Source: Fusobacterium ulcerans ATCC 49185 (GTDB lineage: Bacteria > Fusobacteriota > Fusobacteriia > Fusobacteriales > Fusobacteriaceae). From it: 64,000 bases of DNA. The number at the start of each line of letters is the position of its first letter. Within the stretch, counting starts at the first letter, position 1. Made by a program: the position numbers and the translations under genes. The notes beneath the pieces were generated by a model. That model ran no database searches, was not told the origin of the DNA, and saw nothing but the letters and a program-made list of their open reading frames with translations. Location of the stretch: contig NZ_LR215979.1 in NCBI RefSeq assembly GCF_900683735.1, positions 1,488,001 to 1,552,000 of the forward strand, in the 5' to 3' direction. This document shows positions 1 to 64,000 of this stretch, piece by piece.

Positions 1-972
1 TTGAACATATCCTATTTCAAAAGCTTCTTCACCATGTTTTGCTAATTCTTCTATTACTCCCTCTTTATCTTTAGGGTCTACTACTAGAACAAATCCTACC
101 CCCATGTTGAATGTACCAAACATTTCATTCTCAGGAATTTCTCCCTCTTTTTGAATATATTTAAATATATCAAGAACTCTTAATTTTTCTTTGAAAACTA
201 CAGGCTGATGTCCTTCACTTATAGTTCTAGGCAGATTTTCTGGAAGTCCTCCACCAGTTATATGAGCCATACCTTTTACATTATATTTTTCTAATACAGC
301 TAATACAGGTTTAACATATATTTTTGTAGGTGTTAAAAGAGTTTCACTGATAGGTTTTCCATTGAAATCTTTAGTATAGTCAGTTATTACTTTTCTTACT
401 AAAGAGAATCCATTGCTATGTACTCCAGAAGATGGTATAGCTATAAGGATATCTCCTTCAGAAGTTGTACTTCCATTTACTATTTTAGATTTTTCCACTG
501 CTCCCACACAGAACCCAGCAATATCATAATCTCCCACTTTATAGAATCCAGGCATTTCAGCAGTTTCTCCACCTATAAGAGCGGCTCCTGCCTGATAACA
601 TCCCTCTGCAACTCCTGATACAAGTTCAGCAGCCACTTCAGCATCTAATTTTCCACAAGCTAAGTAGTCTAAAAAGAATATAGGCTGTGCTCCATGACAA
701 AGTACATCATTCACACACATAGCCACAGCATCTATTCCTACAGTGTCATATTTTTTTGATGTCAATGCTACTTCAAGTTTTGTTCCTACTCCATCAGTTC
801 CAGAAACTAATACAGGATTTTCATATTTTCCTAATTCATACATAGCTCCAAAACTTCCAAGTCCATTAAGTACACTGCTGTTTTGAGTTTTAGCTACTGC
901 TTTTTTCATAAGCTCTACTGCTTTGTAACCTTCTTCTTTATCTACTCCAGCTTCTTTATAAGAAATTGCCAT
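1..972 (-). CDS. purM: Phosphoribosylformylglycinamidine cyclo-ligase (AIR synthetase), C-terminus cut by window edge
   Basis: Makes aminoimidazole ribonucleotide (AIR) from FGAM with ATP, step 5 of de novo purine synthesis, in the cytosol. Reading leftward from ATG 970-972 gives 324 open codons that run off the window. The start has a good SD (GGGAGG, 6 bases upstream). Visible PurM hallmarks are the early GTDGVGTKLEVA segment, the MCVNDVLCHGAQPIFFLDY block, the GGETAEMPGFY block, and a tail reading GEEAFEIGY close to the family's usual C-terminus. Roughly 15-25 residues are missing. It follows purF by 22 bases and is the last visible gene of the fhs-purL-purE-purC-purF-purM operon, so it should share the riboswitch control upstream of fhs. 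Confidence 0.96.
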   Translation of the reverse strand, partial: MAISYKEAGVDKEEGYKAVELMKKAVAKTQNSSVLNGLGSFGAMYELGKYENPVLVSGTDGVGTKLEVALTSKKYDTVGIDAVAMCVNDVLCHGAQPIFFLDYLACGKLDAEVAAELVSGVAEGCYQAGAALIGGETAEMPGFYKVGDYDIAGFCVGAVEKSKIVNGSTTSEGDILIAIPSSGVHSNGFSLVRKVITDYTKDFNGKPISETLLTPTKIYVKPVLAVLEKYNVKGMAHITGGGLPENLPRTISEGHQPVVFKEKLRVLDIFKYIQKEGEIPENEMFGTFNMGVGFVLVVDPKDKEGVIEELAKHGEEAFEIGYVQ

Positions 973-994
973 TTTTTCCTCCCAAATAATTTTT

Positions 995-2392
995 TTACTC
1001 TTCTGTTGGTGTACACATAGGATATTCCCCACTGAAACATCCCACACAATAATCTTTACAATTTAATGATTTTATCATATTATCCATTGATAAGTAATCC
1101 AATGTATCTGCATTTATCTCTTTTCTTATCTCATCAACTGTCATTCTAGCAGCTATAAGTTCTTCTCTGTGTGCAGTATCTATTCCATAGAAACAAGAGT
1201 ATTTAACTGCTGGAGAAGCCGATCTGAAGTGAACTTCCTTAGCTCCTGCTCTTCTTATTAAGTCAATAAGTATTTTACTTGTTGTTCCTCTTACTAGAGA
1301 GTCATCAATGATTACTACTCTTTTTCCTTCAAGCTGTACTCTTAAAGGATTAAGTTTTACCATTACAGCCTGTTCTCTTAAAGCTTGAGTTGGTTTGATA
1401 AATGTTCTTCCAATATATTTATTTTTGATAAGCCCCATAGCATATGGTATCCCACTTTCTTCAGCATATCCAATAGCTGCTGGTATTCCAGAATCTGGTA
1501 CTCCAATAACGATATCAGCTTCAATTTTCATCTGTTTAGCCAGAAGTCTTCCAGCTTTTACTCTTGCTTCATATACATTTATTCCATCTATAATACTATC
1601 AGGTCTTGCAAAGTAAATATGCTCAAATGAACAAGGTGCTACTTTATTATTTTCAGCATATCTGATTGATTTAACTCCTGTTTCATCTATGATTACCATT
1701 TCTCCAGCTTCTACATCTCTTATCAAATGCCCACCTATAGAATCTATAGCACATGATTCAGAAGCAAGGAAATAATCTCCCTCATCATTCATTCCAAGAC
1801 ATAAAGGTCTGATTCCATATGGATCTCTTACTCCTATAAGTTTGTTGTCTGCTAATATTACCAGAGCATAAGCTCCTTTTATAGCTCCAACTGTACTTCT
1901 GATAGCTTCTTCAAACCCATTCATAGCTTTTCTGGCTACCATTTTTATTATTACTTCTGAGTCAGTAGTTGAAGTAAATGTAGCTCCTCCATCTTCCAGC
2001 AATTCTCTTATTACTTTAGTATTAGTCAGATTTCCATTGTGAGCAACTGCTATCTGTCCCAGTTTAAATCTGCTTTCTAAAGGCTGCGCATTTTCTATTT
2101 TGCTTTCACCAGTAGTAGAATATCTTACATGTCCTATTGCTGCGTTCCCTTGAAGGTTGTTCAAAGTTTCTTGGGTAAATACATCAGCTGTAAGCCCCAT
2201 TCCTTTATAAGTTATCAGTTCTCCATTATTTGAAACAGTTATCCCTGCACTTTCCTGTCCCCTGTGTTGAAGAGCATATAGGGCATAGTAAGTTAATTGT
2301 GAAACTTCTTTTTGAGTTTTGCTGTATACTCCAAAAACTCCACATTCCTCTTCCATTTTGTCCTTTGCTAACATCATTTCTGTGCAGTTCAT
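995..2392 (-). CDS. purF: Amidophosphoribosyltransferase (glutamine PRPP amidotransferase)
   Basis: Commits PRPP to purine synthesis by transferring the glutamine amide to form phosphoribosylamine. The 465-residue product has the Ntn-type glutaminase domain first and the phosphoribosyltransferase domain second (PRPP loop VVIIDDSLVRGTT). The catalytic N-terminal cysteine would be Cys17 (EEECGVFG), exposed after removal of a 16-residue propeptide, as in the Bacillus-type enzyme. Cysteines expected to hold a [4Fe-4S] cluster are present (APCSFEH, YSCFYGID, CKDYCVGCFSGEYP), so this is the oxygen-labile cluster-bearing class. Its start codon overlaps the purC stop by one base (TAATG), which suggests translational coupling. 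Confidence 0.97.
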   Translation of the reverse strand: MNCTEMMLAKDKMEEECGVFGVYSKTQKEVSQLTYYALYALQHRGQESAGITVSNNGELITYKGMGLTADVFTQETLNNLQGNAAIGHVRYSTTGESKIENAQPLESRFKLGQIAVAHNGNLTNTKVIRELLEDGGATFTSTTDSEVIIKMVARKAMNGFEEAIRSTVGAIKGAYALVILADNKLIGVRDPYGIRPLCLGMNDEGDYFLASESCAIDSIGGHLIRDVEAGEMVIIDETGVKSIRYAENNKVAPCSFEHIYFARPDSIIDGINVYEARVKAGRLLAKQMKIEADIVIGVPDSGIPAAIGYAEESGIPYAMGLIKNKYIGRTFIKPTQALREQAVMVKLNPLRVQLEGKRVVIIDDSLVRGTTSKILIDLIRRAGAKEVHFRSASPAVKYSCFYGIDTAHREELIAARMTVDEIRKEINADTLDYLSMDNMIKSLNCKDYCVGCFSGEYPMCTPTEE

Positions 2393-3108
2393 TATTCAGC
2401 CCCCAATCTTTTTAAGACTTCAATATATGCTTCTTCGATTCCACCTAAATCTCTTCTGAATCTATCTTTATCTAATTTCATACCAGTTTCTTTATCCCAT
2501 AATCTGCAAGTATCTGGAGTGATTTCATCTGCAAGAAGGATTTCTCCTTTGCTGTTTTTACCAAATTCTATTTTGAAGTCAACTAAAGTAATTCCAATTT
2601 TATCAAAAGAATTTTTTAATAAGTCATTGATTTGCCCAGTTATTCTATAGATTTCAGCTAACTCTTCATAAGTAGCAAGTCCTAATGCAACTGCATGGTG
2701 ATCATTTATTAATGGGTCTCCATAAGCATCATTTTTATAGCAAATTTCAAATATGGTATTTACAGGTTTAGTTCCCTCTTCTACCCCTACTCTTTTAGCC
2801 ATTGATCCAGCTATAACATTTCTTACTATTACTTCTAAAGGAAATATTTTTACTTTTTGGCAAAGTTGATCTCTGTCATTAAGTACTTCTACTAAGTGAG
2901 TTTTGATACCATTTTTTTCAAGCATTTCAAATAACATAGCAGTTATTTTATTGTTCATTATCCCTTTATTTTCGATAGTTCCTTTTTTTGCTCCATTACC
3001 TGCTGTTGCATCATCTTTGTAATGAATAATAACTAGGTTCTCATCATCAGTTGAATATACTTGTTTAGCTTTTCCTTCATAAATAAACTCTTTTTTTTGT
3101 GCAGACAT
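2392..3108 (-). CDS. purC: Phosphoribosylaminoimidazole-succinocarboxamide synthase (SAICAR synthetase)
   Basis: Joins aspartate to CAIR with ATP. The 238-residue length is normal for the bacterial enzyme. Recognisable segments are the N-terminal [16 protein letters not shown]-binding hairpin, the [15 protein letters not shown] block, and the [10 protein letters not shown] and [12 protein letters not shown] segments that bind Mg-ATP. The SD AGGAGG lies 9 bases before the ATG. It sits between purE (63-base gap) and purF (one-base overlap) in the purine operon. Confidence 0.97.
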
Positions 3109-3171
3109 TTCTCTTTTTCCTCCTAGAAATAATTAATGTATTTAAAATTAAAAATTTTTTACCAAATTATT

Positions 3172-3651
3172 TTATAGCTCTACTCCAGTTTCATTATCAG
3201 CTATAAATTTTGCTTTCATATCTTTTCTGAATTTTACAAGTTTCTCTTTTAATTCAGGACATTTTAAAGAAAGCATTTGCACTGCAAGCATTCCAGCATT
3301 ATATGAGTTATTAACTCCAACTGTTGCTACTGGAATAGATTTAGGCATCTGTACTATTGAAAGAAGTGCATCCATTCCATTAAAAGCTGCTTCAATAGGT
3401 ACTCCTATTACAGGAAGCACAGTTTTAGATGCTATAACCCCAGGAAGGTGGGCAGCTAGCCCAGCTCCTGCTATTATTACTTCATATCCATCTTTTTCTA
3501 ATTTTTCCAATGTTTCTTCTAGTTTTTCTGGTACTCTGTGAGCAGAAAGAACATGAGCAGAATACTCAATTCCAAATTCTTTTAGGCAGTTAGCTGCTCC
3601 CTTCATTTTATCTGTATCTGATTTACTACCAAATATTATGGCAACTTTCAT
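3172..3651 (-). CDS. purE: 5-(carboxyamino)imidazole ribonucleotide mutase or AIR carboxylase (PurE)
   Basis: Produces CAIR. The 159-residue PurE fold shows the N-terminal GSKSDTDKM phosphate-binding loop, the SAHRVPE active-site segment, and a GAGLAAHLPGVIAS block. Class I PurE enzymes need a partner PurK; class II enzymes use AIR and CO2 directly. No purK lies in the window, and the SAHRVP segment differs from the usual class I SAHRTP, so the class is left open. The SD AGGAGG stands 9 bases upstream of the ATG. It lies between purL (47-base gap) and purC. Confidence 0.93.
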   Translation of the reverse strand: MKVAIIFGSKSDTDKMKGAANCLKEFGIEYSAHVLSAHRVPEKLEETLEKLEKDGYEVIIAGAGLAAHLPGVIASKTVLPVIGVPIEAAFNGMDALLSIVQMPKSIPVATVGVNNSYNAGMLAVQMLSLKCPELKEKLVKFRKDMKAKFIADNETGVEL

Positions 3652-3698
3652 TTTTTACTATCCTCCTGAGAATATCTATTATTTAAAATATTTAAATT

Positions 3699-6600
3699 CT
3701 ATTTAAAGTATTTAACTCCATTTTCAAATATCTTTTGTTCTTTGTTTCCAGTGATATTTTTGAAAATATTTTTACCTGCTCTTTCAGAATGTCCCATTTT
3801 ACCAAATACTTTACCATCTATTGAAGTGATTCCTTCTATAGCACATGTAGAGGCATTAGGATTAAATCTAAACTCATTAGTAGGAATTCCATCAAGATTT
3901 ACATATTGAGTTGCTACTTGTCCATTTTCAAATAGTTTTTTGATAACTTCATCATTGGCGAAGAATCTTCCCTCTCCATGTGATACAGCTATTTCAAATT
4001 CCTCTCCAGTTTCAATTCCTGCTAGCCATGGTGATTTATTTGAAGTAACTTTTGTTTTTACCATTTGAGAAACGTGTCTACCTATCTTGTTGAATGTAAG
4101 AGTTGGAGAATTTTCAGTAACTTTTCCAATTTCTCCATATGGCAGAAGTCCTGATTTTACAAGAGCTTGGAATCCATTACAAATACCTAGTATCAATCCA
4201 TCTCTTTCTAGGAATTTGGCTATTGCTTCTGCTATCTTAGGATTTGTAAGTACAGTTGCAATGAATTTTCCTGATCCATCAGGCTCATCTCCAGAACTAA
4301 ATCCTCCTGGAAACATAAGTATTTGTGAATTATTTATCTCTTTTACCATTTTTTCAATTGAATCATTGATATAATCTTGAGTTATATTTCTAAATAAAAG
4401 TATGTTCGCCTCTGCTCCAGCTTTTTCAAATACTCTAGCTGAATCATATTCACAGTTAGTTCCTGGAAATGCTGGCACTAATACTCTTGGTTTGGCAATT
4501 TTATTTTTACATACTATTATTTCTTTCTTTTCATATGGTGTCCAGATGTAATTTTCTACTTTTTCTATTGTTTTGTGTGGGAATACTGGGAATAGTTTAT
4601 CCAACCATACTTTTTCTCCTTCAGTCATGCAGATTTCTTTATCCCCAACTACTATCTTGTACTCTTTTATTGTTTCTCCCAACAGCTCTACATTTTTACC
4701 TGTAAGCTCTTTAGAAGTTTCTACTACAAATGTTCCATATCCTAACTTGAACAACTCTTCTCCAAGATCAGCTATTTTAGCTCCAACTCTGTTTCCTAGA
4801 GTCATTTTACTTACAGCTTCAGCTATTCCACCTCTTTTTAAAGTCATTGCTGACAGGATAGTTCCATTTTTAATATTTTCATATACAAACTCGAAGTTTT
4901 CTTTAAGTTCATCTATATTTGGCATATAGTTATCAAGCATATGATGTCTTATTAAGTATATTTTATTTCCAGCAGCTTTAAATTCTGGTGATATAACAAC
5001 ACTTGCTTTTACAGGAGTTACTGCAAAAGATATAAGTGTAGGTGGCACATGAATATCATTGAACGTTCCACTCATTGAGTCTTTTCCACCAATAGCTGGA
5101 ATTCCAAATCCTCTTTGTGCTTCTATAGTTCCTAACAATGCTGAAAATGGTTTTCCCCAGTTCATTGGGTTTTGTCCAAGCTTTTGGAAGTATTCTTGGA
5201 ATGAAAGTCTTACAGACTTGTAATCTGCTCCCACTGCAACTAATTTAGCAAGAGATTCAACTACTGCATAAGCTCCTCCATGGAATTGCGACCAAGATGA
5301 AAGCACAGGGTCATATCCCCAAGTAATAGCAGAAGCTGTATCAGTTTCTCCTTTTAATAGAGGTATTTTCTGTACACTTACATCAGTAGGAGTCATTTGA
5401 TATTTTCCACCAAATGGCATAAGTACTGTTGTTGCTCCTATTGTAGCATCAAATATCTCCATAAGTCCTTTTTGAGAAGCTACATTTAAAGAAGAAAGCA
5501 TATTCATCCATTTGTCTTTGATGTCTGCTCCTTCAAAATTAACTGCATTTAATGGAGTATTTTCTTTTATATCTTCAACTTCTACAGTAGTTTCTTGAGT
5601 AACTCCATTAGTATCAAGGAATTCTCTTGAAATATCTACTATTTTCTTACCTTTAAAATTAAGAACAAGTCTGTTGTCGTCTGTTACTACTGCAACTTCT
5701 GTTGCCAAAAGGTTTTCTTTTCCTGCAAGCTCCATAAATCTTTCTTTATCTTTAGCTTCAATTACCACTGCCATTCTCTCTTGTGATTCAGAAATAGCAA
5801 GTTCAGTGCCACTTAGTCCAAAATATTTAGTAGGAACTACATCAAGATTTATATCAAGTCCAGGAGCTAACTCTCCAATAGCTACTGATACTCCTCCAGC
5901 ACCAAAGTCATTACATTTTTTTATAAGTCTAGTAACTTCTGGATTTCTGAATAATCTTTGAATTTTTCTCTCTTCTGGTGCATTTCCTTTTTGAACTTCT
6001 GCACCACATAATCTCAACGAATCTCCTGTATGCTCTTTAGATGAACCAGTTGCTCCTCCGCAACCATCTCTTCCAGTTTTTCCTCCTAACAGGATAACTA
6101 TATCCCCTTTAGAAGCATTTTCTCTTCTCACCCAATCAGCTGGTACAGCACCAACTACTGCTCCAACTTCCATTCTTTTTGCTTTGTATCCATCATGATA
6201 TATTTCACATACATGTCCAGTTGTAAGTCCAATTTGGTTACCATAAGCTGCATATCCACTTGCTGCTCCAGTTGTTATTTTCTTTTGAGGAAGTTTTCCT
6301 TGAAGTGTATCTTCAAGTTTTTCCAATGGATTACCAGAGCCTGTAACTCTTATAGCCTGATAAACATATGATCTTCCTGATAATGGGTCTCTTATAGCTC
6401 CACCAAGACAAGTAGAAGCTCCTCCAAATGGTTCAATCTCTGTAGGATGGTTATGAGTTTCGTTCTTAAACATAAGAAGCCATTTCTCCATTTGTCCATC
6501 TACATCTACATCAATATATACAGAGCAGGCATTGATTTCATCAGATACTTCTAAATCATCAAGTTTTCCGCTTTTTCTCATTTCTTTTCCACAGATAGTT

Positions 6601-7424
6601 GCCATATCCATAAGAGAGATATATTTCTTTTCAAGTCTCTCTCCATGTACGAACTCTCTTGCTTTTAAGTATTCATCAAAAGCTTTTTGAAGTGTATCTC
6701 CAAAAGAAGTTTTTGGGAATACTATATCTTTTATTTTTGTTTCAAATGTAGTATGTCTGCAATGGTCAGACCAGTAAGTATCCAACACTTTTATTTCTGT
6801 TTCTGTAGGGTCTCTTTTTTCAGTATTTTTAAAGTATTCCTGAACAAAAGCTACGTCAGCTAATGTCATAGCCAGTCCAAGCTCTTCTCTGAAAGATTTT
6901 AATTCATCCATGTTGTAGTTTATGAATCCAGTGAAAACAGGTACATCTTGTGCCTTTTCTCCTTCTTCTATCTCTAATTTAGTAAGATCTTTTTCTCTCA
7001 TCTCAACTGGGTTGATGTAATATTTTTTAACTTTCTCTATATCTGCTTCTGCTATTTCTCCTTCAAGGATAATAACTCTTCCACTAGTAACAGATACATT
7101 TTGATTTTTATCAGATATCAGATTCAAACACTGCATAGCTGAGTCGGCTCTCTGGTCAAACTGTCCTGGTAAAAATTCTACTGCAAAATATTTTGCCCCT
7201 TTAGTATCAAGAGTTTCAGTTACAGTATCAGTAACTATTTCTGAGAATATAAGCTTTTTAGCTTCTGCTAATTCAGCAGCTTCAATATTAAATACATCAT
7301 AACAATTAAGAAGTCTTACTTTTGAAAGTTTTAGATCTTGAAAACTTTCTTTTAATTCATTTTCTAATCTCTTAGCCTCTAAATCAAATCCAGCTTTCTT
7401 TTCAACATAAATACGATAGTTCAT
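3699..7424 (-). CDS. purL: Phosphoribosylformylglycinamidine synthase, single-chain PurL with fused glutaminase
   Basis: Converts FGAR to FGAM with glutamine and ATP. At 1241 residues this is the large form in which the synthase domains and the class I glutaminase are on one chain, so no separate purQ or purS is needed. The synthase part shows DHCRHTTF, NETHNHPTEIEPFGGA and GGKTGRDGCGGATGSS. The glutaminase domain occupies about residues 1000-1241, with nucleophile Cys in LGICNGFQAL (near residue 1080) and His in AVSHGEGRFF. N-terminal and clade features fit the single-chain form seen in clostridia, streptococci and fusobacteria. The gene follows fhs by 51 bases, with SD AGGGGG. Confidence 0.97.
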   Translation of the reverse strand: MNYRIYVEKKAGFDLEAKRLENELKESFQDLKLSKVRLLNCYDVFNIEAAELAEAKKLIFSEIVTDTVTETLDTKGAKYFAVEFLPGQFDQRADSAMQCLNLISDKNQNVSVTSGRVIILEGEIAEADIEKVKKYYINPVEMREKDLTKLEIEEGEKAQDVPVFTGFINYNMDELKSFREELGLAMTLADVAFVQEYFKNTEKRDPTETEIKVLDTYWSDHCRHTTFETKIKDIVFPKTSFGDTLQKAFDEYLKAREFVHGERLEKKYISLMDMATICGKEMRKSGKLDDLEVSDEINACSVYIDVDVDGQMEKWLLMFKNETHNHPTEIEPFGGASTCLGGAIRDPLSGRSYVYQAIRVTGSGNPLEKLEDTLQGKLPQKKITTGAASGYAAYGNQIGLTTGHVCEIYHDGYKAKRMEVGAVVGAVPADWVRRENASKGDIVILLGGKTGRDGCGGATGSSKEHTGDSLRLCGAEVQKGNAPEERKIQRLFRNPEVTRLIKKCNDFGAGGVSVAIGELAPGLDINLDVVPTKYFGLSGTELAISESQERMAVVIEAKDKERFMELAGKENLLATEVAVVTDDNRLVLNFKGKKIVDISREFLDTNGVTQETTVEVEDIKENTPLNAVNFEGADIKDKWMNMLSSLNVASQKGLMEIFDATIGATTVLMPFGGKYQMTPTDVSVQKIPLLKGETDTASAITWGYDPVLSSWSQFHGGAYAVVESLAKLVAVGADYKSVRLSFQEYFQKLGQNPMNWGKPFSALLGTIEAQRGFGIPAIGGKDSMSGTFNDIHVPPTLISFAVTPVKASVVISPEFKAAGNKIYLIRHHMLDNYMPNIDELKENFEFVYENIKNGTILSAMTLKRGGIAEAVSKMTLGNRVGAKIADLGEELFKLGYGTFVVETSKELTGKNVELLGETIKEYKIVVGDKEICMTEGEKVWLDKLFPVFPHKTIEKVENYIWTPYEKKEIIVCKNKIAKPRVLVPAFPGTNCEYDSARVFEKAGAEANILLFRNITQDYINDSIEKMVKEINNSQILMFPGGFSSGDEPDGSGKFIATVLTNPKIAEAIAKFLERDGLILGICNGFQALVKSGLLPYGEIGKVTENSPTLTFNKIGRHVSQMVKTKVTSNKSPWLAGIETGEEFEIAVSHGEGRFFANDEVIKKLFENGQVATQYVNLDGIPTNEFRFNPNASTCAIEGITSIDGKVFGKMGHSERAGKNIFKNITGNKEQKIFENGVKYFK

Positions 7425-7475
7425 CGTGCCCCCTGCGATTATATTTTATTATTAATTTTTTTACTTTCAGTTAAA

Positions 7476-9140
7476 TTAGAATAGTCCATCTATTTTTCCA
7501 TTTTCATCAATATCTATAGATTCAGCTGCTGGTTTTTTAGGTAGTCCAGGCATATCTATTATATCTCCAGCCATAGCTACTATAAATCCTGCTCCAGCTG
7601 ATATTCTTAATTCTTTTACAGATACTGTAAATCCAGTAGGTCTTCCTAAAAGTGCTGCATTATCTGATAATGATTTTTGAGTTTTTGACATACACACTGG
7701 AAGTTTTCCATATCCTAGTTCATCTATAGTTTTAAGCATTTTCTTAGCAGGCCCAGTAAATTCTACTCCATCTGCCCCATATATTTCTTTTGCTATTTTT
7801 TCTATTTTTTCTTTTATACTCATATCTAAATCATATAGTGGAGTATAGTTGTCAGTTCCTTTTTCTAATTGAGCAAGAACTTCCTGAGCAAGAGCGATTC
7901 CTCCCTCTCCTCCTTTAGCCCACACTTCACAGAGAGCCACAGGTACACCAAATTCTCTGCAGTGCTTATCAACAAATTCAAGTTCTTTTTCAGTATCGCT
8001 TACAAATCTATTGATGGCAACAACTACTGGTAAATTATATTTTTTCATATTTTCTATGTGTTTATCTAAATTTGCTATTCCTTTTTCTAATGCTTCAAGA
8101 TTTTCTTCTGAAAGCTCTTTAGCTCCACCATGATGCTTTAAAGCTCTTACAGTTGCTACTACTACTACACAATTAGGAGTAAGTCCACCTTTTCTGCATT
8201 TTATATCAAGGAATTTTTCTGCTCCAAGATCAGCAGCAAATCCAGCTTCAGTTATTGTATAATCAGAAAGTTTAAGTGCAAGTTTAGTAGCTAAGATTGA
8301 GTTGCATCCATGAGCTATATTTGCAAAAGGTCCTCCATGAATAAATACTGGTGTATTTTCCAACGTCTGTACAAGGTTGGGTTTGATAGCTTCTTTAAGA
8401 AGTGCTGTAATAGCTCCTTCTATTTTAAGATCTCCTACTTTTAGAGCTTTTCCATCTCTTGCATAACCAAATACCATACTTCTTATTTTATCTTTAAGAT
8501 CTGAAAGTGATGTAGCAAGACATAAGGCTGCCATTATTTCAGATGCAACAGTGATTTGGAATGAACTTTCTCTAGGAATTCCGTTAGCCTTTCCTCCAAG
8601 TCCTATCACTATATTTCTAAGTGCTCTGTCATTCATATCCAGAACTCTTTTCCATGTTATTTTTGTAAGATCTATATCCAAAACATTTCCAGAATTGATA
8701 TGATTGTCTATACAAGCTGCTATAAGATTATGAGCAACTCCAATAGCATGAAGATCTCCTGTAAAATGTAAGTTTATATCTTCCATAGGTATAACTTGTG
8801 AATATCCTCCTCCAGTAGCTCCACCTTTCATTCCAAATACTGGCCCCAATGAAGGTTCTCTAAGAGCAGCTATAGAAGATTTCCCAAGTTTGTTAAGTGC
8901 TTGTGTAAGTCCAACTGTAACAGTTGATTTACCTTCCCCAGCAGGAGTAGGTGTGATAGCTGTAACTAATACCAGTTTTCCATCTTTTTTATTCTCTAGG
9001 TTTTTAAGTACTTTCAAATCTACCTTAGCTTTGTATTTCCCGTATTGTTCGATGCTGTCCTCATCAAGTCCTATCTTTTTTGCGATTTCCATAATGTTGA
9101 CTATTTTAGCTTCCTGTGCAATTTGAATATCAGTTTTCAC
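7476..9140 (-). CDS. fhs: Formate--tetrahydrofolate ligase
   Basis: Makes 10-formyl-THF from formate, THF and ATP, supplying the one-carbon units used twice in purine synthesis. The 554 residues match the family length. The ATP-binding loop [18 protein letters not shown] sits near residue 65, followed by [19 protein letters not shown] and the [13 protein letters not shown] block. The start is GTG (9138-9140): it is preceded by SD GGGAGGAAA and there is no better ATG. It is the first structural gene after the riboswitch, leader ORF and terminator, 35 bases past the terminator hairpin. Its position at the head of the pur operon ties formate use to purine demand. Confidence 0.97.
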
Positions 9141-9174
9141 AAATTTCCTCCCTTGAAATTTTATATAAATAATT

Positions 9175-9221
9175 AAAAAGGCCTAAGTACACACTCATTC
9201 CGTTAAGTGCACACTTAGACC
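9175..9221 (-). terminator. Intrinsic terminator in the fhs leader (attenuator)
   Basis: On the minus strand a 16-bp stem (arms 9206-9221 and 9180-9195, with some G-U pairs) closes a loop of about ten bases and is followed directly by five U. It lies just upstream of the fhs SD and so would stop transcription before the purine genes. The stop codon of the leader ORF (9215-9217) is inside the 5' arm, so a ribosome finishing the leader would block hairpin formation. Confidence 0.8.
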
Positions 9222-9301
9222 TTTGTTTTATTCTCAGTTTGATTTACTATATTATTTCTATTCTGTCCGATTTTCTTTTTTATTCTTTTATGAGATAACA
9301 T
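9215..9301 (-). CDS. 28-residue leader ORF upstream of fhs
   Basis: ATG at 9299-9301 is preceded by a strong SD (AAAGGAGG, 8 bases upstream). Twenty-eight codons, rich in Lys, Asn and Ile, end in TAA at 9215-9217. The peptide begins MLSHKRIKKKIGQNR and matches nothing I recognise; there is no run of one regulatory amino acid, so classical amino-acid attenuation is unlikely. The stop lies inside the 5' arm of the terminator before fhs. The SD and AUG can pair with RNA just 3' of the purine aptamer. I infer that translation of the ORF, rather than the peptide, is the regulatory event. It could also be a small functional protein. Confidence 0.6.
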   Translation of the reverse strand: MLSHKRIKKKIGQNRNNIVNQTENKTKV

Positions 9302-9477
9302 AGTATAATCCTCCTTTAAATTGCTTTTACTACTTCATTTCAAATACTATTTTAGATGAAGTAAATCTTTTTTTCAAAAAATCAAAAAACAAAGATTATC
9401 TATGTTTACTTCACCCATAGCAGCTATTTTAAGGTTAGCCGTAGAAACTCCTGTCCATATCACAGGTATATATGAGT
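9297..9477 (-). ncRNA. Purine (guanine-class) riboswitch with expression platform
   Basis: The aptamer spans about 9413-9477 on the minus strand. P1 is ACUCAUA with UAUGGGU. P2 carries the conserved loop GAUAUGG, J2/3 reads GUUUCUAC, and L3 has the CC needed for the loop-loop contact. The specificity base at the position equivalent to 74 is C, which predicts guanine rather than adenine. The platform has two exclusive states. In one, 9405-9415 (including the P1 3' strand) pairs with 9355-9365. In the other, 9391-9406 pairs with the leader SD and start (9297-9314; 16 pairs with one bulged A) while 9356-9363 pairs with 9331-9338. Ligand binding should favour the second, OFF state. Confidence 0.88.
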
Positions 9478-9496
9478 CCTTTATTACCTTACTTTT

Positions 9497-9525
9497 AGGA
9501 TATCATATATACTGGATTTTGTCAA
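9497..9525 (-). promoter_or_regulatory. Sigma-70 promoter of the fhs-pur operon
   Basis: On the minus strand the perfect -35 TTGACA (9520-9525) is followed after 17 bases by -10 TATCCT (9497-9502). Transcription should begin near 9490, a few bases before the riboswitch aptamer. Confidence 0.8.
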
Positions 9526-9586
9526 AGTAAATGTAACAAAGAGAGAAAAGTTTAATTTACACTACAATAATTATATATTTTGTTTG

Positions 9587-10036
9587 TTAGTCGAAATTTC
9601 GCTCAGATAAACGAACGATTAATCCCTCAATGGCAAGTATGTATCCTTCCTTTCCAAAGCCGCAGATTTGTCCTATACAAGCAGGAGCAGTATATGACTT
9701 GTGTCTGAACTCCTCTCTCTGATGGATATTTGAAAGATGAACCTCTACTGTTGGAATATTTATACTTTTGATTGCATCATAAAGAGCTATTGAAGTATGA
9801 GTATACGCTCCGGGATTTATAACTATACCATCATATTTTTCAAAATATGCCATTTGAAGCATATTTATCATTTCTCCTTCTATATTACTTTGAAATATAT
9901 TTATTTCTATATCACAATTATCAAATTTATCCATAATATATTTACATACATTTTGATAATTGTCCTCCCCATATATATTTTTCTCTCTTATACCTAGAAA
10001 ATTTAAGTTAGGTCCATTTAATATCATTATTTTCAT
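9587..10036 (-). CDS. aroQ: Type II 3-dehydroquinate dehydratase
   Basis: Third step of the shikimate pathway: dehydrates 3-dehydroquinate to 3-dehydroshikimate. The 149-residue chain has the type II signatures: N-terminal NGPNLNFLG, IYG before the active-site lid, INPGAYTHTS, and the substrate-binding segment VEVHLSNIHQREEFRHKS with its catalytic His. It follows aroE by 14 bases and is the last gene of that two-gene unit. The purine operon promoter begins 62 bases beyond its stop, and no terminator is evident between them. Confidence 0.95.
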   Translation of the reverse strand: MKIMILNGPNLNFLGIREKNIYGEDNYQNVCKYIMDKFDNCDIEINIFQSNIEGEMINMLQMAYFEKYDGIVINPGAYTHTSIALYDAIKSINIPTVEVHLSNIHQREEFRHKSYTAPACIGQICGFGKEGYILAIEGLIVRLSERNFD

Positions 10037-10050
10037 TATATCTCTCCCTA

Positions 10051-10869
10051 TTATCCTATAAAATTATCTGCTAAATAACTATAAAGTTCCTCTCCCAATG
10101 AATCATCAAATTTTGTTTCCTGCCATATTTCCTGTGCTTTTACTGCCTGCTCAATAAGCATATAAAGTCCATCAGCACACTGCAGTCCATTTTTTTCAGC
10201 TAATTTTAGAAATTCTGTTTTCAATGGATTATAAACTATATCTACTGCTGCTTTAAATCTTTTTATAACCGTTTCATCTATTGGAGAAACTCCAATATTT
10301 GGATGCATTCCCACAGGTGTTGCATTTATTACAATATCTCCTTCCAAAAAGTTTTCATAGATAGCTATACTAATATATGGAAATTTTTCCAAAAGATCAG
10401 TAAGTTTATTTGAAAGAGTTCTTGATACTACTTTTATACTTTTTGCTCCCAGAGTATGAAGAGCTGTTATTACAGACTTGGCTGCTCCTCCAGTTCCCAA
10501 TACTACACATTCTCTGTTTTTTATCGCTATATCTCCTCTTTCCAACAACCTTATAAATCCATAATAGTCACTGTTATATCCATAGCTTTTTCCATCTTTT
10601 ACTTTAAGAACATTTACAGCTCCTATTTTTTCTGCCTCTTCAGATAAAAAATCTATTTTTGAAAGAAGTGTTTCTTTATATGGGATAGTTATATTAACTC
10701 CTTCTATTCCCATTATCTTCATCCCCTCTATTATATTTTCAGCATTGCTTTTCTCTACCTCATAGAGAGAATAATATCCTTTTATTTCATATCTTTCAAA
10801 TATATATTGATGAATGACAGGAGAAAGTGAATGCCCAAGCTTCTCTCCTATAAGTCCATAAGTCTTCAT
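10051..10869 (-). CDS. aroE: Shikimate 5-dehydrogenase
   Basis: Reduces 3-dehydroshikimate to shikimate with NADPH. At 272 residues it is of normal AroE size. The N-terminal shikimate-binding segment LGHSLSPVIHQ, the catalytic Lys in TIPYKETLL, the Asp in NSDYYGF, the Rossmann segment VVLGTGGAAKSV and the C-terminal DGLYMLIEQAVKA are all present. aroE and aroQ appear alone here, without other aro genes. A TATAAT with extended TG (10902-10910) lies just upstream. Confidence 0.96.
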   Translation of the reverse strand: MKTYGLIGEKLGHSLSPVIHQYIFERYEIKGYYSLYEVEKSNAENIIEGMKIMGIEGVNITIPYKETLLSKIDFLSEEAEKIGAVNVLKVKDGKSYGYNSDYYGFIRLLERGDIAIKNRECVVLGTGGAAKSVITALHTLGAKSIKVVSRTLSNKLTDLLEKFPYISIAIYENFLEGDIVINATPVGMHPNIGVSPIDETVIKRFKAAVDIVYNPLKTEFLKLAEKNGLQCADGLYMLIEQAVKAQEIWQETKFDDSLGEELYSYLADNFIG

Positions 10870-10901
10870 ATTCTTACCCCTTTGTTTTCTATTTTAAATT
10901 C

Positions 10902-10910
10902 ATTATAGCA
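10902..10910 (-). promoter_or_regulatory. Extended -10 promoter element upstream of aroE
   Basis: Minus-strand TGC followed by TATAAT, about 30 bases before the aroE start. No clear -35 is visible, consistent with an extended -10 promoter. Confidence 0.45.
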
Positions 10911-10981
10911 TAACTGCACCATAAAAAAAAGAGCAGCTAAAAGCATTTTAAAACTTTTCTTACCAGAAAGATTACCTCTCA

Positions 10982-11015
10982 CTGATTTTCAAATTTCTAA
11001 AGTTTAATCTAGCTT
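10982..11015 (-). repeat. Dispersed ~30-bp A+T-rich sequence, copy a
   Basis: Minus-strand core AGATTAAACTTTAGAAATTT in the gap between tctC and aroE. It matches copy b (35980-36010) over 29 bases with three differences, all transitions, and shares an extended left end (AAGCTAGA) with copy c. Confidence 0.5.
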
Positions 11016-11037
11016 TTTGCCACTCTATTTATCAACA

Positions 11038-12030
11038 TTATTTCGTTGTATTTCTTAATACATCTTTATATTGCATATATTCATCTTCTATTTTTTGCAA
11101 GTATGCTTTTGCTTCCTCTGTAGTTAATATCTTTGCCTGCTGGCTGAATCCTATTTTCAATTTTTCAGCATATTCAGGTGTTCCAACCACTTTTTCTGCA
11201 ATTTCGCTCATTTTAGCTACTATTGCTGGATCAGTTCCTTTTGGGAAAGCTATAATATATGGATTATTCATTTCCATATCTACTCCACTTTCTTTGGCTG
11301 TTGGTACATCTCCCAAATAAGGATTTCTCTCTCCATTGTATTGAGCCAAAGCTACCATATCACCATTTTGTACATAATCTTTTATACTTCCATAAGCTAT
11401 AGATGCTACATCTATTCTTCCACCTAAGAGATTTGTAACTTTTTCAGATGTTGAACCTATATCTGCAAGTTTTAATTTTACTCCTGTTTTATCTTGAAGA
11501 ATCAGTACTTGTAAATGTGAGAATCCTCCAAATTCTGTTCCATATATAATACTTTCAGGGTTAGCCTGACTTTTTTCTATAAGATCTTTTAATGAAGTGA
11601 TTCCTGACTGTTTACTTGCTACTAATACTGATCCTCCATCTATTGCTGGAATACATGCTACATCAAATTCTTTAAAATCATAATCTGATATTCCAGATAC
11701 ATAATTTACTACCATTGGACCTGAGTGAGTAAACAGAGCTTTGTACCCATTCGCAGGTGTTGCTTTTATACTTTCTGTAGCTGCCAACCCAGAAGCTCCA
11801 GGCATGTTAGTTACCACTAGTGGTTTTTTAGTTTCTTTTTCAAAGAACTCTCCAAATGTTCTAGCATTAAAGTCTGTATCTCCTCCAGCTGATGCATGAA
11901 GAACTACTTCCACTGGTTTATTTGGCCATACTGCTGCTGCATCTTTTCCACCATCTTTTTTTCCTCCACAACCAGATAATATAGTTGCAGCACACAATCC
12001 CATTAAAAATATTTTTCCAATTTTTTTCAT
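11038..12030 (-). CDS. tctC: Tripartite tricarboxylate transporter substrate-binding lipoprotein (TctC/Bug family)
   Basis: Binds an organic acid outside the inner membrane and delivers it to TctAB. The chain of 330 residues begins with a lipoprotein signal ending in LSGCGGKKDGG (lipobox Cys near residue 21), so it is probably lipid-anchored. The Bug-family start PNKPVEVVLHASAGGDTD and the conserved NMPGASGLAATESI segment are visible. It is the last gene of gudD-tctB-tctA-tctC. The adjoining dehydratase suggests a sugar diacid (glucarate or galactarate) as ligand rather than citrate; this is inferred from context only. Confidence 0.9.
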   Translation of the reverse strand: MKKIGKIFLMGLCAATILSGCGGKKDGGKDAAAVWPNKPVEVVLHASAGGDTDFNARTFGEFFEKETKKPLVVTNMPGASGLAATESIKATPANGYKALFTHSGPMVVNYVSGISDYDFKEFDVACIPAIDGGSVLVASKQSGITSLKDLIEKSQANPESIIYGTEFGGFSHLQVLILQDKTGVKLKLADIGSTSEKVTNLLGGRIDVASIAYGSIKDYVQNGDMVALAQYNGERNPYLGDVPTAKESGVDMEMNNPYIIAFPKGTDPAIVAKMSEIAEKVVGTPEYAEKLKIGFSQQAKILTTEEAKAYLQKIEDEYMQYKDVLRNTTK

Positions 12031-12055
12031 TTATAACTCCCTCCATTTTATATAT

Positions 12056-13564
12056 TTATGCTGTTTTCATTACTTTGCATTTTTTACAATATCCAAATAA
12101 CATATATCCCAAATACAGAATAGTTGCTACTAAGAATACACTGGCTATTGGTTTTGAGAAAAAATTCAATATATTATTATCAGAAAGAATAAGTCCTCTT
12201 CTCAAATTCTCCTCTGCCATTCTTCCTAAAATAAATCCTATTATAAATGGTGATTGAGGCACTTTAAATTTAACAAATATATATCCTAATATACCAAATA
12301 CTAGAATAGCTATAACATCAAATGTTCTGCTAGCAAGAGCAAAAGCTCCAACTGTTGTAAATACTATAACAATAGGAAGTAGTATATATTTGGGTACTCT
12401 CAACACCTGAGCAAATATTCTCAATCCAAAGAACTCTACTATCAACATAAGGAAAGCTCCTATAAACATAGCTGCAAATATTGCAAATACCAGTGAAGCA
12501 TTATTTTTAAATAATAATGGACCTGGAACAATACCATGTACCATGAAAGCTCCAAGAAGAACTGCAGTAGCTCCATCTCCTGGTATTCCCAAAGTAAGAA
12601 GAGGTATCATTGCTCCTCCTACAGAGGCATTATTTGAAGTTTCAGACGCAACAACACCATCAGGTATTCCAGTTCCAAATTTTTCAGGATATTTAGATCT
12701 GCTTTTTATAACATTATATGCAATCAAGTTAGAAGTAGATCCTCCAATACCTGGTATTATTCCTATAACTATTCCAATAACAGAAGCTACCAAAGCATTC
12801 CATTTTTGTGCTAAAAAATCTTTTACAGAAAATCCAAATCCTTTTACATCTTTCATATTTACTTCTATTTTTTCCTGTTTAGTGGAAAATTTAATAGTTT
12901 CAGATGTAAGAAGTATCTCTGTTATAGCAAAAAGCCCTATCAATACTGTTAAAGTATTAAATCCTCCTACTAACTGAGGACTTCCAAATGTAAATCTTTT
13001 TACAGCATCTGTTGGTGACAATCCCACTGTTGCAAATCCTATTCCCATAAATGCTGCAAAGAATGCTTTTGGTAATGAACTTCCTGCCAATGAAGTTATC
13101 AATACAATTGCAAACATAGCTATTGCAAAATATTCATGTGGTCCAAACTGTAATGCCACTTTTGCAAGAAGTGGCGAAATAAATACAAGTGCTAAAGTAC
13201 TCGCTACTGTACCTATAAAACTAAATACTACTCCCATTCCAAGTGCTTCCATAACTCGTCCATTATTTTTCATTGGAAGTCCATCGAAACATGTAGCTAT
13301 TGATGATGGTGTTCCTGGGATCCCTATCAATATTGCTGAAATAAGTCCTCCAGAAGTTCCCCCAATATATAGTGATATTAAAAAACAAATTCCAACTGCT
13401 GGTGACATTGCATATGTAAAGGGCAGTCCTAAAACCAATCCCATTACTGTAGATAATCCTGGTACCGCTCCAAATACTATTCCTACAGCAGTTCCTATCA
13501 GCATAAGTATAAGTGTATATGGTTGTAATGCTGTCAACAGCCCTTCTCCAAACAATTCAAACAT
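12056..13564 (-). CDS. tctA: Tripartite tricarboxylate transporter large permease
   Basis: The large membrane subunit of a TTT secondary transporter, 502 residues with about 12 hydrophobic segments. TctA hallmarks include the early GAVPGLSTVMGL block, LISLYIGGTSGGLISAILIG, IPGTPSSIATCFDG, and the second repeat GIIPGIGGSTSNLIAYN. These duplicated PG loops are thought to carry substrate and cation. It is preceded by tctB (22 bases) and followed by tctC (25 bases), the usual set of three parts. Substrate cannot be read from the sequence. Confidence 0.93.
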   Translation of the reverse strand: MFELFGEGLLTALQPYTLILMLIGTAVGIVFGAVPGLSTVMGLVLGLPFTYAMSPAVGICFLISLYIGGTSGGLISAILIGIPGTPSSIATCFDGLPMKNNGRVMEALGMGVVFSFIGTVASTLALVFISPLLAKVALQFGPHEYFAIAMFAIVLITSLAGSSLPKAFFAAFMGIGFATVGLSPTDAVKRFTFGSPQLVGGFNTLTVLIGLFAITEILLTSETIKFSTKQEKIEVNMKDVKGFGFSVKDFLAQKWNALVASVIGIVIGIIPGIGGSTSNLIAYNVIKSRSKYPEKFGTGIPDGVVASETSNNASVGGAMIPLLTLGIPGDGATAVLLGAFMVHGIVPGPLLFKNNASLVFAIFAAMFIGAFLMLIVEFFGLRIFAQVLRVPKYILLPIVIVFTTVGAFALASRTFDVIAILVFGILGYIFVKFKVPQSPFIIGFILGRMAEENLRRGLILSDNNILNFFSKPIASVFLVATILYLGYMLFGYCKKCKVMKTA

Positions 13565-13586
13565 TTCTTGTCCCCTCCCTTATTTT

Positions 13587-14072
13587 CTATAAAAATGCAT
13601 CTAGTAATCCTCCAGGAAGGAAGATGCTGAATCCAAAATAAAATAGATAGTATATTCCCACTGAAAAGAGAAGAGAAATTATCAAATAAACTATTTGATT
13701 TTTCTTAACATAGCTTGGCGTCAATATATTCATTTCCAAGAAAAGGAATACAAATGTTGTTATGATGAATCCTATACCAGAATAAAGTAAAATATATAGA
13801 GCTATCAAAGCAAATGTACATACTACTGTTTTTGTATCAAAGTCTTTCTTTTCTGCTTCTCCCTTTGGAGTTTTAAGCCCTCTTCCAGTTTGAAGTACTC
13901 CAACTGCTATAATCAAGACACTGATAAGTGATGGTACAAATCTTGAATCAAATAATTGTGATCTTGTCCCAGGTATTTGAAGCACTAATATTCCATATAC
14001 TGTCCCGCATAAAAGCATAATTATTCCTAATATTGTATCTTTACTTTCCCAATTTAAACTTTTGTTACCCAT
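13587..14072 (-). CDS. tctB: Tripartite tricarboxylate transporter small permease
   Basis: Small membrane subunit of the TTT transporter, 161 residues with four hydrophobic stretches: one near residues 12-32, one near 45-62, one near 85-115 and one near 135-155. The family is weakly conserved, so the call rests on the topology, the length and the position directly before tctA. The gene starts 14 bases after gudD with SD GGAAGGAG. Confidence 0.85.
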   Translation of the reverse strand: MGNKSLNWESKDTILGIIMLLCGTVYGILVLQIPGTRSQLFDSRFVPSLISVLIIAVGVLQTGRGLKTPKGEAEKKDFDTKTVVCTFALIALYILLYSGIGFIITTFVFLFLEMNILTPSYVKKNQIVYLIISLLFSVGIYYLFYFGFSIFLPGGLLDAFL

Positions 14073-14086
14073 AAATCTCTCCTTCC

Positions 14087-15442
14087 CTATCTAACCATAC
14101 AAGGTTTTTTAGAATCATATTTCCAGTCTTTTATTAAATACTGCATTGCCAGTGCATCATCACGATCTCTGAATTTAGCTGGCATTGTTTTATACAGCTC
14201 ATGAGCTTTCAATAATTTTTCCATATCTATTTCTACTCCAAGCCCTGGCTTGTCAGTTATCTTTATAACTCCATCTTTTATCACAGGAGATTCTTTAGTA
14301 ATTCCCTGTCCATCCTGCCATATATAATGAGTATCTACAGGTGTAATCTTTCCTGGTGCAGCTGCTGCTACTTGAGCAAATGTTGCCAAAGTTATATCAA
14401 AGTGATTGTTTGAGTGTGATCCCCATGTCAATCCCCAATCTTTCAATATATATGCCATTCTTACACTTCCATTTAATGTCCAGAAATGAGGGTCAGCAAG
14501 TATTATATCTACTGATTTTAAAGCAGCTGCATGATAGAACTGCCTCCAGTTAGTAGCTATCATATTTGTTGCAACTTTTAACCCAGTAGCATTTTTAAAT
14601 TCTGCCATTATCTCTCTGCTTGAAAATCCAGCTTCTGGTCCACATGGATCTTCCATATATGCTACTACATTATTTTTATCTTTACATAATCTTATAGCTT
14701 CCTCTAAAGTCCATGCTCCATTTGGATCGATATTTACTCTTGCTTCTGGAAAAGCAGCATGAAGAGCCTCCACAGCTTTCATTTCCTCCTCTCCTTTTAA
14801 TACTCCACCTTTTAATTTAAAATCTTTAAATCCATATCTTTCATAAAGAGCTTTTGCTTGTTCTACTACTCCTTCTGGAGTGAGAGTTTCTTTTCTTCTC
14901 ACTTCTTCCCATTTGTCTTTACAGTCACTCTCTACCAAATAAGGAAGATCTGTTTTCTTTGTATCAGCTATATAAAATAAATAACCTAGGAAAGGAACTT
15001 CTCTTCTCTGAATTCCTCCATCTCCTAATAAAGATGCCATAGGTTTATTTACATATTTTCCTAATAAATCCAGCATAGCACATTCTACAGCAGCTTCAGC
15101 CTGAACTACAAATTTCAAATTGCTTATATTCAATCCTTGAAGTCCTTCTCCACTGTCCCCTTTAGCTTTCTGTCCATTCTGTCTTATGTTTGTTATAACC
15201 TGTCTATAGTCAGCTATCTCTGCTCCTACTACTATTGGCTTGTAGCTTTCAAGCATTTCTGTTATAGCTTCCCCTCCATGTATTTCCCCAATTCCTTTAT
15301 TTCCAGTTTCATCTTCCAAAACTACTACATTTCTTGTGAAATATGGTGCATGACATCCACTGAGTGTCAGAAGCATACTATCATATCCTGCTATTGGATA
15401 TACATCCATTTTTACTACTTTTGGTGTGCCCTTCTTTTCCAT
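14087..15442 (-). CDS. gudD: Glucarate dehydratase (enolase superfamily)
   Basis: Dehydrates D-glucarate (and often L-idarate) to 5-keto-4-deoxyglucarate. The similarity to the E. coli enzyme runs end to end, from AGYDSMLLTLSGCHAPYFTRN to the C-terminal CMVR. Active-site residues are present: the KxK pair in DFKLKGGV, metal ligands in NIDPNGAW and MEDPCG, the Asn in ATNMIATN, and His in SHSNNHFDITL. I place the start at ATG 15440-15442 because GGAGG lies 9 bases upstream; a longer reading from TTG 15455 would overlap that SD. It is the first gene of gudD-tctBAC. No aldolase for the product is in the window. Confidence 0.93.
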   Translation of the reverse strand: MEKKGTPKVVKMDVYPIAGYDSMLLTLSGCHAPYFTRNVVVLEDETGNKGIGEIHGGEAITEMLESYKPIVVGAEIADYRQVITNIRQNGQKAKGDSGEGLQGLNISNLKFVVQAEAAVECAMLDLLGKYVNKPMASLLGDGGIQRREVPFLGYLFYIADTKKTDLPYLVESDCKDKWEEVRRKETLTPEGVVEQAKALYERYGFKDFKLKGGVLKGEEEMKAVEALHAAFPEARVNIDPNGAWTLEEAIRLCKDKNNVVAYMEDPCGPEAGFSSREIMAEFKNATGLKVATNMIATNWRQFYHAAALKSVDIILADPHFWTLNGSVRMAYILKDWGLTWGSHSNNHFDITLATFAQVAAAAPGKITPVDTHYIWQDGQGITKESPVIKDGVIKITDKPGLGVEIDMEKLLKAHELYKTMPAKFRDRDDALAMQYLIKDWKYDSKKPCMVR

Positions 15443-15868
15443 AAAATTTTCCTCCAATTATTATAGTTTAATAGGATAAATTCTTAGTTATTAAAACATA
15501 ATTATCTAATTTCGTATATCGTAACATAATATTTTTTCACAGGATATATTATAAAAAACAAAAATATGCAGTAAAAATTGTCATAAGTAACATAACTATT
15601 ATTTTTCAGCCTATAATATCCCTTTAATTAATAGTTATTTTATCTGCTAACTAAGATTAATTAAATATAAATTCTTTCTAAAATATAAACTATTACATTA
15701 TAATATTTTTATACAAAAAATATATATACAATATAATTCGAATTATTTTCAAACAAAATAATTGCATTTGTAGTTTGAACTACATAAAAAAATCAAAAAA
15801 TATGTTAGCATATAAATATGAAAAATATTAACTTAAGCAAAAACTATAAAAATCAGGAGGAAATGTTT
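15443..15868. promoter_or_regulatory. Divergent intergenic region between gudD and nhaC with two palindromes
   Basis: This 426-base A+T-rich gap should hold the promoters of both flanking units. Two palindromes stand out: a perfect 14-mer, ATAATTCGAATTAT (15733-15746), and TGTAGTT-TG-AACTACA (15769-15784). The second resembles a regulator operator and lies near a TTGAAC that could be a -35 for nhaC. No confident -10/-35 pair was fixed for either direction. Confidence 0.4.
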
Positions 15869-17251
15869 ATGAGAAAAAAAGAATTATCTCTGCCCTTAGC
15901 CTTGCTTCCAATAATTACAGTGGTATTTTTTGCTCTTATGTCAGTTATGAAATGGGGAGCTGGTATGTATCTTCCTATTATATGCAGCATCATGGTAGCT
16001 GTCCTTATAGGAATATATTTAGGCTTCTCATATGATGAATTACAAAAAAGTTTAGTTAAAGGTGTTTCAAGAGCACTACCTGCTTTCTTCATATTGCTCA
16101 TAGTTGGAACTATAATTGGTTCTTGGATAGTGGGAGGAGTTATTCCAGCATTAATCTATTATAGTCTAAAAATAATCAGCCCTTCAATTTTTGTTCCTGC
16201 AGCAGCAGCAGTTACAGGAATAATTGCTATTTCTACTGGTACTTCATTCACTTCAATTGCTACTGTAGGTCTCGCTCTTATGGTTACAGGAATTGGAATG
16301 GGATTTCCTCCACCTCTTCTTGCAGGAGCTATAATCTCTGGAGCCTACCTTGGAGATAGTATGTCTCCTCTTTCAGATACTACTAATCTCGCTTCAGCTA
16401 TGGCTGGATGTGATTTATTTGAATTAATTGGTCATATAATTTTAACAGGAATTCCAGCATTTCTTATTTCTATTGTTATGTTTTATTTTGTAGGTATAAA
16501 ACATGTTGAATCTATTTCTATAAGTACTGAAGAAATAGCCCTTATTTATAATGGAATTTCACAGTCTTTCAATATTAATCCTCTCCTTTTAGTCTTTCCC
16601 ATAATAACGATAGTTTTTTCAATAAAGAAATTTCCAGCAGTTCCTTCATTGATAACTATTTCGATTCTTGGTGGAATAAGTGCTTTAGTTCTACAAAAAG
16701 CAGATTTCAGACTGGTTTTAAATGCAATGACATTTGGATATAAAAGTAATACTGGTATTCAAATGATAGATAGCCTCCTTTCACGTGGAGGAATAGTTTC
16801 AATGGGAAGTACTATTATTCTTATGCTTCTTGCTACTGCTCTTGGAGGTATTTTAGAAAAAGTTGGTTTTTTAAATACAATACTTAAATCTGTTATGAAA
16901 TTTATAAAAAGTGATGGACAGCTCATACTTCTTACTGTTTTAAGTGGATTTGCAGTTGCTTTTGCTACTGGAGCTCAACTTCTTGCTATTCTCCTTCCTG
17001 CAAGGATGTTTGTTCCAGAATTTAAAGCTAGAAATCTTCATCTTAAAAATTTAGCTAGAGTAGCTCAATCAATAGGAGCTATTGGAATTAATCTAGTTCC
17101 TTGGAGTGTCCCTTGTATTTTTGCTTCTAATATTTTAGGAGTTGAACCTTCTAAATTTATTCCTTATTTATTCTTTGTATTTATGACTGTAATAATTAAT
17201 TTAGCATACGGATTTACTGGATTTACAATTACCAAAATTAATAAAAATTAA
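15869..17251 (+). CDS. nhaC: NhaC-family Na+/H+ antiporter (or related organic-anion antiporter)
   Basis: Inner-membrane protein of 460 residues with 11-12 hydrophobic segments. It carries the family blocks IGTIIGSWIVGGVIPALIYY, ISTGTSFTSIATVGLALM, GDSMSPLSDTTNLASAMAG and ATGAQLLAILLPARMF. The start is set at ATG 15869 because AGGAGG is placed 7 bases before it; the ATG at 15818 has no SD. NhaC relatives include Na+/H+ antiporters and malate/lactate exchangers, so the substrate is open. It precedes a metallo-beta-lactamase-fold hydrolase by 33 bases and is divergent from the glucarate unit. Confidence 0.85.
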   Translation: MRKKELSLPLALLPIITVVFFALMSVMKWGAGMYLPIICSIMVAVLIGIYLGFSYDELQKSLVKGVSRALPAFFILLIVGTIIGSWIVGGVIPALIYYSLKIISPSIFVPAAAAVTGIIAISTGTSFTSIATVGLALMVTGIGMGFPPPLLAGAIISGAYLGDSMSPLSDTTNLASAMAGCDLFELIGHIILTGIPAFLISIVMFYFVGIKHVESISISTEEIALIYNGISQSFNINPLLLVFPIITIVFSIKKFPAVPSLITISILGGISALVLQKADFRLVLNAMTFGYKSNTGIQMIDSLLSRGGIVSMGSTIILMLLATALGGILEKVGFLNTILKSVMKFIKSDGQLILLTVLSGFAVAFATGAQLLAILLPARMFVPEFKARNLHLKNLARVAQSIGAIGINLVPWSVPCIFASNILGVEPSKFIPYLFFVFMTVIINLAYGFTGFTITKINKN

Positions 17252-17284
17252 AATGAACTACAAAATAAAAGGAGTGATATCATT

Positions 17285-18169
17285 ATGAAAATTGAAACTA
17301 AAGTTGTTGTTCTTGGAACAGGAACTCCCAATGCAGATCCTGATCGTTCAGGTCCATGTGTAGCTGTAATTGTAGGAGAAAATTCCTATCTTGTTGACTT
17401 TGGTCCTGGTCTTGTCAGAAGAGCAGCTCAAGCATATAGACAAGGTATAGATGCTCTAAAGGTTTCTAATCTTAAAAGAGCTTTTCTAACTCATCTCCAT
17501 TCAGATCATAGTGGAGGATATTCTGATTTAATTCTTTCTCCTTGGGTATTAGAAAGAAATGAACCTTTAAAAGTATTTGGTCCAAAAGGATTAAATGATA
17601 TGACAACTCATATTCTTGCTGCATACTCAGCTGATATAAATGAGCGTATATTTGGTTTAGAACAGGCAAATAAAGAAGGAATAAAAGTTGAAGTTGATGA
17701 AATATCACCAGGAGAAATCTATAAAGATGAATTTGTAACAGTAGAAGCTATTCCTGTTATTCATGGTTCTTTTGAATCTTATGCCTACAAATTTAAAACT
17801 CCTGATAAGATTGTAGTAATTTCTGGAGATACATCTCCTTGTGAAAATCTTATCAATGCTGCTAAGGATTGTGATATCCTTGTTCATGAAGTATACTATA
17901 CACAAGGCGTGCATTCTAGATCTCCACAATGGAAAAAATATCATACATCTGTTCATACCTCTGCTATAGAATTAGGAGAAATAGCTTCTAAAATAAAGCC
18001 TAATCTCCTTGTTATGTACCATCAGTTATATATGATAGATACAATAAATGGAAATGATTCTGAACTATCTAATAAAATAGAAGAAGTAGAAAAAGAAATA
18101 ATGAAAGAAGTCAGAGAAAATTATAAAGGAAATGTAATTTCTGCAAAAGATTTAGGAGTATACGAATAA
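17285..18169 (+). CDS. Metallo-beta-lactamase-fold hydrolase, RNase Z-like subgroup
   Basis: 294 residues. Metal ligands are visible: HLHSDHSGG near residue 74, His in VIHGS, Asp in VVISGDTSP, and His in LVMYHQLY near the C-terminus, giving the two-zinc site of this fold. The early GTGTPNADPDRSGPCVAV segment matches the group that includes RNase Z, arylsulfatase-like and lactonase-like hydrolases. It lacks the long exosite arm of a true tRNase Z. It is co-transcribed with the nhaC-like gene, so I expect a small-molecule substrate linked to that transport, perhaps a lactone or ester; the reaction is not known. SD AAGGAG precedes the ATG. Confidence 0.75.
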   Translation: MKIETKVVVLGTGTPNADPDRSGPCVAVIVGENSYLVDFGPGLVRRAAQAYRQGIDALKVSNLKRAFLTHLHSDHSGGYSDLILSPWVLERNEPLKVFGPKGLNDMTTHILAAYSADINERIFGLEQANKEGIKVEVDEISPGEIYKDEFVTVEAIPVIHGSFESYAYKFKTPDKIVVISGDTSPCENLINAAKDCDILVHEVYYTQGVHSRSPQWKKYHTSVHTSAIELGEIASKIKPNLLVMYHQLYMIDTINGNDSELSNKIEEVEKEIMKEVRENYKGNVISAKDLGVYE

Positions 18170-18210
18170 GAAAATAAAAGCTATAATATATTTGCAAATG
18201 ACTCAGCAAG

Positions 18211-18240
18211 TTAGATTAAATTTTATAAATTTAAAAATTA
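18211..18240 (+). repeat. Dispersed ~30-bp A+T-rich sequence, copy d
   Basis: Plus-strand AGATTAAATTTTATAAATTT in the gap before the Crp/Fnr gene. It differs from copy b at four of 29 positions and is the weakest member of the set. It lies inside an inverted pair, ATGACTCA (18198-18205) and TGAGTCAT (from about 18254). Confidence 0.35.
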
Positions 18241-18296
18241 TATTTATACTTAATGAGTCATGTGCAATGTATTTCATATAAAAAAGGAAGTGTCTT

Positions 18297-18998
18297 ATGG
18301 ATAGAAAAAAAGATGATTTATCTGAAGTATCTTTGCTTCCATGGATAAATAATAACCATTCTGCACAAAGCTTAAAAAAGTACATTTCTCTAGCTAAATT
18401 TAAAATTTTTAAAAAAGGAGAAATTTTATCAAAGCAAGGTGAAGTATGTAATGAAATTATGTATCTTTCAAAGGGAACTGTTAAAGTATCTCTTATCAAC
18501 TCAAATGGGATGGAAAAAATTTTCTGGTACAATATAAGTGACAGCCTTATATGTGAGGTTCCTTTTTTTCATGAGTATGAGTCAAATGCTTCCATTGTAG
18601 CAGTCACTGATTGTTGTGTTTACAGATTTTCCAGAGAAATATTTCGTGAAATTTTAAAGGGTCATCCTGATATTTATATTGATATGGGAAAAAATATGGC
18701 AGAAAAAATAAGAATACTGTGCCATCAAATAGCTGAAATTTCCTTTTCTAAACCTGAAAAGCAAATTTGTAGATTTTTATATTATTTTGCTAAAAAATAT
18801 GGAAAGAAAAATAGTGAGTTTATCAATATTACTCTTAACATTTCTCATGAAGAAATTGCTTCTATAAATTCTTTGCACAGAGTTACTGTCACAAAAGTTC
18901 TTACTATTCTAAAAAAAGAAAATATCTTAAATAGAGATAAAAATGGCAATATAATAATTTATGATATGGAAAATCTAAAAAAATATGCTTCTGATTAA
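18297..18998 (+). CDS. Crp/Fnr-family transcriptional regulator
   Basis: 233 residues: an N-terminal cyclic-nucleotide-binding-like beta-roll (about 25-140), a dimer helix, and a C-terminal winged helix whose recognition region reads HEEIASINSLHRVTVTKVL. There is no N-terminal four-cysteine set for an Fe-S cluster, so it is not a classical FNR, and the cAMP-contact residues of Crp are not evident. The effector is unknown. It follows the hydrolase gene by 127 bases and has its own SD (AAAGGAAG). An intrinsic terminator follows. Regulation of the divergent gudD/nhaC units is plausible but unproven. Confidence 0.88.
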   Translation: MDRKKDDLSEVSLLPWINNNHSAQSLKKYISLAKFKIFKKGEILSKQGEVCNEIMYLSKGTVKVSLINSNGMEKIFWYNISDSLICEVPFFHEYESNASIVAVTDCCVYRFSREIFREILKGHPDIYIDMGKNMAEKIRILCHQIAEISFSKPEKQICRFLYYFAKKYGKKNSEFINITLNISHEEIASINSLHRVTVTKVLTILKKENILNRDKNGNIIIYDMENLKKYASD

Positions 18999-19027
18999 AT
19001 TAATAAAATTACTACAAATTAATTTTT

Positions 19028-19051
19028 CACAGAAATATTCTGTGATTTTTT
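19028..19051 (+). terminator. Intrinsic terminator after the Crp/Fnr gene
   Basis: Stem CACAGAA/TTCTGTG with a short loop, followed by an A and six T on the plus strand. Confidence 0.8.
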
Positions 19052-19062
19052 CTGTTTTTTAT

Positions 19063-19092
19063 ACAAAAAAGGCTGTCCTAAAACAGCCTTTT
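19063..19092. terminator. Intrinsic terminator closing the hdr-flx-frd operon, usable in both directions
   Basis: Stem AAGGCTGT/ACAGCCTT with loop CCTAAA. On the minus strand it is followed by a T-run and marks the end of the 11-gene operon 30 bases past the peptidase stop. On the plus strand TTTT also follows, so it can back up the regulator's terminator. Confidence 0.8.
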
Positions 19093-19119
19093 CCTAATTT
19101 TAAACCCTCTATTCTGTTG

Positions 19120-20235
19120 TTATATTATCTTTCTATCAATCATTTTTCTAACTACAGCCTTAGCCAAGTTAATTCTTTCTTCAATAGTAGATATGTCTAA
19201 ATATTCGTTTTTGCTGTGAGCTTCTCCCCCCACAGGACCTACAGCATCAACTACTCCTACACCTAGTACTCCTAAGAAGTTACCATCAGAACATCCTCCA
19301 GCTACTTCCCAGTCATATTTTATTCCCATTTCAGCTTTGCTCTCATCAAAAAGATCACGAAGTGTAGCTGATTTATCATTTAGTACTAATGGTGGTCTAT
19401 ATCCAATTTCTTCAAGTTCTATTTTGATTCCCTCAACTAATGGATTTGCTTTTAACTCTTCCATAGTTTTTCTGATAGTTTCAAAGAATTCTACTTGGTG
19501 AGATCTTCCTTCAAATTTGATGCAAGCATAATCAGGAACGATATTTACTCCGCTTCCACCTTCTATAAGCCCCACATTAAGTGAATTCTTTATATCCCAG
19601 TTATGAAGTTTAGATATTTCAGTTACCCAACGAGAAGCTTCAAGAATAGCATTGATTCCCTCTTGTGGATAGTTTCCTGCATGAGAAGATTTTCCAAAGA
19701 ACTCAACTTTATATTTTACAAGTCCTTTTCTTTCTATTACAGCATTTCCATTTTTACGAGCTGGTTCAAATACCATTGCATATTTTGCATTCTTCCCTAT
19801 TTCTTCTATTACAGGTCTTGAATATCGAGAACTGATTTCTTCATCTGTATTCATTACAAGGGCAATAGTAATATCTTCATTTTTGAATTCTTTAGCAACT
19901 TCTATCATAGAAAGCACCCCAGATTTCATATCATATACTCCTGCTCCTGTTGCTATATTTCCTTCAAGCTTGTATGACCATGCTGGTACAGTTCCTTTAG
20001 GGAATACAGTATCATTATGTCCTAGGAACATAAGGTCTATATCTTCACTATCTCTGTTTTTAGCTACTAATACAGGGTTCTTTCCATCATTTTGAGGATA
20101 TACTTTAAGTATCCAGTCATTTTCAAGTTCTTTCTTGAAAAATTCTGTAACTTCCTGTACCCCTTCAGGTACATTGCTTCCACAGTCGATGTTTACTAAT
20201 TTTTCTAAATCTGCTAAATATTTTTTCATATCCAT
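19120..20235 (-). CDS. M20-family metallopeptidase (carboxypeptidase G2-like)
   Basis: Zinc amidohydrolase of 371 residues. The family ligands are visible: His73 and Asp75 in LGHNDTVFP, bridging Asp102 in GVYDMKSGV, catalytic Glu132 and ligand Glu133 in NTDEEISS, Glu in VFEPARK, and the C-terminal His in EAHSKNEY. The lid/dimerisation domain (about 175-285) includes FFGKSSHAGNYPQEG. There is no signal peptide, so it acts in the cytosol. Members remove C-terminal Glu/Asp or split N-acyl amino acids. It is the last gene of the hdr-flx-frd-dcuC operon, 29 bases after dcuC, and may process what that carrier brings in. The substrate is unknown. Confidence 0.88.
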   Translation of the reverse strand: MDMKKYLADLEKLVNIDCGSNVPEGVQEVTEFFKKELENDWILKVYPQNDGKNPVLVAKNRDSEDIDLMFLGHNDTVFPKGTVPAWSYKLEGNIATGAGVYDMKSGVLSMIEVAKEFKNEDITIALVMNTDEEISSRYSRPVIEEIGKNAKYAMVFEPARKNGNAVIERKGLVKYKVEFFGKSSHAGNYPQEGINAILEASRWVTEISKLHNWDIKNSLNVGLIEGGSGVNIVPDYACIKFEGRSHQVEFFETIRKTMEELKANPLVEGIKIELEEIGYRPPLVLNDKSATLRDLFDESKAEMGIKYDWEVAGGCSDGNFLGVLGVGVVDAVGPVGGEAHSKNEYLDISTIEERINLAKAVVRKMIDRKII

Positions 20236-20264
20236 TTCTATGTGTCCCCCTTATTTTTTAAATA

Positions 20265-21632
20265 TTATCCAAATAGAATCATGTTAGTGATAAGAACTGC
20301 TAAAAGTCCTCCAATCATTGGAGCAGCTGTTCTTTTTACAACATCAAATGGAGATACTCCAGAGATACCTGCAACTGCAACAATAACTGCAGTAATAGGA
20401 GAAATGCTTCTTGCTATTCCTGCTGCTAACTGCATTGGCATTAACATAACAATTGGATTAAGATCAACTGATGCTGCTACTGCTGGTGCTAATGCAGCAA
20501 AAGCGAAGAATGGTGCATTTCCAGAACCCATAAGGATAGAAGAAATCGCTATTATTGCAGTCATTACTAGAATCATTGGCTGAGGTCCAAGTCCTGCTGA
20601 CTTAGTTGAATCAATAAGAGCTGATATAACTCCTATTTTTGTAAGTCCAAGAGCAAAGAATTCTCCAGCTACAATCAGAGTGATAACATTTGCAAATTGA
20701 CTTCCCATTGCTGTAAACACTATTTTCAATTCAGCAAGAGTACTTTTAAATGCTTTTCTTCTAATACCTTCAATAAGCATACTCAAACCAATACTCATAA
20801 ACATAGCTTCTACAACATCCACTTTGATACTGCTTCCAGTTAATGGGCTGAACATAAGTATTATAATCAATGGAATAATAGGTAAAAAAGCATAGAACCC
20901 AGGAACTTTTCCTTCAGTACCCATTTCTTTTTCAAACTCAGCTTCTTCTTTTGCTTTTTCTACTAAATCCATTTTCTTATCCATAGCTTTATTTACAAAA
21001 TAATGAATAACTGTAATAACAATAACTGTAACTATTGCCACTGGAATTTGATAATCAACAAAGTATAGAGCTGCATCCATCTCTGCTGTCTTAGAAGCTA
21101 GAACAGCATTTCCAGAAGCAGGTCCCAGGTCAAGACAAGCTGATGTTCCTATTACTGCAGTTGCTGCTAGAGGCGATACTCCAAGAGATACAACAATAGG
21201 ATATACAGTTACCATTAAAAGTACTCCAAGTCCAGATGCACTTGGTATGAATACATTAAGTATTTGACCTACTACATACGATAATGCAAGTACTATATAT
21301 GGAGAGTTAAGTTTTTGTAGAGGTTTAATAGCAACCTTTACAAGAGCTTTACTCGCTCCTATATGGTCCATGTATTTAGCAAATGCTGATACTATCATGA
21401 TAGCTATTCCAAGACTTCCTGTAGTCTTGATAAAGTTAGCTTTCAGCTGGGCAAATACATCAAGATAAAGTGATCCTGTTCCACCTTTTGCAAGAATAGG
21501 AGTTCCGTTAAAAACCACAGCAGCTAATAAAAGTATAGCTCCCCCAAGCAGTAGAACCCCTTGTGCATAATACTTTTTAACAATAAGATATCCAACTGCC
21601 ACTATAACCAAAATTGCAACGATAAAATTCAT
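20265..21632 (-). CDS. dcuC: Anaerobic C4-dicarboxylate carrier, DcuC family
   Basis: Inner-membrane carrier of 455 residues with about 12 hydrophobic segments. It aligns by eye with E. coli DcuC: an N-terminal GV(L/F)LLGGAILLL segment, AKYMDHIGASKALVKVAIKPL, LNSPYIVLAL, PSASGLGVLLMVTVYPI, and a central charged loop near residue 230. DcuC proteins exchange fumarate and succinate or export succinate. It lies 19 bases after the fumarate-reductase-like flavoprotein gene in the same operon, which supports a dicarboxylate role. Related acids such as N-acylated aspartate are possible, given the peptidase downstream. Confidence 0.85.
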   Translation of the reverse strand: MNFIVAILVIVAVGYLIVKKYYAQGVLLLGGAILLLAAVVFNGTPILAKGGTGSLYLDVFAQLKANFIKTTGSLGIAIMIVSAFAKYMDHIGASKALVKVAIKPLQKLNSPYIVLALSYVVGQILNVFIPSASGLGVLLMVTVYPIVVSLGVSPLAATAVIGTSACLDLGPASGNAVLASKTAEMDAALYFVDYQIPVAIVTVIVITVIHYFVNKAMDKKMDLVEKAKEEAEFEKEMGTEGKVPGFYAFLPIIPLIIILMFSPLTGSSIKVDVVEAMFMSIGLSMLIEGIRRKAFKSTLAELKIVFTAMGSQFANVITLIVAGEFFALGLTKIGVISALIDSTKSAGLGPQPMILVMTAIIAISSILMGSGNAPFFAFAALAPAVAASVDLNPIVMLMPMQLAAGIARSISPITAVIVAVAGISGVSPFDVVKRTAAPMIGGLLAVLITNMILFG

Positions 21633-21651
21633 TTTGTTCCCCCTTTATATT

Positions 21652-23262
21652 TTAGTTTTGTTTATCTGCACCATGTCTGTAACGAGGAAGCAGCATAGGA
21701 GATACTCTGTCAGTTTCTACTCCATTTGCTTTTAATGCTTCATGATATTCTGCTATATGATCTAGTGTAAGGTCTTTTACTTCAACCTCTTTACTCTTAG
21801 TTCCGGCATTTTTACCAGCTCTACGCCCAAATACTATTATATCTAACAATGAATTTCCCATAAGTCTGTTTCTTCCGTGGATTCCTCCAGCACATTCCCC
21901 AGCTACAAATAGGTTTTCTATTTTAGTTTCCCCTTTATCATTGATTAGAAGTCCTCCATTTTGATAATGAAGTGTCGGGTAGATAAGAATTGGTTCTTTT
22001 CTCATATCTATTCCAAATTTTTCAAACATCCTAAACATTGCAGGAAGTCTTTTTTCCAATGTTCCTTCTCCATGTATCATGTCGATTAGTGGAGTGTCAA
22101 GCCATACTCCAACTTCTCCAGTCGGTGTAGGAATTCCTTTTCCTTTTACATTACATTCATTGATGATAGCAGATGCTTCAATATCTCTTGTTTCCAAGTG
22201 ATATACAAACTGCTCACCATCTATGTTAAGAGGAGTTGCTCCAAGTCCTCTTACTTTTTCAGTTACTAGAGCACCAAATATTTGTGATGGGAATGCAACT
22301 CCTGTAGGGTGATATTGAATAGTATCAGCAAAAGCAAGTTCTGCTCCTACTCTGTATCCTAATACTAGTCCATCAGCTGTTGCCCCATAGTGATTAGAAG
22401 TAGGGAATCCATGATAATGAAGTCTTCCTGCTCCTCCTGTAGCCAAGATTACAGTTTTAGCCTTTGCTACTGAGTATTCTTTAGTTTCAAGATTGTATAA
22501 TACAGCTCCTGCTACTTTTCCATCTGTATCTTTTATAAGTTCTACTGCTGGTGAAAACTCTATTACTTCTACACCTTTATTTCTTACTTCATCTCTAAGT
22601 ACACGCATTATTTCTGCTCCACTGTAGTCAGCAGCAGCATGCATTCTTTTTCTTGAAGTTCCTCCACCATGCTGTGTATGCATAGTTCCATCCTCTTCCT
22701 TATCGAACATTACTCCAAGTTCATTAAGCCATTGGATAGCTCCTGGTGCATCATGTACTAATGCTTTTGCCAGTTCAGGAATATTTGTGAAGTGTCCTCC
22801 ACCTAATACATCTAGGTAGTGTCTAGCAGGTGAATCATCTGGTTTATCAGCAGCTTGGATTCCTCCCTCAGCCATCATAGTGTTAGCATCTCCAAAACGA
22901 AGTTTAGTAGCTATCATTACTTTTGCTCCAGCATTGTGTGCTTCCAGTGCAGCAGCAGCTCCTGCTCCCCCTGCTCCTATTATAAGGACATCTACATCAT
23001 AGTCTATTCTATTAAGGTCTACTTTATCTAATTCCACTCTGCTTTTTGCTTCTATAAGATCAGCCAGTTCCAAAGGTACTTTATCTCCAGAATTTACTCC
23101 AAGATTAAGTGGTCTAAATCCACTTTCCACATAGTCTGGGTGATTATTTCTTAATATTTCTAATTTAGCTTCTGGAGATAATCTTGGAAAATCATGCCCC
23201 ATTCTGCTTGGACGAGTTGCCTCAACCTTTTTTATTAATTCTCTCATTTCTGCCGTATACAT
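21652..23262 (-). CDS. Fumarate reductase/succinate dehydrogenase-like flavoprotein subunit
   Basis: FAD enzyme of 536 residues that should reduce fumarate or a similar enoate. A family-atypical extension of about 88 residues precedes the Rossmann motif GAGGAGAAAALE (from residue 96). Capping and active-site residues are present: GGGTSRKRMHAAADYSGAE, QYHPTG, TEKVRGLGA with the catalytic-type Arg, TLHYQNGG, and HGRNRLMGNSL near the end. At the position where FrdA binds FAD covalently through His (SHT), this protein has Asn127 (ANT), so FAD should be non-covalent. No membrane anchor gene adjoins. It is 22 bases after the Fe-S subunit gene. An enoate other than fumarate cannot be excluded. Confidence 0.82.
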   Translation of the reverse strand: MYTAEMRELIKKVEATRPSRMGHDFPRLSPEAKLEILRNNHPDYVESGFRPLNLGVNSGDKVPLELADLIEAKSRVELDKVDLNRIDYDVDVLIIGAGGAGAAAALEAHNAGAKVMIATKLRFGDANTMMAEGGIQAADKPDDSPARHYLDVLGGGHFTNIPELAKALVHDAPGAIQWLNELGVMFDKEEDGTMHTQHGGGTSRKRMHAAADYSGAEIMRVLRDEVRNKGVEVIEFSPAVELIKDTDGKVAGAVLYNLETKEYSVAKAKTVILATGGAGRLHYHGFPTSNHYGATADGLVLGYRVGAELAFADTIQYHPTGVAFPSQIFGALVTEKVRGLGATPLNIDGEQFVYHLETRDIEASAIINECNVKGKGIPTPTGEVGVWLDTPLIDMIHGEGTLEKRLPAMFRMFEKFGIDMRKEPILIYPTLHYQNGGLLINDKGETKIENLFVAGECAGGIHGRNRLMGNSLLDIIVFGRRAGKNAGTKSKEVEVKDLTLDHIAEYHEALKANGVETDRVSPMLLPRYRHGADKQN

Positions 23263-23284
23263 CTATTAAAAACCTCCATTCCTA

Positions 23285-23965
23285 CTATTTAGTGATATCT
23301 CTGTGATTGTATAGATCTTTAAGTTCATCTATACTTTTATTCATCATTTCATCTAATTCTGCATCTAATTTTCCAGCATTGATTTCTTCAACTCTTTCAA
23401 TTAAATGTTTACTCTTAGGAGCTATATGTTTTCCAGTAATACGACGAGCTAAAAGTCCTACATTGTAATGAGTTATTCCAGCAGGACATTTTGATGCACA
23501 TATTCCACATCCTACACAGTCAAATGATTCATGAGCACATTTCTCAAATTCTCCTCTTTGTGCATATGCGATATACTGCATTACATTGATTCCTTGAGAA
23601 CATCCTTTTGTACAAGCATTACATCCTATACATTTATAGATTTCAGGATAATTTTCCACCATAGTATCAGCAGATGCTTCCACCTTATCCATATCATAAA
23701 CTGCTTTTTTTCCTGGGAAGAAAGGAATTTGTGTAAGATACATTCCATCTTCTACTTCACTTTGACAAGCAAGAGTTACTTTAAGTTCACTTTGCCCCTG
23801 CACTCTATATACAGTAGCACAAGCTCCACAGAATCCTGATCTGCATCCACAGCTTCTTATAAGCTGATATCCTGCATATTCCATAGAATCCATTATTGTT
23901 AGAGTTGAAGGTACAGTATATTTTTTACCTAATATATATATATCAACCATTTTCTTTTCAGCCAT
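23285..23965 (-). CDS. Fumarate reductase-like iron-sulfur subunit (FrdB/SdhB type)
   Basis: 226 residues. The N-terminal ferredoxin-like domain carries the [2Fe-2S] set Cys41, Cys46, Cys49 and Cys67 (CGCRSGFCGAC, then LACQS). Two ferredoxin-type motifs follow: CIGCNACTKGCSQ and CVGCGICASKCP. Classical FrdB has [3Fe-4S] and [4Fe-4S] centres, whereas the second half here looks like two [4Fe-4S] motifs, better suited to low-potential soluble partners than to quinol. It lacks the Cys-rich CCG domains of methanogen TfrB; separate HdrB and HdrC are encoded upstream instead. It lies between flxA and the flavoprotein gene, 32 and 22 bases away. Confidence 0.82.
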   Translation of the reverse strand: MAEKKMVDIYILGKKYTVPSTLTIMDSMEYAGYQLIRSCGCRSGFCGACATVYRVQGQSELKVTLACQSEVEDGMYLTQIPFFPGKKAVYDMDKVEASADTMVENYPEIYKCIGCNACTKGCSQGINVMQYIAYAQRGEFEKCAHESFDCVGCGICASKCPAGITHYNVGLLARRITGKHIAPKSKHLIERVEEINAGKLDAELDEMMNKSIDELKDLYNHRDITK

Positions 23966-23997
23966 TTATCTCTCCTTACTATGATTTTTTCTCAATA

Positions 23998-24858
23998 TTA
24001 ATATTCATTTGGAAGTTCTAAAATTTCGTCACATCTAAATACTGGGCCATCTTTGCAGACATATTTATCTCCAATGTTGCAACGTCCGCATTTTCCTACA
24101 CCACATTTCATTTTAAGTTCCAATGTAGTGAATACTTGTTCTTTCTTAAATCCGATTTCTTCCAAACCTTGAAGTACAAATTTGATCATGATTGGAGGTC
24201 CACACACAAGAGCAACCTTATTATTGTCAAGTCCAAGCTCTTTTACATAGTTTGGTACAAATCCAACATGTCCATCCCATCCTTCAAATTCTCTGTCTAC
24301 TGTCAGATGTACATTTGTATCTTTCTGAGCAGGCCATACTTTGAAAATATCATTTTGATGTACTAGATCATCTGGAGTACGTGAACCATAAACGATATCC
24401 ACTTTTCCATAGTTTTCTCTGTTATCCATTACATAGTTAATAACTGAACGAAGAGGAGCAAGCCCTATCCCTCCAGCTATAAACAGAAGGTCTTTACCTT
24501 TCAATACATCTGCTTCTTCTACAGGAAAGTTATTTCCATATGGTCCTCTTATACCAATTTCAGCTCCTTCTTCAAGCTGGTGTATATAGTCAGTTACTAT
24601 TCCGCATTTTTTTATACTGCACTCCATATAATCTTTTACAGTAGGAGATGAAGTTATAGAAAATATAGCTTCTCCTATTGGAGGAACTGACAGCATAGCA
24701 CATTGACCTGGCATAAAGTCAAAAGGTTTTCCTCCTTCTGGGCTCTCTATTCTAAATGTAGTAACATCAGGAGTATCTCTTCTGATATTAGTTATTATTG
24801 CCACTTTAGGCATTAAAGGATCATTGTCATGATCATGACATCCGCAACCACAACTCAT
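23998..24858 (-). CDS. flxA: FAD/NAD(P)-binding oxidoreductase subunit, FlxA type
   Basis: 286-residue ferredoxin-NADP-reductase-fold protein of the dihydroorotate dehydrogenase K/sulfhydrogenase-gamma group. The FAD domain comes first (PGQCAMLSVPP, FSITSSP), then the NAD domain (LLFIAGGIGLAPLRS, ALVCGPPIMIKF). A C-terminal cysteine set (MKCGVGKCGRCNIG and two later Cys) should hold [2Fe-2S]. In the FlxABCD-HdrABC complexes of Desulfovibrio the equivalent subunit oxidises NADH. The first 12 residues, MSCGCGCHDHDN, are unusually rich in Cys and His and may bind a metal. It follows flxB with a one-base gap. Confidence 0.85.
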   Translation of the reverse strand: MSCGCGCHDHDNDPLMPKVAIITNIRRDTPDVTTFRIESPEGGKPFDFMPGQCAMLSVPPIGEAIFSITSSPTVKDYMECSIKKCGIVTDYIHQLEEGAEIGIRGPYGNNFPVEEADVLKGKDLLFIAGGIGLAPLRSVINYVMDNRENYGKVDIVYGSRTPDDLVHQNDIFKVWPAQKDTNVHLTVDREFEGWDGHVGFVPNYVKELGLDNNKVALVCGPPIMIKFVLQGLEEIGFKKEQVFTTLELKMKCGVGKCGRCNIGDKYVCKDGPVFRCDEILELPNEY

Positions 24859-24859
24859 A

Positions 24860-25888
24860 TTATTCCTCCCCCAATCTTTTTATTACTCTTACAATATTTA
24901 ATCCCACAGGACATTTCTCAACACATCTTCCACATCCTACACAAGAGTACATTCCCTCATGATTTTTTGGATAATATACAAGTTTGTGCATAAATCTTTG
25001 TCTTACTCTCTGTAATTGATTGGTTCTTGGATTTCCATGAGCCATACGAGTAAAGTCTGATATCATACAAGAGTCCCAACATCTATATCTTTCTCCAGCA
25101 TTTCCTCCATCATAATCTTTTACATCATAGCAGTGACAAGTTGGACATACAAATGTACAAGAACCACATGCAAGGCACTTTTTGCTGATATCTCCCCAGA
25201 AATCTTCCATATCAAAAAGCTCCTGCTGTTCCTTTGTTATTTTTTTTGGATCAAGTTCTCTTAAAGGAAGTGACTCCATTTTCTCTTTAATTTCTTTTTT
25301 TAGTATTTCAAGAGCACTTATATCTTCAGCTTCTTCAAGTATAGAAGATACAGAAGTTGTAAGTTTTTCTCCTTTTTCACTTTTAGTTTCCCATAAGATA
25401 TAGTCTCCCATATCCCAAGTAACTATATCAGAAGCTGGTGAAGCTTCAGCCGCATCTATTCCAAAAGCACTGCAGAAACAAGTTTCTTCTGGTGAATTAC
25501 ATGCCATAGTTACTATGATTCCTTTTTCTCTATGGGCTCTATAATATGTGTCTACTGGTTCTCTCAGAAATATGTTATCCATTATTTTAAAACTTGCTGC
25601 ATCACAGTTTCTTACACCAAAAAGTACATAATCTCTTCCCACTACATTTACTGGTGTCAGTTCAAGTTTTTTCCTTGTATTCTTAAATTTTAAATATGTT
25701 TCAGTTTGTGGAAAAACAAATTCTTTCACAGATGAATTTGTCTTAAGTACATCTAATCTTACATTTTTATCAACTGTATAACTTCCAAAATTTACAAGAG
25801 TACCATTTTCCATTGGAAGAAATAAATCAAAATTATTATTAATAGCTTCCCATAATTCTGGCAATCTGCTTTTTAATACTTTTTTCAT
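24860..25888 (-). CDS. flxB: Iron-sulfur subunit, FlxB type (4Fe-4S dicluster; AsrA/sulfhydrogenase-beta-like)
   Basis: 342 residues with a unique N-terminal half and a C-terminal dicluster ferredoxin domain. Visible are GVRNCDAASFKIMD and MACNSPEETCFCSAFGID in the first half, then CLACGSCTFVCPTCHCYD and CVGCGRCVEKCPVGLNIVRV. The pattern matches the beta subunit of sulfhydrogenases and anaerobic sulfite reductase subunit A, as expected for FlxB. Its role is to relay electrons from the flavin of FlxA. Its ATG overlaps the flxC stop region by one base and the flxA start follows one base after its stop, so the three should be made in fixed ratio. Confidence 0.82.
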   Translation of the reverse strand: MKKVLKSRLPELWEAINNNFDLFLPMENGTLVNFGSYTVDKNVRLDVLKTNSSVKEFVFPQTETYLKFKNTRKKLELTPVNVVGRDYVLFGVRNCDAASFKIMDNIFLREPVDTYYRAHREKGIIVTMACNSPEETCFCSAFGIDAAEASPASDIVTWDMGDYILWETKSEKGEKLTTSVSSILEEAEDISALEILKKEIKEKMESLPLRELDPKKITKEQQELFDMEDFWGDISKKCLACGSCTFVCPTCHCYDVKDYDGGNAGERYRCWDSCMISDFTRMAHGNPRTNQLQRVRQRFMHKLVYYPKNHEGMYSCVGCGRCVEKCPVGLNIVRVIKRLGEE

Positions 25889-26763
25889 TATTTACCTCCT
25901 TTTTTTACTGCAAAATTATCTTTATCTTCTAGAGTATATGATACCAATGGTGCTGGAGTTTCAGAATCAAGTCCTGCTTCCCATGTTCCATAAGTTTCAT
26001 TAATATCTTTTATTATTTTTCTATTTAATAAATCAAGTCTGATATGAGCAGGACATATTCTTGCACATTCTCCACAGTCCACACAGTTTCCAGCTACATG
26101 GTAAGCTCTTGTTAAGTGGAAGAATCCATTTTCAGGAGCTACATTAGCTTTTCCTAAAACATTTATCTCATCATTATCAAATACACATTTTACACAACTG
26201 CATGCTGGACATATATTACGACAGGCATTACATCTGATACATCTTGAAAATTCATTACTCCAGAATTCATATCTTTCATCAGCAGTCATATTTTCAAGTA
26301 CTTTTACTTCTCTGAATCTTTCTTCAGGATCAATTTCAGAAGTTATTTCCTCCCCCAGTAATTCATCATATACCACTGGAGTAGGGTGAAGACAAGTTTC
26401 ACATTTTGTATATTTATTATTTTTAGAATCAACCATTCCACTGCATGGAACTCCCCATATATAAATTTTTTCTCTGTCTATTCTATGGTCTTTTAATAGC
26501 TGGTTTAATCCTAATGAATCGCATCCTTTTAAAAATATTCCAATTTTTTCATATTTCTGTGTTTGCTCCATAAGGTATTTGCTCAGGTTATTTATACAGT
26601 AAACATCTAATACAAGTTTGTCAGCCTGTTCAGCATCAGTGATGAAAACTGGTATAGATTCAAATGAAAAGTCTCCTTTTTCCCAACCAATTACCATTTG
26701 GACTTTATTACTTGAAAGTGCTTCTTTAGCTATTTCTCTAATTTTTTCAGTCATTATTTCCAT
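25888..26763 (-). CDS. flxC: Iron-sulfur subunit, FlxC type
   Basis: 291 residues. An N-terminal domain of about 150 residues contains LKGCDSLGLNQLL and WGVPCSGMVD, similar to the F420-dehydrogenase beta type fold. A ferredoxin part follows with CIRCNACRNICPACSC and CVDCGECARICPAHIRLD. Within the Flx module it should pass electrons between FlxB and FlxD. Its start (ATG 26763, SD GAGGG 9 bases upstream) overlaps the flxD end by ten bases. I rely on gene order and cysteine pattern for the Flx name; direct family assignment is less sure than for HdrA or FlxD. Confidence 0.78.
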   Translation of the reverse strand: MEIMTEKIREIAKEALSSNKVQMVIGWEKGDFSFESIPVFITDAEQADKLVLDVYCINNLSKYLMEQTQKYEKIGIFLKGCDSLGLNQLLKDHRIDREKIYIWGVPCSGMVDSKNNKYTKCETCLHPTPVVYDELLGEEITSEIDPEERFREVKVLENMTADERYEFWSNEFSRCIRCNACRNICPACSCVKCVFDNDEINVLGKANVAPENGFFHLTRAYHVAGNCVDCGECARICPAHIRLDLLNRKIIKDINETYGTWEAGLDSETPAPLVSYTLEDKDNFAVKKGGK

Positions 26764-27203
26764 CTACCATCCCTCAACTTTTTATTTGGTCCAAGTCTAT
26801 GAACGTTTTCCAATACTTCATTCATTACTGTAGCAAACTTATTTGCTTCTGCAGCTGATATCCAGTCTATTTTGAAACGTTCTTTTTCTATTCCCATATA
26901 CTCAAGAAGATTGATGAATACAGAGAAACGACGTCTTGTGTAATAGTTTCCTGTTGAGTAGTGACAGTCCCCTGGGTGACATCCTGCAATGACTACTCCA
27001 TCTGCACCTTTTTGGAAAGCACGGATTATGAAGTTAGTATTTACTCTGCAAGAGCATGGAACACGAATTATTTTTACATTAGCAGGGTAGTTCAATCTGC
27101 TTGTCCCTGCTAGATCTGCACCTGCATAACTACACCAGTTACAGCAAAATGCAACTATCAAAGGTTTGAATTCTTCTTTTTCTACTTTTTCTACAGACGA
27201 CAT
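26754..27203 (-). CDS. flxD: Hydrogenase/Hdr iron-sulfur linker subunit, MvhD/FlxD type
   Basis: 149 residues of the MvhD family, the [2Fe-2S] protein that hands electrons to the flavin of HdrA. Conserved cysteines sit in FCCNWCSYAGAD, IRVPCSCRV, and AGCHPGDCHYSTGN. The segment RVNTNFIIRAFQKGADGVV is typical. It overlaps the 3' end of hdrA by 13 bases and precedes flxC, the usual place of an HdrA partner. In methanogens MvhD links hydrogenase to HdrA; here, without a hydrogenase, FlxABC would be the donor. Confidence 0.93.
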   Translation of the reverse strand: MSSVEKVEKEEFKPLIVAFCCNWCSYAGADLAGTSRLNYPANVKIIRVPCSCRVNTNFIIRAFQKGADGVVIAGCHPGDCHYSTGNYYTRRRFSVFINLLEYMGIEKERFKIDWISAAEANKFATVMNEVLENVHRLGPNKKLRDGRWK

Positions 27204-29176
27204 ATTGCATCTACCTCCGCCATAATTTGTTTATTTGAGAATCCTCTAAGGTCAATTGCTCCTGGACGGCAAGATACTGTACATCCTCCACATCCTTGAC
27301 ATAGTGCATCATTTACTGTTGCTACTAATCTTCTTACAACTTTTCCATGATCTCTGATATCAGTCATTTTTAGAGAGATAGCATCATATGGACACATCTG
27401 TGCACATTGACCACATCCACTGCATAGGTCAGTATTTACAGAAGATACACAAGGGTTATTTACAAGTTTATCTTTGCAAAGCAGAATTATTGCTTTTGCT
27501 GCTGCTGCACTGGCCTGTGCTACTGTTTCAGGAATATCTTTAGGTCCTTGGCAAGCTCCTGCTAAATATATTCCTGCTGAAGCAGTTTCTACTGGTTTAA
27601 GTTTTGGATGTGCCTCTGTAAAGAAATTGTTTGTATCTGTACTGATGTTAAGCTTTCTTTTTAAAGCTACTGCATCATCCTTAGCTCTTGTAGCTGCTGC
27701 CAGTACTACCATATCAGCATCTATAACAACTGTCTGCCCAGTAAGTGCATCTACACCATTTACCATTAATTTATCCCCTTCTGGGAATACTTTTCCAACC
27801 ATACCTTTGATATATTGAACTCCATATTCTTCGACTGCTCTTCTTTGGAACTCATCAAAGTTTTTACCAGGCGTTCTCACATCTATATAGAATACATATG
27901 CCTCAATATCTGGATATTTATCTCTAAGAAGCATTGCATGTTTTGCTGTATACATACAACAGATTTTTGAACAGTAAGGTTTTCCTCTGTCACTTGTATC
28001 TCTTGAACCAACACATTGTACAAAAACTACTTTTTTAGGTTTTGTATGATCTGAAGGTTTAAGGAATTTTCCATGAGTAGGTCCTGCTGCATTTGTAAGT
28101 CTTTCAAATTCCAGCGAAGTTATTACATTAGGGTGAGAATAATTATATTCACCTAACTTCTCAAGATTGATAAGGTCATATCCAGTAGCTACTACTATAG
28201 CTCCATATTTTTCTTCAATAATTTCATCTTTTTGAGTAAAATCTATGGCTTTTGCCATACAAAGTTTTTCACAGATCCCGCATTTTCCAGTTGCCATTTT
28301 TATACATTGAGTACTATCGATTACTGGTACATTAGGTACTGCCTGTGCAAATGCTTTATATATAGCTCCTCTTTTAGTTAGATTTTCTTCAAATTCATTT
28401 CCTGCTTTTCTTGAAGGACATTTTTCAACACAGATTCCACACCCTGTACATTTATCCATATCTACATAACGAGCTTTTTTCTTTATAGATACTGTAAAGT
28501 TTCCTACATAACCATTTACAGCTTCTATTTCACTGTATGTGTGTAAAGTGATGTTTGGATGCATAGAAGCATCAACCATCTTAGGTGTCAAAATACATGC
28601 TGAACAGTCAAGTGTAGGGAATGTCTTATCTAACTGAGCCATTTTTCCACCTATACTTGGCTGCTTCTCAACTATATCTACTTTGAATCCAGCATCAGCT
28701 ATATCAAGTGCTGTCTGTATACCAGCAATTCCCCCTCCAATTACTAATGCTCTTTTTTCTACTCCACTCTCTCCAGATACCAATGGAGCATTAAGAATAG
28801 CTTTTGCCACAGCAGCTTTTACAAGTGCTATTGCTTTTTCTGTTCCCTGCTCTTTATCTTTGTGTACCCATGAACAGTGTTCTCTTATATTTGCTATCTC
28901 AACAAGATATGGATTCAATCCAGCTTTTGCAGCTGCATTACGAAATGTTGTTTCATGCATTCTAGGAGAACATGAAGCAACTACTACTCTATCTAGGTTA
29001 TGCTCTTTTATAGCATCCTTTAATAAATTTTGCCCTATCTCTGAGCACATATATTGATAATTTGTTGAATAAACTACTCCAGGAATATCTTTTGCTACTT
29101 CAGATACTCTTTCTACATCTACAGTACCTGCTATATTATTCCCACACCAACAAACAAAAACTCCAACTCTTTGCAA
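27191..29176 (-). CDS. hdrA: HdrA, flavin-bifurcating subunit of heterodisulfide-reductase-like complex
   Basis: 661 residues. The order is: an N-terminal Cys domain (VCWCGNN, Cys44 in YMCSEIG, ASCSPRMHE), the FAD Rossmann motif VIGGGIAGIQTAL, a CTGCGICVEKCPSR cluster, FAD-domain cysteines in VQCVGSRD and YCSKICCMYTAKH, and two C-terminal ferredoxin motifs (CSGCGQCAQMCPYDA, CQGCGGCTVSCRPGA). This is a full-length HdrA, whose single FAD splits electron pairs between a high-potential acceptor and ferredoxin. The start is TTG at 29174-29176, fixed by GGAGG 7 bases upstream. It lies 24 bases after hdrC. Confidence 0.94.
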   Translation of the reverse strand: MQRVGVFVCWCGNNIAGTVDVERVSEVAKDIPGVVYSTNYQYMCSEIGQNLLKDAIKEHNLDRVVVASCSPRMHETTFRNAAAKAGLNPYLVEIANIREHCSWVHKDKEQGTEKAIALVKAAVAKAILNAPLVSGESGVEKRALVIGGGIAGIQTALDIADAGFKVDIVEKQPSIGGKMAQLDKTFPTLDCSACILTPKMVDASMHPNITLHTYSEIEAVNGYVGNFTVSIKKKARYVDMDKCTGCGICVEKCPSRKAGNEFEENLTKRGAIYKAFAQAVPNVPVIDSTQCIKMATGKCGICEKLCMAKAIDFTQKDEIIEEKYGAIVVATGYDLINLEKLGEYNYSHPNVITSLEFERLTNAAGPTHGKFLKPSDHTKPKKVVFVQCVGSRDTSDRGKPYCSKICCMYTAKHAMLLRDKYPDIEAYVFYIDVRTPGKNFDEFQRRAVEEYGVQYIKGMVGKVFPEGDKLMVNGVDALTGQTVVIDADMVVLAAATRAKDDAVALKRKLNISTDTNNFFTEAHPKLKPVETASAGIYLAGACQGPKDIPETVAQASAAAAKAIILLCKDKLVNNPCVSSVNTDLCSGCGQCAQMCPYDAISLKMTDIRDHGKVVRRLVATVNDALCQGCGGCTVSCRPGAIDLRGFSNKQIMAEVDAICRL

Positions 29177-29200
29177 TCTCTTTCCTCCTCACAAAACAGT

Positions 29201-29614
29201 TTATTTACTATACTTACGAAATGCACTAACAATGGCTTGTTGCGGCATCTTTTTATCTGACATTATTTCTGGTACATCCTCAGGAATCAATTTACTGCTT
29301 CCTTTTTTTCTTACAATAGTTAGACGAACTGCTTCCATCAATTTACAAAGATCTACATTTCTAGGACAACGAGAAGCACAAGTAAAACAAGAAGCACAAG
29401 TCCATATAGTTTTACTGTTTTTTATTGTTTCTACATCTCCCATTTGCAGATGTCTTATTACTTGATGAGGAAGTATGTCCATTCCATCAGTAGCAGGACA
29501 TCCAGCAGAACATTTTCCACACTGCATGCAATTTGCTGTTTTTTCCTTACTAATTTCCTCTATCGTAAGTACATCTTTTCTATCTTTATTGAAAACTACT
29601 TTATCTCTTTCCAA
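29201..29614 (-). CDS. hdrC: HdrC, iron-sulfur subunit
   Basis: 137 residues with two [4Fe-4S] motifs: CMQCGKCSAGCPATDG near residue 34 and CASCFTCASRCPRNVDL near residue 73. The length and the spacing are those of HdrC, which connects HdrA to HdrB. The intervening LPHQVIRHLQMGD is typical. The start is TTG at 29612-29614, preceded by GGGAGG; there is no ATG in the right place. It lies between hdrB and hdrA with gaps of 27 and 24 bases. Confidence 0.92.
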   Translation of the reverse strand: MERDKVVFNKDRKDVLTIEEISKEKTANCMQCGKCSAGCPATDGMDILPHQVIRHLQMGDVETIKNSKTIWTCASCFTCASRCPRNVDLCKLMEAVRLTIVRKKGSSKLIPEDVPEIMSDKKMPQQAIVSAFRKYSK

Positions 29615-29641
29615 TTTTTCCTCCCTGTCTTTAGAAATATC

Positions 29642-30412
29642 CTACTTAACTCCTAAAGCTTCAGCTAAAATCTCTGAAAAATAACTTACAGATGCTGTAT
29701 CTTTAAGTTCCAAGTTATACTTGCACAAAGGACAAGCTGTTACAATTTCCTCTGCTCCATTATCTAAAGCTGATTTTATTATCTTACTGCTCATTTTCTC
29801 TGTAAGTTCTTTATTATTTACAGCAAGATAAGCTCCACAGCATTCTGTTCTATATGGGTAAAGTACTGGAGTTCCTCCAAGTGCTTTTATGAAATTTTCT
29901 ATTATTGCTGGATTTTCTGGATCATCAAAGTTCATTGCTTTTTTAGGTTTTAAAAGCATACATCCATAATAAGCTGCTATTTTACGATTAAGAGGTTTTA
30001 CCACTTTCTCTGCTATCTTATCAAATCCTATTTCATCTCTTAACATTTCAAGATAGTGAATTACTTCTCCTTCTCCTGAGTAGTCATTTTCTAATTGAAG
30101 ATAATTATTTACTTTTTTTCTCATATCTTCATTAGATTTTAATTCTTCATTTGTTCTTTTTATCACATGATGACAAGCAGAACATATAGTCACAAGTTTC
30201 TCTCCCTTAGCATAAGAAGCTGCTAGACTTCTTACTGAAGAAAGTTTTGTAGCAATTTCATCTGAACCTAGTGGAAATACAGCCCCACAACATTGCCAAT
30301 CTTTCTGCTCTTCTAATTCTACACCTAGAGCAGCTGCTGAATCTAAGGCATATTTCTCAAGGTCTTGTGCTTTAGTTTTTAAAGTACAACCAGGGTAATA
30401 GCTAAATTTCAT
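29642..30412 (-). CDS. hdrB: HdrB, CCG-domain subunit with non-cubane iron-sulfur site
   Basis: 256 residues from ATG 30412, chosen because GGGAGGG lies upstream and family members begin at YYPGC; a longer reading from 30436 has no SD. Two CCG domains are complete: GCTLKT with WQCCGAVF and CSACHH in the first, and YGCMLL with TECCGAYL and CPLCKYN in the second. In methanogens these hold two [4Fe-4S] non-cubane clusters that cleave the CoM-CoB disulfide. Here, as in other bacteria, the acceptor is unknown; the downstream fumarate-reductase-like pair is the obvious candidate. It is the first gene of the operon, about 160 bases from its predicted start of transcription. Confidence 0.93.
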   Translation of the reverse strand: MKFSYYPGCTLKTKAQDLEKYALDSAAALGVELEEQKDWQCCGAVFPLGSDEIATKLSSVRSLAASYAKGEKLVTICSACHHVIKRTNEELKSNEDMRKKVNNYLQLENDYSGEGEVIHYLEMLRDEIGFDKIAEKVVKPLNRKIAAYYGCMLLKPKKAMNFDDPENPAIIENFIKALGGTPVLYPYRTECCGAYLAVNNKELTEKMSSKIIKSALDNGAEEIVTACPLCKYNLELKDTASVSYFSEILAEALGVK

Positions 30413-30576
30413 TTCTTCTCTTCCCTCCCTATTCATTAAATTAAATTTCTTTAATTCCTATGTTTTGTAAAAAAACTTTTTATTTACTGTATTTTTTAAA
30501 ACCATTTTTCAATTTATGAACTATTTTAGAAATCAAAGTTTTAATTATGGACTTAATATATTAATATATTAATATA

Positions 30577-30605
30577 TTTATAATATATTGTGCACGATAT
30601 GTCAA
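30577..30605 (-). promoter_or_regulatory. Sigma-70 promoter of the hdr-flx-frd operon with a near-palindrome in the spacer
   Basis: Minus-strand -35 TTGACA (30600-30605), 17-base spacer, -10 TATAAA (30577-30582). The spacer contains ATCGTGCACAAT (30587-30598), a palindrome but for one pair, a possible operator. Three TTAATATA units lie just downstream (about 30552-30577). Confidence 0.75.
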
Positions 30606-30956
30606 ATGTTTTTTTATTTTTTTACAGATTTTTCCACTGATTAAGAAATAATATTTTCTTCACTAAAAAAAATATTATGAGAAAAGTCCAGCATATTTGA
30701 CATTAAAATAAATCTCAATTTAAAATATAATAAATTTTTAGAGGGATTTCATCTCTTTAATTTTTCCTTGGAGTTTAAAATTAAAAAATTTAATATCAAT
30801 TTTTTAACTATTCTTTTTCTTGAATAACAAATGTCAATTTTACTTTTAAAACCTTTCAAAAAAAAAAATTAATTACAAGGAGTTCATAACTTTTTCAATT
30901 ATATTGCAGAATATATAATAAGAAAGAATAATTGTAGTTAAATTATGACTGAAAAT

Positions 30957-30983
30957 AAGCTAGACTAGATTTTAGAAATTATC
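30957..30983 (+). repeat. Dispersed ~30-bp A+T-rich sequence, copy c
   Basis: Plus-strand AAGCTAGACTAGATTTTAGA and the next six bases match copy a with three transitions in 24 positions. It lies about 165 bases before the DUF2628 gene. Confidence 0.45.
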
Positions 30984-31084
30984 ATGCATAGAAAAATTCA
31001 AATTTTTTTTAGATTTTAATTCCTCATTTATTATATTTATTTCTTCTAAAAAACTAACATTTATATATTTTTGTAGTCCAAAAT

Positions 31085-31113
31085 TTGACTTGTTTTTCTA
31101 TTTTTGTTATAAT
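31085..31113 (+). promoter_or_regulatory. Sigma-70 promoter of the DUF2628 gene
   Basis: TTGACT (31085-31090), 17-base spacer, TATAAT (31108-31113), about 37 bases before the ATG. Confidence 0.8.
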
Positions 31114-31149
31114 TGATTATATATAGAGCTTTTTAGAAGGAGAGATACT

Positions 31150-31563
31150 ATGAAAAATCCATTACTAATAGAAGATATTGAATTTATAGAAAGTAATATA
31201 GAATCTTTCCAAGAACATGTTGGAAACAGTTTCAATCATTATATGAATGAATGGCTTTCTGACAATGTAAAATTTAATTTCTGGGCATTTTTTCTTGCTC
31301 CTTTCTGGTTGGGATACAAAGGTCTTTACGAATATGCTATTCTATATATAATATTTATTAATGCTACCTCAGATCATCTTCCATCAGTTTACTTGGCATT
31401 TCTTTTTCTTTTTCCTACCTACTTAGGTTTCAAAGGAAATATCTTATATTTTGAAAAGGTAAAAAATAATATAAAAAAAGGAAGACAAGTAAGTGGAGGA
31501 ATGATAGGAGTTCTTATAGTTATTCTATTCCAACTGTTTATTTTTAATGTCTTTTACAACTAA
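31150..31563 (+). CDS. DUF2628-family small membrane protein
   Basis: 137 residues. A hydrophilic N-terminus of about 40 residues is followed by the DUF2628 signature FNFWAFFLAPFWLGYKGLYE and three hydrophobic stretches (about 40-58, 62-100 and 118-135). The family is widespread and of unknown function; proteins are thought to sit in the inner membrane. The gene stands alone, with its own consensus promoter, a good SD (AAGGAG) and a terminator, so it is an independent unit. Nothing in its neighbours indicates a role. Confidence 0.8.
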   Translation: MKNPLLIEDIEFIESNIESFQEHVGNSFNHYMNEWLSDNVKFNFWAFFLAPFWLGYKGLYEYAILYIIFINATSDHLPSVYLAFLFLFPTYLGFKGNILYFEKVKNNIKKGRQVSGGMIGVLIVILFQLFIFNVFYN

Positions 31564-31585
31564 ATATTATTAATTCTAATAAATA

Positions 31586-31626
31586 AAAAATGAGTGACTA
31601 GTTATTAAATTAATCACTCATTTTTA
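31586..31626. terminator. Bidirectional intrinsic terminator
   Basis: Perfect 12-bp arms AAAAATGAGTGA and TCACTCATTTTT with a 17-base interval. It ends the DUF2628 unit on the plus strand and can stop minus-strand transcription coming from gntR. Confidence 0.75.
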
Positions 31627-31628
31627 AA

Positions 31629-31820
31629 TTACTTATTATTTTTATAAAAATCTCTCATTTTATGTGTAGCTATATATGCATATCTTGTTGGAAGTGGTAT
31701 ATGACTTTCTTTTTCAACCAGCAGCATTATTATTTTAATAGCTGTTTCTAATTTCATACAATTACCTACAAATACAAATACTAGTTTTACTCCTTTATGA
31801 GTTTTTAAAGATGCACTACA
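31629..31820 (-). pseudogene. C-terminal remnant of endonuclease V (deoxyinosine 3'-endonuclease)
   Basis: An open stretch of 63 codons ending in TAA (31629-31631) has no usable start. Its translation resembles the end of endonuclease V (Nfi): KLVFVFVGNCMKLETAIKII corresponds to the segment after the conserved SPGH-like motif, and LPTRYAYIATHKMR to the terminal LPEPTRLAH-type motif. The upstream two thirds, including the catalytic acidic residues, are absent; the frame runs instead into the end of the gntR gene. I judge it a truncated relic. The family assignment is by eye only. Confidence 0.5.
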
Positions 31821-31840
31821 TACTTTATTTTTACTATATC

Positions 31841-32524
31841 TTATTTAAAATAAAATGGATATTCTTCAATAAAGTATTCAAGTTTTGCTGGTAATCTCGA
31901 AAAATGCTCATTAAGCAGTTCATGAACTTTATCTTTTTTCTTGCTTTTAATAATGTCTAATATCTTCAAATGACTCTCTTGAATAAAATTATCTTTTATC
32001 TTATTAGACGAATTTAATACTCTCACTCTTTGATAATCAAAAAAATTGTCTGTAGTTACTTTAAATAAGTCTTTATATCCTACTCCCTCAAATATCATTT
32101 GGTGAAACTCCACATCAAGTTTATGAAATTCAACATAATCTCTAGTAGTATCAAGAATAAATTTCTGCTTTACAAGATTATCTTCTAACCTTTTCAAATG
32201 CTCTTTTGGAAAATTATCACAAGCTAGTTGTATCATTTTCTCTTCCACACAAATTCTTAACATTCTTCCATCTTCAAATCTATCTTTATCTATTTTAGTG
32301 ACAAAAGTTCCACTTTGAGGAAGAGTTTCTATTAATCCATCATGCTTTAAAAGAATAAGTGCCTCTCTAATAGGTGTACGGCTCATATTAAGAGAATGGA
32401 ACAAATCAATTTCACGAAGTTCCTCTCCTGGTTTTAAATCAAGTCTAAGTATATTCTCCTTCAATATTTTGTATGCAAAACTAGAATTTGTTTTACCCAT
32501 TATATCGTCGTATATCTTCAGCAC
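31841..32524 (-). CDS. GntR-family regulator with FCD ligand-binding domain (FadR subgroup)
   Basis: 227 residues. The N-terminal winged helix reads LKPGEELREIDLFHSLNMSR and TPIREALILLKHDGLIE, a clear GntR signature. The FCD all-helical domain follows, with metal-ligand-like Asp and His residues in LDVEFHQMIFE and FIQESHLKILD. The start is GTG at 32522-32524 with AGAGG upstream. FadR-group members sense organic acids. It has its own promoter downstream of thiE, and its gene lies 1.4 kb from the hdr-flx-frd promoter, which makes control of that dicarboxylate-linked operon a fair guess but no more. Confidence 0.88.
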   Translation of the reverse strand: MLKIYDDIMGKTNSSFAYKILKENILRLDLKPGEELREIDLFHSLNMSRTPIREALILLKHDGLIETLPQSGTFVTKIDKDRFEDGRMLRICVEEKMIQLACDNFPKEHLKRLEDNLVKQKFILDTTRDYVEFHKLDVEFHQMIFEGVGYKDLFKVTTDNFFDYQRVRVLNSSNKIKDNFIQESHLKILDIIKSKKKDKVHELLNEHFSRLPAKLEYFIEEYPFYFK

Positions 32525-32567
32525 AAAATACCTCTTTTCTTAAAGTTAATTTATTATCTCTTGTTAT

Positions 32568-32596
32568 ACTCTAATACTTAATTAACTAATTGTCAA
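32568..32596 (-). promoter_or_regulatory. Promoter of the GntR-family gene
   Basis: Minus-strand TTGACA (32591-32596), 17-base spacer, TAGAGT (32568-32573), 44 bases before the GTG start. The plus-strand 10-mer TATACTCTAA over the -10 also occurs in the promoter of the Nfn gene (49824-49832 region). Confidence 0.55.
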
Positions 32597-32674
32597 GAGG
32601 CTTAAACCATTGAAATAATATATCATACACAAAAGAAAGAAAAAATATTATCTCAAAATCTAACTAAATGACAA

Positions 32675-33310
32675 TTATTTTTTCAAAATTTTATTATTAA
32701 GATATATAATTTTTTTGCATATATTCTCTGCTCCTACAATATCACTTACAAGACATATCCTTTTAGCCCCTCTATTTATTATTTCATCTATATTATAATC
32801 CTTTATTCCTCCGATAGCGATAAATGGTAAATAAAGATTCTTTACAGCAAATTCTAAATATTCCAATCCCACTGGAGCAGTATCTTTTGTTGTTGTTGGA
32901 AATATAGGCCCTACTCCAATATAGTCTACATCTTCATTATTGTATGCCTCCATCCCCTGTTCTTCAGAATGAGTAGATAAACCTATAATTTTATTCTCTC
33001 CTATAAGCTTTCTCACATCAGCTGGCTTCATATCCTCCTGTCCTACATGTACTCCATCAGCATCTACCAGCATAGCAATAGCTACATCATCATTTACTAT
33101 GAAAAGCACATTGTTTTTTCTACAGAGTTCTCTTATAACTTTTGCCTCTTCCACTTTTTCTCTTGAATTTTTTCTTTTATCTCTGTATTGAACTATTTTA
33201 ATTCCACCTTTTATCATTTCCTCTACACATTGATAATTACTTTTTCCATTGGCAAAATTATCTCCAGTTATTCCATATAATCCTTCTGGTATATCTTTTC
33301 TATTCCTCAA
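32675..33310 (-). CDS. thiE: Thiamin-phosphate synthase
   Basis: Couples HMP-pyrophosphate with the thiazole phosphate to give thiamin phosphate. The TIM barrel of about 211 residues shows QYRDKRKN, the DD-containing LFIVNDDVAIAMLVDADGVH, GQEDM, GLSTHS, YIGVGPIFPTTTKD and AIGGI. The start is set at TTG 33308-33310, which has SD GAGGTGG 6 bases upstream; a GTG at 33319 lies inside that SD. It overlaps the end of thiF and is the last gene of the thiC-S-G-H-F-E operon. Confidence 0.94.
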   Translation of the reverse strand: MRNRKDIPEGLYGITGDNFANGKSNYQCVEEMIKGGIKIVQYRDKRKNSREKVEEAKVIRELCRKNNVLFIVNDDVAIAMLVDADGVHVGQEDMKPADVRKLIGENKIIGLSTHSEEQGMEAYNNEDVDYIGVGPIFPTTTKDTAPVGLEYLEFAVKNLYLPFIAIGGIKDYNIDEIINRGAKRICLVSDIVGAENICKKIIYLNNKILKK

Positions 33311-33842
33311 TATATCCACCTCTTTTTAAAGCTATCTCTGCCATAAGAGCAGATATTATCCCCACCTTATGAGAATATGTTTTGTATATAGAAATATCTT
33401 TTTTAAAATCTCCTACTATGTACAGATTCTTTCCTGCTTCTTTCACTTGGATTTCCTTACAGTCATAACTGGCTATCCCTGAAGCAGATATTATCAATTT
33501 TCCTAAAGGATACAACTCTTCTACAAGCATACTTTTATACTCTTTTTTATCAAAGCCTTCTATTATTATATCACAGTCTTGAAAAAATTCTTTTATATTT
33601 GCTCTTTCAAATTTAATGATTTTATATTGAAAATCACCATTAGGGTTTATCCTTTTCAAATTTTCATATAACATCTCTGCTTTATATTTTCCTAGCTGAT
33701 CTTTAAAATAAAACTGTCTGTTGAGATTTGATTCCTCAATGACATCAAAATCTCCAAATTTTAATTCTTTTACACCTGATCTCACAAGATGAACAGCGGT
33801 ATTAGAACCTATTCCACCTGTTCCTGCTATTCCTATTCTCAT
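33300..33842 (-). CDS. thiF: ThiS adenylyltransferase, short ThiF form
   Basis: Activates the C-terminus of ThiS as an acyl-adenylate for sulfur transfer. At 180 residues this is the short form common in anaerobes. The nucleotide loop GTGGIGSNTAVHLVRSG, the Arg-finger region NLNRQFYF, and DIIIEGFDKKEYK are present. The C-terminal zinc CxxC pairs of the long E. coli ThiF/MoeB form are missing. It overlaps thiH by four bases upstream and thiE downstream. Confidence 0.9.
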   Translation of the reverse strand: MRIGIAGTGGIGSNTAVHLVRSGVKELKFGDFDVIEESNLNRQFYFKDQLGKYKAEMLYENLKRINPNGDFQYKIIKFERANIKEFFQDCDIIIEGFDKKEYKSMLVEELYPLGKLIISASGIASYDCKEIQVKEAGKNLYIVGDFKKDISIYKTYSHKVGIISALMAEIALKRGGYIEE

Positions 33843-34945
33843 ACTAATGTCTCCCAGTCTTTATATACTACTTCCAAACCTCTTCCTCTTATAGCTCTCA
33901 CTATCTCTTCTACATCTCTGTTGTCAGTTATATCAAATTGAGCTGTAGATTCATTTTCATGTGAATATCCTCCTACTTCTGTTTTTGAACCAGCAGAAAA
34001 TTTAGTTACTCCCAAGGCTACAATATTATCTCTCATTACTGCACTCTCTCTAGTTGAAAGAGTTATCCCTGCCTTTGGCTGAAATATTCTGTTAGCAAGA
34101 AGTATCTGTACAAAAGTCAAATCATCTACTGCATAGCTGTCTTTCAAATTTCCTTCTGCTTCATTTACTCTTGGAAAAGATATACTGAATTCACTGTTAG
34201 GATAGTTTTCCATAAGATATTTCAGATGAAGTCCTGTCTTAAAAGCATCACTTCTAATTCCTCCCAATCCAAGCAAAGCCCCTATTCCAATAGTTCTAAT
34301 TCCTGCTTTTGCACCTCTCTCAGGTGTATCCAGACGATATTTAAAGTTTCTCTTCTCTCCAGAAAGATGTACCTGTTCATATCTTTTTTCATCATATGTT
34401 TCTTGATATACAGTAAGTCCATCTAATCCGTCTTCTACTAAATATCTATAATCTTCTTCATCTAAAGGCATAACTTCTATTGAAACAGAGGAAAAATATT
34501 TTTTTAATACATCTATTCCACCTTTAAGGTATTCTTTATCCACTAATCCCTTTGCCTCTCCTGTAAGAAGAAGTATATTTCCTATTCCTGTCTTAGCTAT
34601 TTCCTGTGCCTCATGTTCTATTTCTTCAAATTTCATATGTCTTCTTTTTATATGATTCTTTTTTGAAAAACCACAATAGACGCAATTGCTTGTACAGTAA
34701 TTAGAAACATATATAGGAAGATACAGCCCTATTACATTTCCAAAATGCTGTCTTGTAAGTTTTGCAGCCTTTACTGCCATTTCTTCCAGATGGTTTTGTG
34801 CTTTAGGAGAAAGAAGATTTAAATAATCATAAACACTTAATCTATTTTTCTTTATACTTTCTCTTATATCATCATCTGTAACATTAGAAAAATAATTTTC
34901 AAAGTCGAAATCTTTCCATTTTACAAGTTCATCATAATAGCTCAC
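33839..34945 (-). CDS. thiH: 2-iminoacetate synthase (tyrosine lyase)
   Basis: Radical SAM enzyme that cleaves tyrosine to dehydroglycine for thiazole synthesis, the oxygen-sensitive route used by anaerobes instead of ThiO. It has 368 residues, with the cluster motif CTSNCVYCGF near residue 82, followed by LLTGEAKG and the C-terminal SAGSKTEVGGYSHE. The start is GTG at 34943-34945, with AGAGGTG upstream. It begins directly after the thiG stop and overlaps thiF by four bases. Confidence 0.95.
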   Translation of the reverse strand: MSYYDELVKWKDFDFENYFSNVTDDDIRESIKKNRLSVYDYLNLLSPKAQNHLEEMAVKAAKLTRQHFGNVIGLYLPIYVSNYCTSNCVYCGFSKKNHIKRRHMKFEEIEHEAQEIAKTGIGNILLLTGEAKGLVDKEYLKGGIDVLKKYFSSVSIEVMPLDEEDYRYLVEDGLDGLTVYQETYDEKRYEQVHLSGEKRNFKYRLDTPERGAKAGIRTIGIGALLGLGGIRSDAFKTGLHLKYLMENYPNSEFSISFPRVNEAEGNLKDSYAVDDLTFVQILLANRIFQPKAGITLSTRESAVMRDNIVALGVTKFSAGSKTEVGGYSHENESTAQFDITDNRDVEEIVRAIRGRGLEVVYKDWETLV

Positions 34946-35722
34946 TTATTTGTCACCTCTGAAAAGAAATCCAGTTAATGGAGATGATGCACTGGCATAT
35001 TTCTTTTCCTCAGCAATTTTTGCAAGAAAAGCTTCTCTTCCAGCCTCTACAGCTAATGCAAAAGCTCGTCCCATTTTTACTGGATCCTGAGCTGTAGCTA
35101 TTGCTGTATTTACAAGAACAGCATCACATCCCATCTCCATAGCTATTGCTGCATCAGATGGTCTTCCTATTCCTGCATCTACTATAATAGGCACTCTGTT
35201 GTTTTCCAGCATCATTTCAATAAGAGGCTTAGTTACTATTCCCCTATTAGAACCAATAGGTGAACCTAAAGGCATAACTGCTGCTGCTCCTGCATCTTCC
35301 ATTCTCTTTGCAGCTATAAGGTCAGGCATCATATATGGAAGTACAATAAATCCTTCATCAGCTAATATTTTTGTAGCCTTTATTGTTTCAGAATTATCTG
35401 GCATAAGATATTGAGAATCATTGATTATCTCTATCTTTATAAAATCACCGCATCCAGCTTCTCTTGCTATTCTCGCTATCTTTACAGCTTCCTCTGCTGT
35501 TCTTGCTCCTGACGTATTAGGAAGAAGAGTTATATGTTTAGGAATATAATTTAATATATTTTCTTTAGGATTTTGAAAATTTATTCTTCTTAATGCCATA
35601 GTTATTATTTGTGACCTGCTGGCTTCCAACATAGGAGCTACTAGATTTTTATCTGAAAATTTTCCAGTACCTGTAAGAAGTCTGCTTCCAAATTCATGTC
35701 CTTTTAATATAAACTTATCCAT
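34946..35722 (-). CDS. thiG: Thiazole synthase
   Basis: Assembles the thiazole ring from deoxyxylulose phosphate, iminoacetate and ThiS thiocarboxylate. The start at ATG 35722 follows GGAAGG; an in-frame ATG at 35761 has no SD. The 258 residues include LLTGTGKF, the Schiff-base Lys in [42 protein letters not shown] and [10 protein letters not shown]. It is separated from thiS by an unusual 370-base gap, whereas all other gaps of the operon are short. Confidence 0.96.
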
Positions 35723-36092
35723 TTTACCTTCCTTTTTTCTATGATTATTGTGATAACTCATATGCAGAAATATAATTTTAGAATTTTTTCAGTAGAAAGA
35801 TTTATTATTAATTTTATTTTCAAAATACAGACAAACAGTTGATAAATTATCATAATTCCACTGATATATCTCAGTAATTATAGCAGTTAAATCTAATTGT
35901 TCAATTGTTGAAAACTCTCTTTACTCAAACATACTGTTTTTTTTATGTTCTATTCACTTAATTAACTATATAAATCTTTCTAATTTCCAAATTTCTAAAA
36001 TTTAATCTTGTTTCTTAATCACCTATATTTTTAAATACAAGTTCATATTTACTATTAAAATTATAAAAAAGTATTATTGCAGCTACAAACAA
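35723..36092 (-). other. 370-base gap inside the thi operon between thiS and thiG
   Basis: No complete gene is visible. The stretch holds repeat copy b and a 44-codon open frame without a start (35789-35920, minus strand) that reads like protein (for example QLDLTAIITEIYQWNYDN) and may be a decayed gene end. No promoter with two good boxes or terminator was found on the minus strand. Confidence 0.4.
35980..36010 (-). repeat. Dispersed ~30-bp A+T-rich sequence, copy b
   Basis: Minus-strand core AGATTAAATTTTAGAAATTT in the thiS-thiG gap; 26 of 29 bases match copy a. Confidence 0.5.
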
Positions 36093-36305
36093 TTACCCTC
36101 CTGATACAAAAGAAAGCACTTCTACTTCTGCATTTTCAGATATTTCAGTATCTTCCCATCTATCTTTTTTTACTATTTCATCATTTACAAGAACAACTGC
36201 TCCACTAAGTTCTATTGACCATTCTCTTTCCAATTCCATAAGAAGCTCTTTTACAGTGGATATTTTTTCTGATGAATAGTCCTTTCCATTTAAAAGTATA
36301 TTCAT
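36093..36305 (-). CDS. thiS: Sulfur carrier protein ThiS
   Basis: Ubiquitin-like carrier of 70 residues that ends in the required Gly-Gly (LSFVSGG). ThiF adenylates this end and it receives sulfur to feed ThiG. It begins MNILLNGKDYS, normal for the family. It follows thiC by 17 bases with SD AAGGAG. Confidence 0.95.
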   Translation of the reverse strand: MNILLNGKDYSSEKISTVKELLMELEREWSIELSGAVVLVNDEIVKKDRWEDTEISENAEVEVLSFVSGG

Positions 36306-36322
36306 TTTCTCTCCTTGTAATA

Positions 36323-37600
36323 TTAATCTAAAATCTCATTACATCTCTTCATTGGGCAAAGGTCTCCACACATAGTACATACTTCCTCTTCTATAGGAGC
36401 AGAGGATGCTCTGTAAGCTTCTGCCTTCTCAGGATCTATACATTCGCTGAACATTCCCTTCCAGTTAAGCTCTCCTCTAAATTTACTCATTCTGTGATCC
36501 CACTCTATAGCTCCTTTTAATCCCTTTGCTATATCAGCAGCGTGTCCAGCTATTCTCGATGCCATTATTCCCTCTTTCATATCTTCCAGAGTAGGCAGTC
36601 TTAAATGTTCTGCTGGTGTTACATAACAAAGGAAGTCAGCTCCAGATGATGCTGCAATAGCTCCCCCAATAGCAGCTGTAATATGATCATATCCAGGAGC
36701 TATATCTGTAACTAAAGGCCCTAATACATAGAAAGGTGCATTATGGCATAATTTTTTCTCAATCTGCATATTTGTTACAATCTCATGCATAGGTACATGT
36801 CCCGGTCCCTCTATCATTACTTGTACATCTTTTTCCCATGCTCTTTTTGTAAGTTCCCCAAGTATTAAAAGCTCCTGAATCTGTGGTGCATCTGTTGAAT
36901 CATGTATACTTCCTGGTCTAAGTCCATCTCCCAGACTAAGTGTCACATCATATTTTCTGCAGATATCAAGGAGTCTGTCATAATGCTCAAAGAAAGGGTT
37001 TTCTTTATCATTCAGCATCATCCATTGGAACAGTATAGAACCTCCTCTGCTTACAATTTTAGTTAATCTTTTATTATTTTTTAATCTATCTACACAAGTT
37101 CTGTTTAGTCCTGCATGAATAGTAAGGAAATCAATTCCATCTTCACAGTGTTCCTCTACTACTCTGAATAACTCCTCTACAGACATATCTTTTATATTTT
37201 TTCCAAGCTTTGCAACAGCGTCATACATAGGTACTGTTCCAAGCATAACTGTTGATTTCTCTACAAGCTCTCTTCTGAATTTCTTAGTATCTCCAAAAGT
37301 ACTCAAGTCCATTATTGCATCTGCTCCATACTCAATGGCTTTTTGTACCTTTACCATCTCACCACAGTAATCACAGCAATCCTCTGATACTCCAAGATTT
37401 ACATTAACCTTAGTTTTAATTCCTTCTCCAACAGCTCTTGGATAAAGACTTTTATGGTTGATATTAGCTGGTATAACAACTCTTCCCTGAGCCATTTTCT
37501 CCATAAGCTCTTCTCTTGTCATATTTTCATCTTTTGCTACTATCTCCATCTCTTTTGTGAAGATACCTTTTTTTGCTGCTTCCATTTGCGTAGAATACAT
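36323..37600 (-). CDS. thiC: Phosphomethylpyrimidine synthase
   Basis: Radical SAM enzyme that rearranges AIR to HMP phosphate; AIR comes from the purine pathway that is also encoded in this window. At 425 residues it is the short form without the long N-terminal domain. Typical segments are [48 protein letters not shown] and the C-terminal cluster CTMCGDLC (CX2CX3C). Paralogues such as BzaF make a cobamide lower ligand, but the TPP riboswitch and thiSGHFE neighbours argue for ThiC. Confidence 0.95.
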
Positions 37601-37647
37601 ATTTTTCCTCCTAAGATTTTTTTATTCCTGAGCTATAGGGCAGAAAA

Positions 37648-37679
37648 TAAAAAATGCCCTATACCAAACGGTATAGAGC
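37648..37679 (-). terminator. Terminator of the TPP riboswitch expression platform
   Basis: Minus-strand stem GCTCTATACC/GGTATAGGGC closed by a GTTT loop (37656-37679), followed by ATTTTTTATTTT. It lies between the aptamer and thiC, as expected for a TPP switch that stops transcription when ligand is bound. Confidence 0.8.
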
Positions 37680-37713
37680 AATATGCTACTTTCTGCCAGA
37701 TAATTCTAACTAA

Positions 37714-37800
37714 GGCTGAAAAGATAACTTGCTTCCCTCCGCTGGTACTATCCAGATCAGGTTCCAAGGGTCAGGTTTTATCCTTCTCAGCTTTTCAGCT
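37714..37800 (-). ncRNA. TPP riboswitch aptamer (THI element)
   Basis: Minus-strand signature elements are intact: GCTGAGAAGG at the start, ACCCTTGGAACCTGATCTGG in the core, then ATAGTACCAGCGGAGGGAAG. P1 is GCTGAAAAG with CTTTTCAGC. It controls thiC and the genes behind it and lies about 115 bases before the thiC start. Confidence 0.96.
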
Positions 37801-37836
37801 CCCCTAGCAATTTTAATTATTATTTTCTTTTTTACG

Positions 37837-37865
37837 ATTATATTCCTTAAAAACAATTTTGTCAA
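37837..37865 (-). promoter_or_regulatory. Consensus sigma-70 promoter of the thi operon
   Basis: Minus-strand TTGACA (37860-37865), 17-base spacer, TATAAT (37837-37842): a perfect consensus pair just upstream of the TPP aptamer. Confidence 0.88.
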
Positions 37866-37921
37866 ATTTTTTCTTTTTTCTCACACACTATTGAAAATTC
37901 CTTAAAGTAAAATGTTCTTTC

Positions 37922-39274
37922 CTATTTAAATTCTCCTTCTCTCCTATTATATTCTTCCAGTCCTTTTTTAACTACACCAGATAATCCAATAAGTGCAATT
38001 ATATTAGGTAGTACCATAAGTCCGTTGAACATATCAGCAAGTTCCCATACTAGCTCCACTTTTAAAAGGCAGCCTAGAAATATGAAAACTAAAACCACAT
38101 ATGAATATATGTCCACACTTTTCTTACTGGAAAAAAGATATCTGATATTCGCTTCCCCGAAGAAATACCAGCCTATAATAGTAGAAAAAGCAAAGAAAAG
38201 AAGAGCAACAGCTACAAATATTGTTCCTAATTGTCCCATTCCTTGTTTAAATGCAAACTGTGTTAATGTTATTCCTGTCATTTTCCCATCTATTGGCACA
38301 TTTGATAATATTATAAGAGCAGTTATAGTAAGTATTATAAATGTATCAAAAAATACTCCAAACATTGCCACTATACCTTGATCTATAGGATTCCTGACTT
38401 TGGCTATAGCATGGGCATGAGGTGTACTTCCCATTCCTGCTTCATTGGAAAACAATCCCCTTGCAACTCCATATCTTACAGCCTGCTTCACCCCCACTCC
38501 CAATAGTCCTCCTGTGGCAGCTCTGGGGTTGAATGCTCCTACAAATATCATTTCTATTCCATGAATAGTTCCACTCAAGTTAGAAAGAAGTATATATAGT
38601 CCTCCTACCATATACAATACAGCCATAAAAGGAACTATTTTTTCTGTGAAGGAAGCTATCTGCTTAACTCCGCCTCTGAATATAAGACCTGCTACAACAA
38701 CTGTTATAGCTCCCATTATTATGGGATTTATTCCAAATGCTTCATTAAACGCTTCTCCAATAGAATTTGCCTGTACCATATTTCCTACAAACCCAAGAGC
38801 AATTATTATAGTTATGGAAAAAAATACTGCCAGACCTTTACATTTTAGTCCTTTGCTGATATAAAATGCTGGTCCACCTCTCACTTCTCCATTTATATCC
38901 TCTTTGTATATCTGAGCAAGAACAGCTTCAGCAAATATAGTTGCCATTCCAAAAAAAGCTGTTACCCACATCCAGAATATAGCTCCAGGTCCTCCTGCTG
39001 CTATAGCAGTAGCTGCTCCAGCCAGATTTCCAGTTCCAACCTGTGCTGCCACAGCAGTAGCCAATGACTGAAATGAATTCATTCCTTGGGAATCTGCCTG
39101 ACCCTTTCTTGAGCCTCTATGAAATACCCTTCTAACACTGTCCATAAATCTAGTGACCTGAACTCCTTTCAGCATCACTGTAAACATTATTCCTGTTCCA
39201 CACAGTAAAAAAATCAATAAGTAACTCCAAAGAACATTATTAATGCTCTTTACTACCTGCAATACGCTGTCCAT
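37922..39274 (-). CDS. Sodium:alanine/glycine symporter, AGCS family
   Basis: Inner-membrane amino-acid:cation symporter of 450 residues with about 11 hydrophobic segments. The family signature GTGNLAGAATAIAAGGPGA is present near residue 76, followed by FWMWVTAFFGMATIFAEAVL and the SNEAGMGSTPHAHA block. AGCS carriers take up alanine, glycine or serine with Na+. It is a one-gene unit with a consensus promoter and a 5'-end hairpin. The amino acid carried cannot be told from sequence. Confidence 0.93.
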   Translation of the reverse strand: MDSVLQVVKSINNVLWSYLLIFLLCGTGIMFTVMLKGVQVTRFMDSVRRVFHRGSRKGQADSQGMNSFQSLATAVAAQVGTGNLAGAATAIAAGGPGAIFWMWVTAFFGMATIFAEAVLAQIYKEDINGEVRGGPAFYISKGLKCKGLAVFFSITIIIALGFVGNMVQANSIGEAFNEAFGINPIIMGAITVVVAGLIFRGGVKQIASFTEKIVPFMAVLYMVGGLYILLSNLSGTIHGIEMIFVGAFNPRAATGGLLGVGVKQAVRYGVARGLFSNEAGMGSTPHAHAIAKVRNPIDQGIVAMFGVFFDTFIILTITALIILSNVPIDGKMTGITLTQFAFKQGMGQLGTIFVAVALLFFAFSTIIGWYFFGEANIRYLFSSKKSVDIYSYVVLVFIFLGCLLKVELVWELADMFNGLMVLPNIIALIGLSGVVKKGLEEYNRREGEFK

Positions 39275-39315
39275 TTTCCCTCCTCTTTCCCTAAGAATTT
39301 CAATAGTGTTATAAT

Positions 39316-39344
39316 AAAAGTCCTATATAAACTATAGGACTTTT
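39316..39344 (-). promoter_or_regulatory. Perfect hairpin at the 5' end of the AGCS symporter transcript
   Basis: Arms AAAAGTCCTATA and TATAGGACTTTT, 12 bp without mismatch, five-base loop. It starts only about five bases after the predicted start of transcription. On the minus strand TTTTATTAT follows the second arm, so it could act as an attenuator or as a 5' stabiliser. Confidence 0.55.
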
Positions 39345-39355
39345 AAGATTTATTT

Positions 39356-39384
39356 ATAATACATTATTTTCATTTTAATGTCAA
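39356..39384 (-). promoter_or_regulatory. Sigma-70 promoter of the AGCS symporter gene
   Basis: Minus-strand TTGACA (39379-39384), 17-base spacer, TATTAT (39356-39361). The remainder of the 342-base gap to the next gene shows only that gene's terminator. Confidence 0.75.
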
Positions 39385-39573
39385 TATGAAATTTTATTTT
39401 CTTTTATCAAGGGATAAAATAGTTCTTTTTTAGTACAAGAATCCTATTTTTTTATATATCAATAAAAATTTTTAACTTTAAATTTAGTATTCGAGAATAA
39501 TATGATAGTTGCTTAACTATTTAATAAATAATTTTTATTTCTAAAATCTTAAAATTATTTTAATAACCAAAAT

Positions 39574-39606
39574 AAAAAAACCAGACTCTTTATTTTTAGA
39601 ATCTGG
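39574..39606 (-). terminator. Intrinsic terminator after the diguanylate cyclase gene
   Basis: Minus-strand stem CCAGATTCT/AAGAGTCTGG followed by seven T, ten bases past the stop codon. Confidence 0.82.
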
Positions 39607-39616
39607 TTTTACCTAT

Positions 39617-40960
39617 TTATTTTGAATAAAATTCATATCTATTTTTACCACTCTTTTTAGCTTGATACAGCGCTTTATCTGCTTTTAGAAATATATCCTT
39701 AAAGCTTTCTGAGAACTTTATTTCATAAATTCCAATACTTATAGATATATTTTTTTCTATCTCCAACTCTTTTGAAAGTCTTTTCACTTTTTGGAGAACA
39801 CCATTTAATTTTTGAGTTATCCATTCAATTGATGGTATTTGTGGAAGAAATATGGCAAATTCATCTCCACCCAATCTTCCTATAATATCTACTGAACGAA
39901 ATGATTCTTTAAATATATTTCCTATTTTATGCAGAACTATATCCCCAAATGGATGTCCATATGTATCATTAATATTTTTAAAATCATCAACATCAAATAT
40001 CATAAAAATATTTGTTCCTTTCATGATTTCTATTTTTAAATTTAAAGTAACTAGTTCTTCCAAAGTAGCCCTATTTAAAAGTCCTGTAACAATATCATAT
40101 TCAGCCTTTTTTTTCAATTCATAATTATATTGATTCTGCATTAATTCAAGTATTTTTTCTTTATTAATATTTTTATATGACCCAATTATCTTATACAAAT
40201 GATTATCGGAATCTAAAAGTCTATGGTATTTTAAATGAAACCAATTTTTTTCTTTACTATCTACAAATAATTCTATATCTTTTTCACAGTCCTTTTCTTC
40301 CATTATACATTCATATAAAGAATTACAATTTTGTATAGTAATTGAAGATTTTTCATCTCCAATAAGTTTACTGAACATTCTTATCTCTTTATCTGGAAAT
40401 AAATAGAAATTAGCATTATCATATATTTTCAAAACATCATTTTTTATATCATACTCAAAATAGCTCTCTAATAATAAATCAGTAAACATTGCATAACGTT
40501 TTCTCTCCATTTCTAGTTCTTGATTCATATGTATCAATGAAGAAATATTTGTAAAAATCAAATAAAATATAGGGTACTTATCTTCATACAATTCATCTGT
40601 AAAAAAACCATTTACTTTTACATGGATAGGATATCCGTTTTTATGAACAAGTCTATAACTCATTTTGAAATTCTTTTTTCTTGATTCTACTACCTTTGTA
40701 AATTCCATTTTTGTATATTCTAAATCATCTTTATGTACATACAAACTACTATTAAATCCAACTTCTTCAACATTTTCAGCTTTTTCTCCTACAAGATCAC
40801 ATAACCCCTGATTAAAATATAAAATTGTCAACTCATCATTAAGAACAAATTTTCCTATTCCATCTGCTGCTAATGTCAAAACTTCTTCAAGTTCATTATT
40901 TTTTATTTGATGATTTGAATTAACATAGTAATAACTGTTTTTCTTTGAAAATAATGGCAT
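39617..40960 (-). CDS. PAS-domain diguanylate cyclase
   Basis: 447 residues. A PAS domain (about 25-140, including LAADGIGKFVLNDELTILYFNQ) is followed by a second PAS-like region (about 150-275) and a C-terminal GGDEF domain. The catalytic loop RLGGDEFAIFL is intact and the inhibitory I-site RSVD lies exactly five residues before it, so the enzyme should make c-di-GMP and be product-inhibited. There is no transmembrane segment, so a cytosolic signal such as a flavin, heme or small ligand in the PAS domain is likely. It is a single-gene unit with its own terminator. An EAL phosphodiesterase is encoded at 50120. Confidence 0.92.
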   Translation of the reverse strand: MPLFSKKNSYYYVNSNHQIKNNELEEVLTLAADGIGKFVLNDELTILYFNQGLCDLVGEKAENVEEVGFNSSLYVHKDDLEYTKMEFTKVVESRKKNFKMSYRLVHKNGYPIHVKVNGFFTDELYEDKYPIFYLIFTNISSLIHMNQELEMERKRYAMFTDLLLESYFEYDIKNDVLKIYDNANFYLFPDKEIRMFSKLIGDEKSSITIQNCNSLYECIMEEKDCEKDIELFVDSKEKNWFHLKYHRLLDSDNHLYKIIGSYKNINKEKILELMQNQYNYELKKKAEYDIVTGLLNRATLEELVTLNLKIEIMKGTNIFMIFDVDDFKNINDTYGHPFGDIVLHKIGNIFKESFRSVDIIGRLGGDEFAIFLPQIPSIEWITQKLNGVLQKVKRLSKELEIEKNISISIGIYEIKFSESFKDIFLKADKALYQAKKSGKNRYEFYSK

Positions 40961-41151
40961 ACTTTTCTCTCCTCAATTAAGCTTCAGCATCAGTATTTCT
41001 TATATTGTATTTTTTAGGTTATTTTAATAAGCTCGAAAATAGTTATTGTTCTTTAAGCTAATTTTAGCCTTAAAAACTTAAAAAAACCTATGATTATAAT
41101 ATAGCATATCACTTTGATTTAGTAAAGAAATTCTTCCATTAAATTAGATTT

Positions 41152-41583
41152 TTAGCATATTTCCCTCGCTTCAACATCCTCTTTACATAATAATTCTTTT
41201 GTTTCAGGGAGATAATATCTAATTTCTACTTTATGTCCACTTTTTTTAGCTACAAGCTTTTTATAGCATTTATTTAAATGCCTGCTTCCCCATAAAATTA
41301 TACTATTAAATACATCTTCCAAATCTTTTCCTTTTTCTGTCAATGTATATTTGTATCTAGGAGGATGTGTCTGATATAGCTCACTTTTAATTATTCCATC
41401 TTCTTCTAGAGATTTTAGTCTGTTAGACAAAAGATTTGATGCTATTCCTGCTAATTTAGATAAAATTTCATTATAACTTTTATCTCCAAGCATTATTTCA
41501 TGAACAATCAGAAGAGTCCATTTGTCTCCTATTATATTTAAAGTCTGTGCTATATTACATGGCAGTTCATACTGATTTTTCAT
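41152..41583 (-). CDS. HxlR/DUF24-family winged-helix regulator
   Basis: 143 residues. The HxlR pattern is clear: CNIAQTLNIIGDKWTLLIV, then the recognition helix region SNLLSNRLKSLEEDGII and the wing TLTEKGKDLEDVF. Cys9 sits at the place of the redox-sensing N-terminal cysteine of Bacillus relatives such as HypR and YodB, which respond to hypochlorite, diamide or quinones. Further Cys residues are near the C-terminus. It is co-transcribed with the RclA-like reductase 14 bases upstream, so local autoregulation by thiol oxidation is a reasonable inference. Confidence 0.9.
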   Translation of the reverse strand: MKNQYELPCNIAQTLNIIGDKWTLLIVHEIMLGDKSYNEILSKLAGIASNLLSNRLKSLEEDGIIKSELYQTHPPRYKYTLTEKGKDLEDVFNSIILWGSRHLNKCYKKLVAKKSGHKVEIRYYLPETKELLCKEDVEAREIC

Positions 41584-41596
41584 TTTTTCTCCTTTT

Positions 41597-42955
41597 TTAT
41601 TTTATTAAACTAAAAAGTTCATTTAATGTTTCACTCATAGTGGGATGAGTAAATATTCCATCTCTTAAGAAAGTATAATCCTTTTCTGCCATCATTGCAA
41701 GACTTATACTGTTGATAACCTCTCCTGATTGTCTGAAAAATAGTGATGCACCTAATATTTTTCCTGTTTCTGCATCTACTACTGCTTTTATAAGACCATC
41801 AGTATCACCATATATCTTCATTCTTGGATTTACTGCTCCCATTTTTGCAGTTTTTACTTTATATCCTTGCTGTATAGCTTCTTCTTCTGTCATTCCTACT
41901 CTTGAAAATTGTGGCTCAATAAATACAGTATATGGAACTGCACCTCTTTCTTTTAATGAATATTTTTTATTTCCAAAAAGTTCATCAAAAATTATACGAT
42001 AATCATCAAGAGAAGTATATGTAAACTGTAATCCTCCATGTACATCTCCTATTGCCCATATTCCTTCTACAGAAGTATGAAGATAATCATCTACAGCTAT
42101 TGCACCTCTTTCTGTAAGTTTAACCCCTGCATTTTCTAATTTTAATCCTTTAACATTTGGTTTTCTTCCAACTGCTACAAGGATAGCATTTCCAGCTATT
42201 TCTTCTATTGTACCATCTTTTTCATATTTTACTATATTTTCTTCTACTTCTGTTACTTTTGCTCCTAACACAAATTTTATACCTTTTCTTTCCATAACTT
42301 TTTTAATTTCATCTGCTATTTCTCTGTCTTCACGAGCTATGAATAAAGGACTTCCTTCTAGAACTACTACTTCTGAACCAAAGTTATTGTACATATTTGC
42401 ATATTCCAGTCCAATATATCCTCCACCTATTATTATAAGTTTTTCTGGTAATTCTTTTAATTCCATTACAGCTTCACTGTCATACATATATTTACTTTCT
42501 CTCAAACCTTTTATAGGTGGAATAATAGATTCTGCACCTGTATTTATAAATATTTTATCTCCTTTGATTTGAATAGTTTCTTCCTTTGATTTTATTTCAA
42601 TTGTTTTAGCATCTACAAAAGATCCTTCTCCAGTGTATATATCTATATTTTCTTTAACATCAAGACTATCAAAATTTTTCTTTCTGAAAAGTGATATCAA
42701 TTCTCCTTTGTTCTCTATAATATTTTTGTATTCTTCTGCATATTCTTCAAAAGAATTTAACTTTCTAAATTTATTTTTAGCAGCTTCATTTATAAGATAT
42801 TTAGTAGGAATACAACCTACATTTATACATGTTCCACCATACATTTTATCTGATTTTTCTATGACTGCTACTTTCCACCCTTTATCTGCCATTTCTCCAG
42901 CTAAAGTTTTGCCACCTTTTCCAAATCCTATTACTACTGCATCATAATTCTTCAT
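41597..42955 (-). CDS. rclA: RclA-like flavoprotein disulfide reductase
   Basis: 452 residues of the pyridine nucleotide-disulfide oxidoreductase family. FAD loop GFGKGGKTLA, redox disulfide GGTCINVGCIPTK (Cys44, Cys49), NAD loop IIGGGYIGLEYA, and the C-terminal dimer interface ending FTHPTMSETLNELFSLIK. Remembered E. coli RclA resembles it from the start (VVIGFGKGGKTLA, MYGGTCINVGC) to the end, more closely than mercuric or lipoamide reductases. RclA reduces Cu(II) and protects against hypochlorous acid. Co-transcription with a HxlR regulator bearing a lone N-terminal Cys supports a stress role. Confidence 0.85.
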   Translation of the reverse strand: MKNYDAVVIGFGKGGKTLAGEMADKGWKVAVIEKSDKMYGGTCINVGCIPTKYLINEAAKNKFRKLNSFEEYAEEYKNIIENKGELISLFRKKNFDSLDVKENIDIYTGEGSFVDAKTIEIKSKEETIQIKGDKIFINTGAESIIPPIKGLRESKYMYDSEAVMELKELPEKLIIIGGGYIGLEYANMYNNFGSEVVVLEGSPLFIAREDREIADEIKKVMERKGIKFVLGAKVTEVEENIVKYEKDGTIEEIAGNAILVAVGRKPNVKGLKLENAGVKLTERGAIAVDDYLHTSVEGIWAIGDVHGGLQFTYTSLDDYRIIFDELFGNKKYSLKERGAVPYTVFIEPQFSRVGMTEEEAIQQGYKVKTAKMGAVNPRMKIYGDTDGLIKAVVDAETGKILGASLFFRQSGEVINSISLAMMAEKDYTFLRDGIFTHPTMSETLNELFSLIK

Positions 42956-43039
42956 TTAAAAGCCTCCTCAATAATTTTTTATATTGTCCTTTAATTTTAT
43001 TACGTTCTTTAAACTAAAATTCTTCTTTCCTTTTTTTCT

Positions 43040-43068
43040 ATTTTACCACATTAACTTTATTTTATCAA
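43040..43068 (-). promoter_or_regulatory. Promoter of the rclA-hxlR operon
   Basis: Minus-strand TTGATA (43063-43068), 17-base spacer ending in TGG, then TAAAAT (43040-43045): a good -35 with an extended -10. The 85-base leader contains AATTTTA and TAAAATT arms 15 bases apart, a possible operator. Confidence 0.7.
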
Positions 43069-43096
43069 GTTACTTTATTTTTTAAAAATACATAAT

Positions 43097-43145
43097 GAAA
43101 AAAAACTATCTATTTGCGACAGATAGTCCTTTCTGGTGGCTCACC
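43097..43145 (-). terminator. Terminator after the frameshifted HU-like gene
   Basis: Minus-strand stem ACTATCT/AGATAGT (43105-43127) followed by eight T. A small GGTG-AGC-CACC hairpin (43135-43145) precedes it. Confidence 0.75.
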
Positions 43146-43179
43146 TTATATAAATTTATAAACAAGGTTCTTTGATTAA

Positions 43180-43454
43180 TTATTTCATTTTTTTAGATAC
43201 TCTAAATCTTACTATTTTCTTTGGATAGATTTTCATTAGTTCTCTTGTTACTGGATTTGATATTATTCTTGGCTTTCTTTCCAATATTTCAAATATTCCT
43301 CTTTTGGAAATTTCACCTCATCTTCTATAATTACAGCTTCTTTTAGTGTTTCAAGAAATTCCTCTATCTCTTTTATGGCTTTATCTATTGAAAATTCCTC
43401 CAAAATCATTTCTCTATACAGTTTTGCCAGTTCTCTTTTATTCATTTCCATCAC
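43180..43454 (-). pseudogene. HU-family DNA-binding protein, frameshifted second member of a tandem pair
   Basis: The first frame gives MNKRELAKLYREMILEEF through EVKFPK and then loses similarity, stopping at 43263. A second frame continues with KRGIFEILERKPRIISNPVT and RELMKIYPKKIVRFRVSKK to TAA at 43180-43182. Joined, the two match the intact HU-like protein at 63694 throughout (FEILVRKPRVISNPATRELI). The break is at CCAAAAGAGG, where one A appears to be lost from a run of A. The DNA-binding arm and C-terminus are therefore out of frame. The start (ATG 43451 or 43445) overlaps the stop of the upstream HU-like gene. Confidence 0.75.
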
Positions 43455-43728
43455 TATTAACTAACTTAATAAATTCCAGTCCTGCTCTGAATTTTATTGT
43501 TTCTTTCGGCTGGGTATATCTTGCCCCCTCCCATATTGGGATTACTACTTTTCTAGTTTTTACAGCCTTCTTTTCAAACACTCCCCAGTCTTTAAATGTT
43601 ATTTTATTCTCTTCATCTAAAGCTTTCTGGAGTACTTTCCAAAATAAGTCTATTTTTTCTTTCACTTCTTTATGACTTTTGCTTTTATTTCTCTTTTTAT
43701 AAAATCTTATAAACTCCCCTTCTGTCAT
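43438..43728 (-). CDS. HU/IHF-like DNA-binding protein, first member of a tandem pair
   Basis: 96 residues, of HU size. An N-terminal helical part (GEFIRFYKKRNKSKSHKEVK, KIDLFWKVLQKALDEENK) precedes ITFKDWGVFEKKAVKTRKVV, matching the HU helix-helix-GFG-beta layout. The arm region differs from typical HU (IPIWEGARYTQPKETIKFRA), so it is a divergent paralogue. SD AAAGGAG stands 7 bases before ATG. Its stop overlaps the next HU-like gene. It lies just after the autotransporter gene but beyond a terminator. Confidence 0.75.
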   Translation of the reverse strand: MTEGEFIRFYKKRNKSKSHKEVKEKIDLFWKVLQKALDEENKITFKDWGVFEKKAVKTRKVVIPIWEGARYTQPKETIKFRAGLEFIKLVNSDGNE

Positions 43729-43762
43729 AGCTTCTCCTTTAAAATATCGTAATTATTTGTTA

Positions 43763-43791
43763 AAAGGCTGGTTATCTATCAGCCAGCCTTT
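43763..43791 (-). terminator. Intrinsic terminator after the autotransporter gene
   Basis: Minus-strand stem AAGGCTGG/CCAGCCTT followed by TT and A+T-rich sequence, 14 bases past the stop. Confidence 0.75.
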
Positions 43792-43804
43792 CACTTTATA
43801 ATCT

Positions 43805-46800
43805 TTAGAACTTATATCCTAATCCTGCTCCTACTATCCATTCACCTTTAGTCTTGTTTTTTCCTGCCCCATTATGTGAATCTCTTTCTACTGCATAAGT
43901 TCCCTTTACATCAAACAGTACTCCATTTTCTAGTTCCAGCGCATATTTGGCATTTAGTCCTATACTATGTTCATTTTTGTGAGCAACCAGTATATCAAAG
44001 TTGCTTCCACCTTTAAATCTTCCTGTGATAAACTCCTCATCTGCTCCATCTAATATTTTTGTATAGCTTACCCCTGCTGAAAGTGTACTCTTTCCTTTTT
44101 CATGAGGTATAACTTTCTTCAAGTCCACTCCTATTTTTCCTACTGTGTAATCAAATGATTTTGAATCTGTTTCTATTGCTAGAGTTTGATTCCCTTCATC
44201 TGCTCCATCTTGATCTATGTATGTATATGATAAAGTTGCGTATGGTTCCAGGAATAAGTTATCTCCAATATTATGAGAGTATCTTCCATTCAAATAAATA
44301 TCATATGTTATATCATTGTAGTTGTCAGGATATTTAATCACTGGTGTTCCTGTACTTGAAGCTGCATTGTTTACTGCCAGTCTGTCTGCATCATAATCTC
44401 CATATTGGAATCCTGCTCCTGCTGTTACTTTTAGATTTCCTATATATTTCTTTGCATAAGCTCCTAGATACATTGCGCTTCCATCTACTTTTGAGCCGTT
44501 GGACAAGTCAGATTTAAGTTTATTCCCTCCTATCACTACTCCAGAAGTAAGTGTATCAGATACTCCATATTCTCCCAGCATATATGCTCCAGTTATCTTA
44601 GTATCTGCATCCATATCAGAACTTCCTATGTCATATGTGTAATATCCTTTTCCATAGTAAGTATCTCTTGTTCCTCCATCTACATGAGTCAGCCCACCAT
44701 ATATAATCCATTTATTTGCTTCTGGCTTAAAAATATTTTCTGTTACTATATCTCTGAACATTCCAGCAGATTTTCTTGATAATTCAGAACTATAAGAATA
44801 TGGATTTCCTGCATATATATCATTTAAATATCCTAAGAATGTTGATAATTTTTCATCATTATCTACATTAAAGTTTCCTATTAAATCTTCAACAGATACA
44901 ATACCTTGATATATTTTATTTAACTGTTGGTATTCTAAATAATTAGGCAGATCCCATCTAGCTGTAACTACTACTTCTTTATTATTTAGCTTTTCCACAG
45001 TATGAAGTTTTGATGTTGTATCAAAATTTCCTCTGCTTCCTGTTATTAAGCTGTTATCTAACTCAGTACTGCCAAAATTTATTACACTTTCATTTCCTGC
45101 TCCATTTAGTGCCAGCAGTAGTTTTCCTCCTTCTGAAGATATAGTTCCTGTATTTCCATACAATGCATGACCTATAATCTTATCTATTCCACCTAAATTA
45201 GCTGTATTAGTTGAATCTATTCTTAAAGTAAGGACTCCATTTTGTTTTATTGTTATATTTTCTGCTCCTATTATGGCTAAATCTTCTAATGTTCCATCAT
45301 CTTTAATAGTTTTTTCAAATAGGGTTACATTAGTATTTATATTCATTTTTTCAAATCCTGATATGTTATGATGAATATTTATTCCACCATTAGCTGCATC
45401 TCTTGTTATTGGTGAAGCAAAATTAAGAATATCATCAATTCCATCTCCTCCATCAAGAGTTCCATTTATTCTTCCCCCACTAACAATATTAAGAACATCA
45501 TTTCCATCTCCCATTTTTACAGTTCCATTAACTATTACTCCAGAATTCAGAGAAAGATTATCCACCTCAGCTCCCATGTTTATATTTCCATTGATTATAC
45601 TTGCATCTTCCAGTATTAAAGTATCTGAATTACCGCCTCCTCCTACTACATCACTTCCATCTGCTCCACCATTTACTGTTGTTCCTGATAGAGTAAGTTT
45701 TTTATCTGCTCCTTCAAAGATAACTGCTGTCCCATAGGCATTGATTATTGAACCCATAACTTCATCCTCTGTTCCAGTAACTTTATATGTATTTTTTAGA
45801 ACATTTAATATATAATCTGTTTTGTTTCCAGTAAATGAATCATTTCCATTAACATCACTCTTATTTTCAATAGTCATTGATTTAGTTCCATTTCCAAATT
45901 CTATTTGGAAAGATCCAGGATTAGTGTCTACACTTCCATCAATAGCTCCATCTTTGATTATAAGACCATAGTTTGATATCTCATTTTGACCTGAAGTTCC
46001 TTGAGTAACTGTCAATCCCTCAACTACTTCATTTGAAGAATCTCCATTTACAAGTATTCCATAATTTACTCCATTGTTCAATATTCCAAAAGAATTTTCT
46101 ATAGCAGAAATTTTTCCATAAATAACCCCTATATTTGTTATATTTTCTACAGTTGTATTACTAATAAATATTCTATAACTATAACCAGAGTTACTACCAG
46201 TCCAAGTTCCACTTATTACTCCTTCATTTTTTATAGAGGCTCCACCTGAAACAGTATCAATCTCTATTCCATAACCATAGCCATAACCGCTATTAGATCC
46301 TCCATTTCCAGTACCATTTATTACTCCTTCATTTTCTATAGCTACTTCACCAGCTGTACCAGAAATAGTTATTCCATAACCACAATTATGATTAGTTTCA
46401 CTTCCACTTCCATTTATTACTCCTTCATTTTTTATAGCTACTTCACCAGTTGTACTAGAAATATATATTCCATGGCCATAACCTACATTATTATAATTTT
46501 CAATTCCAATTCCAGTTCCACTTATTACCCCTTCATTTTTTATAGCTACTTCACCAGCTGTATTATAAATATATATTCCATAACCAAAACCATTCTCATC
46601 ACTACTAGTACCACTTGCTATTATCATCCCATTGTTTATAAAATTAAAATTTCCTAAATTTCCACTTAATCTTAATCCAGAACTTATCTCATAATCATAT
46701 TTATCTTTTCCATCAATTGTACTTGATGATAATGTTATATTATTTGTATAAGTATTTCCATTCCATTCATTTTTTTCATATGGGTTTTCAGTTTCCCACT

Positions 46801-46999
46801 TTCCATCAACACCATCTTTATCCATAGTTTTTTCTGTATTGAATTTTATTCCACTCCCATCATTCTTTATCCACAAATATTCATCTGTCCCCATTACTGC
46901 TGTGCACGAAAGTAAAAATCCTACTACTGTTCCTATTGTTATATTTCTTCCTCTTTTTTTATTCCCACTTTTTACTGCTTTCATAATTTTTTCTATCAT
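43805..46999 (-). CDS. Type Va autotransporter adhesin-like protein
   Basis: 1064 residues. An extended basic signal (KSGNKKRGRN, then a hydrophobic core TIGTVVGFLLSCTAVMG) directs export to the periplasm. A beta-helix passenger of about 700 residues contains five imperfect repeats in its N-terminal part and Gly/Asn-rich rungs such as GADGSDVVGGGGNSDTLI. From about residue 785 the beta-barrel translocator domain follows (WIIYGGLTHVDGGTRDTYYG onward), ending in the outer-membrane signature GAGLGYKF with terminal Phe. No protease or known adhesion motif was found in the passenger. It is a single-gene unit with a terminator. Confidence 0.92.
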   Translation of the reverse strand: MIEKIMKAVKSGNKKRGRNITIGTVVGFLLSCTAVMGTDEYLWIKNDGSGIKFNTEKTMDKDGVDGKWETENPYEKNEWNGNTYTNNITLSSSTIDGKDKYDYEISSGLRLSGNLGNFNFINNGMIIASGTSSDENGFGYGIYIYNTAGEVAIKNEGVISGTGIGIENYNNVGYGHGIYISSTTGEVAIKNEGVINGSGSETNHNCGYGITISGTAGEVAIENEGVINGTGNGGSNSGYGYGYGIEIDTVSGGASIKNEGVISGTWTGSNSGYSYRIFISNTTVENITNIGVIYGKISAIENSFGILNNGVNYGILVNGDSSNEVVEGLTVTQGTSGQNEISNYGLIIKDGAIDGSVDTNPGSFQIEFGNGTKSMTIENKSDVNGNDSFTGNKTDYILNVLKNTYKVTGTEDEVMGSIINAYGTAVIFEGADKKLTLSGTTVNGGADGSDVVGGGGNSDTLILEDASIINGNINMGAEVDNLSLNSGVIVNGTVKMGDGNDVLNIVSGGRINGTLDGGDGIDDILNFASPITRDAANGGINIHHNISGFEKMNINTNVTLFEKTIKDDGTLEDLAIIGAENITIKQNGVLTLRIDSTNTANLGGIDKIIGHALYGNTGTISSEGGKLLLALNGAGNESVINFGSTELDNSLITGSRGNFDTTSKLHTVEKLNNKEVVVTARWDLPNYLEYQQLNKIYQGIVSVEDLIGNFNVDNDEKLSTFLGYLNDIYAGNPYSYSSELSRKSAGMFRDIVTENIFKPEANKWIIYGGLTHVDGGTRDTYYGKGYYTYDIGSSDMDADTKITGAYMLGEYGVSDTLTSGVVIGGNKLKSDLSNGSKVDGSAMYLGAYAKKYIGNLKVTAGAGFQYGDYDADRLAVNNAASSTGTPVIKYPDNYNDITYDIYLNGRYSHNIGDNLFLEPYATLSYTYIDQDGADEGNQTLAIETDSKSFDYTVGKIGVDLKKVIPHEKGKSTLSAGVSYTKILDGADEEFITGRFKGGSNFDILVAHKNEHSIGLNAKYALELENGVLFDVKGTYAVERDSHNGAGKNKTKGEWIVGAGLGYKF
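46130..46640 (-). repeat. Tandem coding repeats in the autotransporter passenger
   Basis: Five units of about 35-40 residues share the core GYGIYI-x-TAGEVAIKNEGVI(S/N)G. The middle three are the closest at DNA level, sharing nearly identical stretches over ATAGCTACTTCACCA and ATTTTTTATAGCTACTTC on the plus strand. The last unit is degenerate. Such units can expand or contract by recombination and change passenger length. Confidence 0.8.
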
Positions 47000-47168
47000 C
47001 TTTTCCCTCCATGAAATTTAATTCAATTCTAAAGTAAAAACTCATTATAATATTCTCAAATTAGTATAAAAATATCCTGATTCTCTTCAATAAATGTTCG
47101 CATTTATACATAAACGAGTATTGATGGATATTTTTCAATTTTTAAGAATATTATTTGCAGATCAACTA

Positions 47169-47197
47169 TTGACTTTTTATTAAATTTAAGGTATTAT
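47169..47197 (+). promoter_or_regulatory. Sigma-70 promoter of a candidate small RNA
   Basis: TTGACT (47169-47174), 17-base spacer, TATTAT (47192-47197), facing into a region with no ORF that ends in a terminator. Confidence 0.7.
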
Positions 47198-47203
47198 CTA
47201 TCA

Positions 47204-47297
47204 TAGATATCAAGTATCTAAAGCATGGGTTAAAGGTTTTTTTAGCAACAAGTAAGTAGTTAGTGTTCTCTTTTATGTATAAAAGAGAACTTTTTTT
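47204..47297 (+). ncRNA. Candidate independent small RNA, about 94 nt
   Basis: The transcript would begin near 47204 and end in the stem GTTCTCTTTT/AAAAGAGAAC (47265-47290) plus seven T. A small 5' hairpin AGATA/TATCT is followed by a single-stranded region containing GGTTAAAGG and seven U. There is no start codon with an SD and no gene downstream on this strand, so it is not a leader. I recognise no known family. Its place beside an outer-membrane protein gene fits a regulator of envelope genes, but that is guesswork. Confidence 0.6.
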
Positions 47298-47394
47298 ATT
47301 TCTTTTTCTTATGTTGAAATCTCAAGATTTTCCACTTCAAAGGAGCTTTTTATATTTTTTCTTTTAGAAGTTATCTGAAAAAATTCTTTGTAAT

Positions 47395-47432
47395 ATAAAA
47401 AAATACAGAGATTTTACTCTCTGTACTTTTTT
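47395..47432. terminator. Bidirectional intrinsic terminator after the Nfn gene
   Basis: Stem TACAGAG/CTCTGTA (47404-47425), flanked by A-run and T-run, so it works on both strands. Confidence 0.75.
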
Positions 47433-47503
47433 ATTTATCTATTTTATTTTTTTGTTATGTTTTATCAGCTGTTCCTCTATCCTGTTTATTCCAGATGATT
47501 TTC

Positions 47504-49771
47504 TTATTTATTTTTCAAATAATTATCTATCTCAGCTGCTGCTTTTTTTCCTGCTTCCATTGCAAGTATTACTGTAGCTGCACCTGTTACTGCATCTCCT
47601 CCTGCAAATACTCCCTCTCTTGAAGTTTTTCCTGTTTCCTCTTCTGCTTCTATTCCCTTCCATCTATTGACTTTAAGGTTTTCTGTTGTTGAAGCTATCA
47701 ATGGATTTGGAGATGTTCCTAGTGACATTATTACTGTTTCTGCTTCTATTATAAATTCGCTGTTCTCTATTGGTGAAAATTTTGCTCTTCCACTTTCATC
47801 TGGTTCTCCAAGCTCCATTCTTATACATTTGATCTCTTTTACCCAGCCTTTTTCATCTCCCACTACTTCTGTAGGCGATACTAGAAAATGGAATTTAATT
47901 CCCTCTTCTTTAGCATGTTCTACCTCTTCTCTTCTAGCTGGTAGTTCTGCTTCTCCTCTTCTATAGACTACTGTTGTATCTGCTCCCAGCCTCTTAGCAG
48001 TTCTGGCAGCATCCATAGCAACGTTTCCTCCACCTACTACTATTACTCTCTTACCTATTTTTATAGGTGTTGCATAATCAGATTTATTAGCTCTCATAAG
48101 ATTTACCCTTGTAAGAAATTCATTTGCTGATATTACACCATTATAGTTTTCTCCAGGTATATTCATAAATCTTGGCAGTCCTGCACCACTTCCTATAAAT
48201 ACTGCTGAAAATCCTTTTCTCTCTAAGAGTTCATCTATTGTAAAGGTTCTTCCTACTACTGCATTAGTTACTACTTTTACTCCCAATTTATATAGGTTTT
48301 CTATTTCCTTATCTACTACTTTTTCCTTTGGAAGTCTGAACTCTGGAATTCCATAGCTGAGTACTCCCCCTAATTTATGAAGCGCTTCATAAATAGTTAC
48401 ATCATATCCCATCTTAGCCAAGTCCCCAGCTGCTGTAAGTCCTGCTGGTCCTCCTCCTATGACTGCAACTTTCTTATTATTCTTTTCTTTTATTTCATAC
48501 TCTATTCCATTTGCTATTACCCAGTCTCCTACAAATCTCTCTAATTTACCAATAGATACAGGCTCACCTTTTATTCCTAGTATACATTTTCCTTCACATT
48601 GAGTTTCCTGTGGACATACTCTTCCACATACTGCTGGAAGATTTGAATATTCAGCTATTATCTTTCCTGCTTCTAACATATCTCCCTCTTTTATCTTCTG
48701 AATAAAAGCTGGTATATTTATTGATACAGGACATCCCTGTACACATAGAGGATTTTTACAATTAATACATCTTGAAGCTTCTGCCTGAGCCTCTTCCATA
48801 TTATATCCATAACATACTTCCTCAAAGTTTTTATTTCTTATATCTGGTTCCTGCTCTCTCACAGGTACTTTTTTCTTTTTATCCACTACTATCTCATGAT
48901 TAGGGCAAGAAGGATTGTGATGTGTTTCTCCATCTTCTATCATTAAAATATTTCTTCCCTCTTCTGTTTTGTACATATTCTGCCTTCTCATTGCTTCATC
49001 AAAGTTTACCTGATCTCCATCAAATTCCGGTCCATCTACACAGGCAAATTTAACTTTTCCCTCTATTGTTACTCTGCATGCTCCACACATTCCAGTTCCA
49101 TCTACCATTAAAGGATTTAGACTTACTGTATTTGGAATATTGTTTTCTCTGCATTTTTTAGATGCAAACTTCATCATTATCATAGGTCCGATTACAATAG
49201 CGTGATCATAATGCTTTCCTTCTTTTAAAAGATCATCTATTACATCTGTAACCATTCCTTTTCTTCCATATGTTCCATCATCTGTACATACATAAAGATT
49301 TCCAGATACAGCTTTCATTTCATCCTCAAATATCAGAGTATCTTTGCTTCTTGTACCAATTATTACATCAGCATCTATCCCTTTTTCCTTCATCCATTTT
49401 ACTTGTGGATATACTGGAGCTGTTCCTACTCCTCCTGCTACAAAGAGATATTTTTTCTTTTTTAATTCTTCTATATCTGTATGTATAAGCTCGCTTGGCT
49501 GTCCAAGAGGTCCTACTACATCAGCAAAATATTCTCCCTTTTCAAATTCTCCCATTTTTTTAGTACTCTCTCCAAGTACTTGAAAAACAATAGTTACTGT
49601 TCCTTTTTCTCTGTCATAATCACATATAGTCAGTGGGATACGTTCTCCCTTAACATCTGTCTTAATGATAAGAAACTGTCCTGGTTGAGCTGACGCTGCC
49701 AGATCAGGAGCTTCTATATCCATATAACAAATGATTGGTGTTAGCCATTTCTTTTCTACTATTTTATACAT
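47504..49771 (-). CDS. Fused NADH-dependent ferredoxin:NADP+ oxidoreductase (NfnA-NfnB / SudB-SudA type)
   Basis: One chain of 755 residues joins two proteins that are separate in Clostridium kluyveri and Thermotoga. Residues about 1-285 form the NfnA part: FAD domain, NAD domain (FVAGGVGTAPVYPQ), and [2Fe-2S] cysteines in GTGMCGACRVTIEG. The rest is NfnB/GltD-like: CINCKNPLCVQGCPVSI and CGRVCPQETQCEGKC cluster motifs, FAD loop VIGGGPAGLTAAGDLA, NADPH loop VVGGGNVAMDAARTAKRLGA. The product should couple NADH and reduced ferredoxin to NADPH formation by flavin bifurcation. The start is ATG 49771, with AAGGAAGG 7 bases upstream; an ATG at 49777 is too near that SD. Confidence 0.9.
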   Translation of the reverse strand: MYKIVEKKWLTPIICYMDIEAPDLAASAQPGQFLIIKTDVKGERIPLTICDYDREKGTVTIVFQVLGESTKKMGEFEKGEYFADVVGPLGQPSELIHTDIEELKKKKYLFVAGGVGTAPVYPQVKWMKEKGIDADVIIGTRSKDTLIFEDEMKAVSGNLYVCTDDGTYGRKGMVTDVIDDLLKEGKHYDHAIVIGPMIMMKFASKKCRENNIPNTVSLNPLMVDGTGMCGACRVTIEGKVKFACVDGPEFDGDQVNFDEAMRRQNMYKTEEGRNILMIEDGETHHNPSCPNHEIVVDKKKKVPVREQEPDIRNKNFEEVCYGYNMEEAQAEASRCINCKNPLCVQGCPVSINIPAFIQKIKEGDMLEAGKIIAEYSNLPAVCGRVCPQETQCEGKCILGIKGEPVSIGKLERFVGDWVIANGIEYEIKEKNNKKVAVIGGGPAGLTAAGDLAKMGYDVTIYEALHKLGGVLSYGIPEFRLPKEKVVDKEIENLYKLGVKVVTNAVVGRTFTIDELLERKGFSAVFIGSGAGLPRFMNIPGENYNGVISANEFLTRVNLMRANKSDYATPIKIGKRVIVVGGGNVAMDAARTAKRLGADTTVVYRRGEAELPARREEVEHAKEEGIKFHFLVSPTEVVGDEKGWVKEIKCIRMELGEPDESGRAKFSPIENSEFIIEAETVIMSLGTSPNPLIASTTENLKVNRWKGIEAEEETGKTSREGVFAGGDAVTGAATVILAMEAGKKAAAEIDNYLKNK

Positions 49772-49808
49772 CCTCATTCCTTCCTTATCACATTTTATTA
49801 CCTTTTAT

Positions 49809-49837
49809 TATATACCTAAGAGTATACTCTAAGTCAA
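49809..49837 (-). promoter_or_regulatory. Promoter of the Nfn gene with a perfect palindrome between the boxes
   Basis: Minus-strand TTGACT (49832-49837), 17-base spacer, TATATA (49809-49814; TATAAT two bases on). The spacer holds AGAGTATACTCT (49819-49830), a perfect 12-base palindrome in the classic position for a repressor operator. Confidence 0.7.
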
Positions 49838-50008
49838 CTTTTAATTTTTTGGACAGATTATATTTTATAGAAATTCCTCTTTATACACCTTTATTTTATC
49901 AATATTTTTATGTTTTTTATAACAAAAAAAATCATAAAAAGATTAGATTTTCAGCCTTAAAAGAATCTTCCATATTTAATTTCAGACCGTTCTATATTCA
50001 TTACACTC

Positions 50009-50037
50009 TTGTATTCAAATATATTTTATGATACAAT
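50009..50037 (+). promoter_or_regulatory. Promoter of the EAL-domain gene
   Basis: TTGTAT (50009-50014), 17-base spacer ending TGA, TACAAT (50032-50037): an extended -10 promoter about 80 bases before the ATG. The rest of the 348-base divergent gap is A+T-rich without other clear signals. Confidence 0.6.
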
Positions 50038-50119
50038 TTTTTTGTGAATATTATATCAAAATTTTTATTTTAAATATAAAATTAAAATATTTATATATAA
50101 ATTTCTTAAAGGAGAAAAA

Positions 50120-51982
50120 ATGTATCTTTATGATGATTTTGAGCTTCAACAATTAATAGAAAAAGAATTAAAAAAAGATAAAAAAAATCTCCATTCTATT
50201 TTATTTGTAATACATGTTGAAAGTTCTATTTATAAAAATGATAAAGAATTAAAAAAAGATATTTTAAAATTATTAGAAAAATATCCTTTATTTAAAAAAA
50301 GTACTTTTGGTTTTATTTCATCTGGTAAATTAGTAGTATTCTCTGATGAAGAAAAAGAGGAAACTGAAAAAGTAATGAAAGATTTTCTAATAGCAGCTAA
50401 AAATGAAAATATTTATAAAAATATTTCTATTGGAGCAACAATAAGAAAAAATAAAGATACTAAACTTGAAACTCTCTACCAGCAAGTTATTCGTGCTATA
50501 TTTCATGCTGAAACTGCTGGTGGCTGGCAGTATTTTTTTTACTCTGAAAATAAAGAAAATGAGTTTCTTGAATCTGTCAAAAGTTTTTGGGAGTTCAATA
50601 AAGAATTGTCAGACTCAGAATTTTTTTCAAAACTAATGGCAAATGATGAAATAAAAAGTTTGATTGAAAAATTAGAAAGATTTGATACTATATCTGGCTT
50701 GCCTACTTATAACTCTTTTACACAAAAAGCACAAAGTTTCATAAAAAATAACAATGAAAGAAAAAAATTAGGAGTACTTTATACTGATATTATTGGTTTT
50801 AAATCTTTAAATAAAATATACAATGAAGAAGAGGGAAATCGTTTTTTAAGATCCTTTGCTGATTTTATAAAATTAAATGAATTTTATATAACTGCCTGCC
50901 GAGTATATGCTGATAATTTTATAGAGTTATTTACTATACCAGAAGGAGTAACTATAGAACAGTTATCTGAAAAATTTATAAGAGATTGTAATGGATTTCT
51001 GCAGAATGAGGCTCGTTTCCATCCTAAATGCAATCTAGGATTTATTTGTGGTATGTGTGCTGTAGATAATAAAGATGAAAGCTTCTTTTCTTATATAAGT
51101 AAAGCTGATGAAGTAAGAAAATATTTAAAACCTTCTCTAGTTTCTAAAAGTGGAGTTTTTGATGATCATAAAAAAGCTCTTTATTTAGCAAAACAAGAAA
51201 ATTTAAGAATTATAATAAATGCTTTGAAAAATGAAAATTTTATTTTTTATCTTCAACCAAAAGTAAATATTCTTACAAATAAAATTATTGGAGCTGAAGC
51301 TCTTGCTCGTATGGAAACTTCTGATTCTGCTCCTTCTTTAGCACCTGGTGATTTTATTCCTTTAATGGAAGAAACTGGGGATATAGTAAAACTAGATTTT
51401 TATATATATAAAAAAGTATGTGAATATCTAAAAGAAAGAAAAAATAAAGGACTTTATCTGTTTCCTATCTCTGTAAATGTATCCAGAGAACATTTTAAAA
51501 ATCCTTATTTTGTTCAGCAATTAGATTATATAGTAAAAAACAGTGGAATAGAAAGAAAATATTTTGAATTAGAAGTGACTGAAAGTTTATTCAGCAATAA
51601 TATGTATGATATCCTCAGTGCTATTTATGAATTGAAATCTTTAGGTTATAGTATCCAAATGGATGATTTTGGTTCTGGTTATTCAAGTCTCAATTTATTG
51701 AAGGATATTCCTTTTGATCTTATTAAATTAGATAAAGAATTTTTTGGAAAAGGAGAAATTATTAAAAAAAATAAAATTCTTATTGAAGGAATTGTCGCAC
51801 TTTGTAAAGAACTTAATATTCCTCTTCTTTGTGAAGGAGTAGAAACAAAGGAACAAGTTGATTTTTTAAAAAGTATTGGTTGTAACTTAGTTCAAGGTTT
51901 TTATTTTACAGGGCCTATGACTATAGAGAATTTTGAAAAAACATATATTGAAAATAATATTGACATTTTAAAAGGGGTTTAG
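50120..51982 (+). CDS. c-di-GMP phosphodiesterase with two degenerate GGDEF-like domains and an EAL domain
   Basis: 620 residues. Residues about 1-150 look like a decayed GGDEF fold (the end SIGATIRKNKDTKL with AETAGGWQYFFYS resembles the usual GGDEF C-terminus). Residues about 190-355 are a second GGDEF domain in which the catalytic loop is replaced by YADNFIELF. Residues about 365-620 are EAL: IIGAEALARM, QMDDFGSGYSSLNLL, CEGVETKEQ and QGFYFTGPM keep the metal and catalytic residues, so hydrolysis of c-di-GMP to pGpG is expected. There is no transmembrane segment. The stop codon TAG forms the loop of the terminator. Confidence 0.9.
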   Translation: MYLYDDFELQQLIEKELKKDKKNLHSILFVIHVESSIYKNDKELKKDILKLLEKYPLFKKSTFGFISSGKLVVFSDEEKEETEKVMKDFLIAAKNENIYKNISIGATIRKNKDTKLETLYQQVIRAIFHAETAGGWQYFFYSENKENEFLESVKSFWEFNKELSDSEFFSKLMANDEIKSLIEKLERFDTISGLPTYNSFTQKAQSFIKNNNERKKLGVLYTDIIGFKSLNKIYNEEEGNRFLRSFADFIKLNEFYITACRVYADNFIELFTIPEGVTIEQLSEKFIRDCNGFLQNEARFHPKCNLGFICGMCAVDNKDESFFSYISKADEVRKYLKPSLVSKSGVFDDHKKALYLAKQENLRIIINALKNENFIFYLQPKVNILTNKIIGAEALARMETSDSAPSLAPGDFIPLMEETGDIVKLDFYIYKKVCEYLKERKNKGLYLFPISVNVSREHFKNPYFVQQLDYIVKNSGIERKYFELEVTESLFSNNMYDILSAIYELKSLGYSIQMDDFGSGYSSLNLLKDIPFDLIKLDKEFFGKGEIIKKNKILIEGIVALCKELNIPLLCEGVETKEQVDFLKSIGCNLVQGFYFTGPMTIENFEKTYIENNIDILKGV

Positions 51983-51995
51983 AACCTCTTTTTTT
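51972..51995 (+). terminator. Intrinsic terminator overlapping the stop codon of the EAL gene
   Basis: Stem AAGGGGTT/AACCTCTT with the stop codon TAG as its three-base loop (51980-51982), then a T-run. Confidence 0.8.
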
Positions 51996-52161
51996 ATAAT
52001 TTTAAAGAATATATCATTAAAAAGATAAATAAAAATTTTATCAAACCTTCGAAAGCAAATTTAACCTGCTAGAGTCTTTTCAAATTACAGCAGATTGCAA
52101 TGCATTGAAATGTTAATTTTAAAATTAAATTTGAATCAACTATAAAATAAAAATAGAAAAA

Positions 52162-52190
52162 TAAAAAAGGCTGCTAATTAAACAACCTTT
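52162..52190 (-). terminator. Intrinsic terminator of the polA-coaBC operon
   Basis: Minus-strand stem AAGGTTG/CAGCCTT followed by six T, seven bases past the coaBC stop. The stretch 51996-52161 before it holds nothing I can identify. Confidence 0.75.
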
Positions 52191-52196
52191 CATATC

Positions 52197-53366
52197 TTAC
52201 AATTTTATTTCTTTCAATATATCATATGCAAGCTGAGATTTTTCCTTTTCAGGCATCTCTTTCATCTCTTCCTGACTTTTTATTATAAGTATCTCATTAG
52301 TTTTCTTCTGCATATTAGCAGCATTATTAGCCACTATCATATCTAGATTCTTTCTCTTTAATTTACCAAGAGCATTTTCCACAATATTTTCTGTTTCAGC
52401 TGCAAAACCTATTAAGAACTGATTTTTCTTCAATTTTCCCATTTCATAAAGAATATCAGGATTTCTATCAAGAATAATAGTCATATCTTCATCTTTTTTC
52501 TTTATCTTCTCTGTTGAATATATCTTAGGTTTGTAATCAGCAACTGCGGCACAAGCAATCGCTATATCTACTGTTTCAAATTCTTTTACAGCAGCTTCAT
52601 ACATCTCCTGAGCACTTCTTACCTGAATAAATTTCTTTATTCCTTTTGGTATATCCAGTTCTGTAGGTCCTGAAATAAGTATAACCTCTGCTCCCAGCTT
52701 TTGTGCTGCTATTGCCAGAGAATATCCCATCTGACCACTGGATCTGTTAGAAAGATATCTCACAGGGTCTATAGCCTCTTCTGTTCTTCCAGCTGTAATA
52801 AGTATTTTTTTACCAGCTAAATATTTATCTGTTTCTTCAAAATAATTTTCTAGTATCTCTACTATTTCAGCCTCATTTTTTAATCTTCCTTTTGCATTTA
52901 CATTACATGCTAAAAATCCTTCATCTGATTCAATAAAATTATAATTATATTTTTTCAATTTCTCTATATTTTCTGATAAAATTGGATTTTCATACATATT
53001 AACATTCATAGCCAATGCAAAAAAGACAGGACTTTTAGTTGCAGAAATTACAGTTGAAAGCATATCATCTGCTATTCCATTGGCTATCTTTCCTACTATA
53101 TTGTATGTTGCAGGTGCTACAAGAACTACATCTGCCCATTGAGCAAGAGAAATATGTTCCACTTCAAAATGAGGAGTTCTATCCCACATACTTACATAAA
53201 CTCTTTCTCTAGACAAAGTTTCCAGAGTGAGAGGTGTTATTATTTCAGTTGCATTTTTAGTCATTATGACCTTTACATTGTAACCCTTCTTTTTCAAAAG
53301 AGAAACTATGTTCGCTGATTTATAAGCTGCTATTCCGCCAGTTACTCCCAGCAGTATATTCTTCAT
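52197..53366 (-). CDS. coaBC: Bifunctional phosphopantothenoylcysteine decarboxylase / phosphopantothenate--cysteine ligase
   Basis: Two steps of coenzyme A synthesis on one 389-residue chain. The N-terminal CoaC domain has the flavin motif GVTGGIAAYKSANIV, the catalytic His in FEVEHISLAQWADV, APATYNIVGKIANGIADD, and AMNVNMYENP. The C-terminal CoaB domain has TAGRTEEAIDPVRYLSNRSS and ACAAVADYKP. The motif with the catalytic Cys (FLACNV) is present. It is the last gene of the polA operon, 12 bases behind the gene of unknown function. Confidence 0.95.
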   Translation of the reverse strand: MKNILLGVTGGIAAYKSANIVSLLKKKGYNVKVIMTKNATEIITPLTLETLSRERVYVSMWDRTPHFEVEHISLAQWADVVLVAPATYNIVGKIANGIADDMLSTVISATKSPVFFALAMNVNMYENPILSENIEKLKKYNYNFIESDEGFLACNVNAKGRLKNEAEIVEILENYFEETDKYLAGKKILITAGRTEEAIDPVRYLSNRSSGQMGYSLAIAAQKLGAEVILISGPTELDIPKGIKKFIQVRSAQEMYEAAVKEFETVDIAIACAAVADYKPKIYSTEKIKKKDEDMTIILDRNPDILYEMGKLKKNQFLIGFAAETENIVENALGKLKRKNLDMIVANNAANMQKKTNEILIIKSQEEMKEMPEKEKSQLAYDILKEIKL

Positions 53367-53378
53367 GATGTCCTCCGA

Positions 53379-54050
53379 TTATTTACCTATTCTTTTTTCA
53401 AGGTAATATTCATCTCTTTTTTCTTTGAATTCTTTTATCTGCTCAGCAGTAAATCCTGCATCTACCAGACTATCAAAGTCATAATCTCTCATATCTTCCA
53501 TGAACTCATAGCATCCTTCACTAAGAATATTAGCAAATTTTCTACTTTTACTATATATCTTACTGATTTTTTCTCCTTTATTCAAAAGAGTAACTATTTC
53601 CCATTCAATATTTTTATTTAAATAATCCTGATATTTTTTCTTACCTTCATCTATACCTTTTAAATCATTTGGCATAGCATCAAGGATGTCTACAGTTACC
53701 TCTTGGAGATATGTGATTCCTTTTTCTTTTAGTTCTGTATTTAATTCTTGAAATTTACTTGATGAGAAAAACTTTTCAATTTCAACTTTATAAGAATATC
53801 TTGTTTTAGTATTGTAAGGGATGCAGTAAGAATCCAAGATTTCTTTTAGTCTTTGAACTTCCTCTTTATTTTCTTTCAGATTTTTTTCGAACACTTCTAA
53901 TTGCCTTGGTGTAAACTTATTCAAAGATTCGATTTCGTTAATTAAATTAGAAATTTCATTCTCTTTAGAAGTAAGAGTTTCTTCCAGCTTTTCGATTTTT
54001 TTCAAATATTCCTCATCATTATTTTTTTTGAATATTGATAGCAGTCCCAT
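53379..54050 (-). CDS. Coiled-coil protein of unknown function
   Basis: 223 residues that I do not recognise. Residues about 12-75 form a charged coiled coil (KIEKLEETLTSKENEISNLI). A middle part (about 85-190) includes YSYKVEIEKFF and ILDAMPNDLKGIDEGKKKYQ. The end, DFDSLVDAGFTAEQIKEFKE, looks like a small helical UBA/HhH-like unit. There is no signal peptide or membrane segment. The gene lies in the housekeeping operon between corA (55 bases) and coaBC (12 bases) with a good SD (GGGAGG), so it is surely expressed. Confidence 0.8.
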   Translation of the reverse strand: MGLLSIFKKNNDEEYLKKIEKLEETLTSKENEISNLINEIESLNKFTPRQLEVFEKNLKENKEEVQRLKEILDSYCIPYNTKTRYSYKVEIEKFFSSSKFQELNTELKEKGITYLQEVTVDILDAMPNDLKGIDEGKKKYQDYLNKNIEWEIVTLLNKGEKISKIYSKSRKFANILSEGCYEFMEDMRDYDFDSLVDAGFTAEQIKEFKEKRDEYYLEKRIGK

Positions 54051-54105
54051 AAATCCCTCCCAAGTACATTGATATTAATTAGATTATAAAGCATTTTTCC
54101 AATAA

Positions 54106-55170
54106 CTACAACCATTTTTTTCGTTTAAAGTATGCAAGCATCCCTAAAACTAAAATAAACATGACACATAAAATTACATAATATCCATCACGCCATTCTA
54201 ATTCTGGCATATATTTAAAGTTCATTCCATACAAGCTGGCTAAAAAACTTAATGGCATAAATATTGTTGATATAATAGCAAGTATTTTCATAACTTCATT
54301 CATTCCATTGCTGATAGTGGAATGATAAAGCTGAACAAGTTCAGTTACTCTGCTGTTTAGTATATCCAATGTATCACATACAATTATTCCATGGTCATAC
54401 AAATCTGTCAGATATATTTTTATATCATCATTAAAATATTCTGTAAGCCCTTTTGATTGTAATTTAGCTATAAGTTCTCTTATTGGTGATATTGATCTTT
54501 TTAAAGTAGTTACCTTTTGTTTCAAATTCATTATAGATTGAAGATCATCTTTATCTGAATTATCTATTACTTTTGATTCCAATCTATCTATCTCTAATTC
54601 CACTTCATCTAATATAAGAAAATAGTTATCAACTATTGTATCTATTATTGTATAAGCAAGATATCCAACACTTTTCTTTCTCATTTTAGAGTTATGGGAC
54701 TCTATTCTAGCCCTTATAGTATCAAAAATATCCCCTGGACTTTCCTGAAATGTAAGAAGATAATCTTCTCCTAGTATAAAAGATACCTGTTCATATCCTA
54801 TCTCTTTTGAAATAAGATTCAAATTCAGCATCTTCATTACTATAAACAGATAATCTTCCCGTTCTTCTACTTTTGCTCTTTGTGTACTATTTACAAGATC
54901 TTCAAGTACCAGATTGTCTAGATCATACATTTCTCCCACTTTTTTTATCAAGGGGATATTATGGATACCATCTATATTTACCCAAGTAACTCCTCTAAAA
55001 TTTTTATCAAAAACAAAATCATCATCTTCACTATAATTCTCTTTTTTTATTATACTGTCATTATATGAAAATACTTCAATAGATATTTTATGGTTGGAAT
55101 CTTCCCCTGTATAAATTATACTCCCTGGAGGAAGTCCCACCTTCTTTTTTCTATTTGATGAATCGTTCAT
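54106..55170 (-). CDS. corA: CorA-family magnesium/cobalt transporter
   Basis: Pentameric Mg2+ channel of 354 residues. A large N-terminal cytosolic domain (about 1-290) leads into two C-terminal membrane helices. The pore signature YGMNFKYMPE directly follows the first helix (FMPLSFLASL), and a basic tail (YFKRKKWL) follows the second. It lies between the DNA methyltransferase gene (18 bases) and the coiled-coil protein gene. Confidence 0.94.
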   Translation of the reverse strand: MNDSSNRKKKVGLPPGSIIYTGEDSNHKISIEVFSYNDSIIKKENYSEDDDFVFDKNFRGVTWVNIDGIHNIPLIKKVGEMYDLDNLVLEDLVNSTQRAKVEEREDYLFIVMKMLNLNLISKEIGYEQVSFILGEDYLLTFQESPGDIFDTIRARIESHNSKMRKKSVGYLAYTIIDTIVDNYFLILDEVELEIDRLESKVIDNSDKDDLQSIMNLKQKVTTLKRSISPIRELIAKLQSKGLTEYFNDDIKIYLTDLYDHGIIVCDTLDILNSRVTELVQLYHSTISNGMNEVMKILAIISTIFMPLSFLASLYGMNFKYMPELEWRDGYYVILCVMFILVLGMLAYFKRKKWL

Positions 55171-55188
55171 TTAATTCACCTCACTTCT

Positions 55189-56709
55189 CTACATCATTTT
55201 TTTTCTGAAATAATCATTTATTTCCTTTTCTCTTTCCTGAGAAAACTCTTTTATCTGTTTTTTTACTAGTTCCTCTATATATACAATCTCTTTTTTATTT
55301 TTAGAATAATAGATAGGAGTTTCTTTTAAAGGGGTAGAATAAAACTCAAAATTCTTCCCTTTTATCTTACCATTATATTTGAACCATTGCAAAAAAACTT
55401 CTGAATTTATGTAGCCCAGTATGTAAAAAAGACTTAAATCATCACTTTTTTTTGTTATAAAATATATATCTGCACTTCCATAAAATTCTCCCTCATCATA
55501 AGAAAACTGATTTATTTTACATCTTTGACGTACTAATATTTTAGGTTTAGTAAATATCTCTCTTTCTCTTGCCCATTGAAGCTCCCACCAATTAATGCTC
55601 CCAGTTTTCACTTCTCTTCTTTGAGAAAGTTTATTTTGATATTTTGCCAAATGCTTCATAACAGTTTCATCAGGAATAGCCTTTTCATCTAAATACAATA
55701 TCCAGAAACTATTTTCTTTATTTGTATATTTTCCTATGTCCTTATTCTTATAAAAAGGTTTTAAAAACTCTTTAAACTCTTCCTTATAATCTTCAAATAT
55801 ATATGCTTCATCTAACCCAGAAACAATTCCCTGATTAACATTAACTAAGTCCTTCATTTTATAATTAGACATTCTCAAAATTTTCTTATTAAACTTTAAT
55901 ATTTCCTCATCAGCAAGAACAATTTTTCCACTTTCATCATACAGCAGCGAATTTTTTATTTCAAAGTCTTTTTCAGGAATACTTATTTTTACTTTTTTAT
56001 CTTTCTTTTTGTCCTTTTCCCAAAGAAATATTATATTATGCTGTCCTACTGCTTTAGTAAATACTGAATTATCATAATTTTTTATTTCTATAAAGTTTCC
56101 ATTTTCTCTTAGTACCTGTCTGAGCTTTTTACCACTGTCAGCTCTCAGCCAGTAATTAGTAGTAATATATGCCATTATTCCATTATCTTCTAATATTTCT
56201 ATTCCCTTTTCTATAAAAAAATAGAAATAGTCCATTCTAGCTTCATAATAATTTTTTCCAAACTCTGTTTTTCTTATCTCCTGAAATATACTTTTATTAT
56301 TCTTTTCTCCCAAGTATGGTGGATTTCCTAAAAGTATATTAAATTTCATATTTTCTATTTCCAAAGAATTACAGCACAGCACTTTTACTTCCCCTATAAG
56401 TCTATACTTTTTTAATAGCTCTCTTCCTCTTATCATTGTTAATTTTACTGCTTCTTCGTTTATATCAAAACCTGTTATCCAAGAGTCCACAAAAAAATAC
56501 TCTCCTGCTATCTCTTTAGATATCTCCAGAAGTTTTTCCAAAGCTATCAATAAAAGATTCCCATTTCCACAAGAAAGATCTCCCAGTTTTACATTTTTTA
56601 ATTTTTTCAGAGTTTTATTCTCACCAAAATAGCAGTTAAATGCCTGTTCTATGATTTCTTTTGCTATCTTATGAGGGGTATAAATACTGTAATTATACTC
56701 TTCTTTCAT
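55189..56709 (-). CDS. N6-adenine DNA methyltransferase, Eco57I/TaqI-like, apparently without a partner nuclease
   Basis: 506 residues. SAM-binding motif I reads LGDLSCGNGNLLLIALE (near residue 46), motif II FDINEEAVKLT, and catalytic motif IV LLGNPPYLGE near residue 128, the NPPY of N6-adenine methylases. The C-terminal half (about 280-490) resembles the TaqI-type target-recognition domain (NQGIVSGLDEAYIF, KPILVRQRCKINQ). No nuclease motif or adjoining restriction gene is visible. It starts 3 bases after murJ inside a housekeeping operon, so it is constitutive in its setting. It may be an orphan epigenetic or a solitary protective enzyme. Confidence 0.85.
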   Translation of the reverse strand: MKEEYNYSIYTPHKIAKEIIEQAFNCYFGENKTLKKLKNVKLGDLSCGNGNLLLIALEKLLEISKEIAGEYFFVDSWITGFDINEEAVKLTMIRGRELLKKYRLIGEVKVLCCNSLEIENMKFNILLGNPPYLGEKNNKSIFQEIRKTEFGKNYYEARMDYFYFFIEKGIEILEDNGIMAYITTNYWLRADSGKKLRQVLRENGNFIEIKNYDNSVFTKAVGQHNIIFLWEKDKKKDKKVKISIPEKDFEIKNSLLYDESGKIVLADEEILKFNKKILRMSNYKMKDLVNVNQGIVSGLDEAYIFEDYKEEFKEFLKPFYKNKDIGKYTNKENSFWILYLDEKAIPDETVMKHLAKYQNKLSQRREVKTGSINWWELQWAREREIFTKPKILVRQRCKINQFSYDEGEFYGSADIYFITKKSDDLSLFYILGYINSEVFLQWFKYNGKIKGKNFEFYSTPLKETPIYYSKNKKEIVYIEELVKKQIKEFSQEREKEINDYFRKKMM

Positions 56710-56712
56710 AGA

Positions 56713-58173
56713 TTAAAACACTTCCATTTTATTTTTTATAAGAGATTTCGCCCAGAATATCATATATACTGCTGAAAATACAAGCAGTTTAATAACAGTA
56801 TTATGCACATAATAACTTGCCCCTAAAGCAATTGCTGTAGTAAGCATTACCTTTCCAAAGAATATAAGTGATCTTTTCAATGGGAACTTCATATATTTTT
56901 TTCTGAATATATATACAAGGAGGATAAAATTTACTCCTGAAGCTATTGATGTAGAAAGTGCAAGCCCTCTATATGCCATTGGCTTTATCAAAGCAAAGTT
57001 AAGCACTATATTTATAATAATAGAAACAATAGAAAATCTTACAGGATAAGAACTGTTCTTTACACTGTAAAATGCTCTTGTCATCAAATATATAGCTGTA
57101 TAAAAATACAACCCCAATGAATAATAAAGAAGAGCTTCTGATGTAACTTTTACCGCATCTTCTCCAAACTTTCCATAAGAAAGAGTCAATCTGATTACAT
57201 CTGCTGAATAAAATGTCAATACTGCTATTGATGGTATAATAAGGAAAAGAAGTATATTTAATCCTTTAACAATATTATTTTCTGCTGTCTTTAAATCATT
57301 TTTTGCTACTGCCTTTGACAGTACAGGGAATATGACTGTAGATATAGATACTCCAAATACTCCCACTGGAAGCAGATATAATCTTGTTGCATTCTCAAGG
57401 GCAGTAACTCCCCCCTCTTGCAGATATGAAGCAAATACCTGATCTACTATTGTATTTACCTGTCTGGCAACTATTCCTACAAGCATAGGGCACATAAGTA
57501 TAAATATTTTTTTCAGGTATGGATCTTTCCAATTTATTTTAAAAGAATATCCTTTTACTATTTTAAAGAATGATGGAAGTACTATTAAAAGCTGAAATGC
57601 CCCTCCTAAAACTACCCCATATGCTAGAGCTGATATACCAAAAGTTTTACTGAATCCCATCGAAGCAAGAATTATAGCTAAGTTGAAAAATATTGAAGTA
57701 GAAGCTGGTATAGCAAACTGCTTAAAATTATTCAGCATAGCACATATCATTCCAGAAAGGCTTATAAATATAAAATATACTGACATTATTTTTAAAAGCT
57801 GAGATGCCAATATCTTTGTTTCAGTAGGAAATCCATTTACAATAAGGTTTATTATATCCTGTGAAAATATTATCATTAAGAGAGTTATTAAGGTACTGAA
57901 AATAAAAATAAGATTCAGTATAGAATATATGAATTCCTTTCCTTTTTCTTCCCCTTCTGTTTCTATTTTTTCATTATATAGGGGAATAAATGAGCTTCCC
58001 AATGCTCCTTCTCCCAGTAATTGTCTAAAGAAATTACTTATTTTAAAAGCACTAAAATACGCATCTGTTGCTCCTGAGGCACCAAAGTAGTAAGCTATGA
58101 TAGTTGCTCTTACTAATCCCAGCACTCTGCTTACCATTGTTATTATCATTACTAGAAGCCCACTTCTAAACAT
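56713..58173 (-). CDS. murJ: Lipid II flippase
   Basis: Flips lipid-linked peptidoglycan precursor across the inner membrane. The 486-residue MVF-family protein has about 14 hydrophobic segments. It opens with SGLLVMIITMVSRVLGLVRA and YFGASGATDAYFSAFKI, and continues with LGEGALGSSFIPLYNE, which contain the basic residues lining the cavity (Arg in RVLGLVR). The central PMLVGIVARQVNTIVDQVFA is also typical. It lies in the polA operon, 58 bases after scpA and 3 bases before the methyltransferase gene. Confidence 0.93.
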   Translation of the reverse strand: MFRSGLLVMIITMVSRVLGLVRATIIAYYFGASGATDAYFSAFKISNFFRQLLGEGALGSSFIPLYNEKIETEGEEKGKEFIYSILNLIFIFSTLITLLMIIFSQDIINLIVNGFPTETKILASQLLKIMSVYFIFISLSGMICAMLNNFKQFAIPASTSIFFNLAIILASMGFSKTFGISALAYGVVLGGAFQLLIVLPSFFKIVKGYSFKINWKDPYLKKIFILMCPMLVGIVARQVNTIVDQVFASYLQEGGVTALENATRLYLLPVGVFGVSISTVIFPVLSKAVAKNDLKTAENNIVKGLNILLFLIIPSIAVLTFYSADVIRLTLSYGKFGEDAVKVTSEALLYYSLGLYFYTAIYLMTRAFYSVKNSSYPVRFSIVSIIINIVLNFALIKPMAYRGLALSTSIASGVNFILLVYIFRKKYMKFPLKRSLIFFGKVMLTTAIALGASYYVHNTVIKLLVFSAVYMIFWAKSLIKNKMEVF

Positions 58174-58231
58174 AAAAAAACTCCTCTATTTTTATTATAT
58201 GTAATTATTATTTTTAATCTTGTTAATTTAT

Positions 58232-58918
58232 TTATGATTCATGTTTATTTCTCATGACCATATCTCCATCTATAAGTATAAGTCCATCTTTATATAATTC
58301 TAATATAGCAAGAAATATATAAACAAGATGCATTCTATTCTCTGCTTCTTTAAAAAGAGAGTCAAAAGTTCTATTTTGTGAGAAAGTCTTTAAATACAGC
58401 CTATCCATTTCATCTTTCAGGGTATATTGCTTATCTAAATGAAGTTCCATGTACTCATCATCTTCATTTTTCTTGAGATATTTTACATATGAGCTATATA
58501 AATCCCCAGCTTTTAATTTTGAAAGATCATATTCTTTTGCTACTTTTTTAATTATCTTTCTTCCTTCACCTCTAGAGTAAGAGATATTATACTCATTTTC
58601 CATTTCTGAAACTTTTACAGCTATTTCTTTGAAAAGTTTGTAATCCTCCAGCCTTCTTTTCAATTCTTTTTCTTTATTCTGTTCATCATTGATAGTAAGA
58701 AGGGTTGAAGCCTTTATTTCTAAAAGTTCAGAAGCTACAACAAGAAATTCCACTTTTATATGGAAGTTTTCATCTTTTGCCTGTTCCAGCACAGAAAGAT
58801 ATTCATCTATTATTTGAGATATTTTTATTTCAGATATCTTCAGCTTTTTTTTTTCTATAAGATGAAGAAGAAGGTCCAAAGGCCCTTCAAAGTTATCTAT
58901 CTTTAGAACTATATCCAT
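58232..58918 (-). CDS. scpA: Segregation and condensation protein A
   Basis: Kleisin subunit that bridges the SMC dimer for chromosome segregation. The 228 residues start with the SMC-binding segment FEGPLDLLLHLIEKKKL and end in the winged-helix part (FLAILELYKDGLILID). It overlaps the 3' end of ribF by 26 bases, so the two are likely coupled. scpB, often adjacent, is not in this window. Confidence 0.93.
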   Translation of the reverse strand: MDIVLKIDNFEGPLDLLLHLIEKKKLKISEIKISQIIDEYLSVLEQAKDENFHIKVEFLVVASELLEIKASTLLTINDEQNKEKELKRRLEDYKLFKEIAVKVSEMENEYNISYSRGEGRKIIKKVAKEYDLSKLKAGDLYSSYVKYLKKNEDDEYMELHLDKQYTLKDEMDRLYLKTFSQNRTFDSLFKEAENRMHLVYIFLAILELYKDGLILIDGDMVMRNKHES

Positions 58919-59849
58919 TTTTCCTCACTTTTACAAAATTCTGCCAATTTTTTACATCATTTCCTATTACCTGTTTAAGTTCATCTACAGAGCTGAATTT
59001 CTTTTCATCTCTCATGAATTTCATTATCTCTACATATATTTTTTTCCCATAGATATCTCCATCAAAATCAAGAATATGTACTTCTACACTTCTCTCTCCC
59101 GGTTTCAAAGTAGGATTGACACCTATATTCACTACTCCATACCTCTCAATATCTTCTCCCTCTATTTTTACCATAGCGCCATATATTCCAAAGGGAGGAT
59201 ACAATCTATTTGATAGTTTTATATTGGCAGTAGGAAATCCAAGCTGCCTTGCAATTTTTTTACCATGTATTACTTCACCAATTATTAAAAACTGATGTCC
59301 TAAGTATTTATTTACTTTTTCAAATTCTCCTCTCTGAATACTTTTTCTAATAAGAGTAGAACTTATAACTTGATCATCAAGAGTTACAGCAGGTATTTCA
59401 TTAACTTTAATACCCATATCTTCTCCAATGGTTATTAAATCTTTAGTTTTTGCCTTTCCCCCTTCTCCAAAGGAAAAGTTGAATCCAACAAATATTTCTT
59501 TACTGTCTACATCTTTTTTCAATATTTTTACAAATTCTATAGCTGTCAAATCAGCAAATTTTTTATTAAAAGGCTGAAGTATGAGGTAATCTATTCCCAT
59601 ACTTTCTAATATATATATTTTTTCTTCTAAAGTATTGATACATTTAGGTGTTTTTGAAGCATCTATTACTTCCATAGGATGATTAGCAAAAGTAAATACA
59701 ACAGATATCCCATTGTTTTCCTTAGCTTTTTCTACAGCTGCTTCTATCAGCTGCTGATGCCCATAATGTATTCCATCAAATGTTCCTATAGCAACATAGC
59801 TATTATGGAATTGTTCCTTTGTATCAAAAATGTCATTGATTATCTTCAT
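58893..59849 (-). CDS. ribF: Bifunctional riboflavin kinase / FAD synthetase
   Basis: Makes FMN and FAD from riboflavin, much needed by the flavoenzymes in this window. The 318 residues carry an N-terminal FAD-synthetase domain (IGTFDGIHYGHQQLI, FVGFNFSFGEGG, ISSTLIRKSI) and a C-terminal riboflavin kinase domain (LGFPTANIKL, YGVVNIGVNPTLK). It lies 13 bases after whiA and overlaps scpA. Confidence 0.95.
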   Translation of the reverse strand: MKIINDIFDTKEQFHNSYVAIGTFDGIHYGHQQLIEAAVEKAKENNGISVVFTFANHPMEVIDASKTPKCINTLEEKIYILESMGIDYLILQPFNKKFADLTAIEFVKILKKDVDSKEIFVGFNFSFGEGGKAKTKDLITIGEDMGIKVNEIPAVTLDDQVISSTLIRKSIQRGEFEKVNKYLGHQFLIIGEVIHGKKIARQLGFPTANIKLSNRLYPPFGIYGAMVKIEGEDIERYGVVNIGVNPTLKPGERSVEVHILDFDGDIYGKKIYVEIMKFMRDEKKFSSVDELKQVIGNDVKNWQNFVKVRKNGYSSKDR

Positions 59850-59862
59850 ATTGCTTATTCCC

Positions 59863-60759
59863 CTATTCTCTTTCTTCCTCTAAAAGATTGTTGTAAATTT
59901 CTTCGATTCTTCTAAATCTGTTTCTTACTCCTGATTTTGATATACCAATCATTTCAGCTATTTCTTGAAGAGAACTTTCAGGATTCTGTAATCTTAAAAA
60001 TGCTACTTCTTCCAACACAGGACTCAAGGTATTCAGACCAAGTACTTTTCCTATATAATTTATCATTTTTATTTGATTATTACCAGTGTTTAATGTTTTA
60101 GTTTCGTTAGCAACTTCCCAGTTCATTTCTCTGATAGTTTTATTTTTCAAGTCCTTTATCATAGTAGTTTCTTCATATTTGAAGAAAGCCTGTATAGTTC
60201 CAATCATTACCATTACATCCATTATATCTTCAGAATTTCTAAGATATACAAGAGGTTTGTTTCTCTTTTTAGTTTTAAATACTTTTTTTCCCTTTTCCTG
60301 AAGCAATTCATAAAGTTTATCTGCTGCCTCTTCATTATCTATGAAAAAATCCAAAGCATATTCTTTTACTGGATCTTTTATATATCCACACGCTAAAAAT
60401 ATACCTCTTATGAAGCCTTTTAGTATATCTTCACTAGCTGATATTACTCCTTGAGATATATTTATTTTATTTATAAAATCTCTATATCCTCTTTGCTTCT
60501 GTACAGTTATAATATAAACATTATGTTCTCCAAGCCTTCTGCTTGTAAGATACTTTATTCCAATAGTAAGATCAGTTACTTCTTTAAGTATCTTATATAC
60601 TCTCTTCGCTAAAGGAAGATTTTCAAGTTTAAGTTCTACTTTATCCTTTCCTAATGCATTCTTACTAAGCAGGACAGCAGATAATTCTGCTGTTTTTTCT
60701 ATTTCAGTAATCATTTCATTAGCAAGTATCTCCTGCTTTACTTTAAAGGTGTAAGACAT
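59863..60759 (-). CDS. whiA: WhiA-family DNA-binding protein
   Basis: 298 residues. The N-terminal degenerate LAGLIDADG homing-endonuclease-like part shows KGFIRGIFLACGYIKDPVKE and LDFFIDNEEAADKLYELL. The C-terminal helix-turn-helix reads RLQNPESSLQEIAEMIGISK then SGVRNRFRRIEEI. WhiA acts in sporulation in Streptomyces and in cell division and chromosome segregation in Bacillus. Its place next to scpA fits the latter. It starts 27 bases after polA. Confidence 0.94.
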   Translation of the reverse strand: MSYTFKVKQEILANEMITEIEKTAELSAVLLSKNALGKDKVELKLENLPLAKRVYKILKEVTDLTIGIKYLTSRRLGEHNVYIITVQKQRGYRDFINKINISQGVISASEDILKGFIRGIFLACGYIKDPVKEYALDFFIDNEEAADKLYELLQEKGKKVFKTKKRNKPLVYLRNSEDIMDVMVMIGTIQAFFKYEETTMIKDLKNKTIREMNWEVANETKTLNTGNNQIKMINYIGKVLGLNTLSPVLEEVAFLRLQNPESSLQEIAEMIGISKSGVRNRFRRIEEIYNNLLEEERE

Positions 60760-60786
60760 TTCTGTACTCCCCCCTAGTGATTTTAA

Positions 60787-63513
60787 TTATTTTGTTTCTG
60801 CCCAGTTTTTACCTATATTAGTATTTATATCAAGAACTACATCATTGAATTTAACAGAATTTCTCATGATATTTTCTATTATTGTTCTGTATTCTTCAAC
60901 TTTTTCCTCTTTTATTTCAAATATAAGTTCATCATGTACTTGTAAAAGAAGAGATATATCCTCTTTACCATCTATAACTTTAAATATTTCTATCATAACT
61001 TTTTTCAATATTTCAGCAGCAGTTCCTTGTATTACACTATTTACTGCCATTCTTTCAGCCTGATTTTTTATATTTTTATTTTTTGAAATTATTCCTTCTA
61101 TTATTCTTCTTCTACCAAAATAAGTTTCTGTATATCCATTTTTTTCAGCATAATCAATTATTGATCTTTCAAAATCTTTAACTCTAGGATACTGTTCAAA
61201 ATACCTGTTGATATAGTCTGTAGCTTCTTTTTGAGGTATTCCCAATTCTTTAGATAATCCAAAAGCAGTCTTTCCATATATTATACTGAAGTTTATTGTC
61301 TTGGCAATTATTCTCTGCTCACGGCTTACTTCTTCCCCTTCTCCCAGTTCAAAGATTTTTTTTGCTGTTACTCTGTGAAGATCTTCATTATTTTTATAAG
61401 CAGCTATCAGATTTTCATCTTTTGATAATTCTGCCAGAACTCTAAGTTCTATCTGTGAATAGTCTATGCCCATAAGAACATTTCCACTATCAGCTATAAA
61501 TCCCTGCCTTATTTTCATTCCTTCATCTGTTTTTACAGGAATATTTTGAAGATTAGGATTAGATGATGAAAGTCTTCCAGTAGTAGTTCCTATCTGGTTG
61601 AAAGTAGTATGAAGTCTGTCCTTGCTGTCTGCCAGTTTAGGAAGAGCATCTACATATGTATTTTTTAATTTTGCATATTTTCTATACTCAAGTATATAAG
61701 AAGCTATTTCCACTCCATCATTTTTCAATTTTTCCAATACTTCTTCATCTGTAGAAAGTCCTGTTTTAGTTTTCTTTACAGGGTCTAAATTCAACTTAAA
61801 GAATAATACCTCAGCCAATTGCTTAGGTGAATTCAGATTAAACTCTTCTCCTGCTATTTCAAATATTTTCTTTTGAAGATCACTTAACAATATTTCAAGT
61901 TCTTTTTCATATTTAGCAAAATAAACAGGATCAATTTTTATTCCTTTTCTTTCCATTGCAGAAAGAACTTTGATAAGGGGCATTTCTGTTTTTTCAAGAA
62001 CTTCAAAAAGATCTTTTCCCTTAATCTCTTCCATTGCTATACCATAAGTTTCCATTATTCCCTTGCTTCTCTCTGTAAGAAACTTTCCATACTCTTCAGT
62101 AGAAAGATTCCCTGGTGCTTCTTTCCCAAATTTTTCTGAATATGGAGCTATATCTATTCCTGAAAGCTGTTCAAGAGGTATTTCTACTCCCTCTTTAGTT
62201 TGAGAAGATATCAAATGATATGCTATCATCAGATCCATATCCATATTTTTTATTTCTACTCCCTCATTTAGTAAAGGTTTGAAATTATATGTTATAAATT
62301 TAGAGTCAGAGTTTCTGAAAAATTCTTTTATTTTGTTTAAATCAAGATTTTTATGAAATAATGGTGTATGTCCCAGAGGAAGATAAAAATCATCTTTCAC
62401 AGAACTTACAGCAAACCCTGTTCCTGAATAGAAAAAGGCTAATCTCTTTTCTCCTGCTAATTTATCAGTGAATTGTTTAAATTTCTCTTCATCATCTATA
62501 ACAATAAAACTTCTATCTTTTGATATTACTGCTGCAGGCTCGCTTTCTTGTACAGCAACAGTTGAAAACAATCCCATCTGTAGATTTGTACTTGTCACTT
62601 CTGGAGCTTTTTCTGTCACTGATGGAGCTGCTTCTAATCCCATCTTCTTTACCAGCACTCTGAATTCAAGTGTTTTAAAAAGTTCTAAAAGTTTTTTATT
62701 ATCTGCTGAATATTTTAAATCATCTATTGTACAGTCTATTGGAATATCCTTTTCAATAGTAGCAAGTTTTCTGCTCATAAAAGCTATCTCTTTATCTTCT
62801 ATCATATTTGTTATAAGAGATTTTCCTATCCCTGGTATTTCAGTCAGTTTATCAATATTCTCGTAAATCCCTTCTAAATCTCCATATTTTTCAAGCATAG
62901 GTGCAGCCTTTTTAGGTCCAATTTTTCTAACTCCTGGTATTCCATCACTGGAATCTCCAATCAGTCCAAAGAAATCTGGAATCATTTTAGAAGTTACTCC
63001 TAAATATTCTACAACATCTTCATCAGTTTCTAATATTTTAAATTTATCTCCACCTTCTCCTTTTCCAAGAAGAGCAATTTTAACATTTTTATCAAGTATT
63101 TGAGCTAAATCCTTATCTCCTGTAACTACAATTACTTCTATCCCTTCTTTTGAAAGTTTTTGAGAAAGTGTCCCCATTACATCATCAGCTTCATATCCTT
63201 CTATTTTAAATCTGTTTATATTGAAGCCATCTAATAGTTCTTCTATTCTTGGTATTTGTAAAAGAAGATCTTCAGGAACTGCATCTCTTTGAGCTTTATA
63301 TTCACTGTATATCTCACTTCTTTTCAGAGAAGCTCTCTTTACATCAAAAGCTGCTCCTATATAATCAGGGGAGAATTCTTTTATAATACTCAAAAGTGTA
63401 TTAGTAAAACCATATACTGCTCCTGTAGGTTCATTTTTAGTTCTAAAATTCATGTTGGCAAAATATGCTCTATACATTATTGCACTTACATCTAAAAGTA
63501 CAGCTTTCTTCAT
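60787..63513 (-). CDS. polA: DNA polymerase I
   Basis: 908 residues. The N-terminal 5'-3' exonuclease domain (about 1-290) includes LLDVSAIMYRAYFA, GYEADDVMGTL and VVTGDKDLAQ. The 3'-5' exonuclease domain (about 320-500) lacks the DxE metal motif: the place reads LAFFYSGTGF, so proofreading should be absent, as in Bacillus-type Pol I. The polymerase domain is complete: GIDYSQIELRVLAE (motif A), RIIAKTINFSIIYG (motif B) and LQVHDELIFEI (motif C). It is the first gene of a leftward operon that runs to coaBC. Confidence 0.97.
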   Translation of the reverse strand: MKKAVLLDVSAIMYRAYFANMNFRTKNEPTGAVYGFTNTLLSIIKEFSPDYIGAAFDVKRASLKRSEIYSEYKAQRDAVPEDLLLQIPRIEELLDGFNINRFKIEGYEADDVMGTLSQKLSKEGIEVIVVTGDKDLAQILDKNVKIALLGKGEGGDKFKILETDEDVVEYLGVTSKMIPDFFGLIGDSSDGIPGVRKIGPKKAAPMLEKYGDLEGIYENIDKLTEIPGIGKSLITNMIEDKEIAFMSRKLATIEKDIPIDCTIDDLKYSADNKKLLELFKTLEFRVLVKKMGLEAAPSVTEKAPEVTSTNLQMGLFSTVAVQESEPAAVISKDRSFIVIDDEEKFKQFTDKLAGEKRLAFFYSGTGFAVSSVKDDFYLPLGHTPLFHKNLDLNKIKEFFRNSDSKFITYNFKPLLNEGVEIKNMDMDLMIAYHLISSQTKEGVEIPLEQLSGIDIAPYSEKFGKEAPGNLSTEEYGKFLTERSKGIMETYGIAMEEIKGKDLFEVLEKTEMPLIKVLSAMERKGIKIDPVYFAKYEKELEILLSDLQKKIFEIAGEEFNLNSPKQLAEVLFFKLNLDPVKKTKTGLSTDEEVLEKLKNDGVEIASYILEYRKYAKLKNTYVDALPKLADSKDRLHTTFNQIGTTTGRLSSSNPNLQNIPVKTDEGMKIRQGFIADSGNVLMGIDYSQIELRVLAELSKDENLIAAYKNNEDLHRVTAKKIFELGEGEEVSREQRIIAKTINFSIIYGKTAFGLSKELGIPQKEATDYINRYFEQYPRVKDFERSIIDYAEKNGYTETYFGRRRIIEGIISKNKNIKNQAERMAVNSVIQGTAAEILKKVMIEIFKVIDGKEDISLLLQVHDELIFEIKEEKVEEYRTIIENIMRNSVKFNDVVLDINTNIGKNWAETK

Positions 63514-63550
63514 TTTTTCTCCTCCATAGGTTATTTATTTTCCATCTCAT

Positions 63551-63559
63551 ATTATATCA
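63551..63559 (-). promoter_or_regulatory. Extended -10 promoter of the polA operon
   Basis: Minus-strand TGA-TATAAT about 40 bases before the polA start; no good -35. Confidence 0.5.
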
Positions 63560-63617
63560 TAAATCTATACAAAGTCTTATATAAAATTTTGGTGCATTTT
63601 TATATTTTTTAATATAA

Positions 63618-63668
63618 AAAAGTACACCTTCAAATATTGATTTTATCCAATATTTATAGTGTACTTTT
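63618..63668 (-). terminator. Intrinsic terminator after the right-edge HU-like pair
   Basis: Minus-strand outer stem GTACAC/GTGTAC with an inner AATATTGG-type stem, followed by TTTTTTATATT. It separates the HU pair from polA. Confidence 0.75.
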
Positions 63669-63693
63669 ATCAAATGAAATAGTATTAAAAACT

Positions 63694-63969
63694 TTAATCC
63701 TTTTCTACCATTTTAGAAAGTCTGAACTTCACTGTCTTTTTAGGATATATTTCTATAAGCTCTCTTGTAGCAGGATTAGAAATTACTCTTGGTTTTCTTA
63801 CTAATATTTCAAATGTTGCCTTCTCATGAAATTTTACTTTTCCATCCATTACCAAAGCTTCATTTAATGTTTCTATAAAGTCATTAATTTCTTTCAAAGC
63901 TTTTGCTTTACTTATTTCTCCATTACTTTCTTTTCTATAGAATTCAGCTAATTGAATTTTATTCATCAT
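63694..63969 (-). CDS. HU-family DNA-binding protein
   Basis: About 91 residues from ATG 63969; GTG codons lie directly upstream in frame and ATG 63966 is equally possible. HU layout: helices MNKIQLAEFYRKESNGEISK and KALKEINDFIETLNEAL, beta-strand KVKFHEKATFEI, arm segment RKPRVISNPATRELIEIYPK, C-terminal TVKFRLSKMV. The arm keeps the Asn-Pro of HU (NPATRE for NPxTG). It is the intact relative of the frameshifted copy at 43180. Its start overlaps the stop of another gene that runs off the window edge. Confidence 0.82.
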   Translation of the reverse strand: MMNKIQLAEFYRKESNGEISKAKALKEINDFIETLNEALVMDGKVKFHEKATFEILVRKPRVISNPATRELIEIYPKKTVKFRLSKMVEKD

Positions 63970-64000
63970 CACCACCACTCTCGTTGTTTATCAAATCTAT
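63959..64000 (-). CDS. 3' end of a probable HU/IHF-like gene, cut by window edge
   Basis: The last 13 codons, IDLINNESGGDDE, end in TAA at 63959-63961 and overlap the next HU-like start. The tail resembles that of the first member of the other tandem pair (FIKLVNSDGNE), and the overlap arrangement is the same, so I infer a second HU-like pair. Too little is visible for certainty. Confidence 0.5.
   Translation of the reverse strand: MDLINNESGGDDE

Follow-up and report, generated by a model that had tools for sequence, protein, structure and literature searches.

The leader of the fhs–pur operon in the 64,000-nucleotide stretch of DNA analysed here (the window) quite probably works as a guanine OFF switch on the translation of a 28-codon leader ORF, whereby the translating ribosome would serve as the antiterminator. 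The same relay, in which guanine hides the leader start and leaves the terminator on, had been proposed in a preliminary description made from the letters alone. It is supported by the conservation of the ORF and of the pairing that hides its start, by pairing elements that were rebuilt in relatives, and by the absence of an RNA antiterminator. These features, together with two mutually exclusive folds, were computed in this analysis, and from them we infer that guanine is the ligand, that the ORF is translated and that a ribosome blocks termination. If true, purine riboswitches would have a third output beside a terminator or the gene's own SD, in which the sensor decides on the presence of a ribosome at a terminator.

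In the proposed mechanism, the aptamer would fold first during transcription of the leader. Without guanine, the segment 9355–9365 would invade the 3′ strand of P1, and the hairpin formed in this way would enclose the anti-SD strand at 9391–9406. The SD of the 28-codon ORF would then emerge free and a ribosome could initiate close behind RNA polymerase. At the stop codon this ribosome would cover the 5′ arm of the terminator and block the hairpin, and fhs and the pur genes would be transcribed. When guanine is bound, P1 would be held and the anti-SD strand would pair with the SD and the AUG, which would prevent ribosome loading; with no ribosome on the leader the terminator would fold, and the operon would be off. 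Since the operon makes purines, repression by guanine is the expected sign.

Elements of the leader and their predicted folds

The fhs–pur leader lies throughout on the minus strand, as do all features described in this section, between aroQ (9587–10036) and fhs (7476–9140). The claimed consensus promoter was confirmed at 9525–9497, with the sequence TTGACA-17-TATCCT and an extended −10 element (TG), and the TTGACA is kept in relatives of the genus. The first gene of the operon, fhs, encodes a formate–tetrahydrofolate ligase (NF010030, 916 bits) and has a GTG start with an SD at 9154–9147. It is followed by the genes for a purL-type FGAM synthase (3699–7424; TIGR01857, 1941 bits), purE (3172–3651; TIGR01162), purC (2392–3108; TIGR00081) and purF (995–2392; TIGR01134), which gives the order fhs-purL-purE-purC-purF; for each gene, an NCBIfam equivalog or equivalog_domain model scored above the cut-off. 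No match was found in the phage records searched for related DNA. The source genome belongs to the Fusobacteriaceae. The family sample contains 14 genera, among them its own with 12 species (G000–G011).

The Rfam purine riboswitch model RF00167 matches at 9495–9398 with 58.1 bits, compared to a gathering score of 37, and reaches 47–67 bits in relatives. The aptamer core spans 9413–9477, with P1 formed by 9477–9471 and 9419–9413, followed by P2, P3 and the J2/3 segment GUUUCUAC. The J3/1 nucleotide that precedes the 3′ strand of P1 is a C, as in guanine-type aptamers. The guanine-type aptamer read earlier from the letters was thus recovered, and the C at the specificity position suggests guanine as the ligand.

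Two pairings decide between the predicted states. The anti-SD strand (9391–9406) pairs with the translation start region of the leader ORF, which contains the SD and the AUG (9297–9314), in exactly the 16 pairs with one bulge that had been described, whereby two of the pairs are G-U and A9304 is the bulged nucleotide. This duplex has an energy of −16.4 kcal/mol, which none of 500 shuffles attained, and it appears in the minimum free energy (MFE) structure when P1 is constrained. The alternative anti-P1 helix was likewise found as proposed: its 5′ arm (9405–9415), which overlaps the P1 3′ strand, forms 11 pairs, one of them G-U, with its 3′ arm (9355–9365) at −11.6 kcal/mol (1 of 500 shuffles as stable), and also the part of the helix that begins in the P1 3′ strand is matched by 1 of 500 shuffles. 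The pairs are mostly kept in six species. By folding, duplex calculation and alignment, the 3′ arm would pair in the P1 state with AAATGAAGTAGTAA (9327–9340) instead, a partnership of the predicted OFF fold that is clear in the MFE structures and the alignment only for G000–G003. The anti-SD strand sits in the loop of the anti-P1 hairpin, and nucleotides 9405–9406 are common to both helices, so the two pairings cannot coexist in a nested fold. The 500 shuffles of such duplex tests keep single-base composition only, whereas the 100 shuffles of the joint test described below keep dinucleotides.

Folding with and without P1, which had been suggested as a check, gave a divided answer. With P1 constrained, the MFE structure hides the SD as anticipated, but in the finished leader the P1 state with the sequestered SD roughly equals the alternative in energy or has a slight advantage even when no ligand is present; excluding P1 there carries a cost of 0.5–1 kcal/mol for the closest species, with a ddG between about +0.5 and +1. 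In transcripts that end short of the SD, anti-P1 is favoured by roughly 2–10 kcal/mol in nearly all genus members, namely by about 2–5 kcal/mol in G000 and G002–G004, by 6–10 kcal/mol in the others and by 13 kcal/mol in G007; in G001 it is barely favoured, by about 2 kcal/mol and at intermediate lengths only. Because equilibrium slightly prefers the P1/SD-sequestered state in the closest species even without ligand, kinetic trapping would be required. Going by these folding energies, the switch is best read as kinetic and co-transcriptional, with ligand occupancy at the time when anti-P1 is transcribed deciding whether the SD is hidden later. Such a kinetic decision is in line with known riboswitch practice.

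The leader ORF MLSHKRIKKKIGQNRNNIVNQTENKTKV (9215–9301) starts with ATG, is preceded by a strong, near-perfect SD AAAGGAGG, appears in the ORF list and has equivalents in relatives. Its stop codon UAA (9217–9215) lies, as had been noted for the 28-codon frame, within the 5′ arm of the intrinsic terminator before fhs (9177–9224), where it forms nucleotides 8–10 of a 48-nt hairpin with a stem of about 20 bp. The terminator scan of the 0.9-kb region gave three terminator-like sites, two of which are versions of 9224–9177, against 0.2 expected. Among 17 sequences, the stem is maintained at four positions by pairs that changed on both sides. Taken by itself, this species gives a probability of about 0.06 that a frame beginning at the given start would by chance stay open as far as the hairpin and stop within it.

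The leader ORF and its predicted coupling to the riboswitch in relatives

A leader ORF of 27–47 codons that is preceded by an SD and has its stop within a terminator hairpin upstream of fhs is present in 19 of the 19 leaders first examined. These comprise the 12 genus members and seven species from three other genera (three g12 species, G015 and three g14 species), and their hairpins were located by an anchored search. With the GG of the arm as the start of the count, the stop is found at hairpin nucleotide 5, 16, 27 or 28, and three different frames lead to it. After shuffling of the ORF interior, the chance of an open run into the hairpin with a stop there is 0.004–0.096 per species; these values are not independent and not to be multiplied, since the species are related, but between genera no relationship can be recognised in the intervening sequences.

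The arrangement extends further. In genus g13 the stop falls inside the hairpin by a strict rule in three species (G080, G083, G034), and at the hairpin edge in G084 and, by eye, likewise in G082, G079 and G023. In an Ilyobacter genome (G020) it is located late in the hairpin. Aptamer, ORF and terminator are all present in G055, a Sebaldella-like genome that belongs to another family (f4); its stop occupies position 20 of the 42 hairpin nucleotides. This brings the total to about 28 species in seven genera of the Fusobacteriaceae, plus one species outside the family. Where fhs has no preceding terminator, as in several species of g2, g3, g4, g6, g8 and g11 and in most of f4, no such ORF was seen, and a simple scan of fhs neighbours in 80 more distant genomes yielded an ORF ending in a terminator only in L063 (Ilyobacter). 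In G022, G078, G082, G079 and G020, ORF and terminator occur without an Rfam purine match or a recognisable aptamer, whereby absence in G079 was judged from its near-identity to G082. In the leaders of these last two (L143, L146) the aptamer is apparently eroded, and a P2-like hairpin CCTC..GAGG is left over just before the start of the leader ORF.

Within the genus of the window, the coupling of the riboswitch to the SD is found throughout. The anti-SD:SD duplex is better than nearly all shuffles in 12 of 12 members (0–40 of 500 reach its energy). All 12 also have the predicted structures of a translational OFF platform, in which P1 frees the anti-SD strand and the alternative helix sequesters it. 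When anti-P1 stability and the change in SD accessibility are tested jointly, 0–3 of 100 dinucleotide shuffles match in each of the 12 species; the SD contrast alone is modest in G003 and G008–G011, where 18–36 of 100 shuffles match. Two designs underlie this behaviour. In the first (G000–G004, G007), the anti-SD strand reads CAUA..AUAAUC or a variant thereof, and anti-P1 runs via the P1 3′ strand; in G007 it can use either the 3′ or the 5′ strand. In the second (G005, G006, G008–G011), an anti-SD strand of the UUCCUUUU type precedes GGUAUAUAUGA, a segment complementary to UCAUAUAUACC, the P1 5′ strand. We regard two unrelated designs with the same predicted logical output in one genus as the strongest single argument for the proposed interpretation, and an anti-SD and anti-P1 apparently rebuilt from unrelated sequence in half of the genus outweighs sequence conservation as evidence. 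Loss of the ORF or of the SD-sequestering pairing in close relatives had been named as an outcome that would speak against the relay; the pairing is kept in the 12 genus members by two unrelated sequences, and the ORF is kept in close and also in more distant relatives.

Outside the genus the picture differs. A coupling of P1 to the SD was not found in G033, G015 and g14, nor is it seen in the genera g5, g12 and g14 as such, though ORF and terminator are present there, and G055 combines a strong anti-P1 via the 5′ strand (0 of 500 shuffles) with a marginal anti-SD (43 of 500). The ORF–terminator module is thus more widely distributed than the riboswitch–SD coupling, and it may also be the older of the two. 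In the P1 state of g14, a hairpin CCGACAUUUA...UAAAUGUCGG-AUUUUU becomes free upstream of the ORF. It is missing from the list of the simple terminator scan and is probably, by its predicted fold, a conventional direct terminator.

Known systems and rival explanations

The components of the proposed relay have precedents in the uORFs of B12 and Mg2+ riboswitches of M. tuberculosis and in pyrBI of E. coli, and their combination is new for the purine class as far as we found. The pyrBI attenuator involves a leader polypeptide and UTP-dependent pausing of polymerase; its input is this pausing, whereas in the fhs leader a riboswitch would gate initiation at the leader ORF. The fhs leader would resemble pyrBI in that a ribosome near polymerase prevents an intrinsic terminator (PMC4824070). 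The two also agree in having a leader stop within the hairpin or close to it, a position found in all 19 leaders and in further genomes. In E. coli, a stop codon close to the hairpin represses an intrinsic terminator almost fully, with recovery by a distance of about 27–30 nt; uncoupling of translation abolishes the repression, and pyrBI behaves similarly (PMC4824070). In M. tuberculosis, a B12 riboswitch masks the SD of the upstream ORF uPPE2 by an anti-TIR/anti-anti-TIR arrangement, and translation of this uORF is needed for ppe2 (PMC11260477). As proposed for the fhs leader, a riboswitch there hides the SD of an upstream ORF, but the switch is of the B12 and not of the purine class, and ppe2 is reached by termination–reinitiation at overlapping ORFs (PMC11260477), whereas the stop of the fhs leader ORF lies in a terminator and at a distance of 74 nt from fhs. 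The Mg2+-responsive Mbox of pe20 controls uORF2/rv1805A and is tied to premature termination (PMC12810186). It shares with the proposed fhs relay a translational platform on a small upstream ORF with a link to termination, but termination at pe20 is Rho-dependent and, according to the authors, may not depend on uORF translation (PMC12810186), while the fhs terminator is intrinsic and overlaps the stop. The earlier judgement that a relay through a leader ORF would be unusual therefore holds, but the relay is not unprecedented, given these two riboswitch–uORF cases (PMC11260477, PMC12810186).

For purine riboswitches, the sequence riboswitch, leader ORF, intrinsic terminator was not found in the literature searched, which covered the field in part. 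The xpt switch of B. subtilis and the add switch of Vibrio belong to the same family RF00167, and the add type also controls an SD. Both act directly on a terminator or on the SD of the regulated gene and not via a leader ORF. Transcription–translation coupling is, to our knowledge, hardly known in this phylum, and about 28 related leaders with two expression platforms would offer a compact natural system for testing it outside E. coli. The case also cautions against dismissing a small ORF located between a riboswitch and a gene as noise, since it can be a working part.

Four other explanations were weighed against the relay. It might be that the leader is a conventional transcriptional purine switch with a direct RNA antiterminator and the ORF a chance frame, as xpt-type switches act in this way and g14 probably does so with its early hairpin. 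However, when the whole leader of 17 aptamer-bearing species was searched for duplexes with the terminator arm, no partner was better than shuffles, and the platform is positioned about 130–190 nt ahead of the terminator. A direct RNA antiterminator was thus rejected, and we hold this explanation to be the least probable of the four. Since no RNA partner of the terminator arm was found, a ribosome, or some protein, is left as the antiterminator. Only marginally more credible is a functional basic micropeptide as the product of the small ORF, with a translational riboswitch controlling it and the hairpin merely terminating its gene. Indeed, six species keep the N-terminal sequence MLSxK[RK]IKKK and another group keeps NKGI[IV]VN, with pN/pS values of about 0.55–0.6; within genus groups the ratio is 0.5–0.7, apart from one pair with 2.0 that rests on very few changes. 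Yet the peptides are unrelated between genera, a Pfam search of the leader peptide gave no match, and the ORFs use three frames and vary in length, so that only the position of the stop in the hairpin is kept. A functional peptide was therefore rejected on account of the missing Pfam match, the weak purifying selection and the lack of conservation across genera, and the conserved N-termini of subgroups (MLSxKxIKKK; MLFV) leave a small chance for a peptide role. Because the peptides are unrelated between genera and pN/pS is about 0.55–0.7, it appears that translation into the hairpin is kept rather than the product.

It is also quite improbable that the riboswitch sets leader translation in order to expose untranslated RNA to Rho, with the intrinsic hairpin being secondary. 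A rho gene is encoded in the same genome (543 bits), and the uORF of the M. tuberculosis Mbox is controlled together with Rho-dependent termination (PMC12810186). A Rho relay would terminate without an intrinsic hairpin, whereas here a strong, conserved intrinsic terminator is present, with the stop inside it in the species examined, a placement that Rho would not require; moreover, the leader is short and A-rich. More weight, though still little, is given to an older attenuator gated by translation that responds mainly to something other than guanine, for example to ATP/GTP-dependent polymerase speed, and to which the riboswitch would be a secondary input added in some lineages. The five species with the module and no intact purine aptamer, as well as the g14 module with its likely direct terminator upstream, would fit this explanation. 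The same is true for the unusual A-richness of the leader ORFs in the genus: the ORF of G000 contains 56% A, which is reached by 4 of 5055 coding windows of the same length in the window, and most genus relatives are also unusually A-rich. But A-richness may merely keep the RNA unstructured, the A content is ordinary in g14 and in the aptamer-less G022 and G078, and the riboswitch is tightly wired to the SD in the genus of the window. A low 10-formyl-THF/fMet signal acting on leader initiation, considered for the aptamer-less species, was set aside since it would give positive feedback on fhs.

As a tentative extension of the preferred reading, in which leader translation is switched off by guanine, the leader may represent a widely kept fhs–pur attenuator of the Fusobacteriales. 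The leader-ORF ribosome would integrate guanine, via the riboswitch, and purine-nucleotide supply, via polymerase speed over the A-rich ORF, while the riboswitch would have been lost or wired in several ways (to the SD by two architectures, or to a separate terminator early in the leader), which would amount to a modular combination of a riboswitch and a pyrBI-type gate. The second input, a pyrBI-like sensing of ATP through polymerase speed, is speculation.

Terminator arms and further riboswitches

The arms of the fhs terminator (window 9177–9224 and relatives) follow the pattern YCTAAGT...ACTTAGR, which eight genera keep as a sequence, a conservation beyond what a terminator requires, and the reading frame through them differs among relatives. 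A protein-binding or pausing role of these arms is possible. The idea that the arm CTAAGTGTnnACTT is a dispersed operator or repeat was dropped, as eight genomes show no enrichment of the pattern over its reversed control.

In genus g8, a ZTP (pfl) riboswitch (L054 1369–1448), which also is a purine-pathway riboswitch on fhs, takes the place of the purine switch, and no leader ORF was seen with it in L054. A second purine riboswitch is located directly 3′ of fhs in G015, in g14 and in the Sebaldella-like genome (L048 3175–3272, L049 3152–3249, L051 1414–1511, L163 1419–1516). The genome of the window also has a second purine riboswitch (L002 1501–1599), upstream of a xanthine/uracil-permease-like gene and with no obvious leader ORF. 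Finally, the window contains a TPP riboswitch at 37717–37815 on the minus strand (79 bits); a terminator hairpin of ordinary appearance comes after it, together with an ORF that presumably is thiC.
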